Shown piece by piece: positions 1 through 51,044 of a stretch of DNA of 51,044 nt. The number at the start of each line of letters is the position of its first letter. Within the stretch, counting starts at the first letter, position 1. Made by a program: the position numbers and the translations under genes. Where the stretch lies: NCBI RefSeq assembly GCF_947039425.1, contig NZ_CAMQYW010000003.1, positions 1-51,044 of the forward strand, given 5' to 3'. The DNA comes from an uncultured Cetobacterium sp. (GTDB lineage: Bacteria; Fusobacteriota; Fusobacteriia; Fusobacteriales; Fusobacteriaceae). The notes under the pieces were generated by a model. It was not told the origin of the DNA and did no database searches. It saw nothing but the letters and a program-made list of their open reading frames with translations.

Positions 1-110
1 TTTCATAACTTCTGACTATTTTCTCTATTCGGTTGTTAATGTCCTTCTGTTGTGTTCCGAGTTGTGCTCGTTACAAGAAATATATTATCATTTTTTTTAA
101 ACTTTGTCAA
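1..110 (-). promoter_or_regulatory. Strong promoter and leader, probably of an rRNA operon
   Basis: On the minus strand there is a TTGACA box (105-110) and a TAATAT box (82-87) separated by exactly 17 bases, reading off the left edge. The transcribed part (about 1-75) has no ORF and contains a segment, GACATTAACAACCGAATAG, that resembles the leader/spacer sequences found before 16S or 23S rRNA in low-GC bacteria. I infer a ribosomal RNA operon whose genes lie outside the window. The promoter is seen directly; the rRNA assignment is inference. Confidence 0.5.
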
Positions 111-124
111 TAACTTTTTTCTTT

Positions 125-787
125 TTATTTATTTTTTATTTTATAGCTATTTTTACCAATCTTTTCTAATTTTCCTTCAGATAAATAGACACTTAATACT
201 CTCGATAGTGATGGTCTGCTCACTGAAAATATTTCAGCTAACTCTTTAACATTTTTTTCAAAGTGAATTTCATTATTTTTCATATTTTCTTCTATATAAT
301 CATCTAATTTTTCTTTAATTGTTTTTATGGTAAAACTTTTCCATATCTTTTTAGATAAAAATTGTGTTTTGCTAGAAATTTCATCTAAAAAGTTTTTTAA
401 AATTTTTTTATTTAAAACAAATATTTTTAAAAATTCGTCCTTATCTATAGATATCAGTCTTGTATTTTTCAGAGCTCTTAAATCAACAGGTAAGATATTA
501 GAATCCCCAAAAATAAAAGCTGATGCTATAATATCTCCAGTTTTTAAATTTTCTATTTTTTTTATTTCACCATTTTCTTTTAACATCTCTCCGCTTAACT
601 CTCCATTTAATATTATATTAAATGTATTTAATTCATCTCCTCTAAAAAATAATATTTCATTTTTTTCAATTTCTACAAAAGAGTAATTTATATTTTCAAA
701 GATGTTTTTTATTTCTTTTAAAGAAACTCCTTCAAAAATTCTAACGTTTTTTATATTTTTTAATTCCAATATTTTCAACCCCCACAT
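125..787 (-). CDS. Crp/Fnr-family transcriptional regulator
   Basis: About 215-220 residues with a cyclic-nucleotide-binding-like beta-roll in the N-terminal half (residues about 15-125, with GDELNTFNIILNGELSG), a connecting helix, and a C-terminal winged helix with FSVSRPSLSRVLSVYLSEG as recognition region. This is the layout of Crp/Fnr regulators. The N-terminal Cys cluster of true FNR is absent, so an Fe-S oxygen sensor is unlikely; the ligand is unknown. The ATG at 787 has no Shine-Dalgarno site, whereas TTG at 769 lies nine bases after GGGGG, so the real start may be 769. It is divergent from aroE and followed directly by the stable-RNA promoter. Confidence 0.85.
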   Translation of the reverse strand: MWGLKILELKNIKNVRIFEGVSLKEIKNIFENINYSFVEIEKNEILFFRGDELNTFNIILNGELSGEMLKENGEIKKIENLKTGDIIASAFIFGDSNILPVDLRALKNTRLISIDKDEFLKIFVLNKKILKNFLDEISSKTQFLSKKIWKSFTIKTIKEKLDDYIEENMKNNEIHFEKNVKELAEIFSVSRPSLSRVLSVYLSEGKLEKIGKNSYKIKNK

Positions 788-816
788 TTATTTTATCTAT
801 ATATTAGCAAATATGA

Positions 817-845
817 TTGTTTCTTTCTATATTTAATAATATAAT
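817..845 (+). promoter_or_regulatory. Promoter of aroE
   Basis: TTGTTT (817-822) and TATAAT (840-845) with a 17-base spacer, 25 bases before the aroE start. Confidence 0.6.
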
Positions 846-869
846 ATTTAATAAAACGAGGTGATCTTT

Positions 870-1682
870 ATGAAAAAATTTGTTCTCATAGGTAATAATA
901 TTAATTACTCTTTTTCTCCTATTTTACATACAATGATTTTCAACTCTACTTCTATAAAAGCTACATATAGTATTCTTGATAATAATAATATTGCAAATAT
1001 TATTACAAATATAAAAAATAGTGATATTAGTGGATTTAATGTTACCATTCCTTACAAAGAAAATATTATAAAATTTTTAGCCTATATTTCTCCAGAGGCT
1101 TTAGAAATTGGAGCAGTCAATTGTGTAAAAGTTATTAACGGAAAGTTTTTCGGATATAACACAGATTATTTAGGCATTCTTGAAACTTTCAAAAAAATGA
1201 ACCTCTCTTTAAAAAATAAAAAAGTTTTTATTCTTGGCTCTGGTGGAGCTGCAAAAGCTTGTTGGAAATCTATTGTAGATTGTGATGGCATTCCTATTAT
1301 TGTTAGTAGAAATCCTGATGAAATATCTCATTTATTTAAAAATACTAAAATAATTTCTTATATAGATTTAATAAATGAAAAAGGTTATCTATTAATCAAT
1401 GCAACTCCTATAGGAACTTATCCTAATATTAATGAGTCACCTGTTGATGAAGGTATTATTCAAAATTTTGACTTCCTTTTAGATTTAATATATAATCCAA
1501 AAGAAACTAAATTTATAAAAATTGGAAAAAAATATAAGAAAATTTGTGAAAATGGTTTATTTATGTTAATTTCACAAGGAGTAAAATCAGAAGAAATTTG
1601 GAATAATCTATCAATTAATACTAATAACATATATAGTAAATTAATAAATATTGCATATAATAAAAATAAAGAGGTGAAATAA
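870..1682 (+). CDS. aroE: Shikimate dehydrogenase
   Basis: 270 residues, the usual length for AroE, which reduces 3-dehydroshikimate with NADPH in the aromatic amino acid pathway. Seen: substrate-binding NYSFSP (residues 12-17), NVTIPYKENI with catalytic Lys63, YNTDYLGI with Asp99, the nucleotide-binding loop GSGGAAKA (123-130), NATPIGTYPN, and ISQGVKSEEIW near the C terminus. ATG at 870 is chosen over the in-frame GTG at 861 because GAGGTGAT overlaps 861 and serves as the ribosome-binding site. It is followed three bases later by a small zinc-ribbon gene whose Shine-Dalgarno lies inside the end of aroE, so the two form an operon. Confidence 0.93.
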   Translation: MKKFVLIGNNINYSFSPILHTMIFNSTSIKATYSILDNNNIANIITNIKNSDISGFNVTIPYKENIIKFLAYISPEALEIGAVNCVKVINGKFFGYNTDYLGILETFKKMNLSLKNKKVFILGSGGAAKACWKSIVDCDGIPIIVSRNPDEISHLFKNTKIISYIDLINEKGYLLINATPIGTYPNINESPVDEGIIQNFDFLLDLIYNPKETKFIKIGKKYKKICENGLFMLISQGVKSEEIWNNLSINTNNIYSKLINIAYNKNKEVK

Positions 1683-1684
1683 AA

Positions 1685-2038
1685 ATGAAAAAAATCATTA
1701 TTACTTGTCCTAAATGTAAAGAAAAAATGAAAATAATGGATAAAGTTGCAAAGTATAGATGTCCTAACTGTAAAGAAGTTTATAAATTCAATCATTTTAA
1801 AAGAGGAATATACAAAGTTTCTTCTTTTTTTAAAGGAATTATTCAAACTTTCAAGGATATTAAATTTAATATTGTAACTAAATATAAAAACACTAAAGCT
1901 ACATACAATTATATGAAGCAAATGAAAAAAAATATGAAAAAAAATCCAAATTGGTCTAATTTTCACAAAGAACAAGCTGAAGCAAAAAAAATGAAACAAG
2001 CTAATAAGCCTCGTTTCTGGGATAGATTCAAAAAATAA
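1685..2038 (+). CDS. Small zinc-ribbon, lysine-rich protein
   Basis: 117 residues. Two CPxC knuckles, CPKCKEKM and CPNCKEVY (about residues 9-12 and 26-29), form a probable zinc ribbon; the rest is strongly basic and lacks membrane segments. The basic tail with many Lys and aromatic residues could bind nucleic acid, but I recognise no family function. It sits directly after aroE, with GAGGTGA ending inside aroE, and is followed by a bidirectional terminator. Coding is supported by the SD, the length of the open frame and the CxxC pairs; function is unknown. Confidence 0.75.
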   Translation: MKKIIITCPKCKEKMKIMDKVAKYRCPNCKEVYKFNHFKRGIYKVSSFFKGIIQTFKDIKFNIVTKYKNTKATYNYMKQMKKNMKKNPNWSNFHKEQAEAKKMKQANKPRFWDRFKK

Positions 2039-2079
2039 AGAGATTAACCAAAATGAATTTTTGGTTAATCTCTTTTTTA
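2037..2079. terminator. Bidirectional terminator between the aroE operon and leuS
   Basis: A 17-base perfect stem (2037-2053 with 2059-2075) around a five-base loop, with A-rich and T-rich flanks, between convergent genes. Confidence 0.9.
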
Positions 2080-2083
2080 TAAT

Positions 2084-4696
2084 TTATTTAACAACTATAT
2101 TTACTATTTTTCCAGGTACTACAATTACTTTCATAACTTCTTTCATTTCAATGAATTTTTTTACATTTTCTATTTCTAAAGCCATTTTTTCTATTTCATC
2201 TTTAGGAATACTTCTATCTACTTCTAAAGTACCTCTTAATTTACCATTTACCTGAACAGCTATTTCTACTTCATCAGCTATTGTTAACTCTTCTATATAT
2301 ATTGGCCAAGCTATTGTAAATAACTTCCCTGCATTTCCCATCTCTTCCCATAATTCATCACAAAAATGAGGAGTAAATGGAGATAACATAATAACTACAT
2401 TTATCATAGCTTCTCTAAATATTTTTTTAGATTCAGTAGTTTCTTTTTCAGTTCCTAAAATATTAGCTCTAAAATCTTGCATCTCATTTAACAATTCCAT
2501 TGTTGCTGCAATTGAAGTGTTAAAATGATAATCCGCTTCTATTGATTCAGTTACTTTTTTAATTGTTTGATGTAATTTTCTAACTAAAGCTTTGTCTTCT
2601 TTTGTTAATTTTGAGTAATCTATAGATTTTTTATCTTCTAAATACTCTTTATTTTCTAAAACTAATCTCCAAACTTTATTTAAAAATCTTGCAGCACCAG
2701 CTAATCCATTTTCATTCCATTCAAGTTCTCTTTCAGGAGGAGCAGCAAACATAATAAATAATCTTGTTGTATCAGCACCATACTTATTTATCATTATTTC
2801 AGGATCTACACCATTATTTTTTGATTTAGACATTTTTTCTACTTTTACTTGTACCTCTTCTCCTGTTGTTTTTAAGAAAGCTTGAGCTCCTTTAATTTCA
2901 ACATCTTCTGGATATAAAAATCTATTTTCTGCATTTGAATAGTATGATGGTCCTAATACCATTCCTTGAGTTAATAATCTTTTAAAAGGTTCATTTGATG
3001 AAAGTAATCCCATATCTCTTAATACTTTATGGAAAAATCTTGAATATAATAAATGCATAACTGCATGTTCAATTCCACCAATATATTGATCTACTGGTGC
3101 CCAACCATCAACTATATCTTTAGCAAAAGGAAGATCTGTATTTTTAGGATCACAATATCTTAAGAAATACCAAGATGAATCTACAAATGTATCCATTGTA
3201 TCTGTATCTCTTCTTGCTTCTCCCCCACATTTTGGACAAACTGCATGTTTAAAAGATTCAGATGTTTCCAATGGATTTCCATTTCCACTAAATTCAACAT
3301 CAGTTGGTAATTTCACAGGTAAGTTTTCATCATTTTCCATTACTATACCACACTTTTCACAGTATAATGCTGGAATTGGAGTTCCCCAATATCTCTGTCT
3401 TGAAACTCCCCAATCTTTTAATCTATACTTTACTGTTCTTTCTCCATAACCTTTTTCTTCAACATATTCTGCAATTTTTGTTAAAGCTTCTTTTGATGAT
3501 ATTCCATTAAATTTATCTGAATTTGTCATTACTCCTGTTCCAACAAAAGCATTAGCCATTTCAGAAGGAATAATTACAATCTCTTCTTTAGTCTTTTTAT
3601 CTATTGGATTAATAACAACCTTTAGTGGTAAATTATATTTTTTAGCAAAAGCAAAATCTCTTTCATCATGAGTTGGAACAGCCATCACAGCTCCAGTTCC
3701 ATAATTCATTAAAACATAATCACCAATCCATAAAGGGATCTCTTCTCCATTAACTGGATTTATTACATGCCATCCTGTTGCTATACCTGTTTTTTCTTTT
3801 CCTTCTGCTGTTCTTTCAATCATATCTGTATTTTTCATTTCAAAAACAGACGATTTTATACTTGGATTCACTTTTAATATCTCATCAACTAATGGATGCT
3901 CTGGAGCTATCACTGCATATGTCACTCCATATAAAGTTTCTACTCTAGTTGTAAATACTGGTAAATTTTCTCCAGTTTCAATTATTTTTAAATTAACTTC
4001 TGTTCCATAAGATTTTCCTATCCAGTTTTTTTGCATAGTTAAAACTTTGTCTGGCCATCCTTCTTTTAACTCTTTATGTCCTTGAAGTAATTCATCAGCA
4101 TATTCAGTTATTTTAAAGAACCATTGTTCTAAATCTTTTTGAATTACTGGAGTTTTAGAATGTCTCCAACACATTCCATCTTCTACTTGTTCATTAGCTA
4201 GTACTGTTTGACAATCTGGACACCAATTTACTGTAGATTTCTTTTTATAAACTAATCCTTTTTCATACATTTTTTTGAAAATCCATTGATTCCATTTATA
4301 ATATTCAGGAGTATACGATGCAATTTCTCTATCCCAATCATAAGATAATCCCATCATTTTCAATTGTCTATTCATATTTTCAATATTTGATTTTGTCCAT
4401 ATAGCTGGATGGGCTCCATTTTGAATTGCTGCATTTTCTGCTGGTAATCCAAAAGAATCCCATCCCATTGGGTGAAGAACGTTCAATCCTTTCATTCTTT
4501 TATATCTAGCAATTACATCTCCTATTGTATAGTTTCTAGCATGACCTACATGTAATTTTCCTGAAGGATAAGGTAGCATTTCTAAGACATAATAATTTTC
4601 TTTTCCTTCTACTTTATTTTCTGTTTTAAATAAATTTTGATTTTTCCATTCTTCTTGCCATTTCTTTTCGATTTCACCAAAATTATACTCTCTCAT
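2084..4696 (-). CDS. leuS: Leucyl-tRNA synthetase
   Basis: 870 residues, the normal bacterial length. It charges tRNA-Leu with leucine and edits mischarged tRNA. Seen: the class I HIGH motif as HVGH (residues about 48-51) in GKLHVGHARNYTIGD, a CP1 editing domain in the middle (TTRVETLYG, GTGAVMAVPTHDERD), Cys pairs of a zinc insertion (CEKCGI, CPKCGG), the KMSKSKNN loop near residue 625, and a C-terminal anticodon-binding domain. GAGGTGAAAG precedes the ATG. Only 72 bases separate it from rlmB, and no T-box leader is visible. Confidence 0.97.
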   Translation of the reverse strand: MREYNFGEIEKKWQEEWKNQNLFKTENKVEGKENYYVLEMLPYPSGKLHVGHARNYTIGDVIARYKRMKGLNVLHPMGWDSFGLPAENAAIQNGAHPAIWTKSNIENMNRQLKMMGLSYDWDREIASYTPEYYKWNQWIFKKMYEKGLVYKKKSTVNWCPDCQTVLANEQVEDGMCWRHSKTPVIQKDLEQWFFKITEYADELLQGHKELKEGWPDKVLTMQKNWIGKSYGTEVNLKIIETGENLPVFTTRVETLYGVTYAVIAPEHPLVDEILKVNPSIKSSVFEMKNTDMIERTAEGKEKTGIATGWHVINPVNGEEIPLWIGDYVLMNYGTGAVMAVPTHDERDFAFAKKYNLPLKVVINPIDKKTKEEIVIIPSEMANAFVGTGVMTNSDKFNGISSKEALTKIAEYVEEKGYGERTVKYRLKDWGVSRQRYWGTPIPALYCEKCGIVMENDENLPVKLPTDVEFSGNGNPLETSESFKHAVCPKCGGEARRDTDTMDTFVDSSWYFLRYCDPKNTDLPFAKDIVDGWAPVDQYIGGIEHAVMHLLYSRFFHKVLRDMGLLSSNEPFKRLLTQGMVLGPSYYSNAENRFLYPEDVEIKGAQAFLKTTGEEVQVKVEKMSKSKNNGVDPEIMINKYGADTTRLFIMFAAPPERELEWNENGLAGAARFLNKVWRLVLENKEYLEDKKSIDYSKLTKEDKALVRKLHQTIKKVTESIEADYHFNTSIAATMELLNEMQDFRANILGTEKETTESKKIFREAMINVVIMLSPFTPHFCDELWEEMGNAGKLFTIAWPIYIEELTIADEVEIAVQVNGKLRGTLEVDRSIPKDEIEKMALEIENVKKFIEMKEVMKVIVVPGKIVNIVVK

Positions 4697-4768
4697 TCTT
4701 TCACCTCATTATTTAATTTTAATTTTTTAGTATCTAATATAACACAGTTTTGCTTGAAATAAAAGAGA

Positions 4769-5497
4769 TTAATATAAATTTTTAGCAATTTCAGAAAGTA
4801 TTATTCCTCCTGCTACAGAAACATTTAATGAGTTTATTTTTCCATGCATTGGAATTTTTACTAAAATATCACAATTTTCTTTAACTTTTTTTCTTATTCC
4901 TTCCCCTTCACTACCTAATACTAATGCAGTTTTATTTGGATACTTCTCTTCATGATAGTATTTTTTCCCTGAACCTTCAGCTCCATAAACCCAGAAATCT
5001 AATTTCTTTAATTGAGCTAAAGCATCTGATATATTTGTTACTCTTATAATGTCAACATGTTCTATTGCTCCTGTTGATGTTTTGATTACCGTTTCATTTA
5101 TTTTAACTGCATTTCTTTCTGGAATAATTATTCCTTTTACTCCAAATATTTCTGCACTTCTTATTATTGCTCCAAAGTTTCTCGGGTCTTGTACTCCATC
5201 TAAAACCAATACAATTGATTTCTCATCTCTTGCTATTTTTTCTAAAAATTCTCCCATTGTTATATAGTAATCATAATTACTTAAATATGCTACGACACCT
5301 TGGGAATTTTCCTCTTTTTTACCAACAGAAAATATTTTTACATTTCTTGCTGAGGCTAAGGCTTTTAATTTCCCTAATTTCTCTTCTCTCATACCTTTAA
5401 ATATCTCTATTTTTTCAATATTGTTAGATTTATTTTGTAATAACTCAATAACAGGATTAATTCCTATAACTTTTTCTAAATTTTCTACGTTTTCCAT
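4769..5497 (-). CDS. rlmB: TrmH/SpoU-family 23S rRNA 2'-O-methyltransferase (RlmB-like)
   Basis: 242 residues from the preferred start. The N-terminal segment VIGINPVIELL is the L30e-like substrate-binding domain; the C-terminal SPOUT domain has motif 1 LDGVQDPRNFGAIIRSAE, motif 2 LVLGSEGEGI and motif 3 IPMHGKINSLNVSVAGGI, which form the trefoil-knot SAM site. Family members 2'-O-methylate a guanosine of 23S rRNA; the exact target base is inferred. ATG 5497 is preferred over 5518 because AAAGGAGAAA directly precedes it. It follows murA by ten bases, so they are probably co-transcribed. Confidence 0.9.
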   Translation of the reverse strand: MENVENLEKVIGINPVIELLQNKSNNIEKIEIFKGMREEKLGKLKALASARNVKIFSVGKKEENSQGVVAYLSNYDYYITMGEFLEKIARDEKSIVLVLDGVQDPRNFGAIIRSAEIFGVKGIIIPERNAVKINETVIKTSTGAIEHVDIIRVTNISDALAQLKKLDFWVYGAEGSGKKYYHEEKYPNKTALVLGSEGEGIRKKVKENCDILVKIPMHGKINSLNVSVAGGIILSEIAKNLY

Positions 5498-5507
5498 TTT
5501 TTCTCCT

Positions 5508-6779
5508 TTATATTTCAACTTTTATTCTTTCTATATTTGCTCCAAGAGCTTGTAATTTTATTTCTAAATTTTCATATCCTCTATCAACATGATAAATTCT
5601 ATTTACTATAGTTTCTCCCTCTGCTAATAATCCCGCTAAAACTAGCGAAGCTCCGGCTCTTAAGTCACTTGCCATTACTTCAGCTGATGAGAAGTTTTTT
5701 ATTCCAGTTACTCTTGCCATATTAGCATCTGTACTTATATTTGCTCCCATTCTATTTAATTCGGGAACATGCATAAATCTATTTTCAAAAATAGTTTCTT
5801 TTATCTCACTTGTTCCATCTACTAAACACATTAATGTCATCATAGGAGATTGTAGATCTGTTGGAAATCCTGGATGAGGCATTGTTGTAGCTTTAGCAGG
5901 TTTCAATTGAGAAAGTTTTGTCTTTGTTCTTAAAACATCTCCTTCGATCTCAAATTCTGCTCCCATTTCTTCAAGTTTTGATATGAAACTTTCAATATGA
6001 TCTCTTACAACTCCTTTTACACTAATCTCTCCATCAAACATTAAAGAGGCTACTATAAATGTTCCTGCTACAATTCTATCTGGCATAATTGAATACTCAC
6101 AAGGATATAATTTTTTTACACCCTCTATTTCTAATCTTCCACTTCCTATACCTTTTATTTTAGCTCCCATTTTTACTAAGAAATTACAAAGATCATCAAT
6201 TTCTGGCTCTCTAGCTGCATTTTCAATTATTGTAATTCCTGTTGCTTTTACAGCTGCCATAATTACATTTTCTGTGGCTCCCACACTTGGAAAATCAAAT
6301 ACAACTTTGTTTCCAATAAGTTCAGCTGTTTCTCCTTCAACGTATCCATGATCTATATTTATCTTTACTCCCAAAGCTTCAAATCCTTTTAAATGTAAAT
6401 CAACTGGTCTAGAGCCAATTGCACATCCTCCTGGTAAAGAAACTCTCGCTTTTTTTTCATGAGCTAGCATTGGACCCATTACTAAAAATGAAGCTCTCAT
6501 TTTTTTTACTAAATCATATGAAGCTTCAAGTGATTTTAATCCTGTATTTACTATTTTATATGAATGATTACTTAATTTTTCTATTTCTAAACCTAGACTT
6601 TCTAATAATTTAGTTAATGTTACAATATCTCTTAAATTAGGAACATTTTTCAGTATATATGTTCCCTTTTCAATTAATGTTGCTACAAATATTGGTAAGG
6701 CTGCATTTTTTGCCCCTTCTACTGATAATTCTCCATTTATTTTTTTCCCACCTATTATTTTAAATGCTTCTATGCTCAC
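5508..6779 (-). CDS. murA: UDP-N-acetylglucosamine 1-carboxyvinyltransferase
   Basis: First committed step of peptidoglycan synthesis: transfer of enolpyruvate from PEP to UDP-GlcNAc in the cytoplasm. 423 residues. Seen: [10 protein letters not shown] with Lys24-Asn25, [15 protein letters not shown] with the catalytic Cys119 (the residue attacked by fosfomycin), [12 protein letters not shown] with the catalytic Asp, and the C-terminal [11 protein letters not shown]. The GTG at 6779, seven bases after AAGGAG, is the likely start; an upstream ATG at 6800 would lie within the preceding gene and has no SD. It starts immediately downstream of a YueI-like gene and upstream of rlmB. Confidence 0.96.
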
Positions 6780-6780
6780 C

Positions 6781-7344
6781 TTATCTCTCCTTTTCATCAT
6801 ATCTGTCTATTATGCACTCTCTTCCTAAAAACTTATCAAAAATATTCATTTTTTCAAACTTATCTAAATATTCTGGTAATTTTTCTTCTAACTCTTTATA
6901 ATGCTTAGAACATATTTTTTCTCCAATTGCATGGGCAAAATTTTCACTTAATCCTGCATCTGTAAAAACTTTAGTAGAGCTTTCTAAGATAATATCTTCA
7001 GATTCATTATCTAAACTTTCACTTGTCACAACTACTAATCCTACACTACCTCTATATGTCAAATCATCTACTAACATATATCTAAGCCCTTGCTTTTCTG
7101 CTTCATCTATATAAGGTTTTATCAAATTTAATTTTATATCTCTTTTTATTTTTAATAAAATTGCATTTTTATTCTTCATAGCTTCTTTTATTTCAAATCT
7201 TATTAAATTTTTTTCTATATCCATTCTATCTAATGCTATAATTACATTTTCTTTAAATTCACCTAAATACTCAAGCTTTTCGCTTTGCATTTTAAAAAAT
7301 CGCATTTTAGCTTTTTCTTTTTCCATTATGATATTATCTACCAA
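6781..7344 (-). CDS. YueI-like protein (DUF1694)
   Basis: 187 residues from a TTG at 7344, which GAAGGTGAT precedes; the upstream TTG at 7359 lies too close to this SD. The region [16 protein letters not shown] resembles the start of the YueI/DUF1694 family, small proteins with an L7Ae-like fold and no established function. No membrane segments. It heads the murA-rlmB operon, with murA starting essentially at its stop codon. The family assignment is from memory of the motif, with moderate certainty. Confidence 0.75.
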
Positions 7345-7450
7345 AATAATCACCTTCAATAAATTTTAGTTTTTCTCAATAATTATAACACATAAATTCA
7401 AAAAAATGATATAATTATAAAATATAACATTAAGCAAATAGGAGGTTTAA

Positions 7451-8266
7451 ATGAGATTCAAGTATTTTTTTGTTTTTTTTATAATTTTCTCATTTTCTCT
7501 TTTTGGAAGAGATAATTTCATCTCTATTTCTGGATTTGTCGTTGATAAAGAGTATCGATTAGGAAATGCTAAAATTTCTTTTTTTAATAGTGAAAATAAA
7601 GTTTATTCTACAAAAACAAATATAAATGGAAACTTTGCCATTACTTTACCTAAAAATAAATATAGAGTTACTGTTAAAAAAACCGGTTATTCATCTCTTG
7701 AGAATACTGATCTTTTTGTTGATTATATTTTTAACAATCCTGAACCTCTAATTTTAAATATGGTCGATAATAAAATTTTAGTATCTGGAAGAATTCTAAA
7801 TCAAAATGGAAATTCTATTAAAAATGCCAATATTAAAGTGAAAATTGGAGAAAATTTAGAAAATCTAAAGAGTGATAATAATGGATTTTTTTCTTTCCAA
7901 GGAAAAGAAGGATTAATTTCAATATTTGCCACTAAAAAAGGTTATTATGGAAATGGAACTGCTCTTTTAATTGAAAAAGAAAAATATATCAATGATATTT
8001 CTATTAAACTTGAAGAAAAAACTTATTTTTTATCTGGAACTCTTTCAAATGAAGATTCTTTTTTAAAAAATACAGAAATAGAGATTATTAATGGTTTAAC
8101 TAATAAAAAAATTTCTAAAGTAAGAACTAATGAATATGGTATTTTTGAGTTTAGAGATATCCGGTATTTTAAAAATGTTTATTTTAAAGTTCCAATTTAT
8201 AAATTTAGAAGCGAAGCTTTTACTTTAAATAAAGATTTTAGACAGTATAATATATTTACAAAATAA
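7451..8266 (+). CDS. Secreted protein with carboxypeptidase-regulatory-like beta-sandwich domains
   Basis: 271 residues. A signal peptide covers about residues 1-19 (FFVFFIIFSFSLFGRD) with no lipobox, so export to the periplasm or cell surface is likely. Three beta-sandwich units follow, each with the pattern [GxV]-[xxGN]-[A.I]-[TNxxGNF]-[Y..V.K.GY]: ISGFVVDKEYRLGNAKISF, VSGRILNQNGNSIKNANI and LSGTLSNEDSFLKNTEIEI. These match CarboxypepD_reg/Cna-B-like domains, which usually serve as adhesion or structural modules. A good SD (AGGAGGT) precedes the ATG. It is an isolated rightward gene in the leftward half; a related domain appears inside the secretin at 12425-13975. Confidence 0.75.
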   Translation: MRFKYFFVFFIIFSFSLFGRDNFISISGFVVDKEYRLGNAKISFFNSENKVYSTKTNINGNFAITLPKNKYRVTVKKTGYSSLENTDLFVDYIFNNPEPLILNMVDNKILVSGRILNQNGNSIKNANIKVKIGENLENLKSDNNGFFSFQGKEGLISIFATKKGYYGNGTALLIEKEKYINDISIKLEEKTYFLSGTLSNEDSFLKNTEIEIINGLTNKKISKVRTNEYGIFEFRDIRYFKNVYFKVPIYKFRSEAFTLNKDFRQYNIFTK

Positions 8267-8267
8267 A

Positions 8268-8303
8268 AAATGACAAAAGTTTAAATAACTTTTGCCATTT
8301 TTT
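8268..8303. terminator. Bidirectional terminator between 7451-8266 and pgi
   Basis: A stem of ATGACAAAAGTT with AACTTTTGCCAT (one mismatch), flanked by A- and T-rich tracts, lies between convergent genes. Confidence 0.75.
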
Positions 8304-8308
8304 TATCT

Positions 8309-9658
8309 CTATTTTTTTAATCTTTTATTTAATTTTTCAGCTTCCTCTTCATATCCTGCTTTTCCCAATAATGCAAACATATTTTTCTTATAAGCTTCCA
8401 CTCCTGGCTGATCAAAAGGATTTACCCCTAAAATATATCCACTTATACCACACGCTTTTTCAAAGAAATAAAACATATATCCTAAATGATATGGTGTAGC
8501 TTCTGGTAAATTAATTAATAAATTAGGTACTCCTCCATCTACATGGGCTAGTATTGTTCCTTCAGATGCTCTTTTATTAACAAAATCCATTCCTTTACCT
8601 GCTAAATAGTTTAATCCATCTAAGTCTAACTCATCTTTCTCTATTAAAATATCATATTCTGGATTTTCAATAGTTATTAAAGTTTCAATTAAACTTCTTT
8701 TTCCATCTTGAATATATTGCCCCATTGAATGTAAATCTGTTGAAAAATCTGCTGCTGCTGGAAATAATCCTTTTCCATCTTTTCCTTCTGATTCTCCAAA
8801 TAATTGCTTCCACCATTCTCCAATATAATGAAGTCTTGGTTCATAATTTATAAGCATTTCAATATCTTTCCCTTTTCTATTTAAAATATTTCTTATTGTG
8901 GCATATTTTAAACAATCATTTTCATTATACGGAGCTTTATAATCCTCTTGAGCTGCTCTTGCACCTTCCATTAATTCATCTATATTAATTCCTGCTGAAG
9001 ATATTGGTAGTAATCCCACTGCTGTTAAAACAGAAAATCTTCCTCCTACATTATCAGGTACTACAAATGTTTCATATCCTTCATCTGTTGCTAATTTTTT
9101 TAAAGCACCTTTCTTAGAATCTGTTGTCGCATATATTCTTTTTCTTGCTTCATCGACACCATATTTTTCTTCTAAATGTTTTTTAAAAATTCTAAAAGCT
9201 ATTGCAGGTTCTGTTGTTGTTCCTGATTTAGAAATTATGTTTACAGAATAGTCTCTATCCCCTATTATTTCTAATAATTCCTTTATATATTTTCCAGATA
9301 TATTTTGTCCCGCAAAGTATATTTCTGGTCCTTTTCTATTTTCTTTCTTTTGGTTATTATAGAAAGTATGAGATAAGAATTCTATAGCTGATCTTGCACC
9401 TAAATATGACCCTCCAATTCCAATAACAACCAATACTTCTGAATCATTTTTTATTTTTTCTGAAGCTTTTTTTATTCTGTTAAATTCATTTTTATCATAA
9501 TTTGTGGGTAAATTTATCCAACCTAAAAAATCTTTTCCAGCTCCTTTTTCATTCATTAACATATCTTTTGCTAATAAACACTGTGATTCCATTAAAGCAA
9601 GTTCATTTTCATTAAAAAATTCTAACGCATTTGAATAATCAAATGATAATTTTTTCAT
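8309..9658 (-). CDS. pgi: Glucose-6-phosphate isomerase
   Basis: Interconverts glucose 6-phosphate and fructose 6-phosphate. 449 residues, the short bacterial form. Seen: [15 protein letters not shown], phosphate-binding [13 protein letters not shown], the family signature [18 protein letters not shown], and the second signature [18 protein letters not shown] containing the C-terminal catalytic Lys region. GGAGGT precedes the ATG. It stands alone between a terminator and the SLH gene, whose stop is about 20 bases upstream, so co-transcription with that gene is possible. Confidence 0.97.
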
Positions 9659-9679
9659 AATCTATACCTCCAACTTAAT

Positions 9680-10141
9680 TTAAATACCAGTTTTTTCTTC
9701 CAAAGCTTTTACTCTCTTCTCAAGTTCAATAACAGAAGCATTAGTTTCATCTGTTTTTTTCTTTAAAAATTCTATATCCATTCTTATGTTTTCTATCTTA
9801 CCATTAAAGGTTTCTGAGTCAAATCCTATTTTAGTTAATTCTCTAGAAAATTCATAAACTAAACTTTCTAAAATTACTAAATCTCCTCTATTCGCTTTTT
9901 TTTCATTTAAATTTTGAAAAGCTCTATCTAATCCTTCAGCAAATGTGTATCTTGACACAGGTACCTCACCTTTAAATAGATAGCTATTCTCTGAAATTAT
10001 CCCCTCTTGAACTAAATTATCTATGGCTTTATATGCCCAATGATTTTTAGGAACATCTTCAAAAATCAAACCTTTTTTAGGCGGATTGTGTGCCAAAATC
10101 ATTGTTATTAATGTAAAATATAATACAATAATTTTTTTCAT
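9680..10141 (-). CDS. Exported SLH-domain protein with C-terminal coiled coil
   Basis: 153 residues: signal peptide (about 1-17, ending ILAHN), one SLH-like domain (FEDVPKNHWAYKAIDNLVQ, then GIISEN, then PVSRYTFAEGLDRAFQN) and a C-terminal heptad-rich coiled coil (about residues 105-150, IENIRMDIEFLKKK and VIELEKRVKALEEK). In Veillonella OmpM and cyanobacterial porins an SLH domain plus coiled coil forms the periplasmic tether of an outer-membrane beta-barrel; here the barrel is missing and the protein ends after the coiled coil, so it could be a free periplasmic spacer or partner of another outer-membrane protein. The domain call is by sight; the role is inference. Confidence 0.75.
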   Translation of the reverse strand: MKKIIVLYFTLITMILAHNPPKKGLIFEDVPKNHWAYKAIDNLVQEGIISENSYLFKGEVPVSRYTFAEGLDRAFQNLNEKKANRGDLVILESLVYEFSRELTKIGFDSETFNGKIENIRMDIEFLKKKTDETNASVIELEKRVKALEEKTGI

Positions 10142-10202
10142 TTTTATCCCTCTTTTTACAGTTCATTTTATATTTTATTTCGTTTATTATATCATTAAAA
10201 AC

Positions 10203-10228
10203 AAAAAAAAAACAGCTCTAAAGCTGTT
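10203..10228 (-). terminator. Terminator of the tRNA cluster
   Basis: On the minus strand, AACAGCT-TTAG-AGCTGTT is followed by a run of eight or more T, immediately downstream of tRNA-Cys. Confidence 0.9.
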
Positions 10229-10239
10229 TGTTGTTATCT

Positions 10240-10314
10240 TGGAGGCGACGACCAGATTTGAACTGGTGAATAGAGATTTTGCAGACCTCTGCCTTACCAC
10301 TTGGCGACGTCGCC
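10240..10314 (-). tRNA. tRNA-Cys (GCA)
   Basis: Acceptor stem GGCGACG/CGTCGCC, anticodon loop CTGCAAA, T-loop TTCAAAT and encoded CCA. Last of seven tRNAs read leftward. Confidence 0.95.
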
Positions 10315-10332
10315 TTCTATTAAGTTAAAAAA

Positions 10333-10408
10333 TGGTGCCCAGAGGCGGAATCGAACCACCGACACGGGGATTTTCAGTCCCCTGCTCTACCGACTGAGCT
10401 ATCTGGGC
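10333..10408 (-). tRNA. tRNA-Phe (GAA)
   Basis: Acceptor GCCCAGA/TCTGGGC, anticodon stem GGGGA/TCCCC with loop CTGAAAA, T-loop TTCGATT, encoded CCA. Confidence 0.96.
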
Positions 10409-10439
10409 AAACCTTTTTTTATTCCTGCAAAATACCTTA

Positions 10440-10523
10440 TGGCGGAAGGCCAGAGACTCGAACTCTGAAGTCTTGCGACGCCGGTTTTCAAGACCGGTTC
10501 CTTACCAATTAGGGTAGCCTTCC
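10440..10523 (-). tRNA. tRNA-Ser (TGA)
   Basis: Acceptor GGAAGGC/GCCTTCC, anticodon stem CCGGT/ACCGG with loop CTTGAAA, a long variable arm GTC-GCAA-GAC typical of class II tRNA, T-stem CAGAG/CTCTG, encoded CCA. Confidence 0.95.
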
Positions 10524-10526
10524 ATA

Positions 10527-10601
10527 TGGTACTCCGTAGGGGAATCGAACCCCTGTTTATAGAGTGAAAATCTATTGTCCTAACCGTTGAACGAACGGAG
10601 C
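10527..10601 (-). tRNA. tRNA-Glu (TTC)
   Basis: Acceptor GCTCCGT/ACGGAGT, anticodon stem ATAGA/TCTAT with loop TTTTCAC, T-loop TTCGATT, encoded CCA. Only three bases separate it from tRNA-Ser. Confidence 0.95.
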
Positions 10602-10618
10602 ATCCTATTGAATTTTAG

Positions 10619-10694
<76 letters not shown>

Positions 10695-10729
10695 TTTGAT
10701 ATATATTTAATTTTGTTAATTTTAATAAA

Positions 10730-10806
10730 TGGCGGGAGTGACGAGGGTCGAACTCGCGACCTCATGCGTGACAGGCATGCGCTCTAACCAACTGAGCTAC
10801 ACCCCC
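10730..10806 (-). tRNA. tRNA-Asp (GTC)
   Basis: Acceptor GGGGGTG/CACTCCC with one G-T pair, anticodon stem GCATG/CATGC-type with loop CTGTCAC, T-loop TTCGACC, encoded CCA. Confidence 0.95.
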
Positions 10807-10809
10807 ATA

Positions 10810-10885
10810 TGGTGGAAACAACTGGACTTGAACCAGTGACCCCCTGCTTGTAAGGCAGGTGCTCTCCCAACTGAGCTATGCTTCC
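10810..10885 (-). tRNA. tRNA-Val (TAC)
   Basis: Acceptor GGAAGCA/TGTTTCC, anticodon stem CCTGC/GCAGG with loop CTTACAA, T-loop TTCAAGT, encoded CCA. First gene of the tRNA cluster. Confidence 0.95.
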
Positions 10886-10899
10886 TTTAAGACAAGAGT

Positions 10900-10928
10900 A
10901 GTATAGCATAAACTACTCTTTGATGCAA
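10900..10928 (-). promoter_or_regulatory. Promoter of the tRNA cluster
   Basis: On the minus strand, TTGCAT (923-928) and TATACT (900-905) with a 17-base spacer, ending just before tRNA-Val. A dyad AAGAGTAGT/ACTACTCTT brackets the spacer and the -10 box; it has no T tract, so it is more likely a regulatory dyad or a weak ispF 3' hairpin than a terminator. Confidence 0.7.
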
Positions 10929-10945
10929 CTATTTTTTACATGTTT

Positions 10946-11422
10946 TTATTTTTTTAATAAAATAACCACACAATATGATTTTATCCCTAACTCTTTACCT
11001 GTAAATCCTAACTTTTCTTCCGTTGTTGCCTTTATACTTATATTATTAATATCTGTTTTTAATACTTCAGATATTTTTTCTCTCATTGTATTTAAATAAG
11101 GTTTTAATTTAGGATTTTGAGCTACAATTATAGAATCTAAATTCCCTATTTTATATCCCTTTAAATCAATTAAATTATATACTCTTTCTAAAAGAATCAT
11201 ACTATCAATTCCTTCAAACTCTTTTGAAGTATCTGGAAAGTGCTGTCCAATATCTCCTAGAGCCAATGCACCTAAAAGTGCATCCATTATTGCATGAATT
11301 AAAACATCTCCATCTGAATGTCCTAGAACACCTTTTATATGAGGAATATCTACTCCACCTAAAATCAATCTTCTATCCTCAACCAATTTATGAACATCAT
11401 ATCCATTTCCTATTTTTATCAT
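10946..11422 (-). CDS. ispF: 2-C-methyl-D-erythritol 2,4-cyclodiphosphate synthase
   Basis: MEP-pathway enzyme that forms the cyclodiphosphate on the way to isoprenoid precursors. 158 residues, full length. Seen: zinc ligands in GYDVHKL (Asp and His), the [10 protein letters not shown](I)MDALLGA signature, [10 protein letters not shown] and the C-terminal [23 protein letters not shown] precedes the ATG. It is the last protein gene of the long leftward operon that includes hldE1 and the pilus genes; the tRNA promoter begins within 30 bases of its stop. Confidence 0.96.
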
Positions 11423-11441
11423 TATATAAATACTCCTAATT

Positions 11442-12422
11442 TTAGTCTTTATAAATTGTATTATAAAACTCTATTATTTCATCTTTAGTTACTATTGATG
11501 TTCCCATTTTTCCAACTACTACTCCTGCTGCAGTATTTGCTATTTTTGCTGCTTCTTCTATTTTTACTCCTGATGCTAAAGCCATTGTAAATACAGAGAT
11601 TACTGTGTCACCAGCTCCTGTTACATCAAATACTTCTTTTGCATATGTTGGTATATTTATAATCTCTTCTCCTTGAAATAAACTCATTCCCTCTTCACTT
11701 CTAGTTAATAAAAGATTATCTAATTGTAATTTTTCTTTAAGTTCTTGTCCAATTTCAATAATACTATCAAAGTTAGTTTTTCCTAAACACTCTATCGCTT
11801 CTTTTCTATTAGGAGTCATTGAAGTAGCCCCTATATAATTCATAGCATTTTTTGGTTTAGGATCAACTGTTACAATTATATTATTTTCTTTACATAAAGA
11901 TATAATTCTTTTTACAACATTAGGTGTTAGAACCCCTTTATCATAATCAGAAAGAATTATGGCATCAAGTTCCTTTATTTTTGCTTCTATATGTTTCAAC
12001 AAAGATTTTTCAAGATCCTCTGAAATAGCTCTTGAGTCTTCCCAATCCAATCTTAATAATTGTTGATTTCCACCGATTATTCTTCTTTTTACTATTGTCG
12101 GTCTTGATGTGCTTCTAACAACACCCATTGTTTCTATTGATTTTTTTTCAAACTCTCTAATCAGTCTATCACCATCAAAATCATCACCTATTACACCAAA
12201 ACAAAAAGTTGTAGCTCCTAAAGTAGATAAATTATTTACTACATTAGCTGCTCCTCCTAAAACAAATCTTTCCTCTTTTACTGATACAACTGGAACTGGA
12301 GCTTCTGGAGATATTCTATCTACATTTCCTATTAAATAATCATCTAACATCATATCTCCAACAACTGCAACTTTAAGATTTTTAAAACTATCTAAAATCT
12401 CTCCTAGTCTACCTTTTTTCAT
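11442..12422 (-). CDS. hldE: D-glycero-beta-D-manno-heptose-7-phosphate kinase
   Basis: Kinase step of ADP-heptose synthesis for the LPS inner core; PfkB/ribokinase fold. 326 residues, so only the kinase half (RfaE domain I) is present and the adenylyltransferase must be encoded elsewhere. Seen: [32 protein letters not shown], the anion-hole motif DVTGAGDTV with catalytic Asp, and [15 protein letters not shown] at 12422 is preferred (GGAG eight bases upstream) over TTG 12428. Its start overlaps the stop of the secretin gene, which places an LPS gene in the pilus operon. Confidence 0.92.
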
Positions 12423-12424
12423 AA

Positions 12425-13975
12425 TCAATTCTCCTCTATAATTTCTGCTTTTAATTTAATATAAAGTTCTGTATTTTCCTTTCTTCTTGAATCATTTTTA
12501 AATAAATTTCCAAGTACTGGAATATCTCCTAAAAAAGGGACTTTATCCTTCAATTTTCTATTTCCCTCTTTTTTTAAAGCTCCTATTATTAATATATCAT
12601 TATGTTTAATTCGTATTTTTGTTTTTAAACTTCTTGAAACTTTTGATCCTCCTTCAGAATTAAAGGTTCCATCATTTTCATTTTCCTCATCTTTTTTAAA
12701 AGTTTTTTTTAATTTAAAATCACTTGCTTCTAGTTCAATTTCTAAATATATATAGTTATCTTCTTTTACATAAGGAGTTACTTTTAAAATTATTCCTGCT
12801 TCTTTAAATATAGGCTGATAATTCACTTCATCATTTTCTGTGTTCTCTTCTTTTATCTGTCCTACAATAACTTCTTCCACCATTTTTAAATTTCCAGTTT
12901 CACCACTTAAAAGTATAATAGACGGTAAGGCACTTGTCTTTAAATCTTGTGTTGATTCTAGAAGTTTTAAATTTAAATTCAAAACATTTTTTTCATTATT
13001 AAATTTACTTATAAAATTTATAGAACTTCCTAATATATCACCTATTCCATCAATATAACTTTCTGTTAAAACTCCAAAAGATAAACCTGAATCAATATCC
13101 TCTTTTTTATTACCTAAAGAAAGATTTAAACCAATATCTTTAAATTTATTTTCTGTTATATCAAGAATTTCTGCTTTTACTTTTACTTGTTTTACTTTTT
13201 TATCCAAATTACCTATTAATTTTTTTACTTCTAAAACCATATCGCTATTTCCAAATAAGATAATACTATTATTTCTATTATTAGAAGATATTTTTATAGA
13301 ACTTCCTAATATTTCATTTAAAGTTTTCTTTATTTCCAAATGATGACTATTTTTTAAAGAAATATTTTCTATTATAACATTTTTTTCATTCTTTTGAATA
13401 TTTTCTTCCAACATATTAGTATTTTTTTTAGAATCTATTTTTAAAAATATATTTCTTTCGTTAATTCCTTTTTTTATTTTTATAAATTCACCATTATAAG
13501 AGTAACCCTTGGATAACTTGTGATCAATTGATATATAGTAAACTCCATCATTAATATTTTCAAATAAATATTCTCCAAAATTTCCACTTTTACAAATATA
13601 TTCTTCATTATTTCTTCTTAATTTTATAAGTATATCTCTCACTCCAGAATCTCTATTTAATATCTTTCCTGCTAAAATATTTCTATTTATTCCATTTTTC
13701 TTTAATAGAATAATATCATTTTTTTCAATAATATCTAAATTATAAGCTAGTTTAATAGTTTCTAATATTTTTTTTATAGAGGTTTTCTCTTTAAAAAAAA
13801 CATCTATTATTTCATCTTTAGTTTCTAAATCACATAATATAGTTTTTGATGATTTTCTAGAGAGTTCTGCTACTACATCTGAAAGTTTTGCATCTTTTAT
13901 ATCTAATTCATCTGTATAGATATCTTTTGATAAAATCTTTATTACCAATAATATATATATAATTAAATATTTCAT
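12425..13975 (-). CDS. Secretin (PilQ/GspD family)
   Basis: Outer-membrane channel of a type IV pilus or type II secretion system. 516 residues: signal peptide (1-16), an N0/STN-like domain (about 20-90, ELDIKDAKLSDVVAELSRKS), an inserted carboxypeptidase-regulatory-like beta-sandwich (about 110-185, LAGKILNRDSGVRDILIKLR), an N1-type ring domain (about 205-270), and the C-terminal secretin core with ILLSGETGNLK and VPFLGDIPVLGNLFK. The last motif is the family hallmark. No lipobox and no obvious S-domain. The gene overlaps hldE at its 3' end and the PilO-like gene at its start. The inserted beta-sandwich is unusual for a secretin. Confidence 0.93.
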   Translation of the reverse strand: MKYLIIYILLVIKILSKDIYTDELDIKDAKLSDVVAELSRKSSKTILCDLETKDEIIDVFFKEKTSIKKILETIKLAYNLDIIEKNDIILLKKNGINRNILAGKILNRDSGVRDILIKLRRNNEEYICKSGNFGEYLFENINDGVYYISIDHKLSKGYSYNGEFIKIKKGINERNIFLKIDSKKNTNMLEENIQKNEKNVIIENISLKNSHHLEIKKTLNEILGSSIKISSNNRNNSIILFGNSDMVLEVKKLIGNLDKKVKQVKVKAEILDITENKFKDIGLNLSLGNKKEDIDSGLSFGVLTESYIDGIGDILGSSINFISKFNNEKNVLNLNLKLLESTQDLKTSALPSIILLSGETGNLKMVEEVIVGQIKEENTENDEVNYQPIFKEAGIILKVTPYVKEDNYIYLEIELEASDFKLKKTFKKDEENENDGTFNSEGGSKVSRSLKTKIRIKHNDILIIGALKKEGNRKLKDKVPFLGDIPVLGNLFKNDSRRKENTELYIKLKAEIIEEN

Positions 13976-14544
13976 TAAAATCCCTCTCTTAAATTAAAAA
14001 TATTTCTTTCCTTAGTTTTTTTAAAATATATCTCTTTTCTCTTTAAAGCCTTAACTTTTTCTTTTTTATTATTGATAATATACATAACTTCCACCTTTAA
14101 TACCATAGTATTTTTAGTTTTCTTTAAAAGGAAATTACTCTTTTTCAAAGTTAAAAACATTTCAGATTTTTCTATGCTTTTTAAAAATCTAAGAATCCTT
14201 TTTTCTTTTCCATAAATTTCTAAATATATTTTCTTATCATTATTTTTCTCATTAATATTTTTTTCTCTATCTACTAATAATAAATTTAATTGTAGTCTTT
14301 TGCATAATTTTTCAATAAAATTTATAAATTCTCCTGTTGAATTAAACTTTTTTTCTTTATTTATCTCTTTCAAGTTTTTATTATTTTTTTCTCTTTTATC
14401 ACTAGATAATTTAGTTTCTTTATATAAAATATTCAAATCCCTTATATCTCTGTCTATTAAATTAATTTTTTTATGTTTTATTTCAATTTTATTTTTTATT
14501 TTTTTAGAATCTAATACTAATTTTACAAAAACATAATAAATCAA
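13975..14544 (-). CDS. PilO-like pilus/secretion assembly protein; translation probably starts upstream
   Basis: Given from the first standard start (TTG 14544), but the open frame continues upstream to a stop near 14641 and encodes a membrane helix (about 14550-14600, IVILTIIIFELILIYYVFV). That helix is expected in PilO and is lost with the TTG start. A good SD (GAGGTGG, 14633-14638) is followed after seven bases by an in-frame ATA at 14625 and no ATG, GTG or TTG, so initiation may be at ATA or coupled to the preceding gene, whose stop lies at 14595. The periplasmic part is a coiled coil plus a ferredoxin-like fold (STGEFINFIEKLCKRL), as in PilO/GspM. Assignment by position and architecture. 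Confidence 0.7.
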   Translation of the reverse strand: MIYYVFVKLVLDSKKIKNKIEIKHKKINLIDRDIRDLNILYKETKLSSDKREKNNKNLKEINKEKKFNSTGEFINFIEKLCKRLQLNLLLVDREKNINEKNNDKKIYLEIYGKEKRILRFLKSIEKSEMFLTLKKSNFLLKKTKNTMVLKVEVMYIINNKKEKVKALKRKEIYFKKTKERNIFNLREGF

Positions 14545-14594
14545 TATAAGTTCAAAAATTATTATTGTTAATATTACTATCTTTATATTATTCT

Positions 14595-15299
14595 TTACAA
14601 ACTCTCTAACTCTATTAAAAAATATATTAAGCCACCTCTTTTCTTAATATAATCAAATTTTATTGATTTATTATTAAAATAATATAATAAATTTTTTTCA
14701 AAAGTTAAAACTTCATCTACACTCTTACTATATCCTTTTATTTCAATCATATTATTATTTATGTCTATATATTCTAAAAATATATTTTTATCTAAACCTT
14801 TTATTATTCTTTCTATATTATTTTCAAATAATTTAGATTTTTTAAAACCATTTTCCCCTATTGTCAACTCTTCTTTTAAAAGATTTATTGATTCTTGTAT
14901 TTTAAAAATATCTTTTTCTTTTTTTAGTAAAATTTTATTTGTTATTAACAATTCTCTTTTTAAACTTTTATATTTTATAAACAAATAAGAAAATATCATT
15001 ATCTTTCCTAAAAGGATTAATGTAAAAATTAATATTATTTTTTTTAATCCTTTTCCAATTGTTCTTTTTTTTATTAATTTTCCATTGCTATTAATAATAA
15101 TATTATCTATGTTTTCAATATCATTTTTTTCCAATTGAATTTTTAAAACAACCTCAATTTCTCCAATATTTTCATATTCTGAAAACAATTTATATACTTC
15201 ATAAACTATATCTTTTTTTTCATTATAAATAACATTATTTAAAATTTCATTATTTTCTTCTAATATTATTCCTCTCTCGGTTATATTCAACTTTTTCAT
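14595..15299 (-). CDS. PilN/GspL-like inner-membrane assembly protein
   Basis: 234 residues from ATG 15299 (GTGGAG upstream). A cytoplasmic N-terminal segment of about 85 residues (beta-rich, NITERGIILEENNEILNN) is followed by one membrane helix (about 90-110, IILIFTLILLGKIMIFSYLF), a coiled coil, and a C-terminal ferredoxin-like fold (IEIKGYSKSVDEVLTFEKNL), as in PilN or the C-terminal half of GspL. No separate PilM gene is visible, and the N-terminal stretch is too short for the actin-like PilM/GspL fold. Overlaps the upstream gene by about 50 bases and the PilO-like gene downstream. Confidence 0.72.
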   Translation of the reverse strand: MKKLNITERGIILEENNEILNNVIYNEKKDIVYEVYKLFSEYENIGEIEVVLKIQLEKNDIENIDNIIINSNGKLIKKRTIGKGLKKIILIFTLILLGKIMIFSYLFIKYKSLKRELLITNKILLKKEKDIFKIQESINLLKEELTIGENGFKKSKLFENNIERIIKGLDKNIFLEYIDINNNMIEIKGYSKSVDEVLTFEKNLLYYFNNKSIKFDYIKKRGGLIYFLIELESL

Positions 15300-15831
15300 C
15301 AATATTCTCCACATTAAAAGATTTAATAATTCTAATATCTGGTTTAAAAATATCTAGATTATTTATTTTATACTTATAAAATAATAAAATTAAAAATTCA
15401 ATCTTCATACTATCAATAATATTTTCCTTTATTAAAAAAATTTCTAATTTATTTTCTCTGTTTTTTATTAGCTTTATCTCTCCTTTAACTTCCCTATTAT
15501 TTTGATATACCTTCTTTCTTGTATAATTTGATTTAGAATAAACTCCCTCTTTTAACCAAACCTTTTCTACTCCTTCAAAATAATCTATAATATCTTTATA
15601 CTCACCTTTATTTATTAAAGTATCTCCTCTTTTTAATTCTTGTTCCCCAAAAATATAGTATTTTTTTATTTCCCAATTTTTATCATTATTTATTTTTCTA
15701 TTTCTTAATTCTGAAATATTTCCACTGTAAAAAATTCCAATTAAAGATATAATCCAAGTTATTAAAGTAAATAAAAATATAGTTGTAAATAATATGCTTC
15801 CTCTAATCTTTAAAATTATTTTTAAATTCAT
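15250..15831 (-). CDS. GspK/PilX-like minor pilin
   Basis: 193 residues. The start KIRGSILFTTIFLFTLITWI has a basic stretch, an RG/S prepilin-type cleavage point and a hydrophobic helix without Glu5, the pattern of PilX/GspK tip pseudopilins. The remainder is a soluble alpha/beta-looking domain with no recognised motif. It is shorter than GspK of model systems (about 300). Overlaps both neighbours. Function as a tip-complex component is inferred from position among prepilin genes. Confidence 0.65.
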   Translation of the reverse strand: MNLKIILKIRGSILFTTIFLFTLITWIISLIGIFYSGNISELRNRKINNDKNWEIKKYYIFGEQELKRGDTLINKGEYKDIIDYFEGVEKVWLKEGVYSKSNYTRKKVYQNNREVKGEIKLIKNRENKLEIFLIKENIIDSMKIEFLILLFYKYKINNLDIFKPDIRIIKSFNVENIDEKVEYNRERNNIRRK

Positions 15832-16336
15832 ATATTCCTACTTTTCCCTTTAAAGATACACCATACTCTTTTAAATAAAACTTTCCAAAAAAATTATCTA
15901 TAATACTTTCTCTTGTTCCTTTTTCAATTATAATCATATCTCCTACAAACTCTCCTTTTATAGAAATAAAATCATTGTATATTAAATGATATATTTGAGC
16001 TTTATTTATAAATTTTTCTCTTTTTTTTACTCCGTATTTAATTACTAAAATATTCCCTTCTTTTCTACCATTTGAAGAATAATCTAAATTCAAATATATT
16101 CCAGAGGTTCTGTTTAAAATTTTATACTCTAATGAATTTTTTAAATTTTTTTGAATTCTTAAAAAGACAAATCTTGTTTTATTATTAAATAAAATCATAT
16201 TTGTATATAATTTTTTTTCTATTACTAATATTTTTGTTAAATTAACTAAAATTAAAACTAAGATAGATACTATAAAGACAATAGTAACTCCCTCTACAAG
16301 AGTAAATCCCATTTTTTTATTTTTATTCGTATACAT
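15803..16336 (-). CDS. Prepilin-type minor pseudopilin (PilW/GspJ-like)
   Basis: 177 residues. A basic leader ends in KMG|FTLVEG with Glu5 and is followed by a hydrophobic helix (VTIVFIVSILVLILVNLT). This is a class III prepilin cleavage site. The globular part (beta-rich, SIKGEFVGDMIIIEKG) is compatible with a GspJ/PilW role. ATG 16336 is preferred over the GTG at 16345. The start overlaps the preceding prepilin gene. Confidence 0.8.
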   Translation of the reverse strand: MYTNKNKKMGFTLVEGVTIVFIVSILVLILVNLTKILVIEKKLYTNMILFNNKTRFVFLRIQKNLKNSLEYKILNRTSGIYLNLDYSSNGRKEGNILVIKYGVKKREKFINKAQIYHLIYNDFISIKGEFVGDMIIIEKGTRESIIDNFFGKFYLKEYGVSLKGKVGIYEFKNNFKD

Positions 16337-16649
16337 ATAAAACACTTTCTCTTATTATTTTGTTTTTTAACTTTATTCTTAACACAATTTTATATAAATT
16401 TTCTCTAATTAATACTTTCTTCTTTTCTAGTACTAATATTTTATTTTTATCTTGCATATTCTCATTAAAATTATTTTTAGAATAAAAAGACCTTAATTTC
16501 TCCATTTCATCTTCTACTAAATTTAAAAATATTAAATTCTTTAATTCTTTTTTAAAAAAAATAATATTTTTATATATTGGATTTATTAATATAGAAATAA
16601 TTATCAAAGATATCATTGTTTCTATAAAGGTAAAACCTTTATTCTTCAT
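16323..16649 (-). CDS. Prepilin-type minor pseudopilin (PilV/GspI-like)
   Basis: 108 residues: KNKG|FTFIET with Glu5, hydrophobic helix (MISLIIISILINPIY), then a small domain. Length and position match GspI/PilV. The start ATGA overlaps the stop of the prepilin peptidase gene, indicating translational coupling. Confidence 0.8.
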   Translation of the reverse strand: MKNKGFTFIETMISLIIISILINPIYKNIIFFKKELKNLIFLNLVEDEMEKLRSFYSKNNFNENMQDKNKILVLEKKKVLIRENLYKIVLRIKLKNKIIRESVLYVYE

Positions 16650-17101
16650 AATAATCCTCTATTTAATAACTTTACTATTGTTGATATAATTAAAAATGGT
16701 CCTAAGGGTATCTCTTCTATTTTATGTTTCTTTAAAATCATAACTAAAACATAATATAATAGTGCTAATGAAAATGTCATATTTATAAAAAAAACAACAT
16801 CTAACAATGTTGTATATGTCATGAGTATTCCCAATGAAAAAGAAAGTTTTACGTCTCCAAAACCTAAACACTCTTTTTTTAAAAAATCTGATCCATAACC
16901 ATAAATTAAAGAAAAAGCTGTTAAGTAAACACAACCTCCCAAAAAAATATCTTCTAACGTAAAATTTATACAATTATAAAAATAAGATAAGATGCCTAAA
17001 ATAATTACTAAGGTATTTGGAATTATTTTTTTCTTTATATCAATAATACTAATTAAAATAAAGATTACTACTATTATTAATAAAGTTACATCTCTTCCCA
17101 T
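16646..17101 (-). CDS. Prepilin peptidase, short form without the N-terminal methylase domain
   Basis: Cleaves the leader peptides of the neighbouring prepilins in the inner membrane. 151 residues, six hydrophobic segments. The two catalytic Asp of the A24 peptidase family are present: IIDIKKKIIPN (about residue 21) and GFGDVK (about residue 82). The usual bacterial PilD/GspO is near 250 residues and has an N-terminal domain with CxxC pairs that N-methylates the mature pilin; this protein starts directly with the peptidase core, so methylation is probably missing or done by another protein. Overlaps the major pilin gene by 16 bases. Confidence 0.88.
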   Translation of the reverse strand: MGRDVTLLIIVVIFILISIIDIKKKIIPNTLVIILGILSYFYNCINFTLEDIFLGGCVYLTAFSLIYGYGSDFLKKECLGFGDVKLSFSLGILMTYTTLLDVVFFINMTFSLALLYYVLVMILKKHKIEEIPLGPFLIISTIVKLLNRGLL

Positions 17102-17526
17102 AATTCACCTTTTATATTTTTAGGTCCAACTGCAGAAGTAGCTCTTATTTTTATTTCATTATTATTGTTTATATACACTTCTACATCTCCTCCATATTTT
17201 ATTTCATCAGCATCTGTCTTACTTCCTCCAATCTCTAGCAGTAAATTGACTCCTGTTAATTTTAAAGATTCATTTAAATAATTTTTTAATTTATCTAATT
17301 CTATTTGAGATATTGCTATATTTCCATCATCTAAAAAAAATTCTTTTCCATTTTCTAAATAGTAAGTTTCCGATGCCATACGAATTCCGTTTAAACTTGA
17401 TATCATTTTATTGTCCTTTGCCATTGCTAAGTAAACTCTCGTTTTAGGAACTAAAAAAGTTGCTAAAATACCTATTACACCTAAAACTAAAACAATCTCA
17501 ACAATACTAAATCCTTTTTTTTTCAT
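17086..17526 (-). CDS. Major prepilin (GspG/PilA-like)
   Basis: 146 residues: KKKG|FSIVEI with Glu5, a long hydrophobic N-terminal helix (VLVLGVIGILATFLVP), then a globular domain with GGDVEVYINNNNEIKIRA. Size and first position of the prepilin group suggest the main subunit. There is no obvious C-terminal disulfide. GAGGT precedes the ATG; the 3' end overlaps the prepilin peptidase. Confidence 0.85.
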   Translation of the reverse strand: MKKKGFSIVEIVLVLGVIGILATFLVPKTRVYLAMAKDNKMISSLNGIRMASETYYLENGKEFFLDDGNIAISQIELDKLKNYLNESLKLTGVNLLLEIGGSKTDADEIKYGGDVEVYINNNNEIKIRATSAVGPKNIKGELWEEM

Positions 17527-17542
17527 AAGTTACCTCTCTTTA

Positions 17543-18697
17543 TCATAGAATTGTTTCTGACATATTTAAAATTGGTAAATAAAGTCCAATTATAAAAAAA
17601 CTTATTATTAGTCCTATTATCAATAATAAAATTGGTTCTAATAATTTTAACAATATCTTTAATTTATTTTCATGAATTTCTTTTTTCATAAATGAAATGT
17701 CTTTTAACATTTTTGATAAATCTCCACCTTCTTCCCCAATTTTAATCATATTAATTTCAATATTGGAAAGTAAATTTGTTCTACTCAGTACTTCTGAAAT
17801 AGAATCTCCCATTTTTATCTCTTTAAGAATTGAAAAACTATCCTTTATCTCTTTCCTTGAAATTCCTTCTAAAATTACATCTATTGATTTTTCCAATGAA
17901 AAACCAGAATCTAATAACAGTGCTAAACTTTCTAAAATATCAATTACAAATTTATTTATTATCCATTTTCCTATATACGGAATTCTTAAAATTTTTAATC
18001 TGTTTTTTAATAATTTCTTAATAAAGAAAAAACTACTAAAAAATAAGATGACCATCACATATAAAATCTTTCTAAATAAATCTGCAAATCCTATTATTAT
18101 TCTTGTTACAAGTGGCAATTCTATTTCTGTTGATTCATAAATTTCAACAAAATTTGGAACTATAAAAATCAACATTAAAATAATTATTATTGTTGATAGT
18201 ACTAAAATCAATAAAGGATATATTAAATAAGTTATTATTTCTTTTTTTAATTTATCCCTTCGATCTCTTAAGTTGTTGATTTTAAAAAAACCATCACTTA
18301 AATCACCTGAATTTTCAAATACATAAACTAATAGTTCTTCAGACTTACTCAATATATTATCTGCTTTTAAAATTGAAAAAATATCTTCTCCCAAATCCAG
18401 TTTCCAAATAATCCTTTTATAATATGCTTTTACTACTCTGTTTTTAGAATTTTCAACTTGAAGTTCTAAACATTTCTTTAGTGGAATTCCTGATTTTAAA
18501 AGTTTTCCTGTGCTATAGAAAAAATAATCTTGATCCTTTCTTTTTATTTTTGTATGTTTTTGAGATGTTATTATTTTTATTAACATCTTATTTTTTAATG
18601 TTAAATAATTTTTTAATTCAATATTATTTTCAACTATAATTTCACTTGTTTTTAAAATTTTATATTTATCAAAATACAAATAAGTTACTATCTTCAT
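17543..18697 (-). CDS. pilC: Inner-membrane platform protein (PilC/GspF family)
   Basis: 384 residues. Two homologous T2SSF domains with helices near residues 150-185 (LIYPLLILVLSTIIIILMLIF), 200-225 and the C-terminal 350-380 (LEPILLLIIGLIISFFIIGLY). The motifs LYxFxxxxGxLxxGIPLKKCL and ENSGDLSDGF are typical. It forms the platform that couples the ATPase to pilus assembly. ATG 18697 overlaps the PilB stop as ATGA, so GTG 18706 is less likely. Confidence 0.92.
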   Translation of the reverse strand: MKIVTYLYFDKYKILKTSEIIVENNIELKNYLTLKNKMLIKIITSQKHTKIKRKDQDYFFYSTGKLLKSGIPLKKCLELQVENSKNRVVKAYYKRIIWKLDLGEDIFSILKADNILSKSEELLVYVFENSGDLSDGFFKINNLRDRRDKLKKEIITYLIYPLLILVLSTIIIILMLIFIVPNFVEIYESTEIELPLVTRIIIGFADLFRKILYVMVILFFSSFFFIKKLLKNRLKILRIPYIGKWIINKFVIDILESLALLLDSGFSLEKSIDVILEGISRKEIKDSFSILKEIKMGDSISEVLSRTNLLSNIEINMIKIGEEGGDLSKMLKDISFMKKEIHENKLKILLKLLEPILLLIIGLIISFFIIGLYLPILNMSETIL

Positions 18698-19830
18698 AAT
18701 AAACACTCTTTATTTAATTCTTCCTCTGTTGTAATTCCATTTTTTATTTTCTGTTTTCCATTGTCTATTAAAGAGATAAAATTTTGAGATATTAAATACT
18801 CTTTCATTTTTTCCGTACCTTTATTTTCAAGTATAAAACTCCTAATCTTATCATTAATAACTATAACTTCTTCAACAGCCTCTCTTCCATTAAATCCATT
18901 AAGACACTCACTGCACCCTATTCCTTTACAGGATATACAAATTTTCCTTAATAATCTTTGACTTTGAATTAATGAAAGTCCAGAAGCTATTATATAAGGC
19001 TCTATTCCAAAACCTAAAAGTCTTTCAATAGTTGAAATTGAATCTCTAGTATGCAAAGTTGTTAGAACTAGGTGTCCTGTTAGAGAAGCTGTTAGTGCAA
19101 TTTTTGCTGTTTCTATATCTCTTATTTCTCCAATTAAAATTACATCTGGATCTTGTCTTAAAACTCTTTTTAAAATTTCTGAAAAATCTAATCCTATCTC
19201 TTTCTTATATTGTATTTGATTTATTCCATTTAATTGATATTCAATAGGGTCTTCTATTGTCACTATATTTAAATTCTCTTTATTTAAGTAGTTTATAATT
19301 GAATAGAGCGTTGTTGTCTTTCCAGAACCCGTGGGCCCAACACAAAGAATTAAACCACTTTTTTTCCCAATAGCTCCATATAAAGTATTTAAATTTAACT
19401 TGCTAAAACCTAATTTATTTAAGTCTAAATCTAATAAATTATTTTTTAAAATTCTAATTACACATTTTTCACCAAAAAGAGTAGGTACTATTGAAACTCT
19501 ATAATCTAACTTTTCATCTAAATACATCCCTTTAAATCTACCATCTTGAGGCAATCTTTTTTCTCCTATATCAAGTTCACTTAAAATTTTTAACTTAGAA
19601 ATTAATTTGATACCTAAATCTTTTTCAATATTTTTTAAAATATAAAGAGTTCCATCAACTCTCATTCTAATCCTTACATTATTTTCTTGAGATTCAATAT
19701 GTATATCTGAAACTTTATCTAAATAAGATTTTAATAAAATTTCATTTAACAGTTCTAAAATAATTTCTTTATAAAAATTTTTTTCCTGTATTATAAAAAC
19801 TTCCCTTTTAAAATATAAATTTTTTTCCAT
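18694..19830 (-). CDS. pilB: Assembly ATPase (PilB/GspE family)
   Basis: 378 residues; powers pilus or pseudopilus assembly from the cytoplasm. Seen: SDIHIESQ with Asp box region (41-48), Walker A GPTGSGKTT (165-173), the Asp box VTIEDPIEYQLNGINQ, Walker B DVILIGEIRD (229-238), the His box HLVLTTLHTRDS, and a tetracysteine zinc module (Cys298, 301, 306, 309) that distinguishes assembly ATPases from the retraction ATPase PilT. The N-terminal N1 domain of full-length PilB/GspE (about 500-570 residues) is absent. No pilT lies in the window. Confidence 0.93.
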   Translation of the reverse strand: MEKNLYFKREVFIIQEKNFYKEIILELLNEILLKSYLDKVSDIHIESQENNVRIRMRVDGTLYILKNIEKDLGIKLISKLKILSELDIGEKRLPQDGRFKGMYLDEKLDYRVSIVPTLFGEKCVIRILKNNLLDLDLNKLGFSKLNLNTLYGAIGKKSGLILCVGPTGSGKTTTLYSIINYLNKENLNIVTIEDPIEYQLNGINQIQYKKEIGLDFSEILKRVLRQDPDVILIGEIRDIETAKIALTASLTGHLVLTTLHTRDSISTIERLLGFGIEPYIIASGLSLIQSQRLLRKICISCKGIGCSECLNGFNGREAVEEVIVINDKIRSFILENKGTEKMKEYLISQNFISLIDNGKQKIKNGITTEEELNKECLL

Positions 19831-19838
19831 TTAGAATT

Positions 19839-19991
19839 TTATTTTAAATATCTTTCTATTAGTAAAATTTTAAAAGAATCTTTCTCTTCAGTAGTAGATA
19901 TTTTAATATAAACTTTCATCTCCTCTCCTTTTTTACTTATAACTTTCAATAAAACTATAGTTAATAAACATAAAAAAAATAAACTTTTCAT
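19839..19991 (-). CDS. 50-residue putative membrane protein in the pilus operon
   Basis: An open frame of 50 codons between the last pilin-like gene and pilB. It starts with ATG at 19991 overlapping the preceding stop (ATGA) and has AAGGATGG upstream. Residues 3-18 (SLFFLCLLTIVLLKVI) look like a membrane helix or signal, followed by KGEEMKVYIKISTTEEKD. An internal ATG (codon 25) preceded by GGAGAGGAG could alternatively start a 26-residue peptide. No family recognised. Tight packing and overlap in an otherwise gap-free operon support coding. Confidence 0.55.
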   Translation of the reverse strand: MKSLFFLCLLTIVLLKVISKKGEEMKVYIKISTTEEKDSFKILLIERYLK

Positions 19992-20551
19992 TCTATTTTC
20001 CATCCTTTCCTATTCTTGCTATCTTCACTATAATGATAATAAGGTAATTCTATATATTTTATTTTTCCAGCTGAAAAATTTATATATGAATTTATTTTTA
20101 AAATTTTTTCTATTTGAAATGTATAAAAAGATATTCTATTTTGTACTAAGTTATTATAATCACAAATATAAATTGTAAAAGCCTTTGATAGATTGCCATT
20201 TGGTGTTGTCTCTACATTAAAAACTAGCCCTCCTTGATATTTATATATTATTTCGTACTTTAATTTTTTAGGAAGATGTATACTTTCAATTATTTTATAA
20301 TTTTCTCCTTTTATATCTATTTTTTTATCTATTAAATAAATCTCTAATTTATATCTCTCTTTTGAAAATACTGATTGAAGAGTATATTTATAAATAGTAT
20401 TTTTAATTAATCTTCTTGAGATTTCTAAATCTCTTTTTTCTTCAAACTTATTTAATTTTATATAAAAAAAAAGACTAACACTGGAAATAATGGCAATTGT
20501 TGCTATTGTTTCCAAGAATGTTAATCCTTTTGCTTTCTTATTATTAATCAT
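19988..20551 (-). CDS. Prepilin-type pseudopilin, first gene of the pilus operon
   Basis: 187 residues: KKAKG|LTFLET with Glu5 and a hydrophobic helix (TIATIAIISSVSLFFYI), then a soluble beta-rich domain ending in LPYYHYSEDSKNRKGW. It resembles GspH/FimT-like minor pilins. ATG 20551 with GGTG upstream is used. It lies seven or more bases after the PHP gene stop and heads the pilus cluster. Confidence 0.8.
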   Translation of the reverse strand: MINNKKAKGLTFLETIATIAIISSVSLFFYIKLNKFEEKRDLEISRRLIKNTIYKYTLQSVFSKERYKLEIYLIDKKIDIKGENYKIIESIHLPKKLKYEIIYKYQGGLVFNVETTPNGNLSKAFTIYICDYNNLVQNRISFYTFQIEKILKINSYINFSAGKIKYIELPYYHYSEDSKNRKGWKIE

Positions 20552-20564
20552 AGACACCTACTAC

Positions 20565-21377
20565 TTATCTAAATTTTTTAAATTCAATCTTCATTTTCTC
20601 AAAAGAAGATATATATTTAACATTTATACTCTCTAAAAAATCATAGACCTCTGAAAAATTTTTACAAATATCTATTGATTTGTGAGAGTCTGATCCTATT
20701 GTTATTATCTCTCCGCCTAAATCAAAATATCTTTTAACTAGAGAGTTACATGGATAAAATCTATTTTCTAAATATCTTATACCTGAAGTATTTATTTCTA
20801 TCCCTTTTCCTTTATCTATTAATTCTTTTAAAATCTCATCAATTATATCATCATACTTAGTATAATCAATAAAACCTTTTTTCCCTTCTCCTCCATATCT
20901 ACTTATAAAATCTAAATGACCTTGAATACTAAAGGTATCATAAGATTTTATACATTTTAAAACTTCTAAAAAGTATTTTTCTTGTCCTTCTTCTTTTGTT
21001 TTATCTCTCCAATATTCTTTTTGATCAATTAGTATTTTATTTATTGAATGTATTGAAGAAATTACAAAATCAAAGGGATGATTTTTTATTATTTTCTCAG
21101 CTTCCATCCCTAAATGGCTTTGAATTCCAAATTCCATCCCTATTTTTATATCAATATTTTTTCTTTCTCTTTCTTTTAACTCAAGAAGTTTAGGGATATA
21201 TTTATTTAAATCTAATATAAAATTACTATCATAAATACTTCCTGTATCTAAATCCATATGATCTGTTATAGCAATCTCTTTTAGTTCTAATTCTTTTGCT
21301 CTTTTAATTATATTCTCTAAATCTTCAACAGAATCACCAGAAAAATTACTATGAATATGGTAATCGCTTAAATACAT
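20565..21377 (-). CDS. PHP-domain phosphoesterase, histidinol-phosphatase (HisJ/HisK)-like
   Basis: 270 residues. PHP metal-binding motifs: DYHIHSNFSGD (residues about 5-15), ITDHMDLD, a glutamate in GMEFGIQ, SSIHSI, IQGHLDFISRYG and TIGSDSHKS near the C terminus, giving the expected trinuclear metal site. The family includes histidinol-phosphate phosphatase of HisJ/HisK type, but no his gene is near, so the substrate is uncertain. It lies between the mnmG terminator and the pilus operon and may be its first gene. Confidence 0.85.
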   Translation of the reverse strand: MYLSDYHIHSNFSGDSVEDLENIIKRAKELELKEIAITDHMDLDTGSIYDSNFILDLNKYIPKLLELKERERKNIDIKIGMEFGIQSHLGMEAEKIIKNHPFDFVISSIHSINKILIDQKEYWRDKTKEEGQEKYFLEVLKCIKSYDTFSIQGHLDFISRYGGEGKKGFIDYTKYDDIIDEILKELIDKGKGIEINTSGIRYLENRFYPCNSLVKRYFDLGGEIITIGSDSHKSIDICKNFSEVYDFLESINVKYISSFEKMKIEFKKFR

Positions 21378-21431
21378 TTTTCTCTCCTGTTTTTTATTTT
21401 ATAATATCATATTTCTTATTTTTTATCTAAT

Positions 21432-21466
21432 AAAAAAATAGTAAATGGAAGTTAATCCATTTACTA
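21432..21466 (-). terminator. Terminator of mnmG
   Basis: TAGTAAATGGA/TCCATTTACTA stem (21439-21449 with 21456-21466) followed on the minus strand by seven T. Confidence 0.9.
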
Positions 21467-21468
21467 TT

Positions 21469-23319
21469 TTACTTCTTTAAATATGCTAATAATAGTGCTA
21501 TATCATTCCCTGTAACTCCACTTATTCTTGAAGCTTCTCCTATAGACATAGGATCAACATCTTTTAATCCTGATTTAGCTATATTTGATATTCCTCTAAC
21601 TTCATCATAATTAAAATCTCTAGGAATACTTAATGATTCTAATTTTTTAAATCTCTCTATCTGTTCTCTTTCTCTTTCAATAAAAATTTCATATTTTATC
21701 ATAGTTTCTATTTGATTTTTTACAAACTCTGGATATTCATTAATATCTAAAATATCTTTTAAATCATCATAAGATATCTCTTTAAATTTTAACAACTCAT
21801 TTCCTTGAACTCCCTTTGTCAATCTTTGGGTAGCTCCTTTTTTCTCTAATAATTCATTAGCATCCTTCATTAAAATCTTACTGCTTTTAATTTTATCTAT
21901 TTCTAAATATACATTTTCACGACATTTTTTTAAATAATCAATTTTATCTTTAGGTACTATTCCAATCTCTTCAGCTTTATCTAATAATCTCATAAATCCA
22001 TTATCAAATCTAAGAGTTAATCTATACTCAGATCTTGATGGAAGAACTCTATAAGGTTCTGGTGTTTTTTTATGAATAATATCATCAACTAAAACTCCTA
22101 TATATCCTTCACTTCTATCAAATATTACAGGCTCTTTTCCTATTGATTTTCTAGCAGCATTTACTCCAGCTATAAACCCTTGAGCTGCTGCCTCTTCATA
22201 TCCTGATGTTCCATTTATTTGTCCACCAAAAAATAGTCCTTTAAGTTTTTTGCTTTCTAAACTAGGATATAATTGTGATGCAGGAGCATAGTCATATTCC
22301 ACTGCATAACCATATCTCATTATCTTTGCATTCTCTAAACCTTTTATAGATTTTAACATTGCATCTTGAGCAAATGGAGGCATTGCTGTTGTTAATCCAT
22401 TTACATAAAGTTCATTAGAATCAATAGACTCTAATTCTAAGAAAATTTGATGATCAAATTTATCTGGAAAATTTAAAACCTTTCTGTCTAATGATGGACA
22501 ATGTCTAGGACCATGTGTTTCTATTATTCCAGATACAATTGGAGAATATTTTAACATCTCTTTCGTAACTTCCAATGTTTTTTCAGTTGTATGAGTTAGC
22601 CAAGTTGGAACAATTCCATTAGATTTCTTTTCTGTATATATAGAAAAATATCTTGGATGCTCTTCTCCGTATAATGGCTTCATTACTGAAAAATCAACTG
22701 TTTCTTTATCTATTCTTGGAGGTGTTGCTGTTTGATATCTTTCTAGTAAAATACCATTAGCTCTTAAACTATCAGAAAGTTTCTCTGCAGAATTTTCTCC
22801 CATTCTTCCTGCTGGAAATTCAACATCTCCTATTACTACTCTTCCCTTTAAAAAAGTTCCCGTTGCTAATACTACAACTTCAGATTGATACTCTATTCCC
22901 AATCCTGTTTTAACTCCAATTACTTTCCCATTTTCAACTAAAATTTCATCTACACTATCTTGCATAATTTCAAGATTTTCTGTATGTTCAAGAAGTGATT
23001 TCATCTTTGTTCTATATAAAAATTTATCAGCTTGACCTCTTGTTATTCTCGCAGCTGGACCTTTACTTGTATTTAAATGCTTTAATTGTAAATTATACTT
23101 ATCAGTGTGAGTTCCCATCTCCCCACCTAAAACATCTATCTCTGCAACTAAATTACTTTTTCCAGGTCCTCCTATAGATGGATTACATGACATCATTCCT
23201 ATATTATCTAAAGATAGTGTAAACAAAAGTGTTTTCCTATTTAATCTTGCACTGGCTAAAGCTGCTTCTACACCTGCATGACCTCCACCAACAACAATTA
23301 CATCATAATTCAAAATCAT
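21469..23319 (-). CDS. mnmG: tRNA uridine-5-carboxymethylaminomethyl modification enzyme MnmG (GidA)
   Basis: 616 residues, full length. FAD-binding start VIVVGGGHAGVEAALASAR, the GidA signatures GPRHCPSLDRKV and GQINGTSGYEEAAAQG, and the C-terminal helical MnmE-binding domain (GLKDVDPMSIGEASRISGV). With MnmE it modifies U34 of tRNAs. It is separated from mnmE by a terminator hairpin. mnmG and mnmE near rpmH are part of the classical oriC neighbourhood. Confidence 0.97.
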   Translation of the reverse strand: MILNYDVIVVGGGHAGVEAALASARLNRKTLLFTLSLDNIGMMSCNPSIGGPGKSNLVAEIDVLGGEMGTHTDKYNLQLKHLNTSKGPAARITRGQADKFLYRTKMKSLLEHTENLEIMQDSVDEILVENGKVIGVKTGLGIEYQSEVVVLATGTFLKGRVVIGDVEFPAGRMGENSAEKLSDSLRANGILLERYQTATPPRIDKETVDFSVMKPLYGEEHPRYFSIYTEKKSNGIVPTWLTHTTEKTLEVTKEMLKYSPIVSGIIETHGPRHCPSLDRKVLNFPDKFDHQIFLELESIDSNELYVNGLTTAMPPFAQDAMLKSIKGLENAKIMRYGYAVEYDYAPASQLYPSLESKKLKGLFFGGQINGTSGYEEAAAQGFIAGVNAARKSIGKEPVIFDRSEGYIGVLVDDIIHKKTPEPYRVLPSRSEYRLTLRFDNGFMRLLDKAEEIGIVPKDKIDYLKKCRENVYLEIDKIKSSKILMKDANELLEKKGATQRLTKGVQGNELLKFKEISYDDLKDILDINEYPEFVKNQIETMIKYEIFIEREREQIERFKKLESLSIPRDFNYDEVRGISNIAKSGLKDVDPMSIGEASRISGVTGNDIALLLAYLKK

Positions 23320-23350
23320 TTTTTTCTCCCTTTATTTTTGTTCATATACA

Positions 23351-23387
23351 TAAAAAAAATATAGCCACAGATAACAATCTGTGGCTA
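23351..23387 (-). terminator. Terminator between mnmE and mnmG
   Basis: Perfect 11-base stem TAGCCACAGAT (23362-23372) with ATCTGTGGCTA (23377-23387), four-base loop, then a T run on the minus strand. It contains a CCACA motif but not a DnaA box. Confidence 0.88.
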
Positions 23388-23394
23388 ACCAATT

Positions 23395-24762
23395 TTATTT
23401 ACCTACACAAAAATTACTAAATATATGATCTAGAAGATCTTCATTACTAATTTCTCCAGTAACCTCTGATAAAGAATCTAAAGCTTCTTTTAAATCAACG
23501 GCAATTAGATCCATTGGTAATCCCATATTTATCGTTTCAAATATATTCTCTATCGCTTGTTTAGTTTTTTCTAGAGCTGATTTATGTCTTACATTTGTAA
23601 TTACTAATTTTTCAGAACTATCTTCTACTTGTCCTGAAATTACATAATTATAAATTTCATCTTCCATTTCATCAATTCCTATCTTTTCTAAAGCTGATAT
23701 TTTTATCCACTTTTTAATTTTCGTTAATGATGAAGTATCTAAATTCCCATTAACATCTGTTTTGTTTATCAATCCAATAACTTTACCAGAGTTAATTCTT
23801 TCATGAATCTTTAAATCTTCTTCATCTATTTCTCTAGAATTATCTACAACAAATAAAACTAAATCAGCTTTATCTATCATATCTTTTGATTTTTCAACTC
23901 CTATAGTTTCAACAACATCATCTGTTGCTCTTATTCCTGCTGTGTCAACAAGAACAAGTGGAATTCCTTTTAAGTTTATAACTTCTTCAATTATATCCCT
24001 TGTTGTACCAGCAACATTTGTTACTATAGCTCTTTCTTCTTTTAAGATAGAGTTTAATAAGCTTGATTTTCCAACATTTGGTTTTCCTACTATAGCTGTT
24101 TTTACTCCCTCTTTAATCATTTTTCCTTTATTGTAGGATTTGATTAAAGTATCTGTTGTATTTATAACATGATGTAGATTATCTACTAGATCATCTGGTA
24201 AAGGATCATCTATTCCCTCTTCTGGATAATCAAGTACTACATTAACATGAGCTGAAACATCTAATAATAATTTTTTTAAAATATTTATTTGCTCTTTTAG
24301 ATCTCCTCTAAGTTGATCTAATGATAATGATATACTCTTATCTGTCTTTCCGTGAATTAGGTCTATTACAGCTTCTGCTTGAGTAAGATCTAATCTACCG
24401 TTTAAAAATGCTCTTCGAGTAAATTCACCTATCTCAGCGATTCTAGCACCACTTTTTAGAACTAGCTCTAATACTTTTTCTGTTATTAAGTATCCACCGT
24501 GACAATTTATTTCTACAATATCCTCTTTAGTATATGTATTTGGACCTTTCATTATTGAAACTAAAACTTCATCAATTAAAATCTCTTTATCATAAAGATG
24601 CCCATAATTTATACTAAAATTTCTTAAATCTTTAACTTCTTTTTTAGATACTGGTTTAAATATTTTTGTTAGTATACATATGGCATCTTTACCAGACATT
24701 CTAACAATTCCTATTCCGCCTTCTCCTCTAGGAGTAGATATTGCTGCAATAGTATCAAACAT
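23395..24762 (-). CDS. mnmE: tRNA modification GTPase MnmE (TrmE)
   Basis: 455 residues. The N-terminal folate-binding domain ([17 protein letters not shown]) is followed by a helical domain containing the G domain: P-loop [22 protein letters not shown]. The C terminus ends in FCVGK, a variant of the catalytic CIGK. Partner of MnmG in forming cmnm5U34. GGGGTGAG precedes the ATG. Confidence 0.97.
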
Positions 24763-24774
24763 AAAAACTCACCC

Positions 24775-25488
24775 CTACTTTTTCTTTCTTATCACAATAT
24801 ATCTTTTAGGGTCTTTACCTTCACTATAAGTATCTAACTCTGGGTATTTATTTACAACCTCATGAATTATTTTTCTTTCTCTTGGAGGCATAGGATTTAA
24901 TTTTATTGGTTTTGTTGTTTTTAATGCTTTTTCAGACATTTTTCTAGCTAAATCTCTTAAAGTTATATTTCTTTTTTCTTTAAATCCTTCAACATCAACA
25001 TCAATTCTAACATCTTTGATTAAAGTATTTAGTAAATATTCATAACTATTTAATGTTTTACCTTTTTTACCAATAATAATTCCATTATCTTCTCCAAATA
25101 GATTAATAATGCAATTTCTACCTTCTAGTCTTAAAATTTCAACTTCTAAGTCTAGACCCATTTTTTTTAATAAAGTTTGTGCTAAATCAATTATTTTTTT
25201 TTCTTTATTTTCTTGCTTCAGAATAACCTTAGGTTCTTCTTGAACATTTTTTTCTTTTACTTCCTCTTGAATTTTTTCAGATTCAAAAGTGTTAATTTTA
25301 CTAAGTTCCGTTTCTTTTGTTATTTCTATTTGATAAAGACCATCTTTTGCAAAAAAACCAAAAAAAGATTTTGGTTTTTCTAACTCTTTAACATTGATAA
25401 CTTGTTCTTCGGAAACTTCTAATATTTTAATAGCTCTAGCAATAGCAGTTTTTCTATTACTTGCTTTGATTTCTATTATATTTTCCAT
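24775..25488 (-). CDS. jag: RNA-binding protein Jag/KhpB
   Basis: 237 residues from ATG 25488; the longer frame to 25560 overlaps yidC and lacks an SD, whereas GAGGAG lies before 25488. Jag_N domain (ASNRKTAIARAIKILEVSEEQV, GFFAKDGLYQIEI), KH domain (EDNGIIIGKKGKTLNSYEYLLN) and R3H domain (MPPRERKIIHEVV, EGKDPKRYIVIRKK). A small-RNA/mRNA binding protein, classically next to yidC. Confidence 0.93.
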   Translation of the reverse strand: MENIIEIKASNRKTAIARAIKILEVSEEQVINVKELEKPKSFFGFFAKDGLYQIEITKETELSKINTFESEKIQEEVKEKNVQEEPKVILKQENKEKKIIDLAQTLLKKMGLDLEVEILRLEGRNCIINLFGEDNGIIIGKKGKTLNSYEYLLNTLIKDVRIDVDVEGFKEKRNITLRDLARKMSEKALKTTKPIKLNPMPPRERKIIHEVVNKYPELDTYSEGKDPKRYIVIRKKK

Positions 25489-25496
25489 AATTTTAA

Positions 25497-26105
25497 CTAG
25501 TCTCCTCTTTTCATTATGAAATATTGTTGTAATACACCAGCTAAACTTGATGTTAACCAATAAATTTGTAATCCTGCTGGCATTTTATAAGAAATAAATA
25601 TCATCATTACTGGGAATATATACATCATTTGTTTCATCTGTGGATTATGATCTGCACCAGTTAATTTTTGTTGGAAAAATGAAACAATTCCGTTAAGAAC
25701 TGGCAGTATATAATATGGATCTGGTTGTAATAAGTTCATCCATAAGAATGCTTCTGGAGGAACAACCCCTCTATCTACTCTTAGGACTCCAAATAATCCC
25801 CATAAAATTGGCAATTGTAATAAAAGTGGAAGACACCCTCCTGCAGGGTTAACTTTTTTCTCTTTATATAATTCCATTGTTTTTTGATTTAATAGATTTT
25901 TGTCATTTCCATATTTTTTCTTGTAGTCATCTAAAATAGGTTGTAATTCTTTCATCTTTTTCATAGACTTATCTTGCTTTAAAGTTAATGGCAATAATGC
26001 TAATTTAATTAAAAGAGTTAATCCGATAATAGCTAATCCAAAGTTTCCTGTAATATTATTTAAAAAAATTAATATTTGTTCAAACACTTTGTATAAAAAT
26101 TCCAT
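25497..26105 (-). CDS. yidC: Membrane protein insertase YidC, short form
   Basis: 202 residues, starting directly at the conserved insertase core (GLAIIGLTLLIKLALLPLTLKQ) with the cytoplasmic coiled coil (LQPILDDYKKKYG), NPAGGCLPLLLQLPILWGLF, and the last helices with PAGLQIYWLTSSL. Model Gram-negative YidC has an N-terminal helix and large periplasmic domain (about 550 residues); both are missing. The groove basic residue is Lys34 instead of Arg. There is no lipobox as in SpoIIIJ. Between yidD and jag in the usual order. Confidence 0.94.
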   Translation of the reverse strand: MEFLYKVFEQILIFLNNITGNFGLAIIGLTLLIKLALLPLTLKQDKSMKKMKELQPILDDYKKKYGNDKNLLNQKTMELYKEKKVNPAGGCLPLLLQLPILWGLFGVLRVDRGVVPPEAFLWMNLLQPDPYYILPVLNGIVSFFQQKLTGADHNPQMKQMMYIFPVMMIFISYKMPAGLQIYWLTSSLAGVLQQYFIMKRGD

Positions 26106-26399
26106 TTATTTTTTTTCCTCCGCATTTTTTTTAAGTGATGGCACTGGATCATATCCACCTTGAGAATATGGATGACATCTTAAAATCCTTTTGATTCCTA
26201 AAAAACTTCCTCTGAATATTCCATATGTATTTATAGCTTCATATGTATATTGTGAGCAAGTTGGTTGAAATATACAATTTTTTCCTAAAAATCTAGAAAT
26301 AAATTTTTGATATATTTTTATTATAATTAATACTGTTTTTTTCAAAATATTTTTTAATTTAATATTAAGAATTTGATTCCTTAATATTTTTAAGAACAC
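26106..26399 (-). CDS. yidD: YidD-family membrane protein insertion efficiency factor
   Basis: Up to 97 residues. The core [29 protein letters not shown] and [14 protein letters not shown] is the YidD family signature. The start is uncertain: GTG 26399 follows AAAGGAT by eight bases and overlaps rnpA by 35 bases; TTG 26345 would give a length closer to typical YidD (about 80) but lacks an SD. YidD proteins assist YidC in membrane protein insertion. Confidence 0.9.
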
Positions 26400-26706
26400 G
26401 ATCAAGATCCTTTTTCATCTCCTCATAAGTTAGAGTTTTAAATTTTTCTCCGGCTGTTCTTTTAGCTACAAAAATAATGTCGTAGCCTATTTTTAATTCA
26501 TTTTCATGTAAACGATAATATTCTCTAAATAATCTTTTTAAACGATTTCTACAAACGGCATTTCCTGTTTTTTTACTAACTACAAAACCACATCTATTGA
26601 ATTTTGTATTATTCTCTTTAAAAAAAATAAGAGAGTAATATCCAAATGATTTTTGTCCTGAGTTATAAATTATTTGAAACTCTCTATTTTTTTTTAAATT
26701 AATCAT
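26365..26706 (-). CDS. rnpA: Ribonuclease P protein component
   Basis: 113 residues. The RNR motif region [16 protein letters not shown] and [12 protein letters not shown] identify the protein subunit of RNase P, which supports tRNA 5' maturation. It lies about 80 bases downstream of rpmH, as in most bacteria, with a hairpin between them. Confidence 0.95.
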
Positions 26707-26755
26707 AATTTAGTTAACTCCCTAAAATAGTCCTTAAATCCTTTATAATACCTTT

Positions 26756-26786
26756 AAAAACCCGGTGTATTTGTTCACCGGGTTTT
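26756..26786 (-). terminator. Terminator or attenuator between rpmH and rnpA
   Basis: CCCGGTG (26761-26767) with CACCGGG (26776-26782), extended by A/T pairs and ending in a T run on the minus strand. It overlaps the rpmH stop codon; partial read-through into rnpA is likely. Confidence 0.8.
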
Positions 26787-26919
26787 ATGCTGATAATACT
26801 TTTCTTCCTCTAGCTCTTCTTCTCTTTAATACTTTTCTTCCGTTTTTAGTAGCCATTCTAGCTCTGAACCCGTGATCTTTCTTGTATTTTCTGTTATTTG
26901 GCTGATAAGTTCTTTTCAT
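26785..26919 (-). CDS. rpmH: 50S ribosomal protein L34
   Basis: 44 residues translated by hand: starts [18 protein letters not shown], continues [20 protein letters not shown] and ends RKVLSA. This is the complete L34 sequence pattern. TAGGAGGTGAAAAA gives an excellent SD. In many bacteria rpmH lies directly beside oriC/dnaA; here a plasmid-type initiator takes the other side. Confidence 0.98.
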
Positions 26920-26957
26920 TTTTTCACCTCCTAAAAATATCTATATTTCAGATAAAT

Positions 26958-26986
26958 ATTTTAGAAGAAAATTTGCCTTTTGTCAA
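26958..26986 (-). promoter_or_regulatory. Promoter of rpmH
   Basis: TTGACA (26981-26986) and TAAAAT (26958-26963) with a 17-base spacer on the minus strand, about 40 bases before the rpmH start. Confidence 0.8.
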
Positions 26987-27393
26987 GTAAATTCTCATAA
27001 TAAAAATTATAAGAAGATGAAATATTTAACTTTTTTTTAATTATTTAAAAATAAATCCCCCTGTTGTTTTTGTTTTTTGTATAATGTTATATGTACAGAC
27101 TAAGATGGAAAAAAAACACCCGTAATATCCTTGATTTTACTGGATTTATTGTTTAAAAAATATTATTGTGCGTATACACAGTAGAATACCCTTTAGTTAT
27201 AAGGTTTTGAACTAAAATAAAAAGAATAAACCTTTATAAATCAATAGGTTATAAAGATATAAAAATATTATTGTTAATAGACATTTAAGAAACATATTGA
27301 TTTTGTTGAATATATATAAATTTAAAAGAATAAAAAAAGAGAAAAAGCTATATAAATCAATATGTTTTATTAAAATAAATATATTATTGTTTA

Positions 27394-27530
27394 TATACAT
27401 AAATAGAAAGCTATATTTTTCAATGGAGAACATTATTGTAAGATATAAAAAGATCAATAAAATCAAAGGGTTATTATTTATTATAAATATTATTGTACGT
27501 ATACATAAATAGAAAGCTATATTTTTCAAT
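27394..27530 (+). repeat. Two identical 31-base blocks attached to iterons 3 and 5
   Basis: The last seven bases of iterons 3 and 5 plus 24 following bases are identical (27394-27424 and 27500-27530; includes AAATAGAAAGCTATATTTTT, which has a short AAATA..TATTT dyad). In addition an ATAAATCAATA-like element precedes iterons 2 and 3, so the region looks built by duplication of a unit of roughly 100 bases. Confidence 0.8.
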
Positions 27531-27607
27531 ATATTTATAATCAAAATTATGCGAAGATCTAGTAAAAATAAAGATTAGATGACAATTAAAAAAAGAAAAA
27601 AATATTA

Positions 27608-27636
27608 TTGTTTATATACAGAAAAAATGGTATAGT
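27608..27636 (+). promoter_or_regulatory. Promoter of rep, overlapping iteron 6
   Basis: TTGTTT (27608-27613) inside iteron 6 and TATAGT (27631-27636), 17-base spacer; iteron 7 lies just downstream of the expected transcription start. Binding of Rep to iterons 6 and 7 would repress its own promoter, a standard plasmid autoregulation layout. Confidence 0.6.
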
Positions 27637-27692
27637 ATATTACGCAAATTTTTAAATATTATTGTACGTATACATATGAAAAAGGAGTTTTT

Positions 27693-29504
27693 ATGGAGAA
27701 TAAATCAAAAGATATTAGTGATATTGTTGAAAATTTTAAAATAAGTTCAACGGGCTCATTATTAACTGATATAACTAAAATAGATATAAAATTAAATCAA
27801 GTTCCTGATATAGAAGTAAGGGAAGTAATAATAAAAGAAACAGGAAATTTTTTAAATTTAAAAGATAATATTATAAATATTCCAGTTGAAATGATCGTAT
27901 TTCCATTTTTTACTCCTCAAAAGCAAAATAAAAGAGTAAACTTTCAATACTCCTTTGAGGATCTAGGAGTAACAATGTACTGTACATTAGTGGCTAAGGA
28001 TGGAAAAGATAAAGTATTTCAACCATCAATATTTGAAGAAAAAATATATACTTACTTAATATCAACATATGAAATGAAAAAAGATTTAAATGACGAAGAT
28101 GAGTATATAGAGTTTGAAATTTCAGATTTTATAGTTAACTTTTTAGGTAATAAAATGAATAGAACTTATTATACAAAAGTTGAACAAGCTTTGAAAAATT
28201 TAAAAAATACAGAATATCAATTTATAGTTTCAAATCACACTAAACTTGGGAAATATAAATTTGAAGATGAAGAGTTTAAACTCTTAACATATCAGAAATT
28301 AAAAAAAGGTAAAAAAATTTATTATAGAGTAACATTGAATAAAAATATTAGAAAAAAAATTAGTGATAAGAGATATATTAAATATAACTCAAAAGCTTTA
28401 ATGGAGATTTTAGCTAAAGATCCAATTGCAGGAAGAATTTATAAATATATTAGTAAAATAAGATATGAAAAACAAGAAGATAAAATAAATTTAAGAACAA
28501 TAGCTGCAATAATTCCATTAAAAACAGAGCAAATAACAGAAAGAGCTAATAAGAATGGTGAGATAAAAAAATATATTTTATGTAGAATGAAACAAGTTTT
28601 AAAAAGGGTAAAAAAAGCTTATGATGTATTAGTTGAACTTGGTTATGTTGAGTATTATGAGTCTTTTATTTCTAAAGAAGAAGAAACATATTATATTATT
28701 TATAAATTTAATCCCAATAAAGATGGAAATTGTCATGTTTCAACGTTTATAGAAGGAAATAAATTAAATAAACCAAGAGAGTTAACTTATAGTGGATCTA
28801 AAGAAAAAGAGAAGAAATATAAAGATCTAGAAATAGAAGAAGCAGAAGTAATAGATATTGTGGAAATAAATAAAACAGAAAAAATTAAAAAAACAATAAT
28901 AAAAAAAGAAAAGAAAAGTGATTTTGATTTTCCTGAAAATATATCTAAATATATTCAAAAAGCTAAAAAAAATATATATGCTTCTAGAGCTTGGGATAAA
29001 AGAACAGATACAAAATTAAAAAAAATTCTTATAGAAGAGGGAGATTTAATACTAATAGAAGTTTTGAAAATTATATATAAAAATTTAAATTCTAATATAA
29101 AAACAACCTTAGTTCAATATATAAACGGTGTTTTAAAAAATTTATTATCTCAAGAAAATGCAGAATCTAAGCAAAATCTAACACTTTTTAATAATATAGT
29201 TAAAGAAAAAGGGTTAATTAGTAAGAAAAAAATAAATCAAGCAAGGAAAACAGTAAAGAAACCAGTAATAAATAGTATAAAGGATTTAATAGAAGATTCA
29301 GAAATTTCTACAGATATATTAAAAGTTTTTGATGAATATGATGAATATGAAAAATTAAAAATAGAGGAAAGAGCGATCAATATATGTTCTGTAGAAGAAA
29401 GCATCGATATTAATTTTTTACTTACAATGAAAAGAAAATCTCAAAAGATATATTTTAATACAATAAAAAAATATATTGAAAGAGTAATTAACGAGGAGGG
29501 TTAA
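27693..29504 (+). CDS. Plasmid-type replication initiator protein (RepA/RPA-like)
   Basis: 603 residues, Lys-rich. The region of residues about 60-330 (IPVEMIVFPFFTPQKQN, then FQPSIFEEKIYTYLIST, then MEILAKDPIAGRIYKYIS and VKKAYDVLVELGYVEYYE) has the arrangement of winged-helix initiators of iteron plasmids and resembles the replication initiator protein A family (PF10134) by sight. A charged linker (about 370-415) leads to a helical C-terminal domain. It has no AAA+ Walker motifs and is not DnaA. AAGGAG is eight bases before the ATG. No parA/parB, transposase or resolvase accompanies it, and codon usage looks like that of its neighbours. It occupies the place of dnaA next to rpmH. Family call moderate; initiator role supported by iterons. 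Confidence 0.8.
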   Translation: MENKSKDISDIVENFKISSTGSLLTDITKIDIKLNQVPDIEVREVIIKETGNFLNLKDNIINIPVEMIVFPFFTPQKQNKRVNFQYSFEDLGVTMYCTLVAKDGKDKVFQPSIFEEKIYTYLISTYEMKKDLNDEDEYIEFEISDFIVNFLGNKMNRTYYTKVEQALKNLKNTEYQFIVSNHTKLGKYKFEDEEFKLLTYQKLKKGKKIYYRVTLNKNIRKKISDKRYIKYNSKALMEILAKDPIAGRIYKYISKIRYEKQEDKINLRTIAAIIPLKTEQITERANKNGEIKKYILCRMKQVLKRVKKAYDVLVELGYVEYYESFISKEEETYYIIYKFNPNKDGNCHVSTFIEGNKLNKPRELTYSGSKEKEKKYKDLEIEEAEVIDIVEINKTEKIKKTIIKKEKKSDFDFPENISKYIQKAKKNIYASRAWDKRTDTKLKKILIEEGDLILIEVLKIIYKNLNSNIKTTLVQYINGVLKNLLSQENAESKQNLTLFNNIVKEKGLISKKKINQARKTVKKPVINSIKDLIEDSEISTDILKVFDEYDEYEKLKIEERAINICSVEESIDINFLLTMKRKSQKIYFNTIKKYIERVINEEG

Positions 29505-29618
29505 CATAGCCTAAGTTTTGTTAAACTGGAGTTTATATTTTTTCTTTAAGATATAAAAAATTGTATTTAAAGACATAAAAATAACCAAAATTTTGGAGAA
29601 AAACACTCAAAATAAAAA

Positions 29619-29647
29619 TTGACAAAAACTTTAAAATTAAGTATTCT
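29619..29647 (+). promoter_or_regulatory. Promoter of ptsH
   Basis: TTGACA (29619-29624) and TATTCT (29642-29647), 17-base spacer. A short dyad CCAAAATTTTGG (29584-29595) lies upstream. Confidence 0.75.
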
Positions 29648-29726
29648 ATATTTAAATTAAAGTATAAAAATGCTTATATTTATTAATTAAAATAAAACAA
29701 TTAGGATAGAAAGGTGAGTTTAGATT

Positions 29727-29990
29727 ATGATAAGTAAAACAGTTGAAATTAAAAATGAAACAGGATTACACACAAGACCAGGAAATGAATTCGTAAGCTT
29801 AGCAAAAACATTCACGTCACAAATTGAATTAGAAAATGAAGAAGGAAAAAAAGTAAAAGGAACATCTTTACTAAAACTACTTTCTTTAGGAATAAAAAAA
29901 GGTGCAAACATAACAGTTTATGCAAATGGTGAAGATGAGAACGAAGCAATAGAAAAGTTAGCTCACCTTCTTGAGAATCTAAAAGACTAG
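29727..29990 (+). CDS. ptsH: Phosphocarrier protein HPr
   Basis: 87 residues. His15 in GLHTRPG is the residue phosphorylated by Enzyme I; Ser47 in GTSLLKLLSLG aligns with the regulatory Ser46 of HPr. It relays phosphate from PEP via Enzyme I to sugar permeases. GAAAGGTGAG precedes the ATG. A hairpin separates it from ptsI, which suggests higher expression of HPr than of Enzyme I. Confidence 0.95.
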   Translation: MISKTVEIKNETGLHTRPGNEFVSLAKTFTSQIELENEEGKKVKGTSLLKLLSLGIKKGANITVYANGEDENEAIEKLAHLLENLKD

Positions 29991-30011
29991 TTAATCTAGA
30001 AAAGTAAGAGG

Positions 30012-30037
30012 GATGGGGGTAACTCCATCTTTTTTTG
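30012..30037 (+). terminator. Hairpin with T run between ptsH and ptsI
   Basis: GATGGGG/CTCCATC stem (30012-30018 with 30023-30029, one G-T pair) and eight T. Partial read-through would reach ptsI, since only 45 bases separate it from the ptsI start. Confidence 0.7.
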
Positions 30038-30082
30038 TTGAAAAATATAGAAAAAAATATAGATAATTAGGGAGAGATAATT

Positions 30083-31828
30083 ATGAAAAAGTTAATAAAA
30101 GGAATAGACGCGTCTCCAGGAATAGCAATAGGGAAAGTATTTTTATATAAAGAGGAAGAATTATTTATAGATAAAGGTGAATTTGATAATTCAGAAATTC
30201 AAAAAGAAAAATTAATAGAGGGAAGAGAAAAAACAAAAGAGCAACTATTAATTATAAGAGATAAAACAGCAAAAAAATTAGGTGAAGATAAGGCAGCTAT
30301 ATTTGATGGACATATAACTTTATTAGAAGATGAAGATCTTTTTGATGAAGTAGTGGAACTTATTGAAGATGAAAAAATAAGTGCAGAGAACGCTTTAGAA
30401 CAAGGGATTAGTGGTTATTGTGATATGTTAGCAAATCTTGAAGATGAATATTTAAGAGAGAGAGCTGCTGACTTGGGAGATATAGCAAAAAGATGGCTAT
30501 ATAATATTGTAGGAATGGATATAGTAGATCTCTCATCTTTACCTGAAAATTCAATTGTTGTAGCAAGGGACTTAACTCCATCAGATACTGCTCAATTGGA
30601 TTTAAAAAATGTAGTGGCATTTATAACAGATATTGGAGGGAAAACAGCTCACTCATCAATTATGGCAAGATCACTTGAAATTCCAGCTGTAGTAGGAACA
30701 GGAAATATAACGGAGTTAGTTGAAAATGAAAATTCAATTATAGTAGATGCTTTAACAGGAGATATAATTCTTAATCCAGAAGAAAAAGATATATTATTTT
30801 ATACTAAAAAAAGAGAAGAATATTTAGCTGACAAAGAACTTTTAAAACAATTAAAAGATAAGCAAGCAATTTCAAAAGATGGAATAGTAGTAGGTGCTTG
30901 GTCAAATATTGGATCACCTAAAGATGTAAGTGGTGTATTGAGAAATGGTGCCAATGGAATTGGTCTTTATAGAACTGAATTTTTATTTATGGCTAAAGAT
31001 AGATTTCCAACAGAGGATGAACAGTTTGAAGCTTATAAATCAGTTGCAGAATCAATGGAAGACTCAGAAGGAAATAAATATCCAGTAACTATAAGAACTA
31101 TGGATATAGGTGGAGATAAGTCCCTTCCTTACATGGAATTACCACATGAAGAAAATCCATTTTTAGGATGGAGAGCATTAAGAATTTGTTTAGACAGACC
31201 TGAAATTTTAAAAACACAATTTAGAGCATTATTAAGAGCTTCTGCATTTGGATATATTAAAATAATGTTACCAATGGTAATCTCAATAGAAGAGGTTAGA
31301 AAATCAAGAGAATTATTAGAAGAGTGTAAAGAAGAGTTAAGAAATGAAGGAATTAAATTTGATGAAAAAATTCAACTTGGAATAATGATAGAAACTCCAG
31401 CAACAGCATTTAGAGCTAAATGGTTTGCTAAAGAAGTTGACTTTTTCTCAATAGGAACAAATGATTTAACACAATATACTTTAGCAGTAGATAGAGGTAA
31501 TGAAAGAATATCTCATTTATATGATACATATAATCCAGGGGTATTATCAGCAATAAAAGCGGCAATAGATGGAGCACATGACGGAGGAATTCCAATTTCA
31601 ATGTGTGGAGAGTTTGCTGGAGAAGCAAGAGCAACAGCTTTATTGTTTGGAATGGGACTTGATGCTTTTTCTATGTCAGCAATATCAGTTGCAAGAATTA
31701 AGAAAAACATCATAAAGATAGATAAAAAATCTTCTCAAGAATTAGTTGAAAGAGTAATGTTAATGAATACAACTGAAGAAGTTTTAAAAGAAATAGATAA
31801 ATTTAATAATGAATTTATTGGATTATAA
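30083..31828 (+). CDS. ptsI: PTS Enzyme I (phosphoenolpyruvate-protein phosphotransferase)
   Basis: 581 residues, full length. The phosphorylated His190 lies in GGKTAHSSIMARSLEIPAV; the PEP-binding barrel has TMDIGGDKSLPYM, RALLRAS, IMIETPA, FFSIGTNDLTQYT and the catalytic Cys in SMCGEFAGE. It takes phosphate from PEP and gives it to HPr. SD GGGAGAG. Followed by a strong terminator. Confidence 0.97.
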   Translation: MKKLIKGIDASPGIAIGKVFLYKEEELFIDKGEFDNSEIQKEKLIEGREKTKEQLLIIRDKTAKKLGEDKAAIFDGHITLLEDEDLFDEVVELIEDEKISAENALEQGISGYCDMLANLEDEYLRERAADLGDIAKRWLYNIVGMDIVDLSSLPENSIVVARDLTPSDTAQLDLKNVVAFITDIGGKTAHSSIMARSLEIPAVVGTGNITELVENENSIIVDALTGDIILNPEEKDILFYTKKREEYLADKELLKQLKDKQAISKDGIVVGAWSNIGSPKDVSGVLRNGANGIGLYRTEFLFMAKDRFPTEDEQFEAYKSVAESMEDSEGNKYPVTIRTMDIGGDKSLPYMELPHEENPFLGWRALRICLDRPEILKTQFRALLRASAFGYIKIMLPMVISIEEVRKSRELLEECKEELRNEGIKFDEKIQLGIMIETPATAFRAKWFAKEVDFFSIGTNDLTQYTLAVDRGNERISHLYDTYNPGVLSAIKAAIDGAHDGGIPISMCGEFAGEARATALLFGMGLDAFSMSAISVARIKKNIIKIDKKSSQELVERVMLMNTTEEVLKEIDKFNNEFIGL

Positions 31829-31831
31829 GAA

Positions 31832-31861
31832 AAAAAGATGAAGGTTTCTTCATCTTTTTTT
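31832..31861 (+). terminator. Terminator of ptsI
   Basis: AAAAAGATGAAG/CTTCATCTTTTT stem with GTTT loop and T run, four bases after the ptsI stop. Confidence 0.92.
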
Positions 31862-31898
31862 AATTTTGGAGTATACTAAAAGGAAAAAAGGAGAAAAT

Positions 31899-32948
31899 AT
31901 GGCATTTGATGATTTTTTTATGAAAGTAAAAAAAGAAAATATACTTCATAATTATAGATATTTAAAAGAATCAAAAAAAAAAGAGATTATTGCAGTTGTA
32001 AAAGCTAATGCTTATGGACATGGAATTGAGCAAGTTGTAAAATTATTACAAGAGGAAGGGTGTAAATATTTTGCAGTTGCTAGGATTTGGGAAGCTAAAA
32101 AAATATTGAGATTGAAGTTAAAAAATATAAAAGTATTAGTTTTAGAAACGATAGAAGAGATGGAATTATTAAAAGTTTTTGATGAACTTGAAATTTTTAT
32201 TAACAGCATATCAGATTTAAAAAAAGCATTATCTAAAGGAATATCAACATCACAAATGCATTTAAAAATAGATTTTGGATTTGGACGAAATGGAATTTTA
32301 GAAAGTGAGATTAAAAAATTAGAAAAAATAATACAAGAAAATGATTTGAAGTTTAAAGGCATAGCTACTCATCTATTTGATTGTACACATGAAGATATGT
32401 TGGATATTGAAAATAAATTTGATAAAATTATTTCTAATTTAGGAAGAGATAGATTTGAGATGATACACTCTCAAAACAGTGCAGGAGTAATATCCATTGA
32501 GGGAAAGGGTTGTACTCATATAAGATGTGGAACAATATTATTTGGACTACAAGAAATAGGTTATTATGATCCTTATATAAAGAGATCAATTTTCTTAGTT
32601 GGAAAAATTTCAGGAATAAAAGAAGTGAAAAATTTAAAGTATATAGGATATGAAAAAAAAGAAAATTTAAATATTTTAGATACAGATAAAGTTGCAAAGA
32701 TTAGAATAGGTTATGGAGATGGATTATCGAAAAGAAGCGAAAATATTATGTCTATAATCAATAATAAAAAATATAAAATAATACATATAAGTATGGATAG
32801 TTCTTTTGTAGTAGTTGATGATTCAGTAAAAGTGGGAGATGAAATCGAAATTTTTCATGATCTAGAAGAAGCAATAGATTATTTAAAAGTGCCACACTAT
32901 GAATTTTTATCTTGTATAAATGATCGAATAGAAAGAGTGTTAATTTAA
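31899..32948 (+). CDS. alr: Alanine racemase
   Basis: 349 residues from ATG 31899 (AAAGGAGAAAAT upstream; the TTG at 31866 is not needed). Interconverts L- and D-alanine for peptidoglycan with PLP. Lys35 in VKANAYGHG binds PLP; KIDFGFGRNG, IHSQNSAG, RCGTILFG and the C-terminal GYGDGLSKR with the catalytic Tyr are present. The protein ends at IERVLI, slightly short of model enzymes. Monocistronic between two terminators. Confidence 0.9.
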   Translation: MAFDDFFMKVKKENILHNYRYLKESKKKEIIAVVKANAYGHGIEQVVKLLQEEGCKYFAVARIWEAKKILRLKLKNIKVLVLETIEEMELLKVFDELEIFINSISDLKKALSKGISTSQMHLKIDFGFGRNGILESEIKKLEKIIQENDLKFKGIATHLFDCTHEDMLDIENKFDKIISNLGRDRFEMIHSQNSAGVISIEGKGCTHIRCGTILFGLQEIGYYDPYIKRSIFLVGKISGIKEVKNLKYIGYEKKENLNILDTDKVAKIRIGYGDGLSKRSENIMSIINNKKYKIIHISMDSSFVVVDDSVKVGDEIEIFHDLEEAIDYLKVPHYEFLSCINDRIERVLI

Positions 32949-32974
32949 AAAAGTAGGAGTAATCCTACTTTTTT
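32947..32974. terminator. Bidirectional terminator after alr and the DUF134 gene
   Basis: AAAAAAGTAGGA/TCCTACTTTTTT perfect stem with GTAA loop, between convergent genes; it contains the stop codon of the leftward gene. Confidence 0.92.
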
Positions 32975-33405
32975 AAATGGCATAATTTTGTGCATTTTTT
33001 TTGTATTTTGATGCAAATAATATTTTCAGATGAACAATTAGGACATTGATTTAATTGAGAATTAAATGAAGGAATGTATTCGTATGAACAATCTTCACAA
33101 TGAAATTTACAGTGGGGAGTTTTAAAATCACCACCGCCAATAGAAATTCCATGTCCATTGATAAGAGCATCTGCAATTTTTTTTCTAGCTAAACTTAGAA
33201 TTTTTTGAAATGTTTGTCGTGATACATCCATTTTTTCAGCAGCTTCTTCTTGAGATAGCTCTTGAAAATCTTTTAATCTAATGGCTTCAAACTCTTCTAT
33301 TTTTAAATTATTAAAAGAAGTAGAACATTTTTTTTGCCCTTCAGGAATAAAAGTGGTATTAGTTGGAATTAACTCTACATTTCTAATTTTAACTGGTCTA
33401 GACAA
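32965..33405 (-). CDS. DUF134-family DNA-binding protein with zinc-ribbon tail
   Basis: 146 residues. The N-terminal RPVKIRNVELIP and the helix-turn-helix IEEFEAIRLKDFQELSQEEAAEKMDVSRQTFQKIL (cited in part: EEAAEKMDVSRQTFQ) match DUF134, a family often next to NifX-like genes. The C-terminal half is Cys-rich: CKFHCEDCSYEY and CPNCSSENIICIKIQKKC, suggesting metal binding. The start is a TTG at 33405. It is three bases downstream of the NifX-like gene. A regulatory role, perhaps metal- or Fe-S-responsive control of its own operon, is inference. Confidence 0.82.
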   Translation of the reverse strand: MSRPVKIRNVELIPTNTTFIPEGQKKCSTSFNNLKIEEFEAIRLKDFQELSQEEAAEKMDVSRQTFQKILSLARKKIADALINGHGISIGGGDFKTPHCKFHCEDCSYEYIPSFNSQLNQCPNCSSENIICIKIQKKCTKLCHLKK

Positions 33406-33407
33406 AA

Positions 33408-33785
33408 TTATTTACCACAATTACAATTACAAGAGTGATTATCATCATGTTTATGATGTTCGTGGTTTCCATGTCCACCACAACATTTTTGTCTTCCAGT
33501 TACTAAAATTTCTCTAAAGAAACCATCAGCAATATCATCACAAAGACCTTCTAAACCTGTAAAAGCTTTTATATCCTTATTTTTTAAATTATCCATAGCT
33601 CCTTGTCCAATACCACCACAAGCTACAAAATCTATATTTAATTCTTTTAAAAGTGCAGGAATCTCACCATGACCAGTGCTTTCATAATATTCTTTATTAC
33701 CTTCACTATCATAAACAAAAAAACCTTTAGCTTGTCCAAAATGTTGACTTACCTTATTATTGTCTGCTACAACTGCTATTTTCAT
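33408..33785 (-). CDS. NifX/NifB-type dinitrogenase iron-molybdenum cofactor-binding domain protein
   Basis: 125 residues from ATG 33785 (GAGGTG upstream). The domain KIAVVADNNKVSQHFGQA, KELNIDFVACGGIGQGA and LEGLCDDIADGF matches the FeMo-co-binding fold (PF02579), a small protein that carries Fe-S or Fe-S-Mo clusters. The tail (residues about 100-125) is rich in His and Cys: CCGGHGNHEHHKH and CNCNCGK, a probable metal-binding appendage. No nif structural genes are near, so nitrogen fixation is not implied. Operon with the DUF134 gene, under the palindrome-covered promoter. Confidence 0.88.
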   Translation of the reverse strand: MKIAVVADNNKVSQHFGQAKGFFVYDSEGNKEYYESTGHGEIPALLKELNIDFVACGGIGQGAMDNLKNKDIKAFTGLEGLCDDIADGFFREILVTGRQKCCGGHGNHEHHKHDDNHSCNCNCGK

Positions 33786-33797
33786 GATACACCTCAC

Positions 33798-33859
33798 ATA
33801 TTATTAGTTAATGGCATATGCCATTAACTAATAATATAATTTTAATAAATATAAGTCAA
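33798..33859 (-). promoter_or_regulatory. Promoter of the NifX-like/DUF134 operon with 40-base perfect palindrome operator
   Basis: Minus-strand boxes TTGACT (33854-33859) and TATTAT (33831-33836), 17-base spacer. A perfect 40-base palindrome (33798-33837, half site AGTTAATGGCAT, centre between 33817 and 33818) covers the -10 box and the first transcribed bases. Transcription should start near 33824, inside the palindrome, so only part of it is in the RNA; a DNA operator is likelier than an RNA hairpin. Confidence 0.75.
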
Positions 33860-33877
33860 GAATCTTTTTATATAAGT

Positions 33878-33906
33878 TTGACTTAGGAAATTATTTTTGT
33901 TAATAT
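33878..33906 (+). promoter_or_regulatory. Promoter of the sigma-54 activator gene
   Basis: TTGACT (33878-33883) and TAATAT (33901-33906), 17-base spacer. Its TAAGTCAA partner upstream (33852-33859) is the -35 of the divergent promoter, so the two -35 boxes form a TAAGTCAA...TTGACTTA dyad. Confidence 0.65.
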
Positions 33907-33941
33907 ACATATAAAAAACATAGTATTTTCAAGGGAGAGTA

Positions 33942-35699
33942 ATGAAAGTTAATTTACAAGATATAAAGGAAGAGTTAAAAAAATATGCAAATACTATTTC
34001 TAAACTTTTTTCTATGGATGTAGGTATCTGTGATAAAAATCTTGTTAGAATAACAGGAAGTGGACCACAAAAAATAGGGGAAATAATCAAAGGAAGAGCA
34101 AATAAAAAGGCTTTAGAAACAGGAGAAACAACAGTTATTTTAAATCCAAGAGAGGATTCAATATGTGATGGATGTTCAGAAAAAAAATGTTGTTTAGAAA
34201 CTTTAGAAATTTCTACTCCTATAAGAAATGAAAAAAAAATAATAGGTCTTATTAGTTTAGTTTCTTTTGATGAGAAACAAAAAGAAAAAATAGAAAATGA
34301 TTTAAAAAATTATTTGGATTTTGTAGAACAAATGGCAGAATTAATAAGTATAAGATTTACAGAATATAAAGAGAATTTAGAAAAAGCAGAAAGAGAAAAT
34401 GTTTTATCAACGATATTAAATACCCTTCAAAAGGGAGTAATAAGGTTTGATGAAAATAACATAATAACGACAAGAAATAAATATGCTTTAAAAAAAATAG
34501 ATATTGATAGTGAAATAATTGGAAAAAAAGTAAAAATAGAATCATTAGAAGATTTTTTAATGAAGGAAGAGATATTTAAATTAAAAATTGATTATAAAGA
34601 AGTAGAAGTTGTCGGTAAAATTTTACCATTTGAGTCTTTTGGAAGAAATGAAAAACTTTTTATTTTTGATGATATGAATAAGGTGAATAGTAATATTAGA
34701 GAGTTAGTTGAAACATCAAATAGTGTTTCAACTAAAAATATAATAGGAGAATCTCATTTTACAAGAGAATTAAAAGAAAGAATTAAAAGAGTATCTCTAT
34801 CTAAATCAACAGTACTAATAACAGGAGAAAGTGGAACAGGAAAAGAGTTAGTAGCAAGAGCCCTACATTTTCATAGTGATAGAAGAAATGCCCCTTTTAT
34901 TGTTATAAATTGTGCGGCAATACCCGATTCTTTATTGGAAAGTGAATTGTTTGGATATGTAAAAGGTGCTTTTACTGGAGCTGATAAAAATGGAAGGATG
35001 GGAAAATTTGAATTATCAAATGGAGGAGTAATTTTTTTAGATGAAATAGGAGATATGCCTTTATACTTACAAGCAAAACTATTGAGAGTTATTCAAGAAA
35101 GAAAAGTTACGAGAATTGGTTCAAATAGAGTAATAGATTTAGATATAAGAATAATATCTGCAACAAATGTAGACTTAGAAAAAAGAATAGAGGAAAAAAA
35201 ATTTAGAAGTGATTTATATTATAGATTAAAAGTGATTCCTTTTGAATTGATACCTTTAAGACATAGGAAAGAGGATATATTACCAATAGCATATAAGTTA
35301 ATAAAAAAATATAATAAAATAACAGATAAATATATTCAAAATATAGATGAAAAAGTAGAAAATATTTTACTAGATTATAATTGGCCCGGAAATATAAGAG
35401 AGTTAGAAAATACAATTGAATTTATGTTTAGTATTTCTAATAATGGGGAAACTTTAGATGTTTCAACAGTTCCTGAAAAATTATTAAATATAGATGAAAA
35501 AGTAAAAGTTAATGAAAAAACTTTTGATTTTGAGAAAAATTATAAATTAGATGATTTTGAAGAGATTGAAAAAAATTATATAAAAAAAGCGTTAAAAATT
35601 TATGGAAGTGATACAGATGGGAAAAAAGAAATTTCTAAAAAAATGAGTATAGGATTAACAACATTGTATAGAAAAATACAAAAATATGAAATAGTTTAA
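33942..35699 (+). CDS. Sigma-54-dependent transcriptional activator
   Basis: 585 residues. N-terminal sensor (1-150) with a Cys cluster C-x2-C-x4-C-C (Cys75, 78, 83, 84, in CDGCSEKKCC), a second PAS-like region (about 165-250), then the AAA+ domain with Walker A GESGTGKE, the sigma-54 contact loop GAFTGA, Walker B VIFLDEIGDM and the arginine-finger region, and a C-terminal Fis-type helix-turn-helix (KKEISKKMSIGLTTLYRKIQ). The cluster could sense thiol, sulfide or redox state (inference). Three palindromic sites begin directly at its stop codon, and a sigma-54 promoter precedes the next gene, so it almost certainly activates the cysteine-catabolic operon downstream. Confidence 0.92.
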   Translation: MKVNLQDIKEELKKYANTISKLFSMDVGICDKNLVRITGSGPQKIGEIIKGRANKKALETGETTVILNPREDSICDGCSEKKCCLETLEISTPIRNEKKIIGLISLVSFDEKQKEKIENDLKNYLDFVEQMAELISIRFTEYKENLEKAERENVLSTILNTLQKGVIRFDENNIITTRNKYALKKIDIDSEIIGKKVKIESLEDFLMKEEIFKLKIDYKEVEVVGKILPFESFGRNEKLFIFDDMNKVNSNIRELVETSNSVSTKNIIGESHFTRELKERIKRVSLSKSTVLITGESGTGKELVARALHFHSDRRNAPFIVINCAAIPDSLLESELFGYVKGAFTGADKNGRMGKFELSNGGVIFLDEIGDMPLYLQAKLLRVIQERKVTRIGSNRVIDLDIRIISATNVDLEKRIEEKKFRSDLYYRLKVIPFELIPLRHRKEDILPIAYKLIKKYNKITDKYIQNIDEKVENILLDYNWPGNIRELENTIEFMFSISNNGETLDVSTVPEKLLNIDEKVKVNEKTFDFEKNYKLDDFEEIEKNYIKKALKIYGSDTDGKKEISKKMSIGLTTLYRKIQKYEIV

Positions 35700-35764
35700 T
35701 TTTCAAAATGAAAAATAAGAATTAAAAATAATTTTCAAAATGAAAATAATTTTCAAAATGAAAA
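35700..35764 (+). repeat. Three palindromic activator sites TTTTCAAAATGAAAA
   Basis: Identical 15-base sites at 35700-35714, 35732-35746 and 35750-35764; each is a dyad TTTTCA-N3-TGAAAA. Centre spacings are 32 and 18 bases. They lie about 95-160 bases upstream of the sigma-54 promoter, the usual distance for enhancer sites. Confidence 0.85.
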
Positions 35765-35857
35765 ATCAAGAATTGGAATTTATTTACAAATACTTAAAAA
35801 AAATAGATTAAATCTATTTTTTTTTAAATATACATTAAATTTTATCATTTTTATAAT

Positions 35858-35875
35858 TTGGAATAAAAATTGCTT
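35858..35875 (+). promoter_or_regulatory. Sigma-54 promoter (-24/-12)
   Basis: TTGG at -24 (GG at 35860-35861) and TTGCTT at -12 (GC at 35872-35873), separated by exactly ten bases between GG and GC, the diagnostic spacing. It lies about 45 bases before the start of the next gene. Confidence 0.8.
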
Positions 35876-35918
35876 ATATTTATATATAAAAAAAGATATA
35901 ATAAATTGGAGGTTTCAA

Positions 35919-37196
35919 ATGATTAATAAAATTTTAAGTATTTTAAATGAAGAGATAGTACCAGCGGAAGGGTGTACAGAACCAATAGCTTTAGCATATA
36001 TAGGAAGTAAAATAACATCATTATTAGGAAACGTTCCAGAGAAAATAGAAATTTTACTTTCTGGAAATTTAATAAAAAATGTTAAAAGTGTTAAAATTCC
36101 TAATTCAAATGGAATGGTAGGAATAGAAGCTGCAGTAGCTTTAGGAACAATTTTAGGTGATTCTTCTAAAGAGTTAATGGTAATATCAACAATTGATAAT
36201 TCAAGATTATCAGAAGTTGAAAACTATTTAAAAGAAAATAGAGTCAAAACAAGTAAAATAGATGGTGATGTAAAATTACATATGAGAGCAACAGGTTACT
36301 TAGGAAATGAAGAAGTAACAGTTGAAATAAAAGATTATCATACAAATATTGTTTCAATTTTAAAAAATGGAGTAGAGTTAAAGGGATGTTCGTGTGATGA
36401 AGTTTCAACACATGAAACAATGACTGATAAAGAATTTTTAACAGTTGAATTAATTTATAATCTAGCTAAAACAATAGATTTATCTTCAATTGAACCATTA
36501 TTTAAAAAAGTTATAGAGTATAACTCTGCTATAGCTAAAGAAGGATTAACTAATACTTATGGAATTGCAATGGGTAAGAGTTTAGCCGAAGGAATGGAAG
36601 AAGGAGTTTATGGTAAGGACTTGAAAAATAAAATGGTAAGTTTTGCAAGTGCTGGAAGTGACGCTAGAATGAATGGATGTGGAATGCCTGTAATGACAAC
36701 TAGTGGAAGTGGAAACCAAGGAATGTCAGCATCTTTACCAGTTATAAAATATTGTGAAGAAAAAGGTTTATCTTATGAAGAGTTAATTAGAGGATTATTT
36801 TTCTCTCATATGACTACAATTCATATAAAATCAAATGTAGGAAGATTATCAGCATATTGTGGAGTTGTTTGTGCTGGTGGAGGAGTAGCAGGAGCATTAT
36901 CTTTCTTAGATGGTTTATCTCTTGAAAGAGTAAGTGCAGCAATAGAAACAACATTGGCAACATTATCAGGAATGCTTTGTGATGGTGCAAAAAGTTCATG
37001 TGCCACAAAAATTGCTTCTTCAATAGGAATGGCTTTTGATTCTTATTATATGTCAAAGAAAAATAGAAATTTTGAATATGGAGAAGGACTTGTTGGAAAA
37101 GATGTAGAAGCTACATTAGCTAATGTAAAAGTATTAGCACATGAAGGATTAAGAAAAACAGATGAAGTTGTTCTTGAAATAATGCTAAATAATTAA
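35919..37196 (+). CDS. L-cysteine desulfidase-like protein (CyuA/UPF0597 YhaM family)
   Basis: 425 residues, full length. EEIVPAEGCTEPIALAY with the first conserved Cys, HETMTDKEFL, SAGSDARMNGCGMPVMT, GSGNQGMSASLPV, CGVVCAGGGVAGA and MLCDGAKSSCATKI supply the Cys ligands of the Fe-S cluster of this serine dehydratase alpha-like family. Members release sulfide, ammonia and pyruvate from L-cysteine, oxygen-labile, in the cytoplasm. GGAGG before the ATG. It lies 28 bases before the reductase gene and shares the sigma-54 promoter, so both form a cysteine catabolism operon. Function is from family knowledge. Confidence 0.88.
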   Translation: MINKILSILNEEIVPAEGCTEPIALAYIGSKITSLLGNVPEKIEILLSGNLIKNVKSVKIPNSNGMVGIEAAVALGTILGDSSKELMVISTIDNSRLSEVENYLKENRVKTSKIDGDVKLHMRATGYLGNEEVTVEIKDYHTNIVSILKNGVELKGCSCDEVSTHETMTDKEFLTVELIYNLAKTIDLSSIEPLFKKVIEYNSAIAKEGLTNTYGIAMGKSLAEGMEEGVYGKDLKNKMVSFASAGSDARMNGCGMPVMTTSGSGNQGMSASLPVIKYCEEKGLSYEELIRGLFFSHMTTIHIKSNVGRLSAYCGVVCAGGGVAGALSFLDGLSLERVSAAIETTLATLSGMLCDGAKSSCATKIASSIGMAFDSYYMSKKNRNFEYGEGLVGKDVEATLANVKVLAHEGLRKTDEVVLEIMLNN

Positions 37197-37224
37197 AATA
37201 TTTATTTTAAATTTAGGAGGGAAT

Positions 37225-38568
37225 ATGAAAGTTATAATTATAGGTGGAGTAGCAGCTGGAATGTCAGCAGCAGCTAAAGCATCAAGATTAGATAAAACAG
37301 CAGAGATAGTTATATATGAGAAAACGGATATTGTTTCATGGGGAGCATGTGGACTTCCTTATTATGTAGGGAATTTTTTTGAAGATTCAAAAAATATGAT
37401 AGCAAGACCAGTGGAAAAATTTATAGAAGCTGGAATAAATGTAAAAATAAAGCATGAAGTAGTAGGAATAGATGTTACAAAGAAAGAGGTAACAGTAAAA
37501 AAAATATTAACCAATGAAGAGTTTATTGATACTTATGATAAGTTAGTTATAGCAACAGGAGCACATGCAATAATTCCTCCAATAGAAAATGTAAATGCTA
37601 AGGGAGTATTTACTTTAAAAGATTTTCAAGATGGAATTGAATTAAAAAAAGAAATGATTAGAGAAGAGAATCAAAATATTGTGATTGTAGGTGCGGGATA
37701 TATTGGTTTAGAAGTAGCAGAAGCAGCTAAACACCTGGGAAAAGATAGTGTTAGAATAATTCAACTTGGAGATAGGGTTTTATTAGAAAGCTTTGATAAA
37801 GAGATTACAGATATAATGGAAGAAGAAATAAATTCATACGAAGGAATAGATCTTCATGTTGAAGAATTAGTTCAAAGTATTATTGAAGAAAATGGTAGAG
37901 TAGTTGGAGTTAAGACTAATAAAGGTGAATATAGAGCTGACTTAGTTATAATATCAACAGGAATAAGACCTAATACTTTATTTTTAAAAGAGACTGGTAT
38001 TGAAATGCTGAAGAATGGAGCTCTTATTATAGATAATAAAGGAAGAACAAGTATTGATTCAATTTATTCAGCTGGAGATTGTGCAACAGTTCATCATTTG
38101 GTTAGAGATGAAAACGTATATATACCTTTAGCTACAACTGCAAATAAATTAGGAAGAATTGTTGGTGAAAATTTAGTAGGAATGGATACAGAGTTTCAGG
38201 GTACTTTGGGATCAGCGGCAGTTAAAGTAATTGATTTAGAAGCAGGAAGAACAGGAATAACAGAAAATGAAGCAAAAAATATGGGGATAAATTATAAAAC
38301 TGTATTTATAAAAGATAAAAATCAAACAAATTATTACCCAGGAAGAGAAGATATATTTATTAAATTAATATATAATACAGATTCAAGAGTTCTTTTAGGA
38401 GGACAAATAGTTGGGAAAAAAGGTGCTGTTCTAAGAGTGGATTCTTTAGCTACAGCAATATTTGCTAAATTAACAGTTGATCAATTAGGAATGATGGATT
38501 TTTGTTATGCTCCACCTTTTGCAAGAACTTGGGATGCAATGAATGTTGCAGGAAATGTAGCTAAATAA
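37225..38568 (+). CDS. CoA-disulfide/persulfide reductase-like flavoprotein
   Basis: 447 residues. N-terminal FAD motif IIIGGVAAGMSAAAKASR, the single redox Cys42 in WGACGLPYYVG, a second nucleotide-binding site IVIVGAGYIGLEVAEAAKHLG, the FAD motif IDSIYSAGDCA, and the C-terminal dimerization domain. This is the CoADR/NADH-oxidase/Npsr family. The C-terminal rhodanese domain seen in some persulfide reductases is missing. Position behind a cysteine desulfidase suggests reduction of persulfides or polysulfide formed from cysteine (inference). Confidence 0.9.
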   Translation: MKVIIIGGVAAGMSAAAKASRLDKTAEIVIYEKTDIVSWGACGLPYYVGNFFEDSKNMIARPVEKFIEAGINVKIKHEVVGIDVTKKEVTVKKILTNEEFIDTYDKLVIATGAHAIIPPIENVNAKGVFTLKDFQDGIELKKEMIREENQNIVIVGAGYIGLEVAEAAKHLGKDSVRIIQLGDRVLLESFDKEITDIMEEEINSYEGIDLHVEELVQSIIEENGRVVGVKTNKGEYRADLVIISTGIRPNTLFLKETGIEMLKNGALIIDNKGRTSIDSIYSAGDCATVHHLVRDENVYIPLATTANKLGRIVGENLVGMDTEFQGTLGSAAVKVIDLEAGRTGITENEAKNMGINYKTVFIKDKNQTNYYPGREDIFIKLIYNTDSRVLLGGQIVGKKGAVLRVDSLATAIFAKLTVDQLGMMDFCYAPPFARTWDAMNVAGNVAK

Positions 38569-38576
38569 ATAAAATG

Positions 38577-38608
38577 AGCAGAATTAAAAAATTTAATTCT
38601 GCTTTTTT
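38577..38608 (+). terminator. Terminator of the cysteine operon
   Basis: AGCAGAATTAAA/TTTAATTCTGCT stem (38577-38588 with 38592-38603) and T run. Confidence 0.92.
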
Positions 38609-38673
38609 ATTGCAAATTTATTGTAAAATTAGTATTCTTATTTGTGTAAATAAATAGTAAAAGGAAGGCTATA

Positions 38674-39021
38674 ATGACTACATTAAAAAAAATATTAGGA
38701 TATTTTATAGAAAAAAATAAAGAAAAGAGATTAAAAAAAGATTTCGCTATTAATATTGAAGAACTAAAAAAATATAAAGATATTTTATCTAAAAGAGATT
38801 TAATAGCTGAAAATTTTTTAGAAATAGATAAAATAATAGTATCTTTAATTAAGGAGAATATAAGATTACAAAAAGAATTAGAGCTGTTTTGTGCATATAG
38901 AATATCTTCAGAAATAAATTTAAAAAAATATATAAAAGATAAAGATTCGAATAAAAAATTATTAATTGTTCAATTAAAGCTTAAAGAGTTAGTTGATATA
39001 ATTATAAAAAATTCAATATAA
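38674..39021 (+). CDS. Small coiled-coil protein of unknown function
   Basis: 115 residues, almost fully alpha-helical with 30 percent or so Lys/Glu, no membrane segment, no recognised motif (LKKILGYFIEKNKEKRLKKD, ENIRLQKELELFCAYRIS). AAGGAAGG is a good SD. It stands alone between a terminator and a convergent ABC transporter gene. Coding support comes from the SD and the clean open frame only. Confidence 0.6.
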   Translation: MTTLKKILGYFIEKNKEKRLKKDFAINIEELKKYKDILSKRDLIAENFLEIDKIIVSLIKENIRLQKELELFCAYRISSEINLKKYIKDKDSNKKLLIVQLKLKELVDIIIKNSI

Positions 39022-39052
39022 AGAGAAGATTAAAGTTTATTAATCCTCTCTA
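39019..39052. terminator. Weak hairpin between convergent genes
   Basis: GAGA-A-GATTAA (39023-39033) with TTAATC-C-TCTC (39040-39050), one mismatch, no clear T run on either strand. Confidence 0.35.
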
Positions 39053-40755
39053 ATCCCATTATATAAATTATAAAAATATTCTTTCTTTTCAATTAGTTGT
39101 GAAAAAGTACCCTCTTCAATAATGTTATTTTTATCAAAAACATATATTTTATCAAAATCCTTTAATATACTTAAACGATGAGTAATTGCAATAATTGTTT
39201 TATTTTTATAAACTTCTTTTATATTGTTTAATATTGAGGTTTCATTAATAATATCCAGGGCATTAGTTGCTTCATCCAATAATATAATATCAGGATTTTT
39301 TAAGAATAGTCTAGCCATGGCAATTTTTTGTTTTTGACCTGAACTTAAAAAGACTCCCTTTTCTCCGATTAGAGTATTTTCTTTCTCTTTAAATATATTA
39401 ATAATTTCATTTAAATATGATTTTTCAAAAGCAAAATATAAATCTTTTTCTGTGGCATTTTCTTTAACTAATTTAATATTATCAATAATACTTTTATTTA
39501 AAATATATTCTCCTTGATCAACAATACCAAGTTTATTTAAATAACTTTCAGTTTTAATTGAATTTAGTGGAATATTATTAATTAAAATTTCTCCTTTAAG
39601 GGGAATTATACTTTTTTTTAATAAATTTGCAGTAGTACTTTTTCCAATACCACTTTTTCCAACAATTGCTATTTTTTCACCTTGTTTTATTTTTAAATTA
39701 AAATCTTTAAGAATTAAAGTATCGTTAAAAGAAAACGAGATATTTTTAAATTCTATATTTTTAATATCAGAGTTAATCTCTATATTTCCATCAGGTAAAT
39801 CAGGAATATCTAAAATTTCAGTAAAACGATGTAGTCCCGAAACACCTTTTTGATAAATATCAATAAGTCCTACCATTCTCATTATTCTTAATCGGAATCT
39901 ATCGACTAATAAAAGAAAAGAAAGAATTACACCCATAGTAAGACTATCTTTTATATAAAGATAGCCACCGGCTAAAATTATAACAAGTTGAGTAATATTT
40001 GAATAAAAAGTTACAGAAGAAACAAGTAGGCTAGAGGGAAGCATATTGGATTTTTCACTTTGAAATAAAGTAATATTAGTTTTGGAAAAATCATTTAAAG
40101 CACTATTTTCAAGGTGATTATCTTTTAAAAAAAATATTGTTTTTAAAATATCGTGTAAAGAACTAGTTAAAAGTCCATTATTTTTTCTAATAGTTCTATA
40201 TCCTTTTTTCATTTTTAAATTTTCACGATAAACAAAAATTAAAATAAGTGGTAAAGGAATCAAAGAGATAATAGTTAATTTATAGCTAAAGTCAAACATA
40301 ATAAAAATAGATGAAAAAATAGTAATAAATGAAAAAATAAAATCTTCTAATCCTCTATGGCAAAGAGTAGATATACTATCTAAATCACTTATCACCCTAG
40401 AGATTAAGTCGCCGCTATTATTAGTTTTGAAAAAATTATGAGGTTGTTTTAATATTTTTTTTGTTAGATCAACTCTCATATTTTGTTTTATTTTGCTACC
40501 CATTAATTTTCCATTAACTTGAGAATTAATAGCAAAAATCAAACGAAAGATATATAATATTATTAAAATAATAGAATAGTGAAATAATAATGTTATATTT
40601 TTAAAAGGTAAAGCTTTATCAATAAGAGATTTTATAAGAAGTGGAGAATAAATATCAATTGATGTCATTAATAGCCTTATAATTAAGAAAAGAAAAAGAT
40701 ATTTTTTTTCTTTTTTTAAGTAGAAATATAGTTTGGAAAATGATTGTTTATTCAT
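39040..40755 (-). CDS. ABC exporter, fused membrane and ATPase domains
   Basis: 571 residues: six membrane helices in the first 310 residues (VRGETSL-type exporter fold), then the nucleotide-binding domain with Walker A GKSGIGKST, the Q loop LGIVDQGEYI, signature LSSGQKQKIAMARL, Walker B DIILLDEATNALD and the H loop IAITHRL. It is a half-transporter that must dimerize. No neighbouring peptidase or precursor peptide was found that would define the substrate; multidrug or lipid export is possible. SD AAGGAG. Confidence 0.9.
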   Translation of the reverse strand: MNKQSFSKLYFYLKKEKKYLFLFLIIRLLMTSIDIYSPLLIKSLIDKALPFKNITLLFHYSIILIILYIFRLIFAINSQVNGKLMGSKIKQNMRVDLTKKILKQPHNFFKTNNSGDLISRVISDLDSISTLCHRGLEDFIFSFITIFSSIFIMFDFSYKLTIISLIPLPLILIFVYRENLKMKKGYRTIRKNNGLLTSSLHDILKTIFFLKDNHLENSALNDFSKTNITLFQSEKSNMLPSSLLVSSVTFYSNITQLVIILAGGYLYIKDSLTMGVILSFLLLVDRFRLRIMRMVGLIDIYQKGVSGLHRFTEILDIPDLPDGNIEINSDIKNIEFKNISFSFNDTLILKDFNLKIKQGEKIAIVGKSGIGKSTTANLLKKSIIPLKGEILINNIPLNSIKTESYLNKLGIVDQGEYILNKSIIDNIKLVKENATEKDLYFAFEKSYLNEIINIFKEKENTLIGEKGVFLSSGQKQKIAMARLFLKNPDIILLDEATNALDIINETSILNNIKEVYKNKTIIAITHRLSILKDFDKIYVFDKNNIIEEGTFSQLIEKKEYFYNLYNGIRED

Positions 40756-40887
40756 AAATAACTCCTTTTATTGTTTTAAATTATAATATTAATCATACAA
40801 AAAATATTTACAAAAAGTCAATGGTGATAAATATATATTGTATTTATTATAAAACTTTTTGTTATTATTTTTAATAAAACGATTGAA

Positions 40888-41158
40888 ATTTGTACGCACA
40901 GGTGATAGTATAAAGTATAAAATTATGGTTCTTTTGATTAAAAGGGAATTAAGTATAAGCTTAAACGGTCCCGCCACTGTAATGATGACGAAAATAGAAA
41001 AACCACTGAAAGTAATATTTTGGGAAGGGCTATTAGTAGGATGAATCTAAGTCAGGATACCTGCCATAATTAGTATATCTGCGCGGACAGAGAAGAGTAT
41101 TCAACATTTAATAAACTCTTCTCTCAAATTTAACTTAATTTATTTGGGAGGGTTTTAC
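40888..41158 (+). promoter_or_regulatory. Cobalamin riboswitch and expression platform
   Basis: The conserved core elements are present in order: AAAGGGAA (40940s), CCCGCCACTG (40970-40979), GGGAAGG, and the complete B12 box AGTCAGGATACCTGCC (41050-41065). A hairpin AGAGAAGAGT/ACTCTTCTCT (41089-41098 with 41115-41124) without a T run follows. The CTCTTCTCTC arm could also pair with the SD GGGAGGG at 41146-41152, so control is probably translational. It governs the CbiK genes and probably the BtuFCD genes behind them. Confidence 0.92.
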
Positions 41159-42085
41159 ATGAAGAAATTATTTGTTTCATTATTTTGTTTAACAACAGTT
41201 TTATCTTTTGCACATGGAGCTGAATCATATGTTGATTCTGAATTTTATAACGGTGGGAAAAGTGCTGTAATTATGGCACATTTTGGAACTACTCATGATG
41301 ACACAAGAGCTAAGACTATAGATGTAATTAATCAAAAAGCGGCGAAAGCTTTTAAAGGGAATGCTGATGTTTTTGAAGTTTATACATCAAGAATAATAAA
41401 TAAAAAGCTACATGATAAAGAAAATATTAATAAAATGAATACAACAGAGATGTTAAAAGCTTTAAAAAAACAAGGATATGAGAATATAATAATTCAATCA
41501 ACTAATGTTATTGATGGAGTTGAAATGGATGCAATAAAAAAAGAAGCACAAGAATTTTCAAAAGACTTTAAAGAATTAAGGGTTGGAGAAGTTTTATTAA
41601 ATAATCCTCATGATTATGAAGATACAATTAAAATAATCAAGAAAAATATAGGTAAATTGAAAAAAAATGAAGGAATAGTTTTGGTAGGACATGGAAGTTA
41701 TGATTCAGGAAATTCAGCATATGCTATGTTTGATTATATGGCTAAAGATATGAATGAGCCAATGTATGTGGGAACAGTAGAAGGGTATCCAACATTTGAC
41801 ACAGTTAATAGACAGTTAAAAAAAGATAAAATTAAAGAAGTGGTTCTAATGCCAATGATGTTTGTAGCTGGAGATCATGCTAAGAATGATATAGCTGGAG
41901 ATTGGAAAGATATGTTAGAAAAAGCAGGATATAAGGTAAATGTGAAGTTATTACCTTTGGGAGAGATGCCAGAAATTCAAAATAAATTCATAAACGATGC
42001 AAAGTTTTTGGAAAAACATAAAGAAATAGATATTCTTGCTAAAAAAAGAGGATATACAAAGGGAGAAGAGGGACACTCTCATTAA
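41159..42085 (+). CDS. cbiK: Exported CbiK-type sirohydrochlorin cobaltochelatase
   Basis: 308 residues from ATG 41159 (SD GGGAGGG; TTG 41144 is within the SD). A signal peptide (1-20, SLFCLTTVLSFAHG) without lipobox precedes the chelatase, so this copy acts in the periplasm. The CbiK core has MAHFGTTHDD, VGHGSYD with catalytic His178, EGYPTFD with Glu208 and AGDHAKND with His240: the metal-binding triad is intact. The C terminus ends EEGHSH, possibly metal-binding. CbiK inserts Co into sirohydrochlorin in the anaerobic B12 pathway; a periplasmic homologue is known from Desulfovibrio. The reaction of this exported copy is unknown. Confidence 0.9.
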   Translation: MKKLFVSLFCLTTVLSFAHGAESYVDSEFYNGGKSAVIMAHFGTTHDDTRAKTIDVINQKAAKAFKGNADVFEVYTSRIINKKLHDKENINKMNTTEMLKALKKQGYENIIIQSTNVIDGVEMDAIKKEAQEFSKDFKELRVGEVLLNNPHDYEDTIKIIKKNIGKLKKNEGIVLVGHGSYDSGNSAYAMFDYMAKDMNEPMYVGTVEGYPTFDTVNRQLKKDKIKEVVLMPMMFVAGDHAKNDIAGDWKDMLEKAGYKVNVKLLPLGEMPEIQNKFINDAKFLEKHKEIDILAKKRGYTKGEEGHSH

Positions 42086-42103
42086 TAAAGTTGAGGAGTA
42101 ACA

Positions 42104-42946
42104 ATGAATTTTAATAAATTAAAAGAAAAAAAAGCAATATTAATTGCTCATTTTGGAACAACACATGAAGATACAAAATTAAAAACAATAGATGAAATAA
42201 ACAAAAAAATAAAAGAAAAATATGAAGAAATTGATTTGTTTCAAGTTTATACTTCAAGAATAATAAATAGGATTTTATTAAAAAGAGGAATAGAAAACTT
42301 AAATACATCACAAATGTTAAAAAAACTAAAAGAAGATGGATATAAAAATATTTTGATTCAGCCAACTTATATAATAAATGGAACAGAGATGGAAGCATTA
42401 AAAAGAGAGGTTGAAATACACCTGAGTAGTTTTAATGAAATTAGAGTAGGAAATCCATTATTAAGTACTCCAGAGAATTATAAAATGGTAGTAGAGGCTT
42501 TATCACAAGAGATAGGAGATTTATCTGATGATGAAGGGGTAGTATTTGTAGGTCATGGAACAGAACATTCAGCAACATCAGCTTATCCAATGCTAGATTA
42601 TGTAGCAAAAGCTTTGGGTAAAAAGTTTTATATAGGAACAGTAGAAGGATATCCAACTATTGAAAATGTTATAGATTTATTGAAAAAAGATAGAATAAAT
42701 AAAGTGAAATTAATGCCTTTAATGTTTGTAGCTGGAGATCATGCAAAAAATGATATTGCAGAAGATTGGAAAGAGGAGTTAGAAGCAAATGGATTTGAAA
42801 TTAATTTAGATTTAAGAGGTTTAGGGGAGATCTCAAAAATTCAAGATATATATTTGAAGAATATAAAATCTATTTTTGAATTTGCACCAGAAGATATTCT
42901 TAAAAAGAAAAAAGATTATGAAAAAGGGAAAGAGAGTAATCATTAA
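42104..42946 (+). CDS. cbiK: Cytoplasmic CbiK-type cobaltochelatase
   Basis: 280 residues, a paralogue of the preceding gene without signal peptide. The same motifs are present: IAHFGTTHED, VGHGTEHS with His151, EGYPTIE with Glu181, AGDHAKND with His213. GAGGAG before the ATG, 18 bases after the first cbiK. The two proteins are clearly similar along their length, indicating a tandem duplication with divergence in location. No other cob/cbi biosynthesis genes are in the window. Confidence 0.9.
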   Translation: MNFNKLKEKKAILIAHFGTTHEDTKLKTIDEINKKIKEKYEEIDLFQVYTSRIINRILLKRGIENLNTSQMLKKLKEDGYKNILIQPTYIINGTEMEALKREVEIHLSSFNEIRVGNPLLSTPENYKMVVEALSQEIGDLSDDEGVVFVGHGTEHSATSAYPMLDYVAKALGKKFYIGTVEGYPTIENVIDLLKKDRINKVKLMPLMFVAGDHAKNDIAEDWKEELEANGFEINLDLRGLGEISKIQDIYLKNIKSIFEFAPEDILKKKKDYEKGKESNH

Positions 42947-42951
42947 TTTTA

Positions 42952-42981
42952 TGGAGAGATTTTTCTCTCCAATTTTTTTTT
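42952..42981 (+). terminator. Terminator-like hairpin between cbiK2 and the binding protein gene
   Basis: TGGAGAGA/TCTCTCCA with TTTT loop, followed by eight T. Read-through to the transporter genes is possible as no separate promoter is obvious in the 16 bases left. Confidence 0.8.
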
Positions 42982-42996
42982 AAAGGGAGAAATTAA

Positions 42997-43851
42997 ATGA
43001 AAAGAATAATATTTTTATTTATATGTATATGTACATTAATATTAGGAAAAGAAAAAACCAAATTAAGAGCAGTATCTACAGCGCAGTTTACAACAGAGAT
43101 ACTTCTATCAATTGGAGCAGAAGATCAAATGATAGGAACTTCTTTTTTAGACGATAAAATATTACCAAGTTTAAAAAAGCAATATGATAAAATACCAGTA
43201 TTATCAGAGAGAGCTCCAACAAAAGAGCAATTTTATTCAATAAATCCAAATTTTTTAATTGGATGGAAATCAATAGCTACAGAGAAAAATCTAGGAACAC
43301 CAGAAGAATTAAAAGAGAACGGAGTAGAAGTGTATTTTACAAAATCACAAAATAGCAGTAAAATAGATGATATTTATAAAGATATATTAACTTTAGGTGA
43401 AAAATTTAATGTGGAAAAAAATGCTGAAAATGTTGTGAAAAATATGAAAAGTGAAATAGCAAAAATAAAAATAAAAAAATCAGAGAAACCTGTAAAAGTA
43501 TTTGCATATGACAGTCAAGAAACAGCTCCTTTTGTAGTTGGAGGAGGAGGTATTGGGAATACGCTAATTGAAATGGCAGGTGGAGAAAATATATTTAAAA
43601 ATACATCTTTTTCTTTTGGAACAGGAACTTGGGAAAGGGTATTAGATGAAAATCCTGATTATATAGTAGTAGTAGATTATGGAAAAGTTAATTATAAAGA
43701 TAAAATCAAATTTTTAAAAGAAAACTCTCCTATTTCAGAAATTTCAGCAGTAAAAGAAAATAAATTTATAGTAGTTCCTTTAAGTTATTTATCTGCAGGA
43801 GTAAGAGTTCCTTATGCAGTTAAATTAATGGCCGAGGGATTTAATAAATAA
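42997..43851 (+). CDS. Periplasmic binding protein of a BtuF/FecB-type ABC importer
   Basis: 284 residues. Signal peptide (1-17, IFLFICICTLILGK), no lipobox Cys. The class III binding-protein fold is visible: LRAVSTAQFTTEILLSIGAED, NPNFLIGWKSIA, GGGGIGNTLIEMAGGENIF, LDENPDYIVVVDYG. It is placed behind a B12 riboswitch and two chelatases and before its permease, so the ligand is probably a corrinoid or related tetrapyrrole. Ligand choice is inference. Confidence 0.85.
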   Translation: MKRIIFLFICICTLILGKEKTKLRAVSTAQFTTEILLSIGAEDQMIGTSFLDDKILPSLKKQYDKIPVLSERAPTKEQFYSINPNFLIGWKSIATEKNLGTPEELKENGVEVYFTKSQNSSKIDDIYKDILTLGEKFNVEKNAENVVKNMKSEIAKIKIKKSEKPVKVFAYDSQETAPFVVGGGGIGNTLIEMAGGENIFKNTSFSFGTGTWERVLDENPDYIVVVDYGKVNYKDKIKFLKENSPISEISAVKENKFIVVPLSYLSAGVRVPYAVKLMAEGFNK

Positions 43852-43862
43852 GAGGAGAATAG

Positions 43863-44900
43863 ATGAAAGAAAAAAAAAGCTTTAAAAAGTTAATGATAGT
43901 AAGTAGTCTATTGTTAATTTTTATTGGAACAATGGGAATAACAGTAGGAAGTGTTGATTTATCACCCCTTCATATTTGGAAAATTGTAATAAATAGAGTG
44001 TTTGAAAAGAATATATTTCAAATAGAATGGAAAAAAAGTACAGAGATGATAGTATGGAATTTAAGAGCTCCAAGAATGATTTTAGGGATTTTATGTGGAG
44101 CTGGACTATCGTTAGTTGGAATTTTAATGCAAGCATTAACTAAAAACTCTTTAGCTAGTCCTTATATTTTAGGAATCTCTTCAGGAGCTAGTACAGGGGC
44201 AGTTTTATCAATTGTCTTAGGTGGTGTATTTGGATTTAAATTTTCTCCAGGTGTAGGAGCATTTATATTTGGAACTTTAACAGCCTTTTTAGTTTTTTAT
44301 TTATCAGGGAGAGGTTCATTTTCAAGTACTAAGTTGGTTTTAGTAGGAGTTGCAATATCTTCTTTATTTTCAGGAATTACTACTTTTTTAGTAACAACAG
44401 CTAAAAATGAAAATGATTTAAGAGGTGCAATGTTTTGGATTTCAGGAAGTTTAGCAGGTGCAAGATGGAGTCAAATATTTCCTATATTTATAGTTCTGTT
44501 ACTAGGAATATTAATAACTTATTATAAATATAGAGAATTAAATATATTAATGTCTGGAGATGATGTTGCAGAAAGTTTAGGTGTTGATGTTAAAAAATTA
44601 AGGATATTAATAGTATTATTATCGACATTTTTAACAGGAGTAATAGTGTCAGTAACAGGAGTAATAGGTTTTGTAGGACTTGTAATACCGCATATTTCAA
44701 GAGGGTTAGTTGGAAGTAATCATAAAAAATTGATAATAACATCAGTTTTATTAGGTGGTCTTTTTCTATTAACAATGGATACTTTAACAAGATATTTATT
44801 TAAAAATCAAGAGATTCCAATCGGTGTAATAACCTCTATAATTGGTGCACCATTTTTTATGAGTATGTTGAGAAAAAACAGTTATAGGTTTGGAGGATAA
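43863..44900 (+). CDS. BtuC/FecCD-type permease
   Basis: 345 residues with about ten membrane helices. Typical motifs: WNLRAPRMILGILCGAGLSLVG, GISSGASTGAV, the coupling-helix region ESLGVDVKKLR, and VTGVIGFVGLVIPHISRGLVG near the end. Inner-membrane subunit of the importer of the preceding binding protein. SD GAGGAG; the stop is followed one base later by the ATPase start. Confidence 0.92.
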   Translation: MKEKKSFKKLMIVSSLLLIFIGTMGITVGSVDLSPLHIWKIVINRVFEKNIFQIEWKKSTEMIVWNLRAPRMILGILCGAGLSLVGILMQALTKNSLASPYILGISSGASTGAVLSIVLGGVFGFKFSPGVGAFIFGTLTAFLVFYLSGRGSFSSTKLVLVGVAISSLFSGITTFLVTTAKNENDLRGAMFWISGSLAGARWSQIFPIFIVLLLGILITYYKYRELNILMSGDDVAESLGVDVKKLRILIVLLSTFLTGVIVSVTGVIGFVGLVIPHISRGLVGSNHKKLIITSVLLGGLFLLTMDTLTRYLFKNQEIPIGVITSIIGAPFFMSMLRKNSYRFGG

Positions 44901-44901
44901 A

Positions 44902-45651
44902 ATGATTAAGGTAAAAAAATTATCATTTAATATAGATAATAAAGATATTTTAAAAGATATAGATATAGAAATAAAAAAACATAAATTTGTAGGAATTATA
45001 GGAGAAAATGGGTGTGGAAAGAGCACCCTTTTAAAAAATATATATAAATCATACTCTCCAGAAGATGATAAAATTTTTTTAGAGGGAAAAGATTTAAAGA
45101 AATATTCAATAAAAGAATTAGCGCAAAAAATATCAGTACTTAGTCAAAATCAAAAAATAATTTTTGATTTTACAGTTAAAGAGATTGTAGAGATGGGAAG
45201 ATATACTAAAAGTTCATTATTTTATAAAAAAGATGAAGAAAAAGAGATTGATAAAGCATTGGAAAAAGTAGGATTATTAGAAAAAAAACATCAAAGTTTT
45301 TTAACTCTTTCGGGTGGAGAGATGCAAAGAGTATTTATTGCAAGATCGCTTGCACAGGAGAGTAACATTTTAATTTTAGATGAACCTACAAATCATCTTG
45401 ATATGAGATATCAGTATCAAATTATGAATTTGATTAAAAGTTTAAATAAAACTGTAGTTGCTGTAATTCATGATGTTAATATTGCTAGTAGTTATTGTGA
45501 TTATATTTTTGCAATGAAGGATGGAAAAATAATTTGTGAAGGATCTCCAGAAGAGGTAATAACAAAGAAAAAAATAAAAAAAATTTTTGAAATAGATGTG
45601 GATATACTTCCTCATCCCACAACTAAAAAGCCACTTGTTATTTTTTTATAA
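44902..45651 (+). CDS. ABC importer ATPase (BtuD/FecE type)
   Basis: 249 residues from ATG 44902 (SD TTTGGAGG overlaps the permease stop). Walker A GENGCGKST, Q loop SVLSQNQK, signature LSGGEMQRV, Walker B ILILDEPTNHLD, and H loop VIHDVN are intact. Completes the first BtuFCD-like importer. Confidence 0.92.
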   Translation: MIKVKKLSFNIDNKDILKDIDIEIKKHKFVGIIGENGCGKSTLLKNIYKSYSPEDDKIFLEGKDLKKYSIKELAQKISVLSQNQKIIFDFTVKEIVEMGRYTKSSLFYKKDEEKEIDKALEKVGLLEKKHQSFLTLSGGEMQRVFIARSLAQESNILILDEPTNHLDMRYQYQIMNLIKSLNKTVVAVIHDVNIASSYCDYIFAMKDGKIICEGSPEEVITKKKIKKIFEIDVDILPHPTTKKPLVIFL

Positions 45652-45784
45652 ATATAGTAAATGGTATTGATTTTATTAGTTTTTTTTGTATTATAAAAAA
45701 ATAAAACTAGACTGAAAATAGAAAAATATGGTAAAATTTAATAAGTATTTATTTTCAATAAAGTCAAATAAAAAATGGAGAGCT

Positions 45785-46843
45785 ATGAAAAAAAGTGTGA
45801 AATTATTAATAATAGTAGGAATATTGGCGGGAAATATTTTATATAATAAGAATATTAATAAGGTAGAAACAAAAGAAATTGTAAAAATAACAACACCTCA
45901 AAATATAAAAGAAGAGAATATTGAAAAACAAGTTGTGAAGGAAGAAAAAACTGAAGCTACTGAGAAAATAAAAGAAAATGATGGGTTAGTTGAAGAGAAA
46001 GATTCTGAAAAAATAGAAAAAGATTTAGGATTAGAATGGGAGAATCAAGAAAATTCTGAAAAAGAAGCTGAAAATGTTGAACTAGCTGAAAAAGTAACAT
46101 TAGAAAATTTTGAATATGTTATAAAAAAAGGCGATACAATTTATGATTTATCAAAAGAATATAAAATAAAAAGCGATTACATATATGCAAATAATTTAGA
46201 TCAAAACTTAAAAATATTACAAATTGGAAAAAAAATTAAAATACCAACAGAAGATGGAATTTTTTATACTATAAAAAAAGGTGATACTTTTTCAAAGTTA
46301 GCTTTAAAATTTGATGTTAGTGAAAAAATATTAAAAGAAGATAATGGAATGGATACCTTATTAATTGGAGCAAAAATATTTTTAAGAGAACCAAAAGTAT
46401 CGAGATATTTAAAAGGGACAAAAAATGAATATGCAGTAAGACCAATGGTTGCTGGATTTGCCAATCCATTATTAGCAATGCATGTGACAAGTGGATATGG
46501 AAGAAGAAGTCATCCAGTATTAAAAAGAGTATTGCAGCATGGAGCCTTAGATTTAAGAGCTAAAGTAGGAACGAAGGTAATGTCAGCTAAAACAGGTGTA
46601 GTAACTTATGCAGGTAGAGCAAGAGGGTATGGTAATGTAATAATAATAAAGCATCCAGGTGGGTATGAAACTAGATATGCACACTTAAGTAGAATTAGTG
46701 TAAGAAGAGGACAAAAAATTACTCAAAATCAGATTATTGGATTAAGTGGTGCAACAGGAAGAGTAACAGGACCTCATTTGCACTTTGAAATTAGAAAAAA
46801 TGGAAAAATATTAAATCCATTGGAATTTTTAAAAATGTCATAA
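45785..46843 (+). CDS. LysM and M23 peptidoglycan endopeptidase
   Basis: 352 residues from ATG 45785 (GGAG just upstream); an in-frame ATG at 45728 has no SD. An N-terminal membrane anchor or signal (VKLLIIVGILAGNILY), an acidic Glu/Lys-rich linker (about 30-110), two LysM domains (YVIKKGDTIYDLSKEYKI and YTIKKGDTFSKLALKFDV), and a LytM/M23 domain with zinc ligands in QHGALDLRA (His, Asp) and HLHFE. The domain order is that of NlpD/EnvC-type proteins; the intact zinc site suggests real hydrolase activity. A possible promoter TTGATT-N16-TATTAT lies near 45672-45700. It separates the two importer operons. Confidence 0.9.
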   Translation: MKKSVKLLIIVGILAGNILYNKNINKVETKEIVKITTPQNIKEENIEKQVVKEEKTEATEKIKENDGLVEEKDSEKIEKDLGLEWENQENSEKEAENVELAEKVTLENFEYVIKKGDTIYDLSKEYKIKSDYIYANNLDQNLKILQIGKKIKIPTEDGIFYTIKKGDTFSKLALKFDVSEKILKEDNGMDTLLIGAKIFLREPKVSRYLKGTKNEYAVRPMVAGFANPLLAMHVTSGYGRRSHPVLKRVLQHGALDLRAKVGTKVMSAKTGVVTYAGRARGYGNVIIIKHPGGYETRYAHLSRISVRRGQKITQNQIIGLSGATGRVTGPHLHFEIRKNGKILNPLEFLKMS

Positions 46844-46849
46844 AAAAAT

Positions 46850-46877
46850 AAAACTCCTTTTTAGGGAGTTTTTTTTT
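46850..46877 (+). terminator. Terminator of the M23 peptidase gene
   Basis: ACTCC/GGAGT stem with A and T flanks that extend pairing, and a run of nine T. Confidence 0.85.
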
Positions 46878-46889
46878 ATGGAAATAAAT

Positions 46890-46918
46890 TTGACACTAAT
46901 ATTTTGGAAACGTATAAT
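46890..46918 (+). promoter_or_regulatory. Promoter of the second importer operon
   Basis: TTGACA (46890-46895) and TATAAT (46913-46918), both consensus, spacer 17. Only about 30 bases separate the expected start from the gene, so no riboswitch is possible here. Confidence 0.85.
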
Positions 46919-46953
46919 TAATTTATAAAACAAATAGATAAATGGGGAGAAAA

Positions 46954-47946
46954 ATGAAAATAGATAAACGGAGAGTATTAGTAGTATCATTTTTATTTTT
47001 AATAGGTCTTTTTTTTCTTGCTTTAGTAGTGGGGAATTATAAAATTTCTATTTTAAATAGTTTGAAAATTTTATTTTTAGGATCAACTTCAAATATAATG
47101 GAAAATAAAATTATTTGGAACTTAAGATTACCAAGAATAATAATGGCACTTATTGTAGGAATGCTATTAGGAAGTAGTGGAGCTGTAACTCAAACACTTT
47201 TTAAAAATCCTATGGCAGATCCATATATAATAGGAATATCAGCGAGTGGAACTTTTGGAGCAGTAATTGCATATTTTTTAAATTTACCTGAAGAGTATTA
47301 TGGGATATTAGGATCAATATTTTCTTTTATAACATCTTTTATAATATTTAAGTTATCTAATAATAAAAAAGGAACTCTTAACCTTTCAACATTATTAGTT
47401 GTTGGAATATCAATATCTGCTTTGTTGAGAGCTTTTATTTCTCTTTCAATGTATTTAATAGGTGAAGATAGTTTTAGAATTGTTCTTTGGACAATGGGTT
47501 ATTTAGGTGGTGGAACATGGAAAGAGATAATAATTTTATTAATTCCATTACTGTTTTCATTGGTTTATTTTTATAAAAATAGATATAAATTAGATGCTAT
47601 TTTATTATCTGAAGAGGAAGCATATACACTAGGAATAGATGTTAAATTTTTTAAATATAGTGTCTTAGTAGTTTCTACATTTATGATTGGATTTTCTGTA
47701 GCTTTTAGTGGAATGATAGGTTTTGTAGGTTTAATTATTCCTCATATTGTAAGAAGTATTTTTGGAGTAAGCAATATAAAATTAATTCCACTTTCAATGT
47801 TTTATGGAGGAATTTTTCTATTATTATGTGATACTCTTTCAAGAGGAATCGTTAGTACTATGGAAATACCAATAGGAGTAATTACAGCAATTTTTGGAGC
47901 TCCTTTCTTTTTATATTTAGCTTTTAAAAAAAGGAGAGATTGTTAA
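46954..47946 (+). CDS. Second FecCD/BtuC-type permease
   Basis: 330 residues from ATG 46954 (SD GGGGAG; ATG 46942 lies in front of the SD). About ten membrane helices; WNLRLPRIIMALIVGMLLGSSG, KNPMADPYIIGISASGTFG, YTLGIDVKFFK, FSGMIGFVGLIIPHIVRS. Paralogue of the 43863 gene. Its stop overlaps the ATPase start (TAATG). The substrate could be a siderophore, haem or a corrinoid; no riboswitch controls it. Confidence 0.92.
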   Translation: MKIDKRRVLVVSFLFLIGLFFLALVVGNYKISILNSLKILFLGSTSNIMENKIIWNLRLPRIIMALIVGMLLGSSGAVTQTLFKNPMADPYIIGISASGTFGAVIAYFLNLPEEYYGILGSIFSFITSFIIFKLSNNKKGTLNLSTLLVVGISISALLRAFISLSMYLIGEDSFRIVLWTMGYLGGGTWKEIIILLIPLLFSLVYFYKNRYKLDAILLSEEEAYTLGIDVKFFKYSVLVVSTFMIGFSVAFSGMIGFVGLIIPHIVRSIFGVSNIKLIPLSMFYGGIFLLLCDTLSRGIVSTMEIPIGVITAIFGAPFFLYLAFKKRRDC

Positions 47947-48731
47947 TGAAGAGTTTAAAAGTGGAAAATCTTGAATATTCATATGGAAAAAATAAGATTT
48001 TAAAAGGTGTAAATTTATCATTGGATTCAGGTGAATTAGTTGGAATATTAGGTTCAAATGGTTGTGGAAAATCAACATTATTAAAAACTATTATGGGATT
48101 TTACAAAATGGATTCTGGAAAAGTTTTAATAGATGAGAAAAATTTAAAAGATATTTCATTGGGAGAGTTATCAAAAAAAATAGCATTTATAACACAAAGT
48201 ACAAATCAAAATATAGAGTTTAATGTGCTAGAATTTTTAAGATTAGGAAGGATCCCTCATATTAAAAATCCTTTTAAAGGATTGGATGTAAATGATAATA
48301 ATATTGTAAATCAAGTTATAAAGGATTTAAATTTAGAGAATTACCTATCGAGAAAGGTAGTTAATTTAAGTGGAGGTGAATTTCAAAGAATACTTTTAGG
48401 AAAAGCTTTTATTCAAGAGGGAGAAATAATATTTTTAGATGAACCTACTTCAGCCTTAGATATAAATCATGCTCTAGATTTTTTAGAGAGATTAATTTTT
48501 AAGATAAAAGAAAGTGATCTTATAGGGATTATTGTAATACATGACATTAATTTAGCTTCTTTATTTTGTGATAAAATTTGCTTTATGAAAGATGGAAAAA
48601 TAACATATATAGGAAAACCTAAAGATATTATAAAAAAAGATATATTAGAAGATATTTATGGATATTCTCCAGAAATTATAGAAAATGCCAATACTAAATA
48701 TATATTGCCTAAAAGGAGTAACGATGATTAA
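47946..48731 (+). CDS. Second ABC importer ATPase (FecE/BtuD type)
   Basis: 261 residues from ATG 47946, eight or so bases after AAGGAGAG. Walker A GSNGCGKST, LSGGEFQRI, Walker B IIFLDEPTSALD, H loop VIHDIN. Its 3' end overlaps the binding-protein gene start by eight bases. Confidence 0.92.
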   Translation: MKSLKVENLEYSYGKNKILKGVNLSLDSGELVGILGSNGCGKSTLLKTIMGFYKMDSGKVLIDEKNLKDISLGELSKKIAFITQSTNQNIEFNVLEFLRLGRIPHIKNPFKGLDVNDNNIVNQVIKDLNLENYLSRKVVNLSGGEFQRILLGKAFIQEGEIIFLDEPTSALDINHALDFLERLIFKIKESDLIGIIVIHDINLASLFCDKICFMKDGKITYIGKPKDIIKKDILEDIYGYSPEIIENANTKYILPKRSNDD

Positions 48732-49575
48732 AATTTTATTAATATTCTTAACAATGTGTGGAGCAGTTTTTTCTTTGGAAATAAAAGATAGTAAAGTTTA
48801 TGATGATTATGGAAATAGTATAAAGTTAAAGGAATATAAAAAAATAGTTGTATATAATTATGGAGTTGTTGAAATACTTTATAAATTAAAGTCTCAAGAT
48901 GAAATAGTTGCAATTGGAAATCATAGAAATTCAATATGGCCAGAGGAAAAAACAAAAGATTTGCCTTTGGCAGGTCCAATATCAAAACCTTCTGTAGAGA
49001 AGATATTATCTTTTAATCCAGACTTAGTTATTTTTAATGTTATGGGAAATAAAGTTGATGAGTTAAAAAAAATAGGTGTTCCATCTTTAATTTACTCAAA
49101 TAAATCTTTAGAAAATATAATTGGGAATATTGAAGTTTTAGGACGATTAACAAATAAGAAAAAAGAATCATTGAAAGTTGCAAATGAATTAGAAAAACAA
49201 TTGAATAGTTTAAAAAACAAAGAAAAATTAAAAGGAAAAGCCTTAATTTTATATTCAACAAATCCTCCCTCTTCCTTTTCAAAGGATTCTTTACCAGTAG
49301 AAATTCTTGAACTTTTGGGTTTGAATGTAATAACACCATCCTTTGGAAAAAAATCTATTATTTCATCTGAATATGTATTAAGTGAAAATCCAGATATAAT
49401 AATAGGTACAAGGGGAGTAAAAAATATTGACGATGTTAAAAAAGCCATTCCTTTAATAGAGGAAACAAAGGCATTTAAAAATAATAAAATATATAAAATA
49501 GATTCAAATATATTACTTAGAGGTTCTCATAGAGTATTTGATGAAATAGAAAAGGTATATAAAAAATTAAAATAA
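48724..49575 (+). CDS. Second periplasmic binding protein (FecB/BtuF type)
   Basis: 283 residues from ATG 48724 (SD AAGGAG). Signal peptide about 1-17 (LLIFLTMCGAVFSLE), without a proper lipobox. Binding-protein features: DDYGNSIKLKEYKKIVV, LAGPISKPSVEKILSFNPDLVIF, EILELLGLNVI, VLSENPDIIIGTRG. The gene order is C-D-F, unlike the F-C-D order of the first set, so the two operons were not produced by a simple recent duplication. Confidence 0.87.
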   Translation: MIKILLIFLTMCGAVFSLEIKDSKVYDDYGNSIKLKEYKKIVVYNYGVVEILYKLKSQDEIVAIGNHRNSIWPEEKTKDLPLAGPISKPSVEKILSFNPDLVIFNVMGNKVDELKKIGVPSLIYSNKSLENIIGNIEVLGRLTNKKKESLKVANELEKQLNSLKNKEKLKGKALILYSTNPPSSFSKDSLPVEILELLGLNVITPSFGKKSIISSEYVLSENPDIIIGTRGVKNIDDVKKAIPLIEETKAFKNNKIYKIDSNILLRGSHRVFDEIEKVYKKLK

Positions 49576-49585
49576 AGAGGTGTCT

Positions 49586-50182
49586 ATGAAGCCAAAAAAT
49601 GGTTATAATAAATGGGCAAAATTTTATGATTATATTGAAAATAAAATGCCAATTGGAAAATTTAAAAAAGAAGCAGTTTCTCATCTGAAAGGAAAAGTTT
49701 TAGAAGTGGGAATTGGGAGTGGAGCTAATTTAAAATATTATCCTAAGGAAATAGAGGTTATTGGATTAGATTTTTCAAAAGAGATGTTAAATTTAGCAGA
49801 AAAAAAGATAGAAAAGTTAAATTTGAAAAATATAACTTTAGTTGAAATGAATATTGAAAATATACAGTTTCCAAATAACTCCTTTGATTCAGTATTATCT
49901 ACATGTGTCTTTTGTACTGTACCAAACCCACAAAAAGGCTTAGAGGAAATATATAGAGTATTAAAACCTGGAGGTTCTGCTATTTTTTTAGAGCATATGA
50001 AAAGTAAAAATTCTTTTATTAATTTTTTTCTATGGATACTTAATTTTTTAACTATAAACATTTTAGGAACATCATTATTAAGAGAAACAGAAAAAACAAT
50101 TAGAAGAATTGGTTTTAAAGAGATTAAAGTTAAAAATTTAATGATGAAAGATGTTTTAAGATTAATAATTGTAAAAAAATAA
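49586..50182 (+). CDS. Class I SAM-dependent methyltransferase
   Basis: 198 residues from ATG 49586 (GAGGTG upstream). Motif I VLEVGIGSGANLKYYP, acidic loop IEVIGLDFSKEMLNLAEKK, motif post I FPNNSFDSVLSTCVFC, and IYRVLKPGGSAIFLEHM identify a UbiE-like/Methyltransf_11 enzyme. Eleven bases after the second importer operon, so probably co-transcribed. The substrate is unknown; a tetrapyrrole or metal-related substrate is possible from context but unsupported by motifs. Confidence 0.87.
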   Translation: MKPKNGYNKWAKFYDYIENKMPIGKFKKEAVSHLKGKVLEVGIGSGANLKYYPKEIEVIGLDFSKEMLNLAEKKIEKLNLKNITLVEMNIENIQFPNNSFDSVLSTCVFCTVPNPQKGLEEIYRVLKPGGSAIFLEHMKSKNSFINFFLWILNFLTINILGTSLLRETEKTIRRIGFKEIKVKNLMMKDVLRLIIVKK

Positions 50183-50273
50183 AATTAAATTAAATGATTT
50201 AGGACATATTTTAGCCACAATAGTTTGTTAATATATTTTTAGAAATAAAAGTAAAACTAGGAGGTAATAAAAT

Positions 50274-50642
50274 ATGAAAAAAATATTATTAGTATCAATG
50301 ATGGCATTAGGTTTAGGAACAGTAACATTAGCTAAAGGCGAGAATCAGATGAGAGGAAATAGAATGAGAATGAACTCTCATAATAGATGTTCAGAAAATT
50401 CAGTAGAACAACAGAAAATAAGAAAAGCAATAAAAGATAATCCAAAATTTGATCAATGGCAGATTGAATTACAAGAAATAAAAGTAAAGTTAATGAAAGA
50501 GATGGCAAAAGATACTCCTAATTTTAGTGAGATTGAAAAAATAAATAAAGAAAAAGCAGTAGTTCAAGCTAAAATGAGAACTGAGAGAATGAGAATAAAA
50601 TATAAATTTGACCAACAAATAGAAGATAATAAAAATAATTAA
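50274..50642 (+). CDS. Small exported Spy/CpxP/ZraP-like protein
   Basis: 122 residues. Signal peptide about 1-20 (LLVSMMALGLGTVTLAKG), then a Met/Arg/Asn-rich stretch (MRGNRMRMNSHNRC) and a helical, highly charged region (WQIELQEIKVKLMKEMAKD, KINKEKAVVQAKMRTERM). The size and helical hairpin resemble Spy/CpxP/ZraP periplasmic chaperone or metal-sensing proteins, but the LTxxQ motif is not seen. The Met-rich N terminus might bind copper or other metal (inference). SD AGGAGG. Own terminator. Confidence 0.7.
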   Translation: MKKILLVSMMALGLGTVTLAKGENQMRGNRMRMNSHNRCSENSVEQQKIRKAIKDNPKFDQWQIELQEIKVKLMKEMAKDTPNFSEIEKINKEKAVVQAKMRTERMRIKYKFDQQIEDNKNN

Positions 50643-50650
50643 TAAGAAAT

Positions 50651-50684
50651 AAAGTGAGAGTACAATATGTATTCTCACTTTTTT
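50651..50684 (+). terminator. Terminator of the Spy-like gene
   Basis: AAAGTGAGA (50651-50659) with TCTCACTTT (50673-50681), followed by T run. Confidence 0.88.
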
Positions 50685-50720
50685 ATTGAAAAAATATATG
50701 AGAATAAAGTATTTAAAACC

Positions 50721-50749
50721 TTACATAATTTAGTTAAAAATGATACAAT
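50721..50749 (+). promoter_or_regulatory. Promoter of the second riboswitch transcript
   Basis: TTACAT (50721-50726) and TACAAT (50744-50749), 17-base spacer, about 25 bases before the riboswitch core. Confidence 0.6.
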
Positions 50750-50774
50750 ATGTTTTATTGAAGAATATAAAAAT

Positions 50775-50929
50775 GTTTAATATGGAAATAAGGTTAAATT
50801 CCTTTACGGCCCCGCCACTGTAAAATTGACGAAACTATATAAACCACTGACTAAAAAGTTGGGAAGGGATAGGAGTAGGATGAAGTTAGTCAGGATACTT
50901 TTAGACATTTAATCTCGAGGGAGGAAAAA
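50775..50929 (+). promoter_or_regulatory. Second cobalamin riboswitch, divergent B12 box
   Basis: CCCCGCCACTGTAAA (about 50810), GGGAAGGGATAGGAGTAGGATGAAG-type core and AGTCAGGATAC (50888-50898) are present and align with the first riboswitch, but the 3' part of the B12 box, CCTGCC in the first copy, is replaced by TTTTAGA. No separate hairpin with T run follows; the SD GAGGGAGGA (50917-50925) is close, so control is probably of translation. Confidence 0.85.
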
Positions 50930-51044
50930 GTGAATAAAAATTTATTATTATTATCATTTTTAACATGTGCATTGACTTTAAGTGCAGAGGGAAAAGCTGT
51001 TAAATTGCAAGAAAGTGTAATCACAACAGAAAACTTTGAAACAA
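50930..51044 (+). CDS. TonB-dependent outer-membrane receptor, N-terminal fragment (BtuB-like)
   Basis: Starts with GTG at 50930 five bases after GAGGGAGGA; 38 residues are visible before the window ends. Signal peptide LLLLSFLTCALTLSAEG, followed by VKLQESVITTENFET, which matches the N terminus and TonB-box region of TonB-dependent receptors (compare the common ESVVTATRFE pattern). With a B12 riboswitch in front it is probably a corrinoid receptor that works with the importers upstream. Truncated only by the window edge. Confidence 0.75.
   Translation, partial: MNKNLLLLSFLTCALTLSAEGKAVKLQESVITTENFET

What the first reader, a model, noticed from the sequence alone, without database searches (positions are those of the whole stretch)
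26920..29504. Chromosomal origin region with a plasmid-type initiator and iterons in the place of dnaA
Seen: the rpmH-rnpA-yidD-yidC-jag-mnmE-mnmG block, which in most bacteria flanks oriC/dnaA, ends at a 773-base AT-rich gap containing seven same-orientation 22-base iterons, followed by a 603-residue Rep-like gene without AAA+ motifs. Gene polarity flips exactly here (29 of 32 protein genes leftward on one side, 20 of 23 rightward on the other). No perfect DnaA box is visible. Known: iteron-Rep systems drive plasmids and secondary chromosomes, and integrated plasmids can suppress dnaA defects. Inference: this chromosome may start replication, wholly or partly, from a plasmid-derived Rep/iteron module. 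The absence of parAB, transposases or a foreign composition argues against a fresh plasmid insertion. I cannot check whether this is already described for the group.
Basis: partly seen in the sequence, partly recalled or inferred. Interest (0 to 1): 0.92.

Follow-up and report, generated by a model that had tools for sequence, protein, structure and literature searches.

The report
Plasmid-type initiator replaced dnaA at chromosome origin
In the whole bacterial family Fusobacteriaceae (the family of Fusobacterium), the near-universal gene that starts chromosome copying, dnaA, is missing, and a plasmid-style replication gene with its own binding sites sits exactly in its place at the chromosome's origin.

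Summary
The window is from a Cetobacterium-like member of Fusobacteriaceae. DnaA is absent from all 61 Fusobacteriaceae genomes searched (14 genera) but present in all 24 other Fusobacteriales searched; Rep is in 56 of 61. Relatives have rpmH<-oriC->dnaA-recF-dciA-gyrB-gyrA; Fusobacteriaceae have rpmH<-iterons->rep-recF-dciA-gyrB-gyrA: a gene-for-gene swap in which DnaA boxes vanish and iterons appear. GC skew turns at this point in four complete chromosomes sampled. Chromosomal Reps form one group apart from Reps on Fusobacteriales plasmids, including one in Haliovirga, whose chromosome keeps dnaA. Best reading: the family's ancestor captured a plasmid initiator at oriC, lost DnaA and kept DciA for helicase loading. 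Iteron-type sites are also about 20-fold enriched within 50 kb of the origin. I found no description of this; a 2007 paper called the ORF a putative dnaA. Rep binding and origin firing remain untested.

The parts
26785..26919 (-). rpmH, last gene of the ancestral oriC-flanking block (rpmH-rnpA-yidD-yidC-jag-mnmE)
   Evidence: translation [18 protein letters not shown]...; same junction in the relatives
26920..27692 (.). putative origin: 773-bp AT-rich (81%) intergenic region with iterons and no DnaA box
   Evidence: GC-skew sign change
27161..27178 (+). iteron 1 TATTATTGTGCGTATACA
27266..27283 (+). iteron 2 TATTATTGTTAATAGACA (1 mismatch)
27382..27399 (+). iteron 3 TATTATTGTTTATATACA
27488..27505 (+). 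iteron 4 TATTATTGTACGTATACA
27603..27620 (+). iteron 5 TATTATTGTTTATATACA
27657..27674 (+). iteron 6 TATTATTGTACGTATACA, 18 bp before the rep start codon (also a plausible autoregulatory site)
   Evidence: regulatory role inferred
27693..29504 (+). rep: plasmid-type replication initiator (RPA family) in the slot held by dnaA in relatives
   Evidence: PF10134 1.4e-7; best PDB fold match RctB domains 2-3; in 56 of 61 family genomes
14067..14084 (+). satellite iteron-type site (-13.6 kb), in a coding region
   Evidence: also at -13.6 kb in G005 and G009
17160..17177 (+). satellite iteron-type site (-10.5 kb), in a coding region
23333..23350 (+). satellite iteron-type site (-4.4 kb), between the 21469-23319 gene and mnmE
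   Evidence: at -4.2 to -4.4 kb in G003, G004, G005, G006, G009, G010
24661..24678 (+). satellite iteron-type site (-3.0 kb), inside mnmE
   Evidence: conserved in Cetobacterium
32749..32766 (-). satellite iteron-type site (+5.1 kb), inside alr
   Evidence: conserved in Cetobacterium
33892..33909 (+). satellite iteron-type site (+6.2 kb), intergenic
43024..43041 (-). satellite iteron-type site (+15.3 kb), in a coding region

Best explanation
This is the replication origin of the main chromosome, and it uses a captured plasmid initiator instead of DnaA. Shown by sequence: rep took dnaA's exact slot between rpmH and recF, the DnaA boxes are gone, a family-specific iteron array replaces them, the chromosome's skew turns here, and no DnaA is encoded. 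Inferred: Rep, probably a tandem winged-helix protein of the RPA/RctB/Pi type with a helical C-terminal part, binds the same-strand iterons about ten helical turns apart, loops or stacks them to melt the AT-rich gap, and brings in DnaB through the retained loader DciA; replication then runs both ways. Rep probably represses its own gene through the promoter-proximal iterons. Scattered satellite sites around the origin may titrate Rep or let it regulate nearby genes, as DnaA boxes do elsewhere. The switch most likely happened once, in the Fusobacteriaceae ancestor.
For: DnaA absent from the family (PF08299 0/61; PF00308 no full-length match in 37) and present in 24/24 other Fusobacteriales. Rep in 56/61; of the five misses, G013's contig ends 476 bp from rpmH and G028 is 70% complete and lacks rpmH too, G080 and G083 are 62-76% complete, G078 is a draft. 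Gene-for-gene replacement rpmH/[ori]/(dnaA or rep)/recF/dciA/remA/gyrB/gyrA. DnaA boxes 60 vs 2.7 expected in 8 dnaA origins, 1 vs 5.1 in 29 rep origins; iteron matches 0 in the former and 1-8 in each of the latter. GC-skew turn at rep in G015, G030, Ilyobacter (G035) and G027, and in the window. Iterons almost all on one strand in 29 gaps. Chromosomal Reps separated from the main group of plasmid Reps by a 100/99 branch; Reps start all three Ilyobacter replicons and the Haliovirga plasmid pHIC beside parAB. Fold match to RctB domains 2-3 and Pi. DciA found in 55/61 genomes of the order.
Against: No experimental proof of Rep binding, strand opening or origin firing. The models are of low confidence (pLDDT 59 and 64) and no Foldseek E-value is below 0.001. 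Iteron spacing differs from classic iteron plasmids. The contact between Rep and DciA/DnaB is inferred. In G027 a block at about 1.95-2.47 Mb has inverted skew, most simply a rearrangement, so that chromosome has a second neg-to-pos turn.
Confidence: 0.9

Rival explanations
1. The gene is simply a very divergent DnaA, as the 2007 F. [quoted passage not shown]
For: Position next to recF/gyrB and rpmH.
Against: No PF08299 and no full-length PF00308 match in any family member; matches PF10134 above cut-off instead (15 of 25 aligned members); BLASTP to Haliovirga DnaA finds nothing; DnaA boxes absent; homologous to plasmid Reps.
Confidence: 0.02
2. Rep and iterons are a plasmid remnant, or a second or dormant origin; the real origin lies elsewhere and uses an unrecognised initiator.
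For: Extra Rep copies occur in the family (e.g. G026:C1).
Against: Conserved at one syntenic slot across the genera, skew turn at this place in complete chromosomes, no parAB at the chromosomal locus, no alternative initiator found.
Confidence: 0.05
3. Chromosome replication here is initiator-independent (transcription- or recombination-primed, as considered for DnaA-less cyanobacteria); Rep only regulates genes.
For: DnaA-independent replication exists in cyanobacteria (PMC7198777).
Against: Sharp skew reversal at rep-iterons, unlike a multi-origin pattern; conserved iterons and an initiator-family protein.
Confidence: 0.03

Closest known systems
RPA-type plasmid replication initiators (PF10134) and their relatives on Fusobacteriales plasmids (pILYOP01, pILYOP02, Haliovirga pHIC)
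   Same: Homologous Rep; direct repeats upstream of rep (clearest in pILYOP02); pHIC carries parAB beside rep
   Different: Here on the main chromosome, a separate orthologous group, no parAB, iterons about 105 bp apart and of another sequence, standing in dnaA's slot
RctB / ori2 of Vibrio chromosome 2
   Same: Best fold match in PDB (5ubf, 5tbf: prob 0.91-1.00); iteron-type origin on an essential replicon; initiator sites also away from the origin
   Different: RctB runs a secondary chromosome beside a DnaA-run main one; here there is no DnaA and Rep is on the main chromosome; no sequence similarity detected
DnaA-oriC of other Fusobacteriales (Haliovirga, Leptotrichiaceae)
   Same: Same genomic slot, same neighbours, same DciA loader
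   Different: Initiator protein unrelated by sequence; DnaA boxes replaced by iterons
dnaA-less cyanobacteria and insect endosymbionts
   Same: Loss of dnaA
   Different: No replacement initiator is known in its place and some replicate from multiple origins (PMC7198777); here one plasmid-type Rep/iteron origin replaces it across a whole family

Membership tests
RPA replication initiator family (PF10134) | Match above Pfam's curated cut-off | tested here: met
   31.8 bits vs cut-off 27; F. vincentii 31.5 bits; 15 of 25 aligned members match at E <= 0.01
Iteron-controlled replicon | Several same-orientation direct repeats just upstream of rep, rare elsewhere | tested here: met
Iteron-controlled replicon | AT-rich segment suited to melting | tested here: met
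   gap 81% AT; 70-90% AT in 50-bp steps
Iteron-controlled replicon | Contiguous or near-contiguous iterons (about 20-22 bp pitch) | tested here: not met
   pitch mostly about 105 bp, 52-116 bp in Cetobacterium
Iteron-controlled replicon | Rep binds the iterons | not testable with these tools
   needs EMSA or ChIP
DnaA | AAA+ domain (PF00308) and domain IV (PF08299) | tested here: not met
DnaA-oriC origin | DnaA-box cluster | tested here: not met
   1 TTWTNCACA in 29 gaps, 5.1 expected; positive control in relatives 60 vs 2.7
RctB | Sequence homology | tested here: not met
   no RctB hit in phmmer or hmmsearch of PDB chains
RctB / RepE / Pi fold group | Tandem winged-helix fold | tested here: inconclusive
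   Foldseek puts RctB domains 2-3 first (full model) and, for the core model, RctB second and Pi with iteron DNA fourth, but models have pLDDT 59-64 and E is 0.005-0.13
Secondary chromosome / chromid | Co-exists with a DnaA-run main chromosome | tested here: not met
   no dnaA in the genome; the locus carries the main-chromosome origin block

The most novel reading that the evidence does not exclude
A whole bacterial family, including human-associated fusobacteria, lost DnaA outright and runs its main chromosome only on a plasmid initiator captured in the dnaA slot, with a newly evolved constellation of Rep sites around the origin that took over DnaA's titration and gene-regulation roles.
Probability: 0.6. 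Interest if true: 0.96.

Novelty: new variant of a known kind. Interest (0 to 1): 0.93.

Why it matters
DnaA is treated as the universal initiator of bacterial main chromosomes; a 2020 paper states that outside cyanobacteria no free-living species without dnaA had been reported (PMC7198777). Here a complete, old and clean replacement appears, with the before and after states both preserved in living relatives and even a possible kind of donor (a plasmid beside a DnaA chromosome in Haliovirga). It makes directly testable whether a plasmid initiator can run once-per-cycle replication of a main chromosome, what takes over DnaA's other roles, and whether the initiator of fusobacteria is a family-specific drug target. 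It also implies that DnaA-box-based origin finders should fail in this family.

Tried and rejected
Viral contigs and phage records hold no relative, so a phage origin was dropped. Rep-missing genomes were checked: G013 has its contig break right at rpmH, G028 lacks rpmH as well; G078, G080 and G083 were not followed up. The weak PF00308 hits in frames of 180-297 aa were taken as DnaC/IstB-type ATPases, not DnaA, since no PF08299 accompanies them. Helical phasing of iterons at about 10.5 bp is suggestive (unique spacings p about 0.001 for a preset period, but periods near 12 fit as well when searched, and the genomes are related), so it is offered only as a hint. Ten paper searches found no description of DnaA loss in Fusobacteriaceae; only open-licence papers are held, so this is not proof of novelty. 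A DnaA profile alignment failed on coordinates and a single-pair BLASTP was used instead.

Full report
The observation. The window is contig C3 of a 2.05-Mb draft; its relatives are Cetobacterium and other Fusobacteriaceae. The minus-strand block mnmE-jag-yidC-yidD-rnpA-rpmH ends at 26919; a 773-bp, 81% AT gap follows, then a 603-codon rep on the plus strand. Six sites match TATTATTGnnnnTATACA with at most one mismatch, all on the rep strand, 105-116 bp apart with a last step of 54 bp. No DnaA-box match lies in the gap. GC skew changes sign at 26-28 kb.

DnaA is missing from the family. The DnaA AAA+ profile finds full-length DnaA in all 24 Fusobacteriales genomes outside Fusobacteriaceae and in none of 37 inside; only weak matches in short frames, of the DnaC/IstB kind, appear there. 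The DnaA-specific domain IV is in 24 of 24 and 0 of 37, and in 0 of 61 when all held Fusobacteriaceae are searched, including several complete genomes. Rep is in 56 of 61, in all 14 genera. G013 breaks 476 bp from rpmH and the 70%-complete G028 lacks rpmH too; the other three (G078, G080, G083) are drafts.

Rep sits in dnaA's slot. In Haliovirga the order is rpmH, origin, dnaA, recF, dciA, remA, gyrB, gyrA; Leptotrichiaceae keep much of it. In Ilyobacter and in the L014 and L018 lineages it is rpmH, iterons, rep, recF, dciA, remA, gyrB, gyrA; Propionigenium shows the rep-side order (rpmH is off its contig), and F. vincentii has rpmH, rep, recF, gyrB, gyrA. In Cetobacterium the recF-dciA-gyr block moved away and ptsHI follows rep. 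A 2007 genome paper placed the F. [quoted passage not shown] by position this must be the same ORF (inference). It is not DnaA: PF10134 matches above cut-off, DnaA profiles do not, and BLASTP to Haliovirga DnaA finds nothing.

The cis sites swapped too. Eight rpmH-dnaA gaps hold 60 DnaA boxes (2.7 expected) and no iteron; 29 rpmH-rep gaps hold one DnaA box (5.1 expected) and one to eight iteron matches each. With a weight matrix nearly every iteron in the 29 gaps lies on the rep strand.

It is the origin by skew. In complete chromosomes G015, G030 and Ilyobacter (G035) skew turns from negative to positive at rep and back roughly opposite. G027 does the same at rep but has an inverted-skew block at about 1.95-2.47 Mb, which gives a second neg-to-pos turn.

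Where it came from. Haliovirga abyssi has dnaA on its chromosome and a Rep relative beside parAB on its 298-kb plasmid. In Ilyobacter each of the three replicons begins with its own Rep. In a maximum-likelihood tree the chromosomal Reps are divided from the main group of plasmid Reps by a 100/99 branch; a few very long plasmid branches are placed uncertainly. A single capture in the family's ancestor is the simplest reading.

How it may work. AlphaFold models are of low confidence (pLDDT 59 and 64), but Foldseek puts RctB domains 2-3, the initiator of Vibrio chromosome 2, first for the full protein (prob 1.00, E 0.005) and second for the core, where Pi bound to iteron DNA is fourth. Weak profile hits to winged-helix proteins agree. 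DciA is found in 55 of 61 genomes of the order. So Rep probably binds iterons, opens the AT-rich gap and loads DnaB through DciA; binding, opening and loading are inferred.

Satellite sites. Iteron-type sites also lie singly around the origin. In eight genomes 77 sites fall within 50 kb of rep outside the gap and 82 in the remaining 17 Mb, a 20-fold enrichment. Several positions are conserved between species, some inside genes, some just after rep before recF. In Cetobacterium, where the recF-dciA-gyr block moved about 47 kb, a site at -49.5 kb lies by it. Titration, regulation or segregation are possible; none is tested, and coding conservation may explain some.

Novelty. Iteron Reps on plasmids and secondary chromosomes are known, and so are dnaA-less cyanobacteria and endosymbionts. 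A plasmid-type initiator as the apparent sole initiator of the main chromosome in a whole free-living and host-associated family was not found in the held literature; I cannot exclude a description in papers not held.

Noticed in passing
window 14067, 17160, 23333, 24661, 32749, 33892, 43024; also G004, G005, G009, G030, G031, G063, G067, G068: Iteron-type sites outside the origin gap, about 20-fold enriched within 50 kb of the origin; several positions conserved across species.
   Followed up: partly
window 27344-27361, 27407-27424, 27513-27530: A second repeat, AAAGCTATATwwwTCAAT, lies between the iterons; function unknown, conservation in relatives not checked.
   Followed up: no
L096 (G026) +1845, +1949, +2050, +2154 relative to rep start: A second array of four iteron-type sites with 101-104 bp pitch lies downstream of rep.
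   Followed up: no
L097 (G026:C1:113500-133000): A second, divergent Rep inside a 448-kb contig, preceded by ten copies of an ATGAAAAGTnTATACATT-like repeat that shares the TATACA half-site with the chromosomal iteron: perhaps a chromid or integrated plasmid.
   Followed up: partly
NZ_CP084075.1 (L113): F. vincentii SB055 'plasmid pSB055A' of 2,108,235 bp carries the chromosomal origin block and looks like the chromosome mislabelled as a plasmid.
   Followed up: partly
L106 (G004:C6, 21,959 bp): Small contig that holds the origin region as an inverted duplicate with one degraded rep copy; probably a fold-back assembly artefact of the over-represented origin.
   Followed up: no
G027:C1 about 1.95-2.47 Mb: Block with inverted GC skew in an otherwise two-armed chromosome, most simply a large inversion or misassembly.
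   Followed up: partly
window 40909-41082 and 50753-50917: Two cobalamin riboswitches.
   Followed up: no
window 10243-10885: Cluster of seven tRNA genes on the minus strand.
   Followed up: no

What the first reader, a model, noticed from the sequence alone, without database searches (positions are those of the whole stretch)
35700..35918. Complete sigma-54 control circuit for cysteine catabolism
Three identical 15-base dyads begin at the stop codon of the activator gene, followed by a GG-N10-GC promoter in front of a CyuA-like cysteine desulfidase and a CoA-disulfide/persulfide reductase-like gene. The activator keeps GAFTGA and has a Cys-x2-Cys-x4-Cys-Cys cluster in its sensor. Together they suggest cysteine, sulfide or redox controlled production of H2S.
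Basis: partly seen in the sequence, partly recalled or inferred. Interest (0 to 1): 0.72.

Follow-up and report, generated by a model that had tools for sequence, protein, structure and literature searches.

The report
Private sigma-54 switch for cysteine breakdown
In a Cetobacterium (a genus known from fish guts), a gene activator and three identical DNA sites very probably switch on an enzyme that breaks cysteine down to hydrogen sulfide; similar wiring is known in Clostridioides difficile, but here it seems to have arisen separately and to be the only visible job of this bacterium's sigma-54.

Summary
Three identical TTTTCAAAATGAAAA dyads (35700, 35732, 35750) follow the activator's stop codon, and a -24/-12 element (35858-35873) precedes cyuA (cysteine desulfidase) and a CoA-disulfide-reductase-like gene.

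Comparison makes the circuit very likely. All 15 cyuA genes of this lineage that I examined keep dyads and promoter, two of them with the activator elsewhere, beside rpoN; 15 other fusobacterial cyuA genes lack the dyads. The genome has rpoN.

It works like the tested C. difficile CdsR-SigL-cdsB circuit, but activator and enzyme trees both place it apart from the clostridial one. Most activators around it in the tree sit beside dpaL and use TTATCA-N3-TGATAA; a Thr/Ala change in the recognition helix covaries with that base. It is the only sigma-54-competent activator found in this draft genome; the same holds for 8 of 11 rpoN-bearing Cetobacterium genomes.

Corrections: three cysteines, not four, are conserved, and dpaL-linked activators share them, so they do not mark cysteine sensing. 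Inducer, transcript start and H2S output are untested.

The parts
33942..35699 (+). Sigma-54 activator gene, 585 aa: GAF-PAS-type sensor, AAA+ domain with GAFTGA, Fis-type HTH
   Evidence: PF00158 235.5 bits; GAFTGA read; sensor model and DhaR match
34164..34193 (+). Codons 75-84 of the activator: C-x2-C-x4-C-C; C75, C78, C84 invariant, C83 not
   Evidence: 24-sequence alignment; C-x2-C-x(4-6)-C found in 15 of 15 clostridial activators near cyuA
34965..34982 (+). GAFTGA loop of the activator; the only GAFTGA-coding match in the genome
35658..35660 (+). Codon of Thr573 in the recognition helix (IGLTTLYRK); covaries with base 3 of the half-site
   Evidence: read on the sequence
35700..35714 (.). 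Activator-binding dyad 1, TTTTCAAAATGAAAA
35732..35746 (.). Activator-binding dyad 2, identical
35750..35764 (.). Activator-binding dyad 3, identical
35796..35824 (+). A/U stem-loop with U run, possible terminator of the activator gene
   Evidence: fold -8.4 kcal/mol, z -4.26, 0 of 200 shuffles as stable; function inferred
35858..35873 (+). Sigma-54 -24/-12 promoter element TTGGAATAAAAATTGC; expected start about 35884-35886
   Evidence: TGG-N9-TGCT in 15 of 15 compared upstreams; start site not mapped
35919..37196 (+). cyuA, L-cysteine desulfidase, 425 aa
   Evidence: PF03313; only PDB matches are M. maripaludis L-cysteine desulfidase; active-site residues
37225..38568 (+). FAD/NAD(P)H oxidoreductase of the CoA-disulfide reductase group, 447 aa, no rhodanese domain; next to cyuA in 11 of 11 Cetobacterium loci
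   Evidence: NF007123 712.6 bits (cut-off 458), TIGR03385 525 bits (cut-off 578.8, not reached); Pfam; PDB 3cgb; neighbourhoods

Best explanation
A self-contained sigma-54 switch for cysteine breakdown. The activator binds the three TTTTCA-N3-TGAAAA dyads about 130-180 bp upstream of the expected cyuA start, loops to RNA polymerase-sigma-54 held closed at TTGGAATAAAAATTGC and, when its GAF-PAS sensor sees a signal (most likely cysteine), uses ATP to open the promoter. CyuA then splits cysteine to pyruvate, ammonia and sulfide, and the flavoprotein reduces disulfides or persulfides that arise. It works like C. difficile CdsR-SigL-cdsB but was assembled separately, in the branch whose other activators mostly sit beside dpaL; in this genome it is the only visible customer of sigma-54. 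Shown by comparison: sites, promoter, rpoN, active-site residues, co-conservation, separate placement in trees. Inferred: DNA binding, looping, inducer, H2S, co-transcription, the role of the flavoprotein.
For: All 15 cyuA upstreams compared (11 Cetobacterium, G023, G034, G017, G029) have at least one exact TTTTCANNNTGAAAA and a TGG-N9-TGCT element. In G017 and G029 the activator lies beside rpoN on another contig, yet cyuA keeps the dyads. None of 15 other fusobacterial cyuA upstreams has the dyad. rpoN with all three Pfam domains is in the genome. The genus member without rpoN also lacks activator and CyuA. CyuA keeps eight active-site residues. In Clostridia 12 of 12 tandem activator-cyuA loci have a sigma-54 element, against 2 of 45 loose matches where no activator is near. 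In C. difficile cdsB needs SigL, CdsR, cysteine and an upstream region with inverted repeats (PMC5767170, section 22).
Against: No experiment in this organism. The -24 box TTGGAA departs from TTGGCA. The trees reject simple common descent with CdsR-CdsB, so the inducer is inferred by analogy only. The sensor cysteines are shared with dpaL-linked activators. G001 is 82% complete and the three genes are linked in the genus, so one gap could explain their joint absence. The draft genome is 94% complete, so a further activator may be missing. One study found no SigL effect on C. difficile cdsB without added cysteine (PMC7438776, passages).
Confidence: 0.84

Rival explanations
1. It is the clostridial CdsR-cdsB circuit itself, inherited or transferred as a unit into Fusobacteriota.
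For: Same gene order, full-length homologous activators with the same sensor, dyads sharing the core TCA-N3-TGA.
Against: CyuA tree: the fusobacterial sigma-54-linked clade (100/100) lies in fusobacterial CyuA, away from 12 of 14 clostridial sigma-54-linked ones; one clade costs 974 log units, p-AU 1.8e-93. Activator tree: one clade rejected, p-AU 0.0013. The groups were framed after the first tree was seen, long branches exist, and named clostridial activators such as CdsR1/2 and DioR of C. difficile were not in the set.
Confidence: 0.12
2. The activator senses redox state, sulfide or a metal through C75, C78 and C84 (a metal or Fe-S site), with cysteine breakdown as a response.
For: Three invariant cysteines in a loop of the first sensor domain.
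Against: The same cysteines are in activators beside dpaL, where no sulfur chemistry is evident. In C. difficile Na2S did not induce cdsB (PMC5767170).
Confidence: 0.25
3. The sensor binds small 3-substituted alanines in general; dpaL-linked relatives answer to diaminopropionate and this one to cysteine, serine or a similar compound.
For: Both target enzymes, CyuA and diaminopropionate ammonia-lyase, act on 3-substituted alanines (established chemistry); the sensors are homologous.
Against: No ligand data; the sensor model is apo and its best match, DhaR, senses protein partners (recalled).
Confidence: 0.4
4. The repeats and the promoter word are chance in A+T-rich DNA.
For: The gap is 12% G+C, and single dyads occur at control level across these genomes.
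Against: Kept in 15 of 15 related upstreams whose spacers differ, also where the activator is elsewhere; absent from 15 other fusobacterial cyuA upstreams.
Confidence: 0.01

Closest known systems
CdsR-SigL-cdsB of Clostridioides difficile (PMC5767170; regulon predictions for Clostridiales in PMC6615313)
   Same: A sigma-54 activator gene directly upstream of a cysteine desulfidase gene, inverted-repeat sites 100-250 bp upstream, -24/-12 promoter, GAFTGA, homologous sensor with the three cysteines.
   Different: Other branch of activators and other CyuA subfamily; half-site TTTTCA instead of TCTCA or TATCA; second gene for a CoA-disulfide-reductase-like flavoprotein; sigma-54 has one visible activator here but many in C. 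difficile (PMC7438776, passages).
DioR-type activators of dpaL, ygeY and ssnA genes (named in PMC6615313, Table 1 passage)
   Same: Closest branch in the activator tree apart from G004:C2; same domain plan and cysteines; up to three TCA-N3-TGA dyads before a sigma-54 element.
   Different: Target is dpaL, site TTATCA-N3-TGATAA, recognition helix IGIATLYRK instead of IGLTTLYRK. That the fusobacterial ones are DioR orthologues was judged by neighbours only.
CyuR-cyuPA of Escherichia coli (PMC11408624, search listing only)
   Same: Cysteine-dependent control of a CyuA-type enzyme making H2S.
   Different: CyuR is an Lrp-type regulator (recalled), not a sigma-54 activator.
Single-activator sigma-54 systems such as Borrelia, Chlamydia and Helicobacter (recalled)
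   Same: One activator serves all of sigma-54.
   Different: Those serve virulence, development or flagella; the visible target here is one amino-acid catabolic operon.

Membership tests
Sigma-54 enhancer-binding proteins | AAA+ sigma-54 interaction domain above family cut-off | tested here: met
   PF00158 235.5 bits, cut-off 20.2
Sigma-54 enhancer-binding proteins | GAFTGA loop | tested here: met
Sigma-54 enhancer-binding proteins | sigma-54 present in the genome | tested here: met
   TIGR02395 301.5 bits, cut-off 277.35; AID, CBD and DBD domains
Sigma-54 enhancer-binding proteins | activation of the promoter in vivo | not testable with these tools
   needs mutants or reporter
CdsR-cdsB circuit of Clostridia | activator gene upstream of a desulfidase gene with dyads and -24/-12 promoter | tested here: met
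CdsR-cdsB circuit of Clostridia | activator groups with clostridial cyuA-linked activators | tested here: not met
   p-AU 0.0013; C. difficile CdsR represented only by the close relative L243
CdsR-cdsB circuit of Clostridia | enzyme groups with CdsB | tested here: not met
CdsR-cdsB circuit of Clostridia | induction by cysteine | not testable with these tools
   experiment needed
L-cysteine desulfidase CyuA | catalytic Cys23, Glu25 and cluster ligands Cys287, Cys329, Cys336 (M. maripaludis numbering) | tested here: met
   C19, E21, C314, C354, C361 (roles from PMC12647591, passages)
L-cysteine desulfidase CyuA | desulfidase activity | not testable with these tools
   assay needed
CoA-disulfide reductase | family model cut-off and active-site Cys | tested here: inconclusive
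   over the cut-off of NF007123, under that of TIGR03385; Cys42 in WGACGLPYY aligns with 3cgb; NADH oxidases are close relatives

The most novel reading that the evidence does not exclude
Sigma-54 control of cysteine desulfidase evolved more than once. In Fusobacteriota it arose by re-aiming an activator of the dpaL-linked (DioR-like) branch at cyuA, with an Ala-to-Thr difference in the recognition helix matched by one base per half-site (TTATCA versus TTTTCA), which keeps the paralogous circuits apart in the three Cetobacterium genomes that carry both. In most Cetobacterium, this one included, sigma-54 has become a private sigma factor for this single operon.
Probability: 0.5. Interest if true: 0.66.

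Novelty: new variant of a known kind. Interest (0 to 1): 0.5.

Why it matters
It is a natural case of the same metabolic enzyme being wired to the same unusual sigma factor separately in two phyla, with a candidate one-residue, one-base specificity switch that a simple E. coli reporter could test. If sigma-54 really serves one operon in Cetobacterium, loss of rpoN and loss of the activator should change the same few genes, a rare chance to study a sigma factor with a single job. It also predicts when a fish-gut commensal releases sulfide from cysteine.

Tried and rejected
Sensor cysteines as a mark of cysteine sensing: rejected, since activators beside dpaL keep them. More regulon members in this genome: the exact site is nowhere else; two single TTTTCANNNTGAAAA sites on C17 and C246 are at control level (5 places in all against 4 for the control) and were not followed. 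The best consensus -24/-12 word seen elsewhere (C7:17900) lies inside an ORF. Simple inheritance from clostridial CdsR: disfavoured by both trees. C. difficile itself could not be fetched by name; L243, from an unnamed 4.26-Mb contig, is a close relative: 591-aa activator as for CdsR, promoter core identical to the published one with different flanking letters, repeats near the published distances if the start is put 52 bp before the ATG, whereas the paper says 63 bp. The genome-contig scan returned only 11 loci. The reversed control of TTGG-N8-TTGC (10 against 118) is unfair because CG is rare in such DNA (my reading), so I did not use it. Distances between the sensor cysteines could not be measured: no coordinates were at hand. 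Print searches: Fusobacterium/sigma-54/cysteine, Fusobacteri/RpoN/enhancer binding protein, Cetobacterium/rpoN, Cetobacterium/sigma54, Cetobacterium/cysteine/hydrogen sulfide, cysteine desulfidase/sigma-54 list no title or abstract start describing this circuit in Fusobacteriota; this is no proof that none exists. PMC3162934 (passages) notes that F. nucleatum lacks sigma-54.

Full report
WHERE. The window is contig C3 of a 2.05-Mb draft genome in 298 contigs, 94% complete. Its genus is Cetobacterium: four genus members (G011, G006, G010, G003) have contigs of the same length and coordinates as contigs titled Cetobacterium sp. (L152-L155). By the same match G023 is Fusobacterium mortiferum and G014 Propionigenium maris.

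THE OBSERVATION. A 13-bp A/U stem with a U run between the dyads and the promoter (35796-35824, z -4.26) may end the activator's transcript. Shuffles of the gap give a triple 15-mer in 67 of 20,000 and the promoter word in 11 of 20,000. The strong evidence is comparative.

SITES FOLLOW THE TARGET. I compared 15 cyuA upstream regions: 11 Cetobacterium including the window, and G023, G034, G017, G029. All 15 have a TGG-N9-TGCT element and at least one exact TTTTCANNNTGAAAA dyad: 10 have three, G002 and G010 two, G003, G034 and G029 one (several of these five also have copies with 1-2 mismatches). In G017 and G029 the activator is not beside cyuA; it lies next to rpoN on another contig, and cyuA still carries the dyads. 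The activators concerned are 54-77% identical to the window's. As a control, 15 of the 18 other full-length fusobacterial CyuA matches (those for which loci were made; 30-57% identical) have no such dyad; one, L316, has a loose TGG-N9-TGC at -249, L320 has a bare TCA-N3-TGA, and L313 had only about 120 bp upstream. In G002 a single further exact site lies on C21, not followed.

SIGMA-54 AND ITS ACTIVATORS. rpoN is above the family cut-off in 23 of 61 genomes, among them the window's (C167) and 10 of 11 genus relatives. The exception, G001 (82% complete), also lacks the activator, any GAFTGA and CyuA; as these genes are linked in other members, one gap could explain this. The window's genome has five PF00158 hits. 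I read all five: this activator; two related proteins with GAFLGA and GAFEGA; two that read as ClpB-like and MoxR-like ATPases. A degenerate search for GAFTGA finds one match in G000 and in nine other Cetobacterium genomes, five in G004, none in G001; GAYTGA has none in the genus. I fetched the other activator-like genes that one search lists for the genus: they carry GAFLGA, GAFEGA or no such loop, except that G003, G004 and G006 have a dpaL-linked paralogue with GSFTGA (which I count as probably competent) and G004 two more genes with GAFTGA. So 8 of 11 rpoN-bearing Cetobacterium genomes, this one included, show a single competent activator; G011 is only 67% complete. PMC3162934 (passages) treats Thr/Ser at position 4 of GAFTGA as the functional form and notes Glu there in F. 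nucleatum, which lacks sigma-54.

PROTEINS. CyuA: PF03313; its only PDB matches are M. maripaludis L-cysteine desulfidase. Cys23, Glu25, Arg223, Asn239, Cys287, Cys329, Cys336 and Lys339 of that enzyme align with identical residues C19, E21, R250, N266, C314, C354, C361 and K364; its nonconserved Cys289 is V316 (roles from PMC12647591, passages). The second gene passes one CoA-disulfide reductase model and not another and has no rhodanese domain. It follows cyuA in 11 of 11 Cetobacterium loci and in none of the other four. In G023 a sodium:dicarboxylate-type symporter gene (PF00375) follows cyuA instead; in G034 an AbgT-type transporter gene, below the curated cut-off of its model, comes first and a symporter-like gene later. 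The sensor was modelled from 12 sequences (pLDDT 87.7, pTM 0.67); the best PDB match is the sensor of E. coli DhaR (E 5.8e-10, TM about 0.5), which fits a GAF-PAS tandem.

THE CYSTEINES. C75, C78 and C84 are invariant in 24 of 24 activators; C83 varies even within the genus. The motif is in 15 of 15 clostridial activators near cyuA and in activators beside dpaL. It marks the sensor family, not cysteine sensing.

THE KNOWN CIRCUIT. In C. difficile cdsB needs SigL and the adjacent activator CdsR (591 aa, GAFTGA), answers to cysteine and not Na2S, and needs a region with inverted repeats 179-211 bp before the start (PMC5767170, section 22 and passages). PMC6615313 (passages) predicts such regulons in Clostridiales. 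PMC7438776 (passages) found no SigL effect on cdsB without added cysteine. I searched CyuA in 391 clostridial genomes: 108 had a match, many of them weak. I fetched 60 loci among the higher-scoring ones, 58 from that search and 2. Fifteen have an activator nearby: 12 in tandem, 2 convergent, 1 at 1.7 kb. All 12 tandem loci have a sigma-54 element and 6 a strict TCA-N3-TGA dyad; 2 of the other 3 have the element; of 45 without an activator 2 have a loose element and none a dyad.

SEPARATE ORIGIN. In a tree of 84 CyuA the fusobacterial sigma-54-linked ones (9 rows; six near-copies left out) form one clade (100/100) inside fusobacterial CyuA, and 12 of 14 clostridial sigma-54-linked ones lie in another part. 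Holding all 23 together costs 974 log units, p-AU 1.8e-93. In a tree of 42 activators the fusobacterial cyuA group lies among fusobacterial and clostridial activators, most of them beside dpaL, and apart from the clostridial cyuA-linked ones; one clade is rejected, p-AU 0.0013. Caveats: the groups were framed after the first tree; long branches exist; L156 and L157 were counted as cyuA-linked by kinship to G017 and G029, not by seeing their cyuA; the fork joining the Cetobacterium and other fusobacterial cyuA activators has 90/79 only; the nearest outsider, G004:C2, is not dpaL-linked but stands before an ATC-hydrolase gene and a distant CyuA-like gene (L319), which I had labelled as unlinked in the CyuA tree; named clostridial activators were not available.

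A POSSIBLE SPECIFICITY SWITCH. The dpaL-linked activators have up to three TTATCA-N3-TGATAA dyads, one base per half-site away from the cyuA sites; 8 of the 10 regions printed there, not all of them dpaL, have a strict TGG-N9-TGC element. dpaL passed TIGR03528 in 5 of 5 proteins scanned (G003, G023:C66, BL-3, P. maris, G031); for G004, G006 and G018 it was read from the ORF text or sequence. I tabulated 36 activators with target upstreams, allowing spacers of 3 or 4. Those with Thr at the position of Thr573 (15 fusobacterial, plus clostridial L204 and L207) have T at the third base in the dyads found (17 of 17). Those with Ala and a dyad (7 dpaL-linked, 10 clostridial) have A (14) or C (3), never T. 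L240 (Ser) and L244 (Ala) gave no dyad. Thr occurs in two lineages of this set, so independent contrasts are few. The position is a base-contacting one in Fis-type HTHs (recalled). G003, G004 and G006 carry both paralogues.

VERDICT. Shown by comparison: sites, promoter, rpoN, linkage, active-site conservation, separate placement. Inferred: binding, looping, cysteine as inducer, H2S, the flavoprotein's role. The circuit is very probably real, a counterpart of CdsR-cdsB in function, and a new variant by its separate origin, its site specificity and its apparent monopoly on sigma-54.

Noticed in passing
L260, L267, L270 (G005, G008, G009) and L280, L287 (G012, G020): Paralogues with a related sensor and Fis-type HTH but no GAFTGA and a broken Walker A motif, also in G012 and G020, where one search found no full rpoN: perhaps sigma-54-independent regulators.
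   Followed up: partly
L114 (G004:C2:115000-130000), 5391-10227: A shortened rpoN-like gene, a GAFTGA activator, an ATC-hydrolase-family gene and a distant CyuA-like gene in a row: a possible second sigma-54 cluster for thiol compounds.
   Followed up: partly
G017:C20, G029:C21, G031:C8, G018:C5; Cetobacterium G002-G011: rpoN lies directly beside an activator of this family in several fusobacterial genera, and on the same contig about 14-18 kb from the cyuA activator in 10 of 10 Cetobacterium relatives that have both.
   Followed up: partly
L113 (G004:C6:1-14000): A contig that carries the locus twice head to head, one copy of the activator with stop codons; perhaps an assembly artefact.
   Followed up: no
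window 32965-33797, minus strand: A DUF134 gene and a dinitrogenase-cofactor-domain (PF02579) gene stand divergently upstream of the activator; seen in 7 of the 10 Cetobacterium relatives fetched, not in G007, G010, G011.
   Followed up: no
L119 and L122 (G023, G034): Transporter genes follow cyuA in these two genomes in place of the flavoprotein gene: possible cysteine or cystine uptake.
   Followed up: partly
G000 C214 and C171 (L002, L003): Two activator-like proteins with GAFLGA and GAFEGA; kin with the same loops were found in 10 and 9 of the 10 rpoN-bearing Cetobacterium relatives.
   Followed up: partly
window 41144-42946, plus strand: Two adjacent genes that read as CbiK-like cobaltochelatases, near the circuit in related loci too (name from my reading, no family search).
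   Followed up: no
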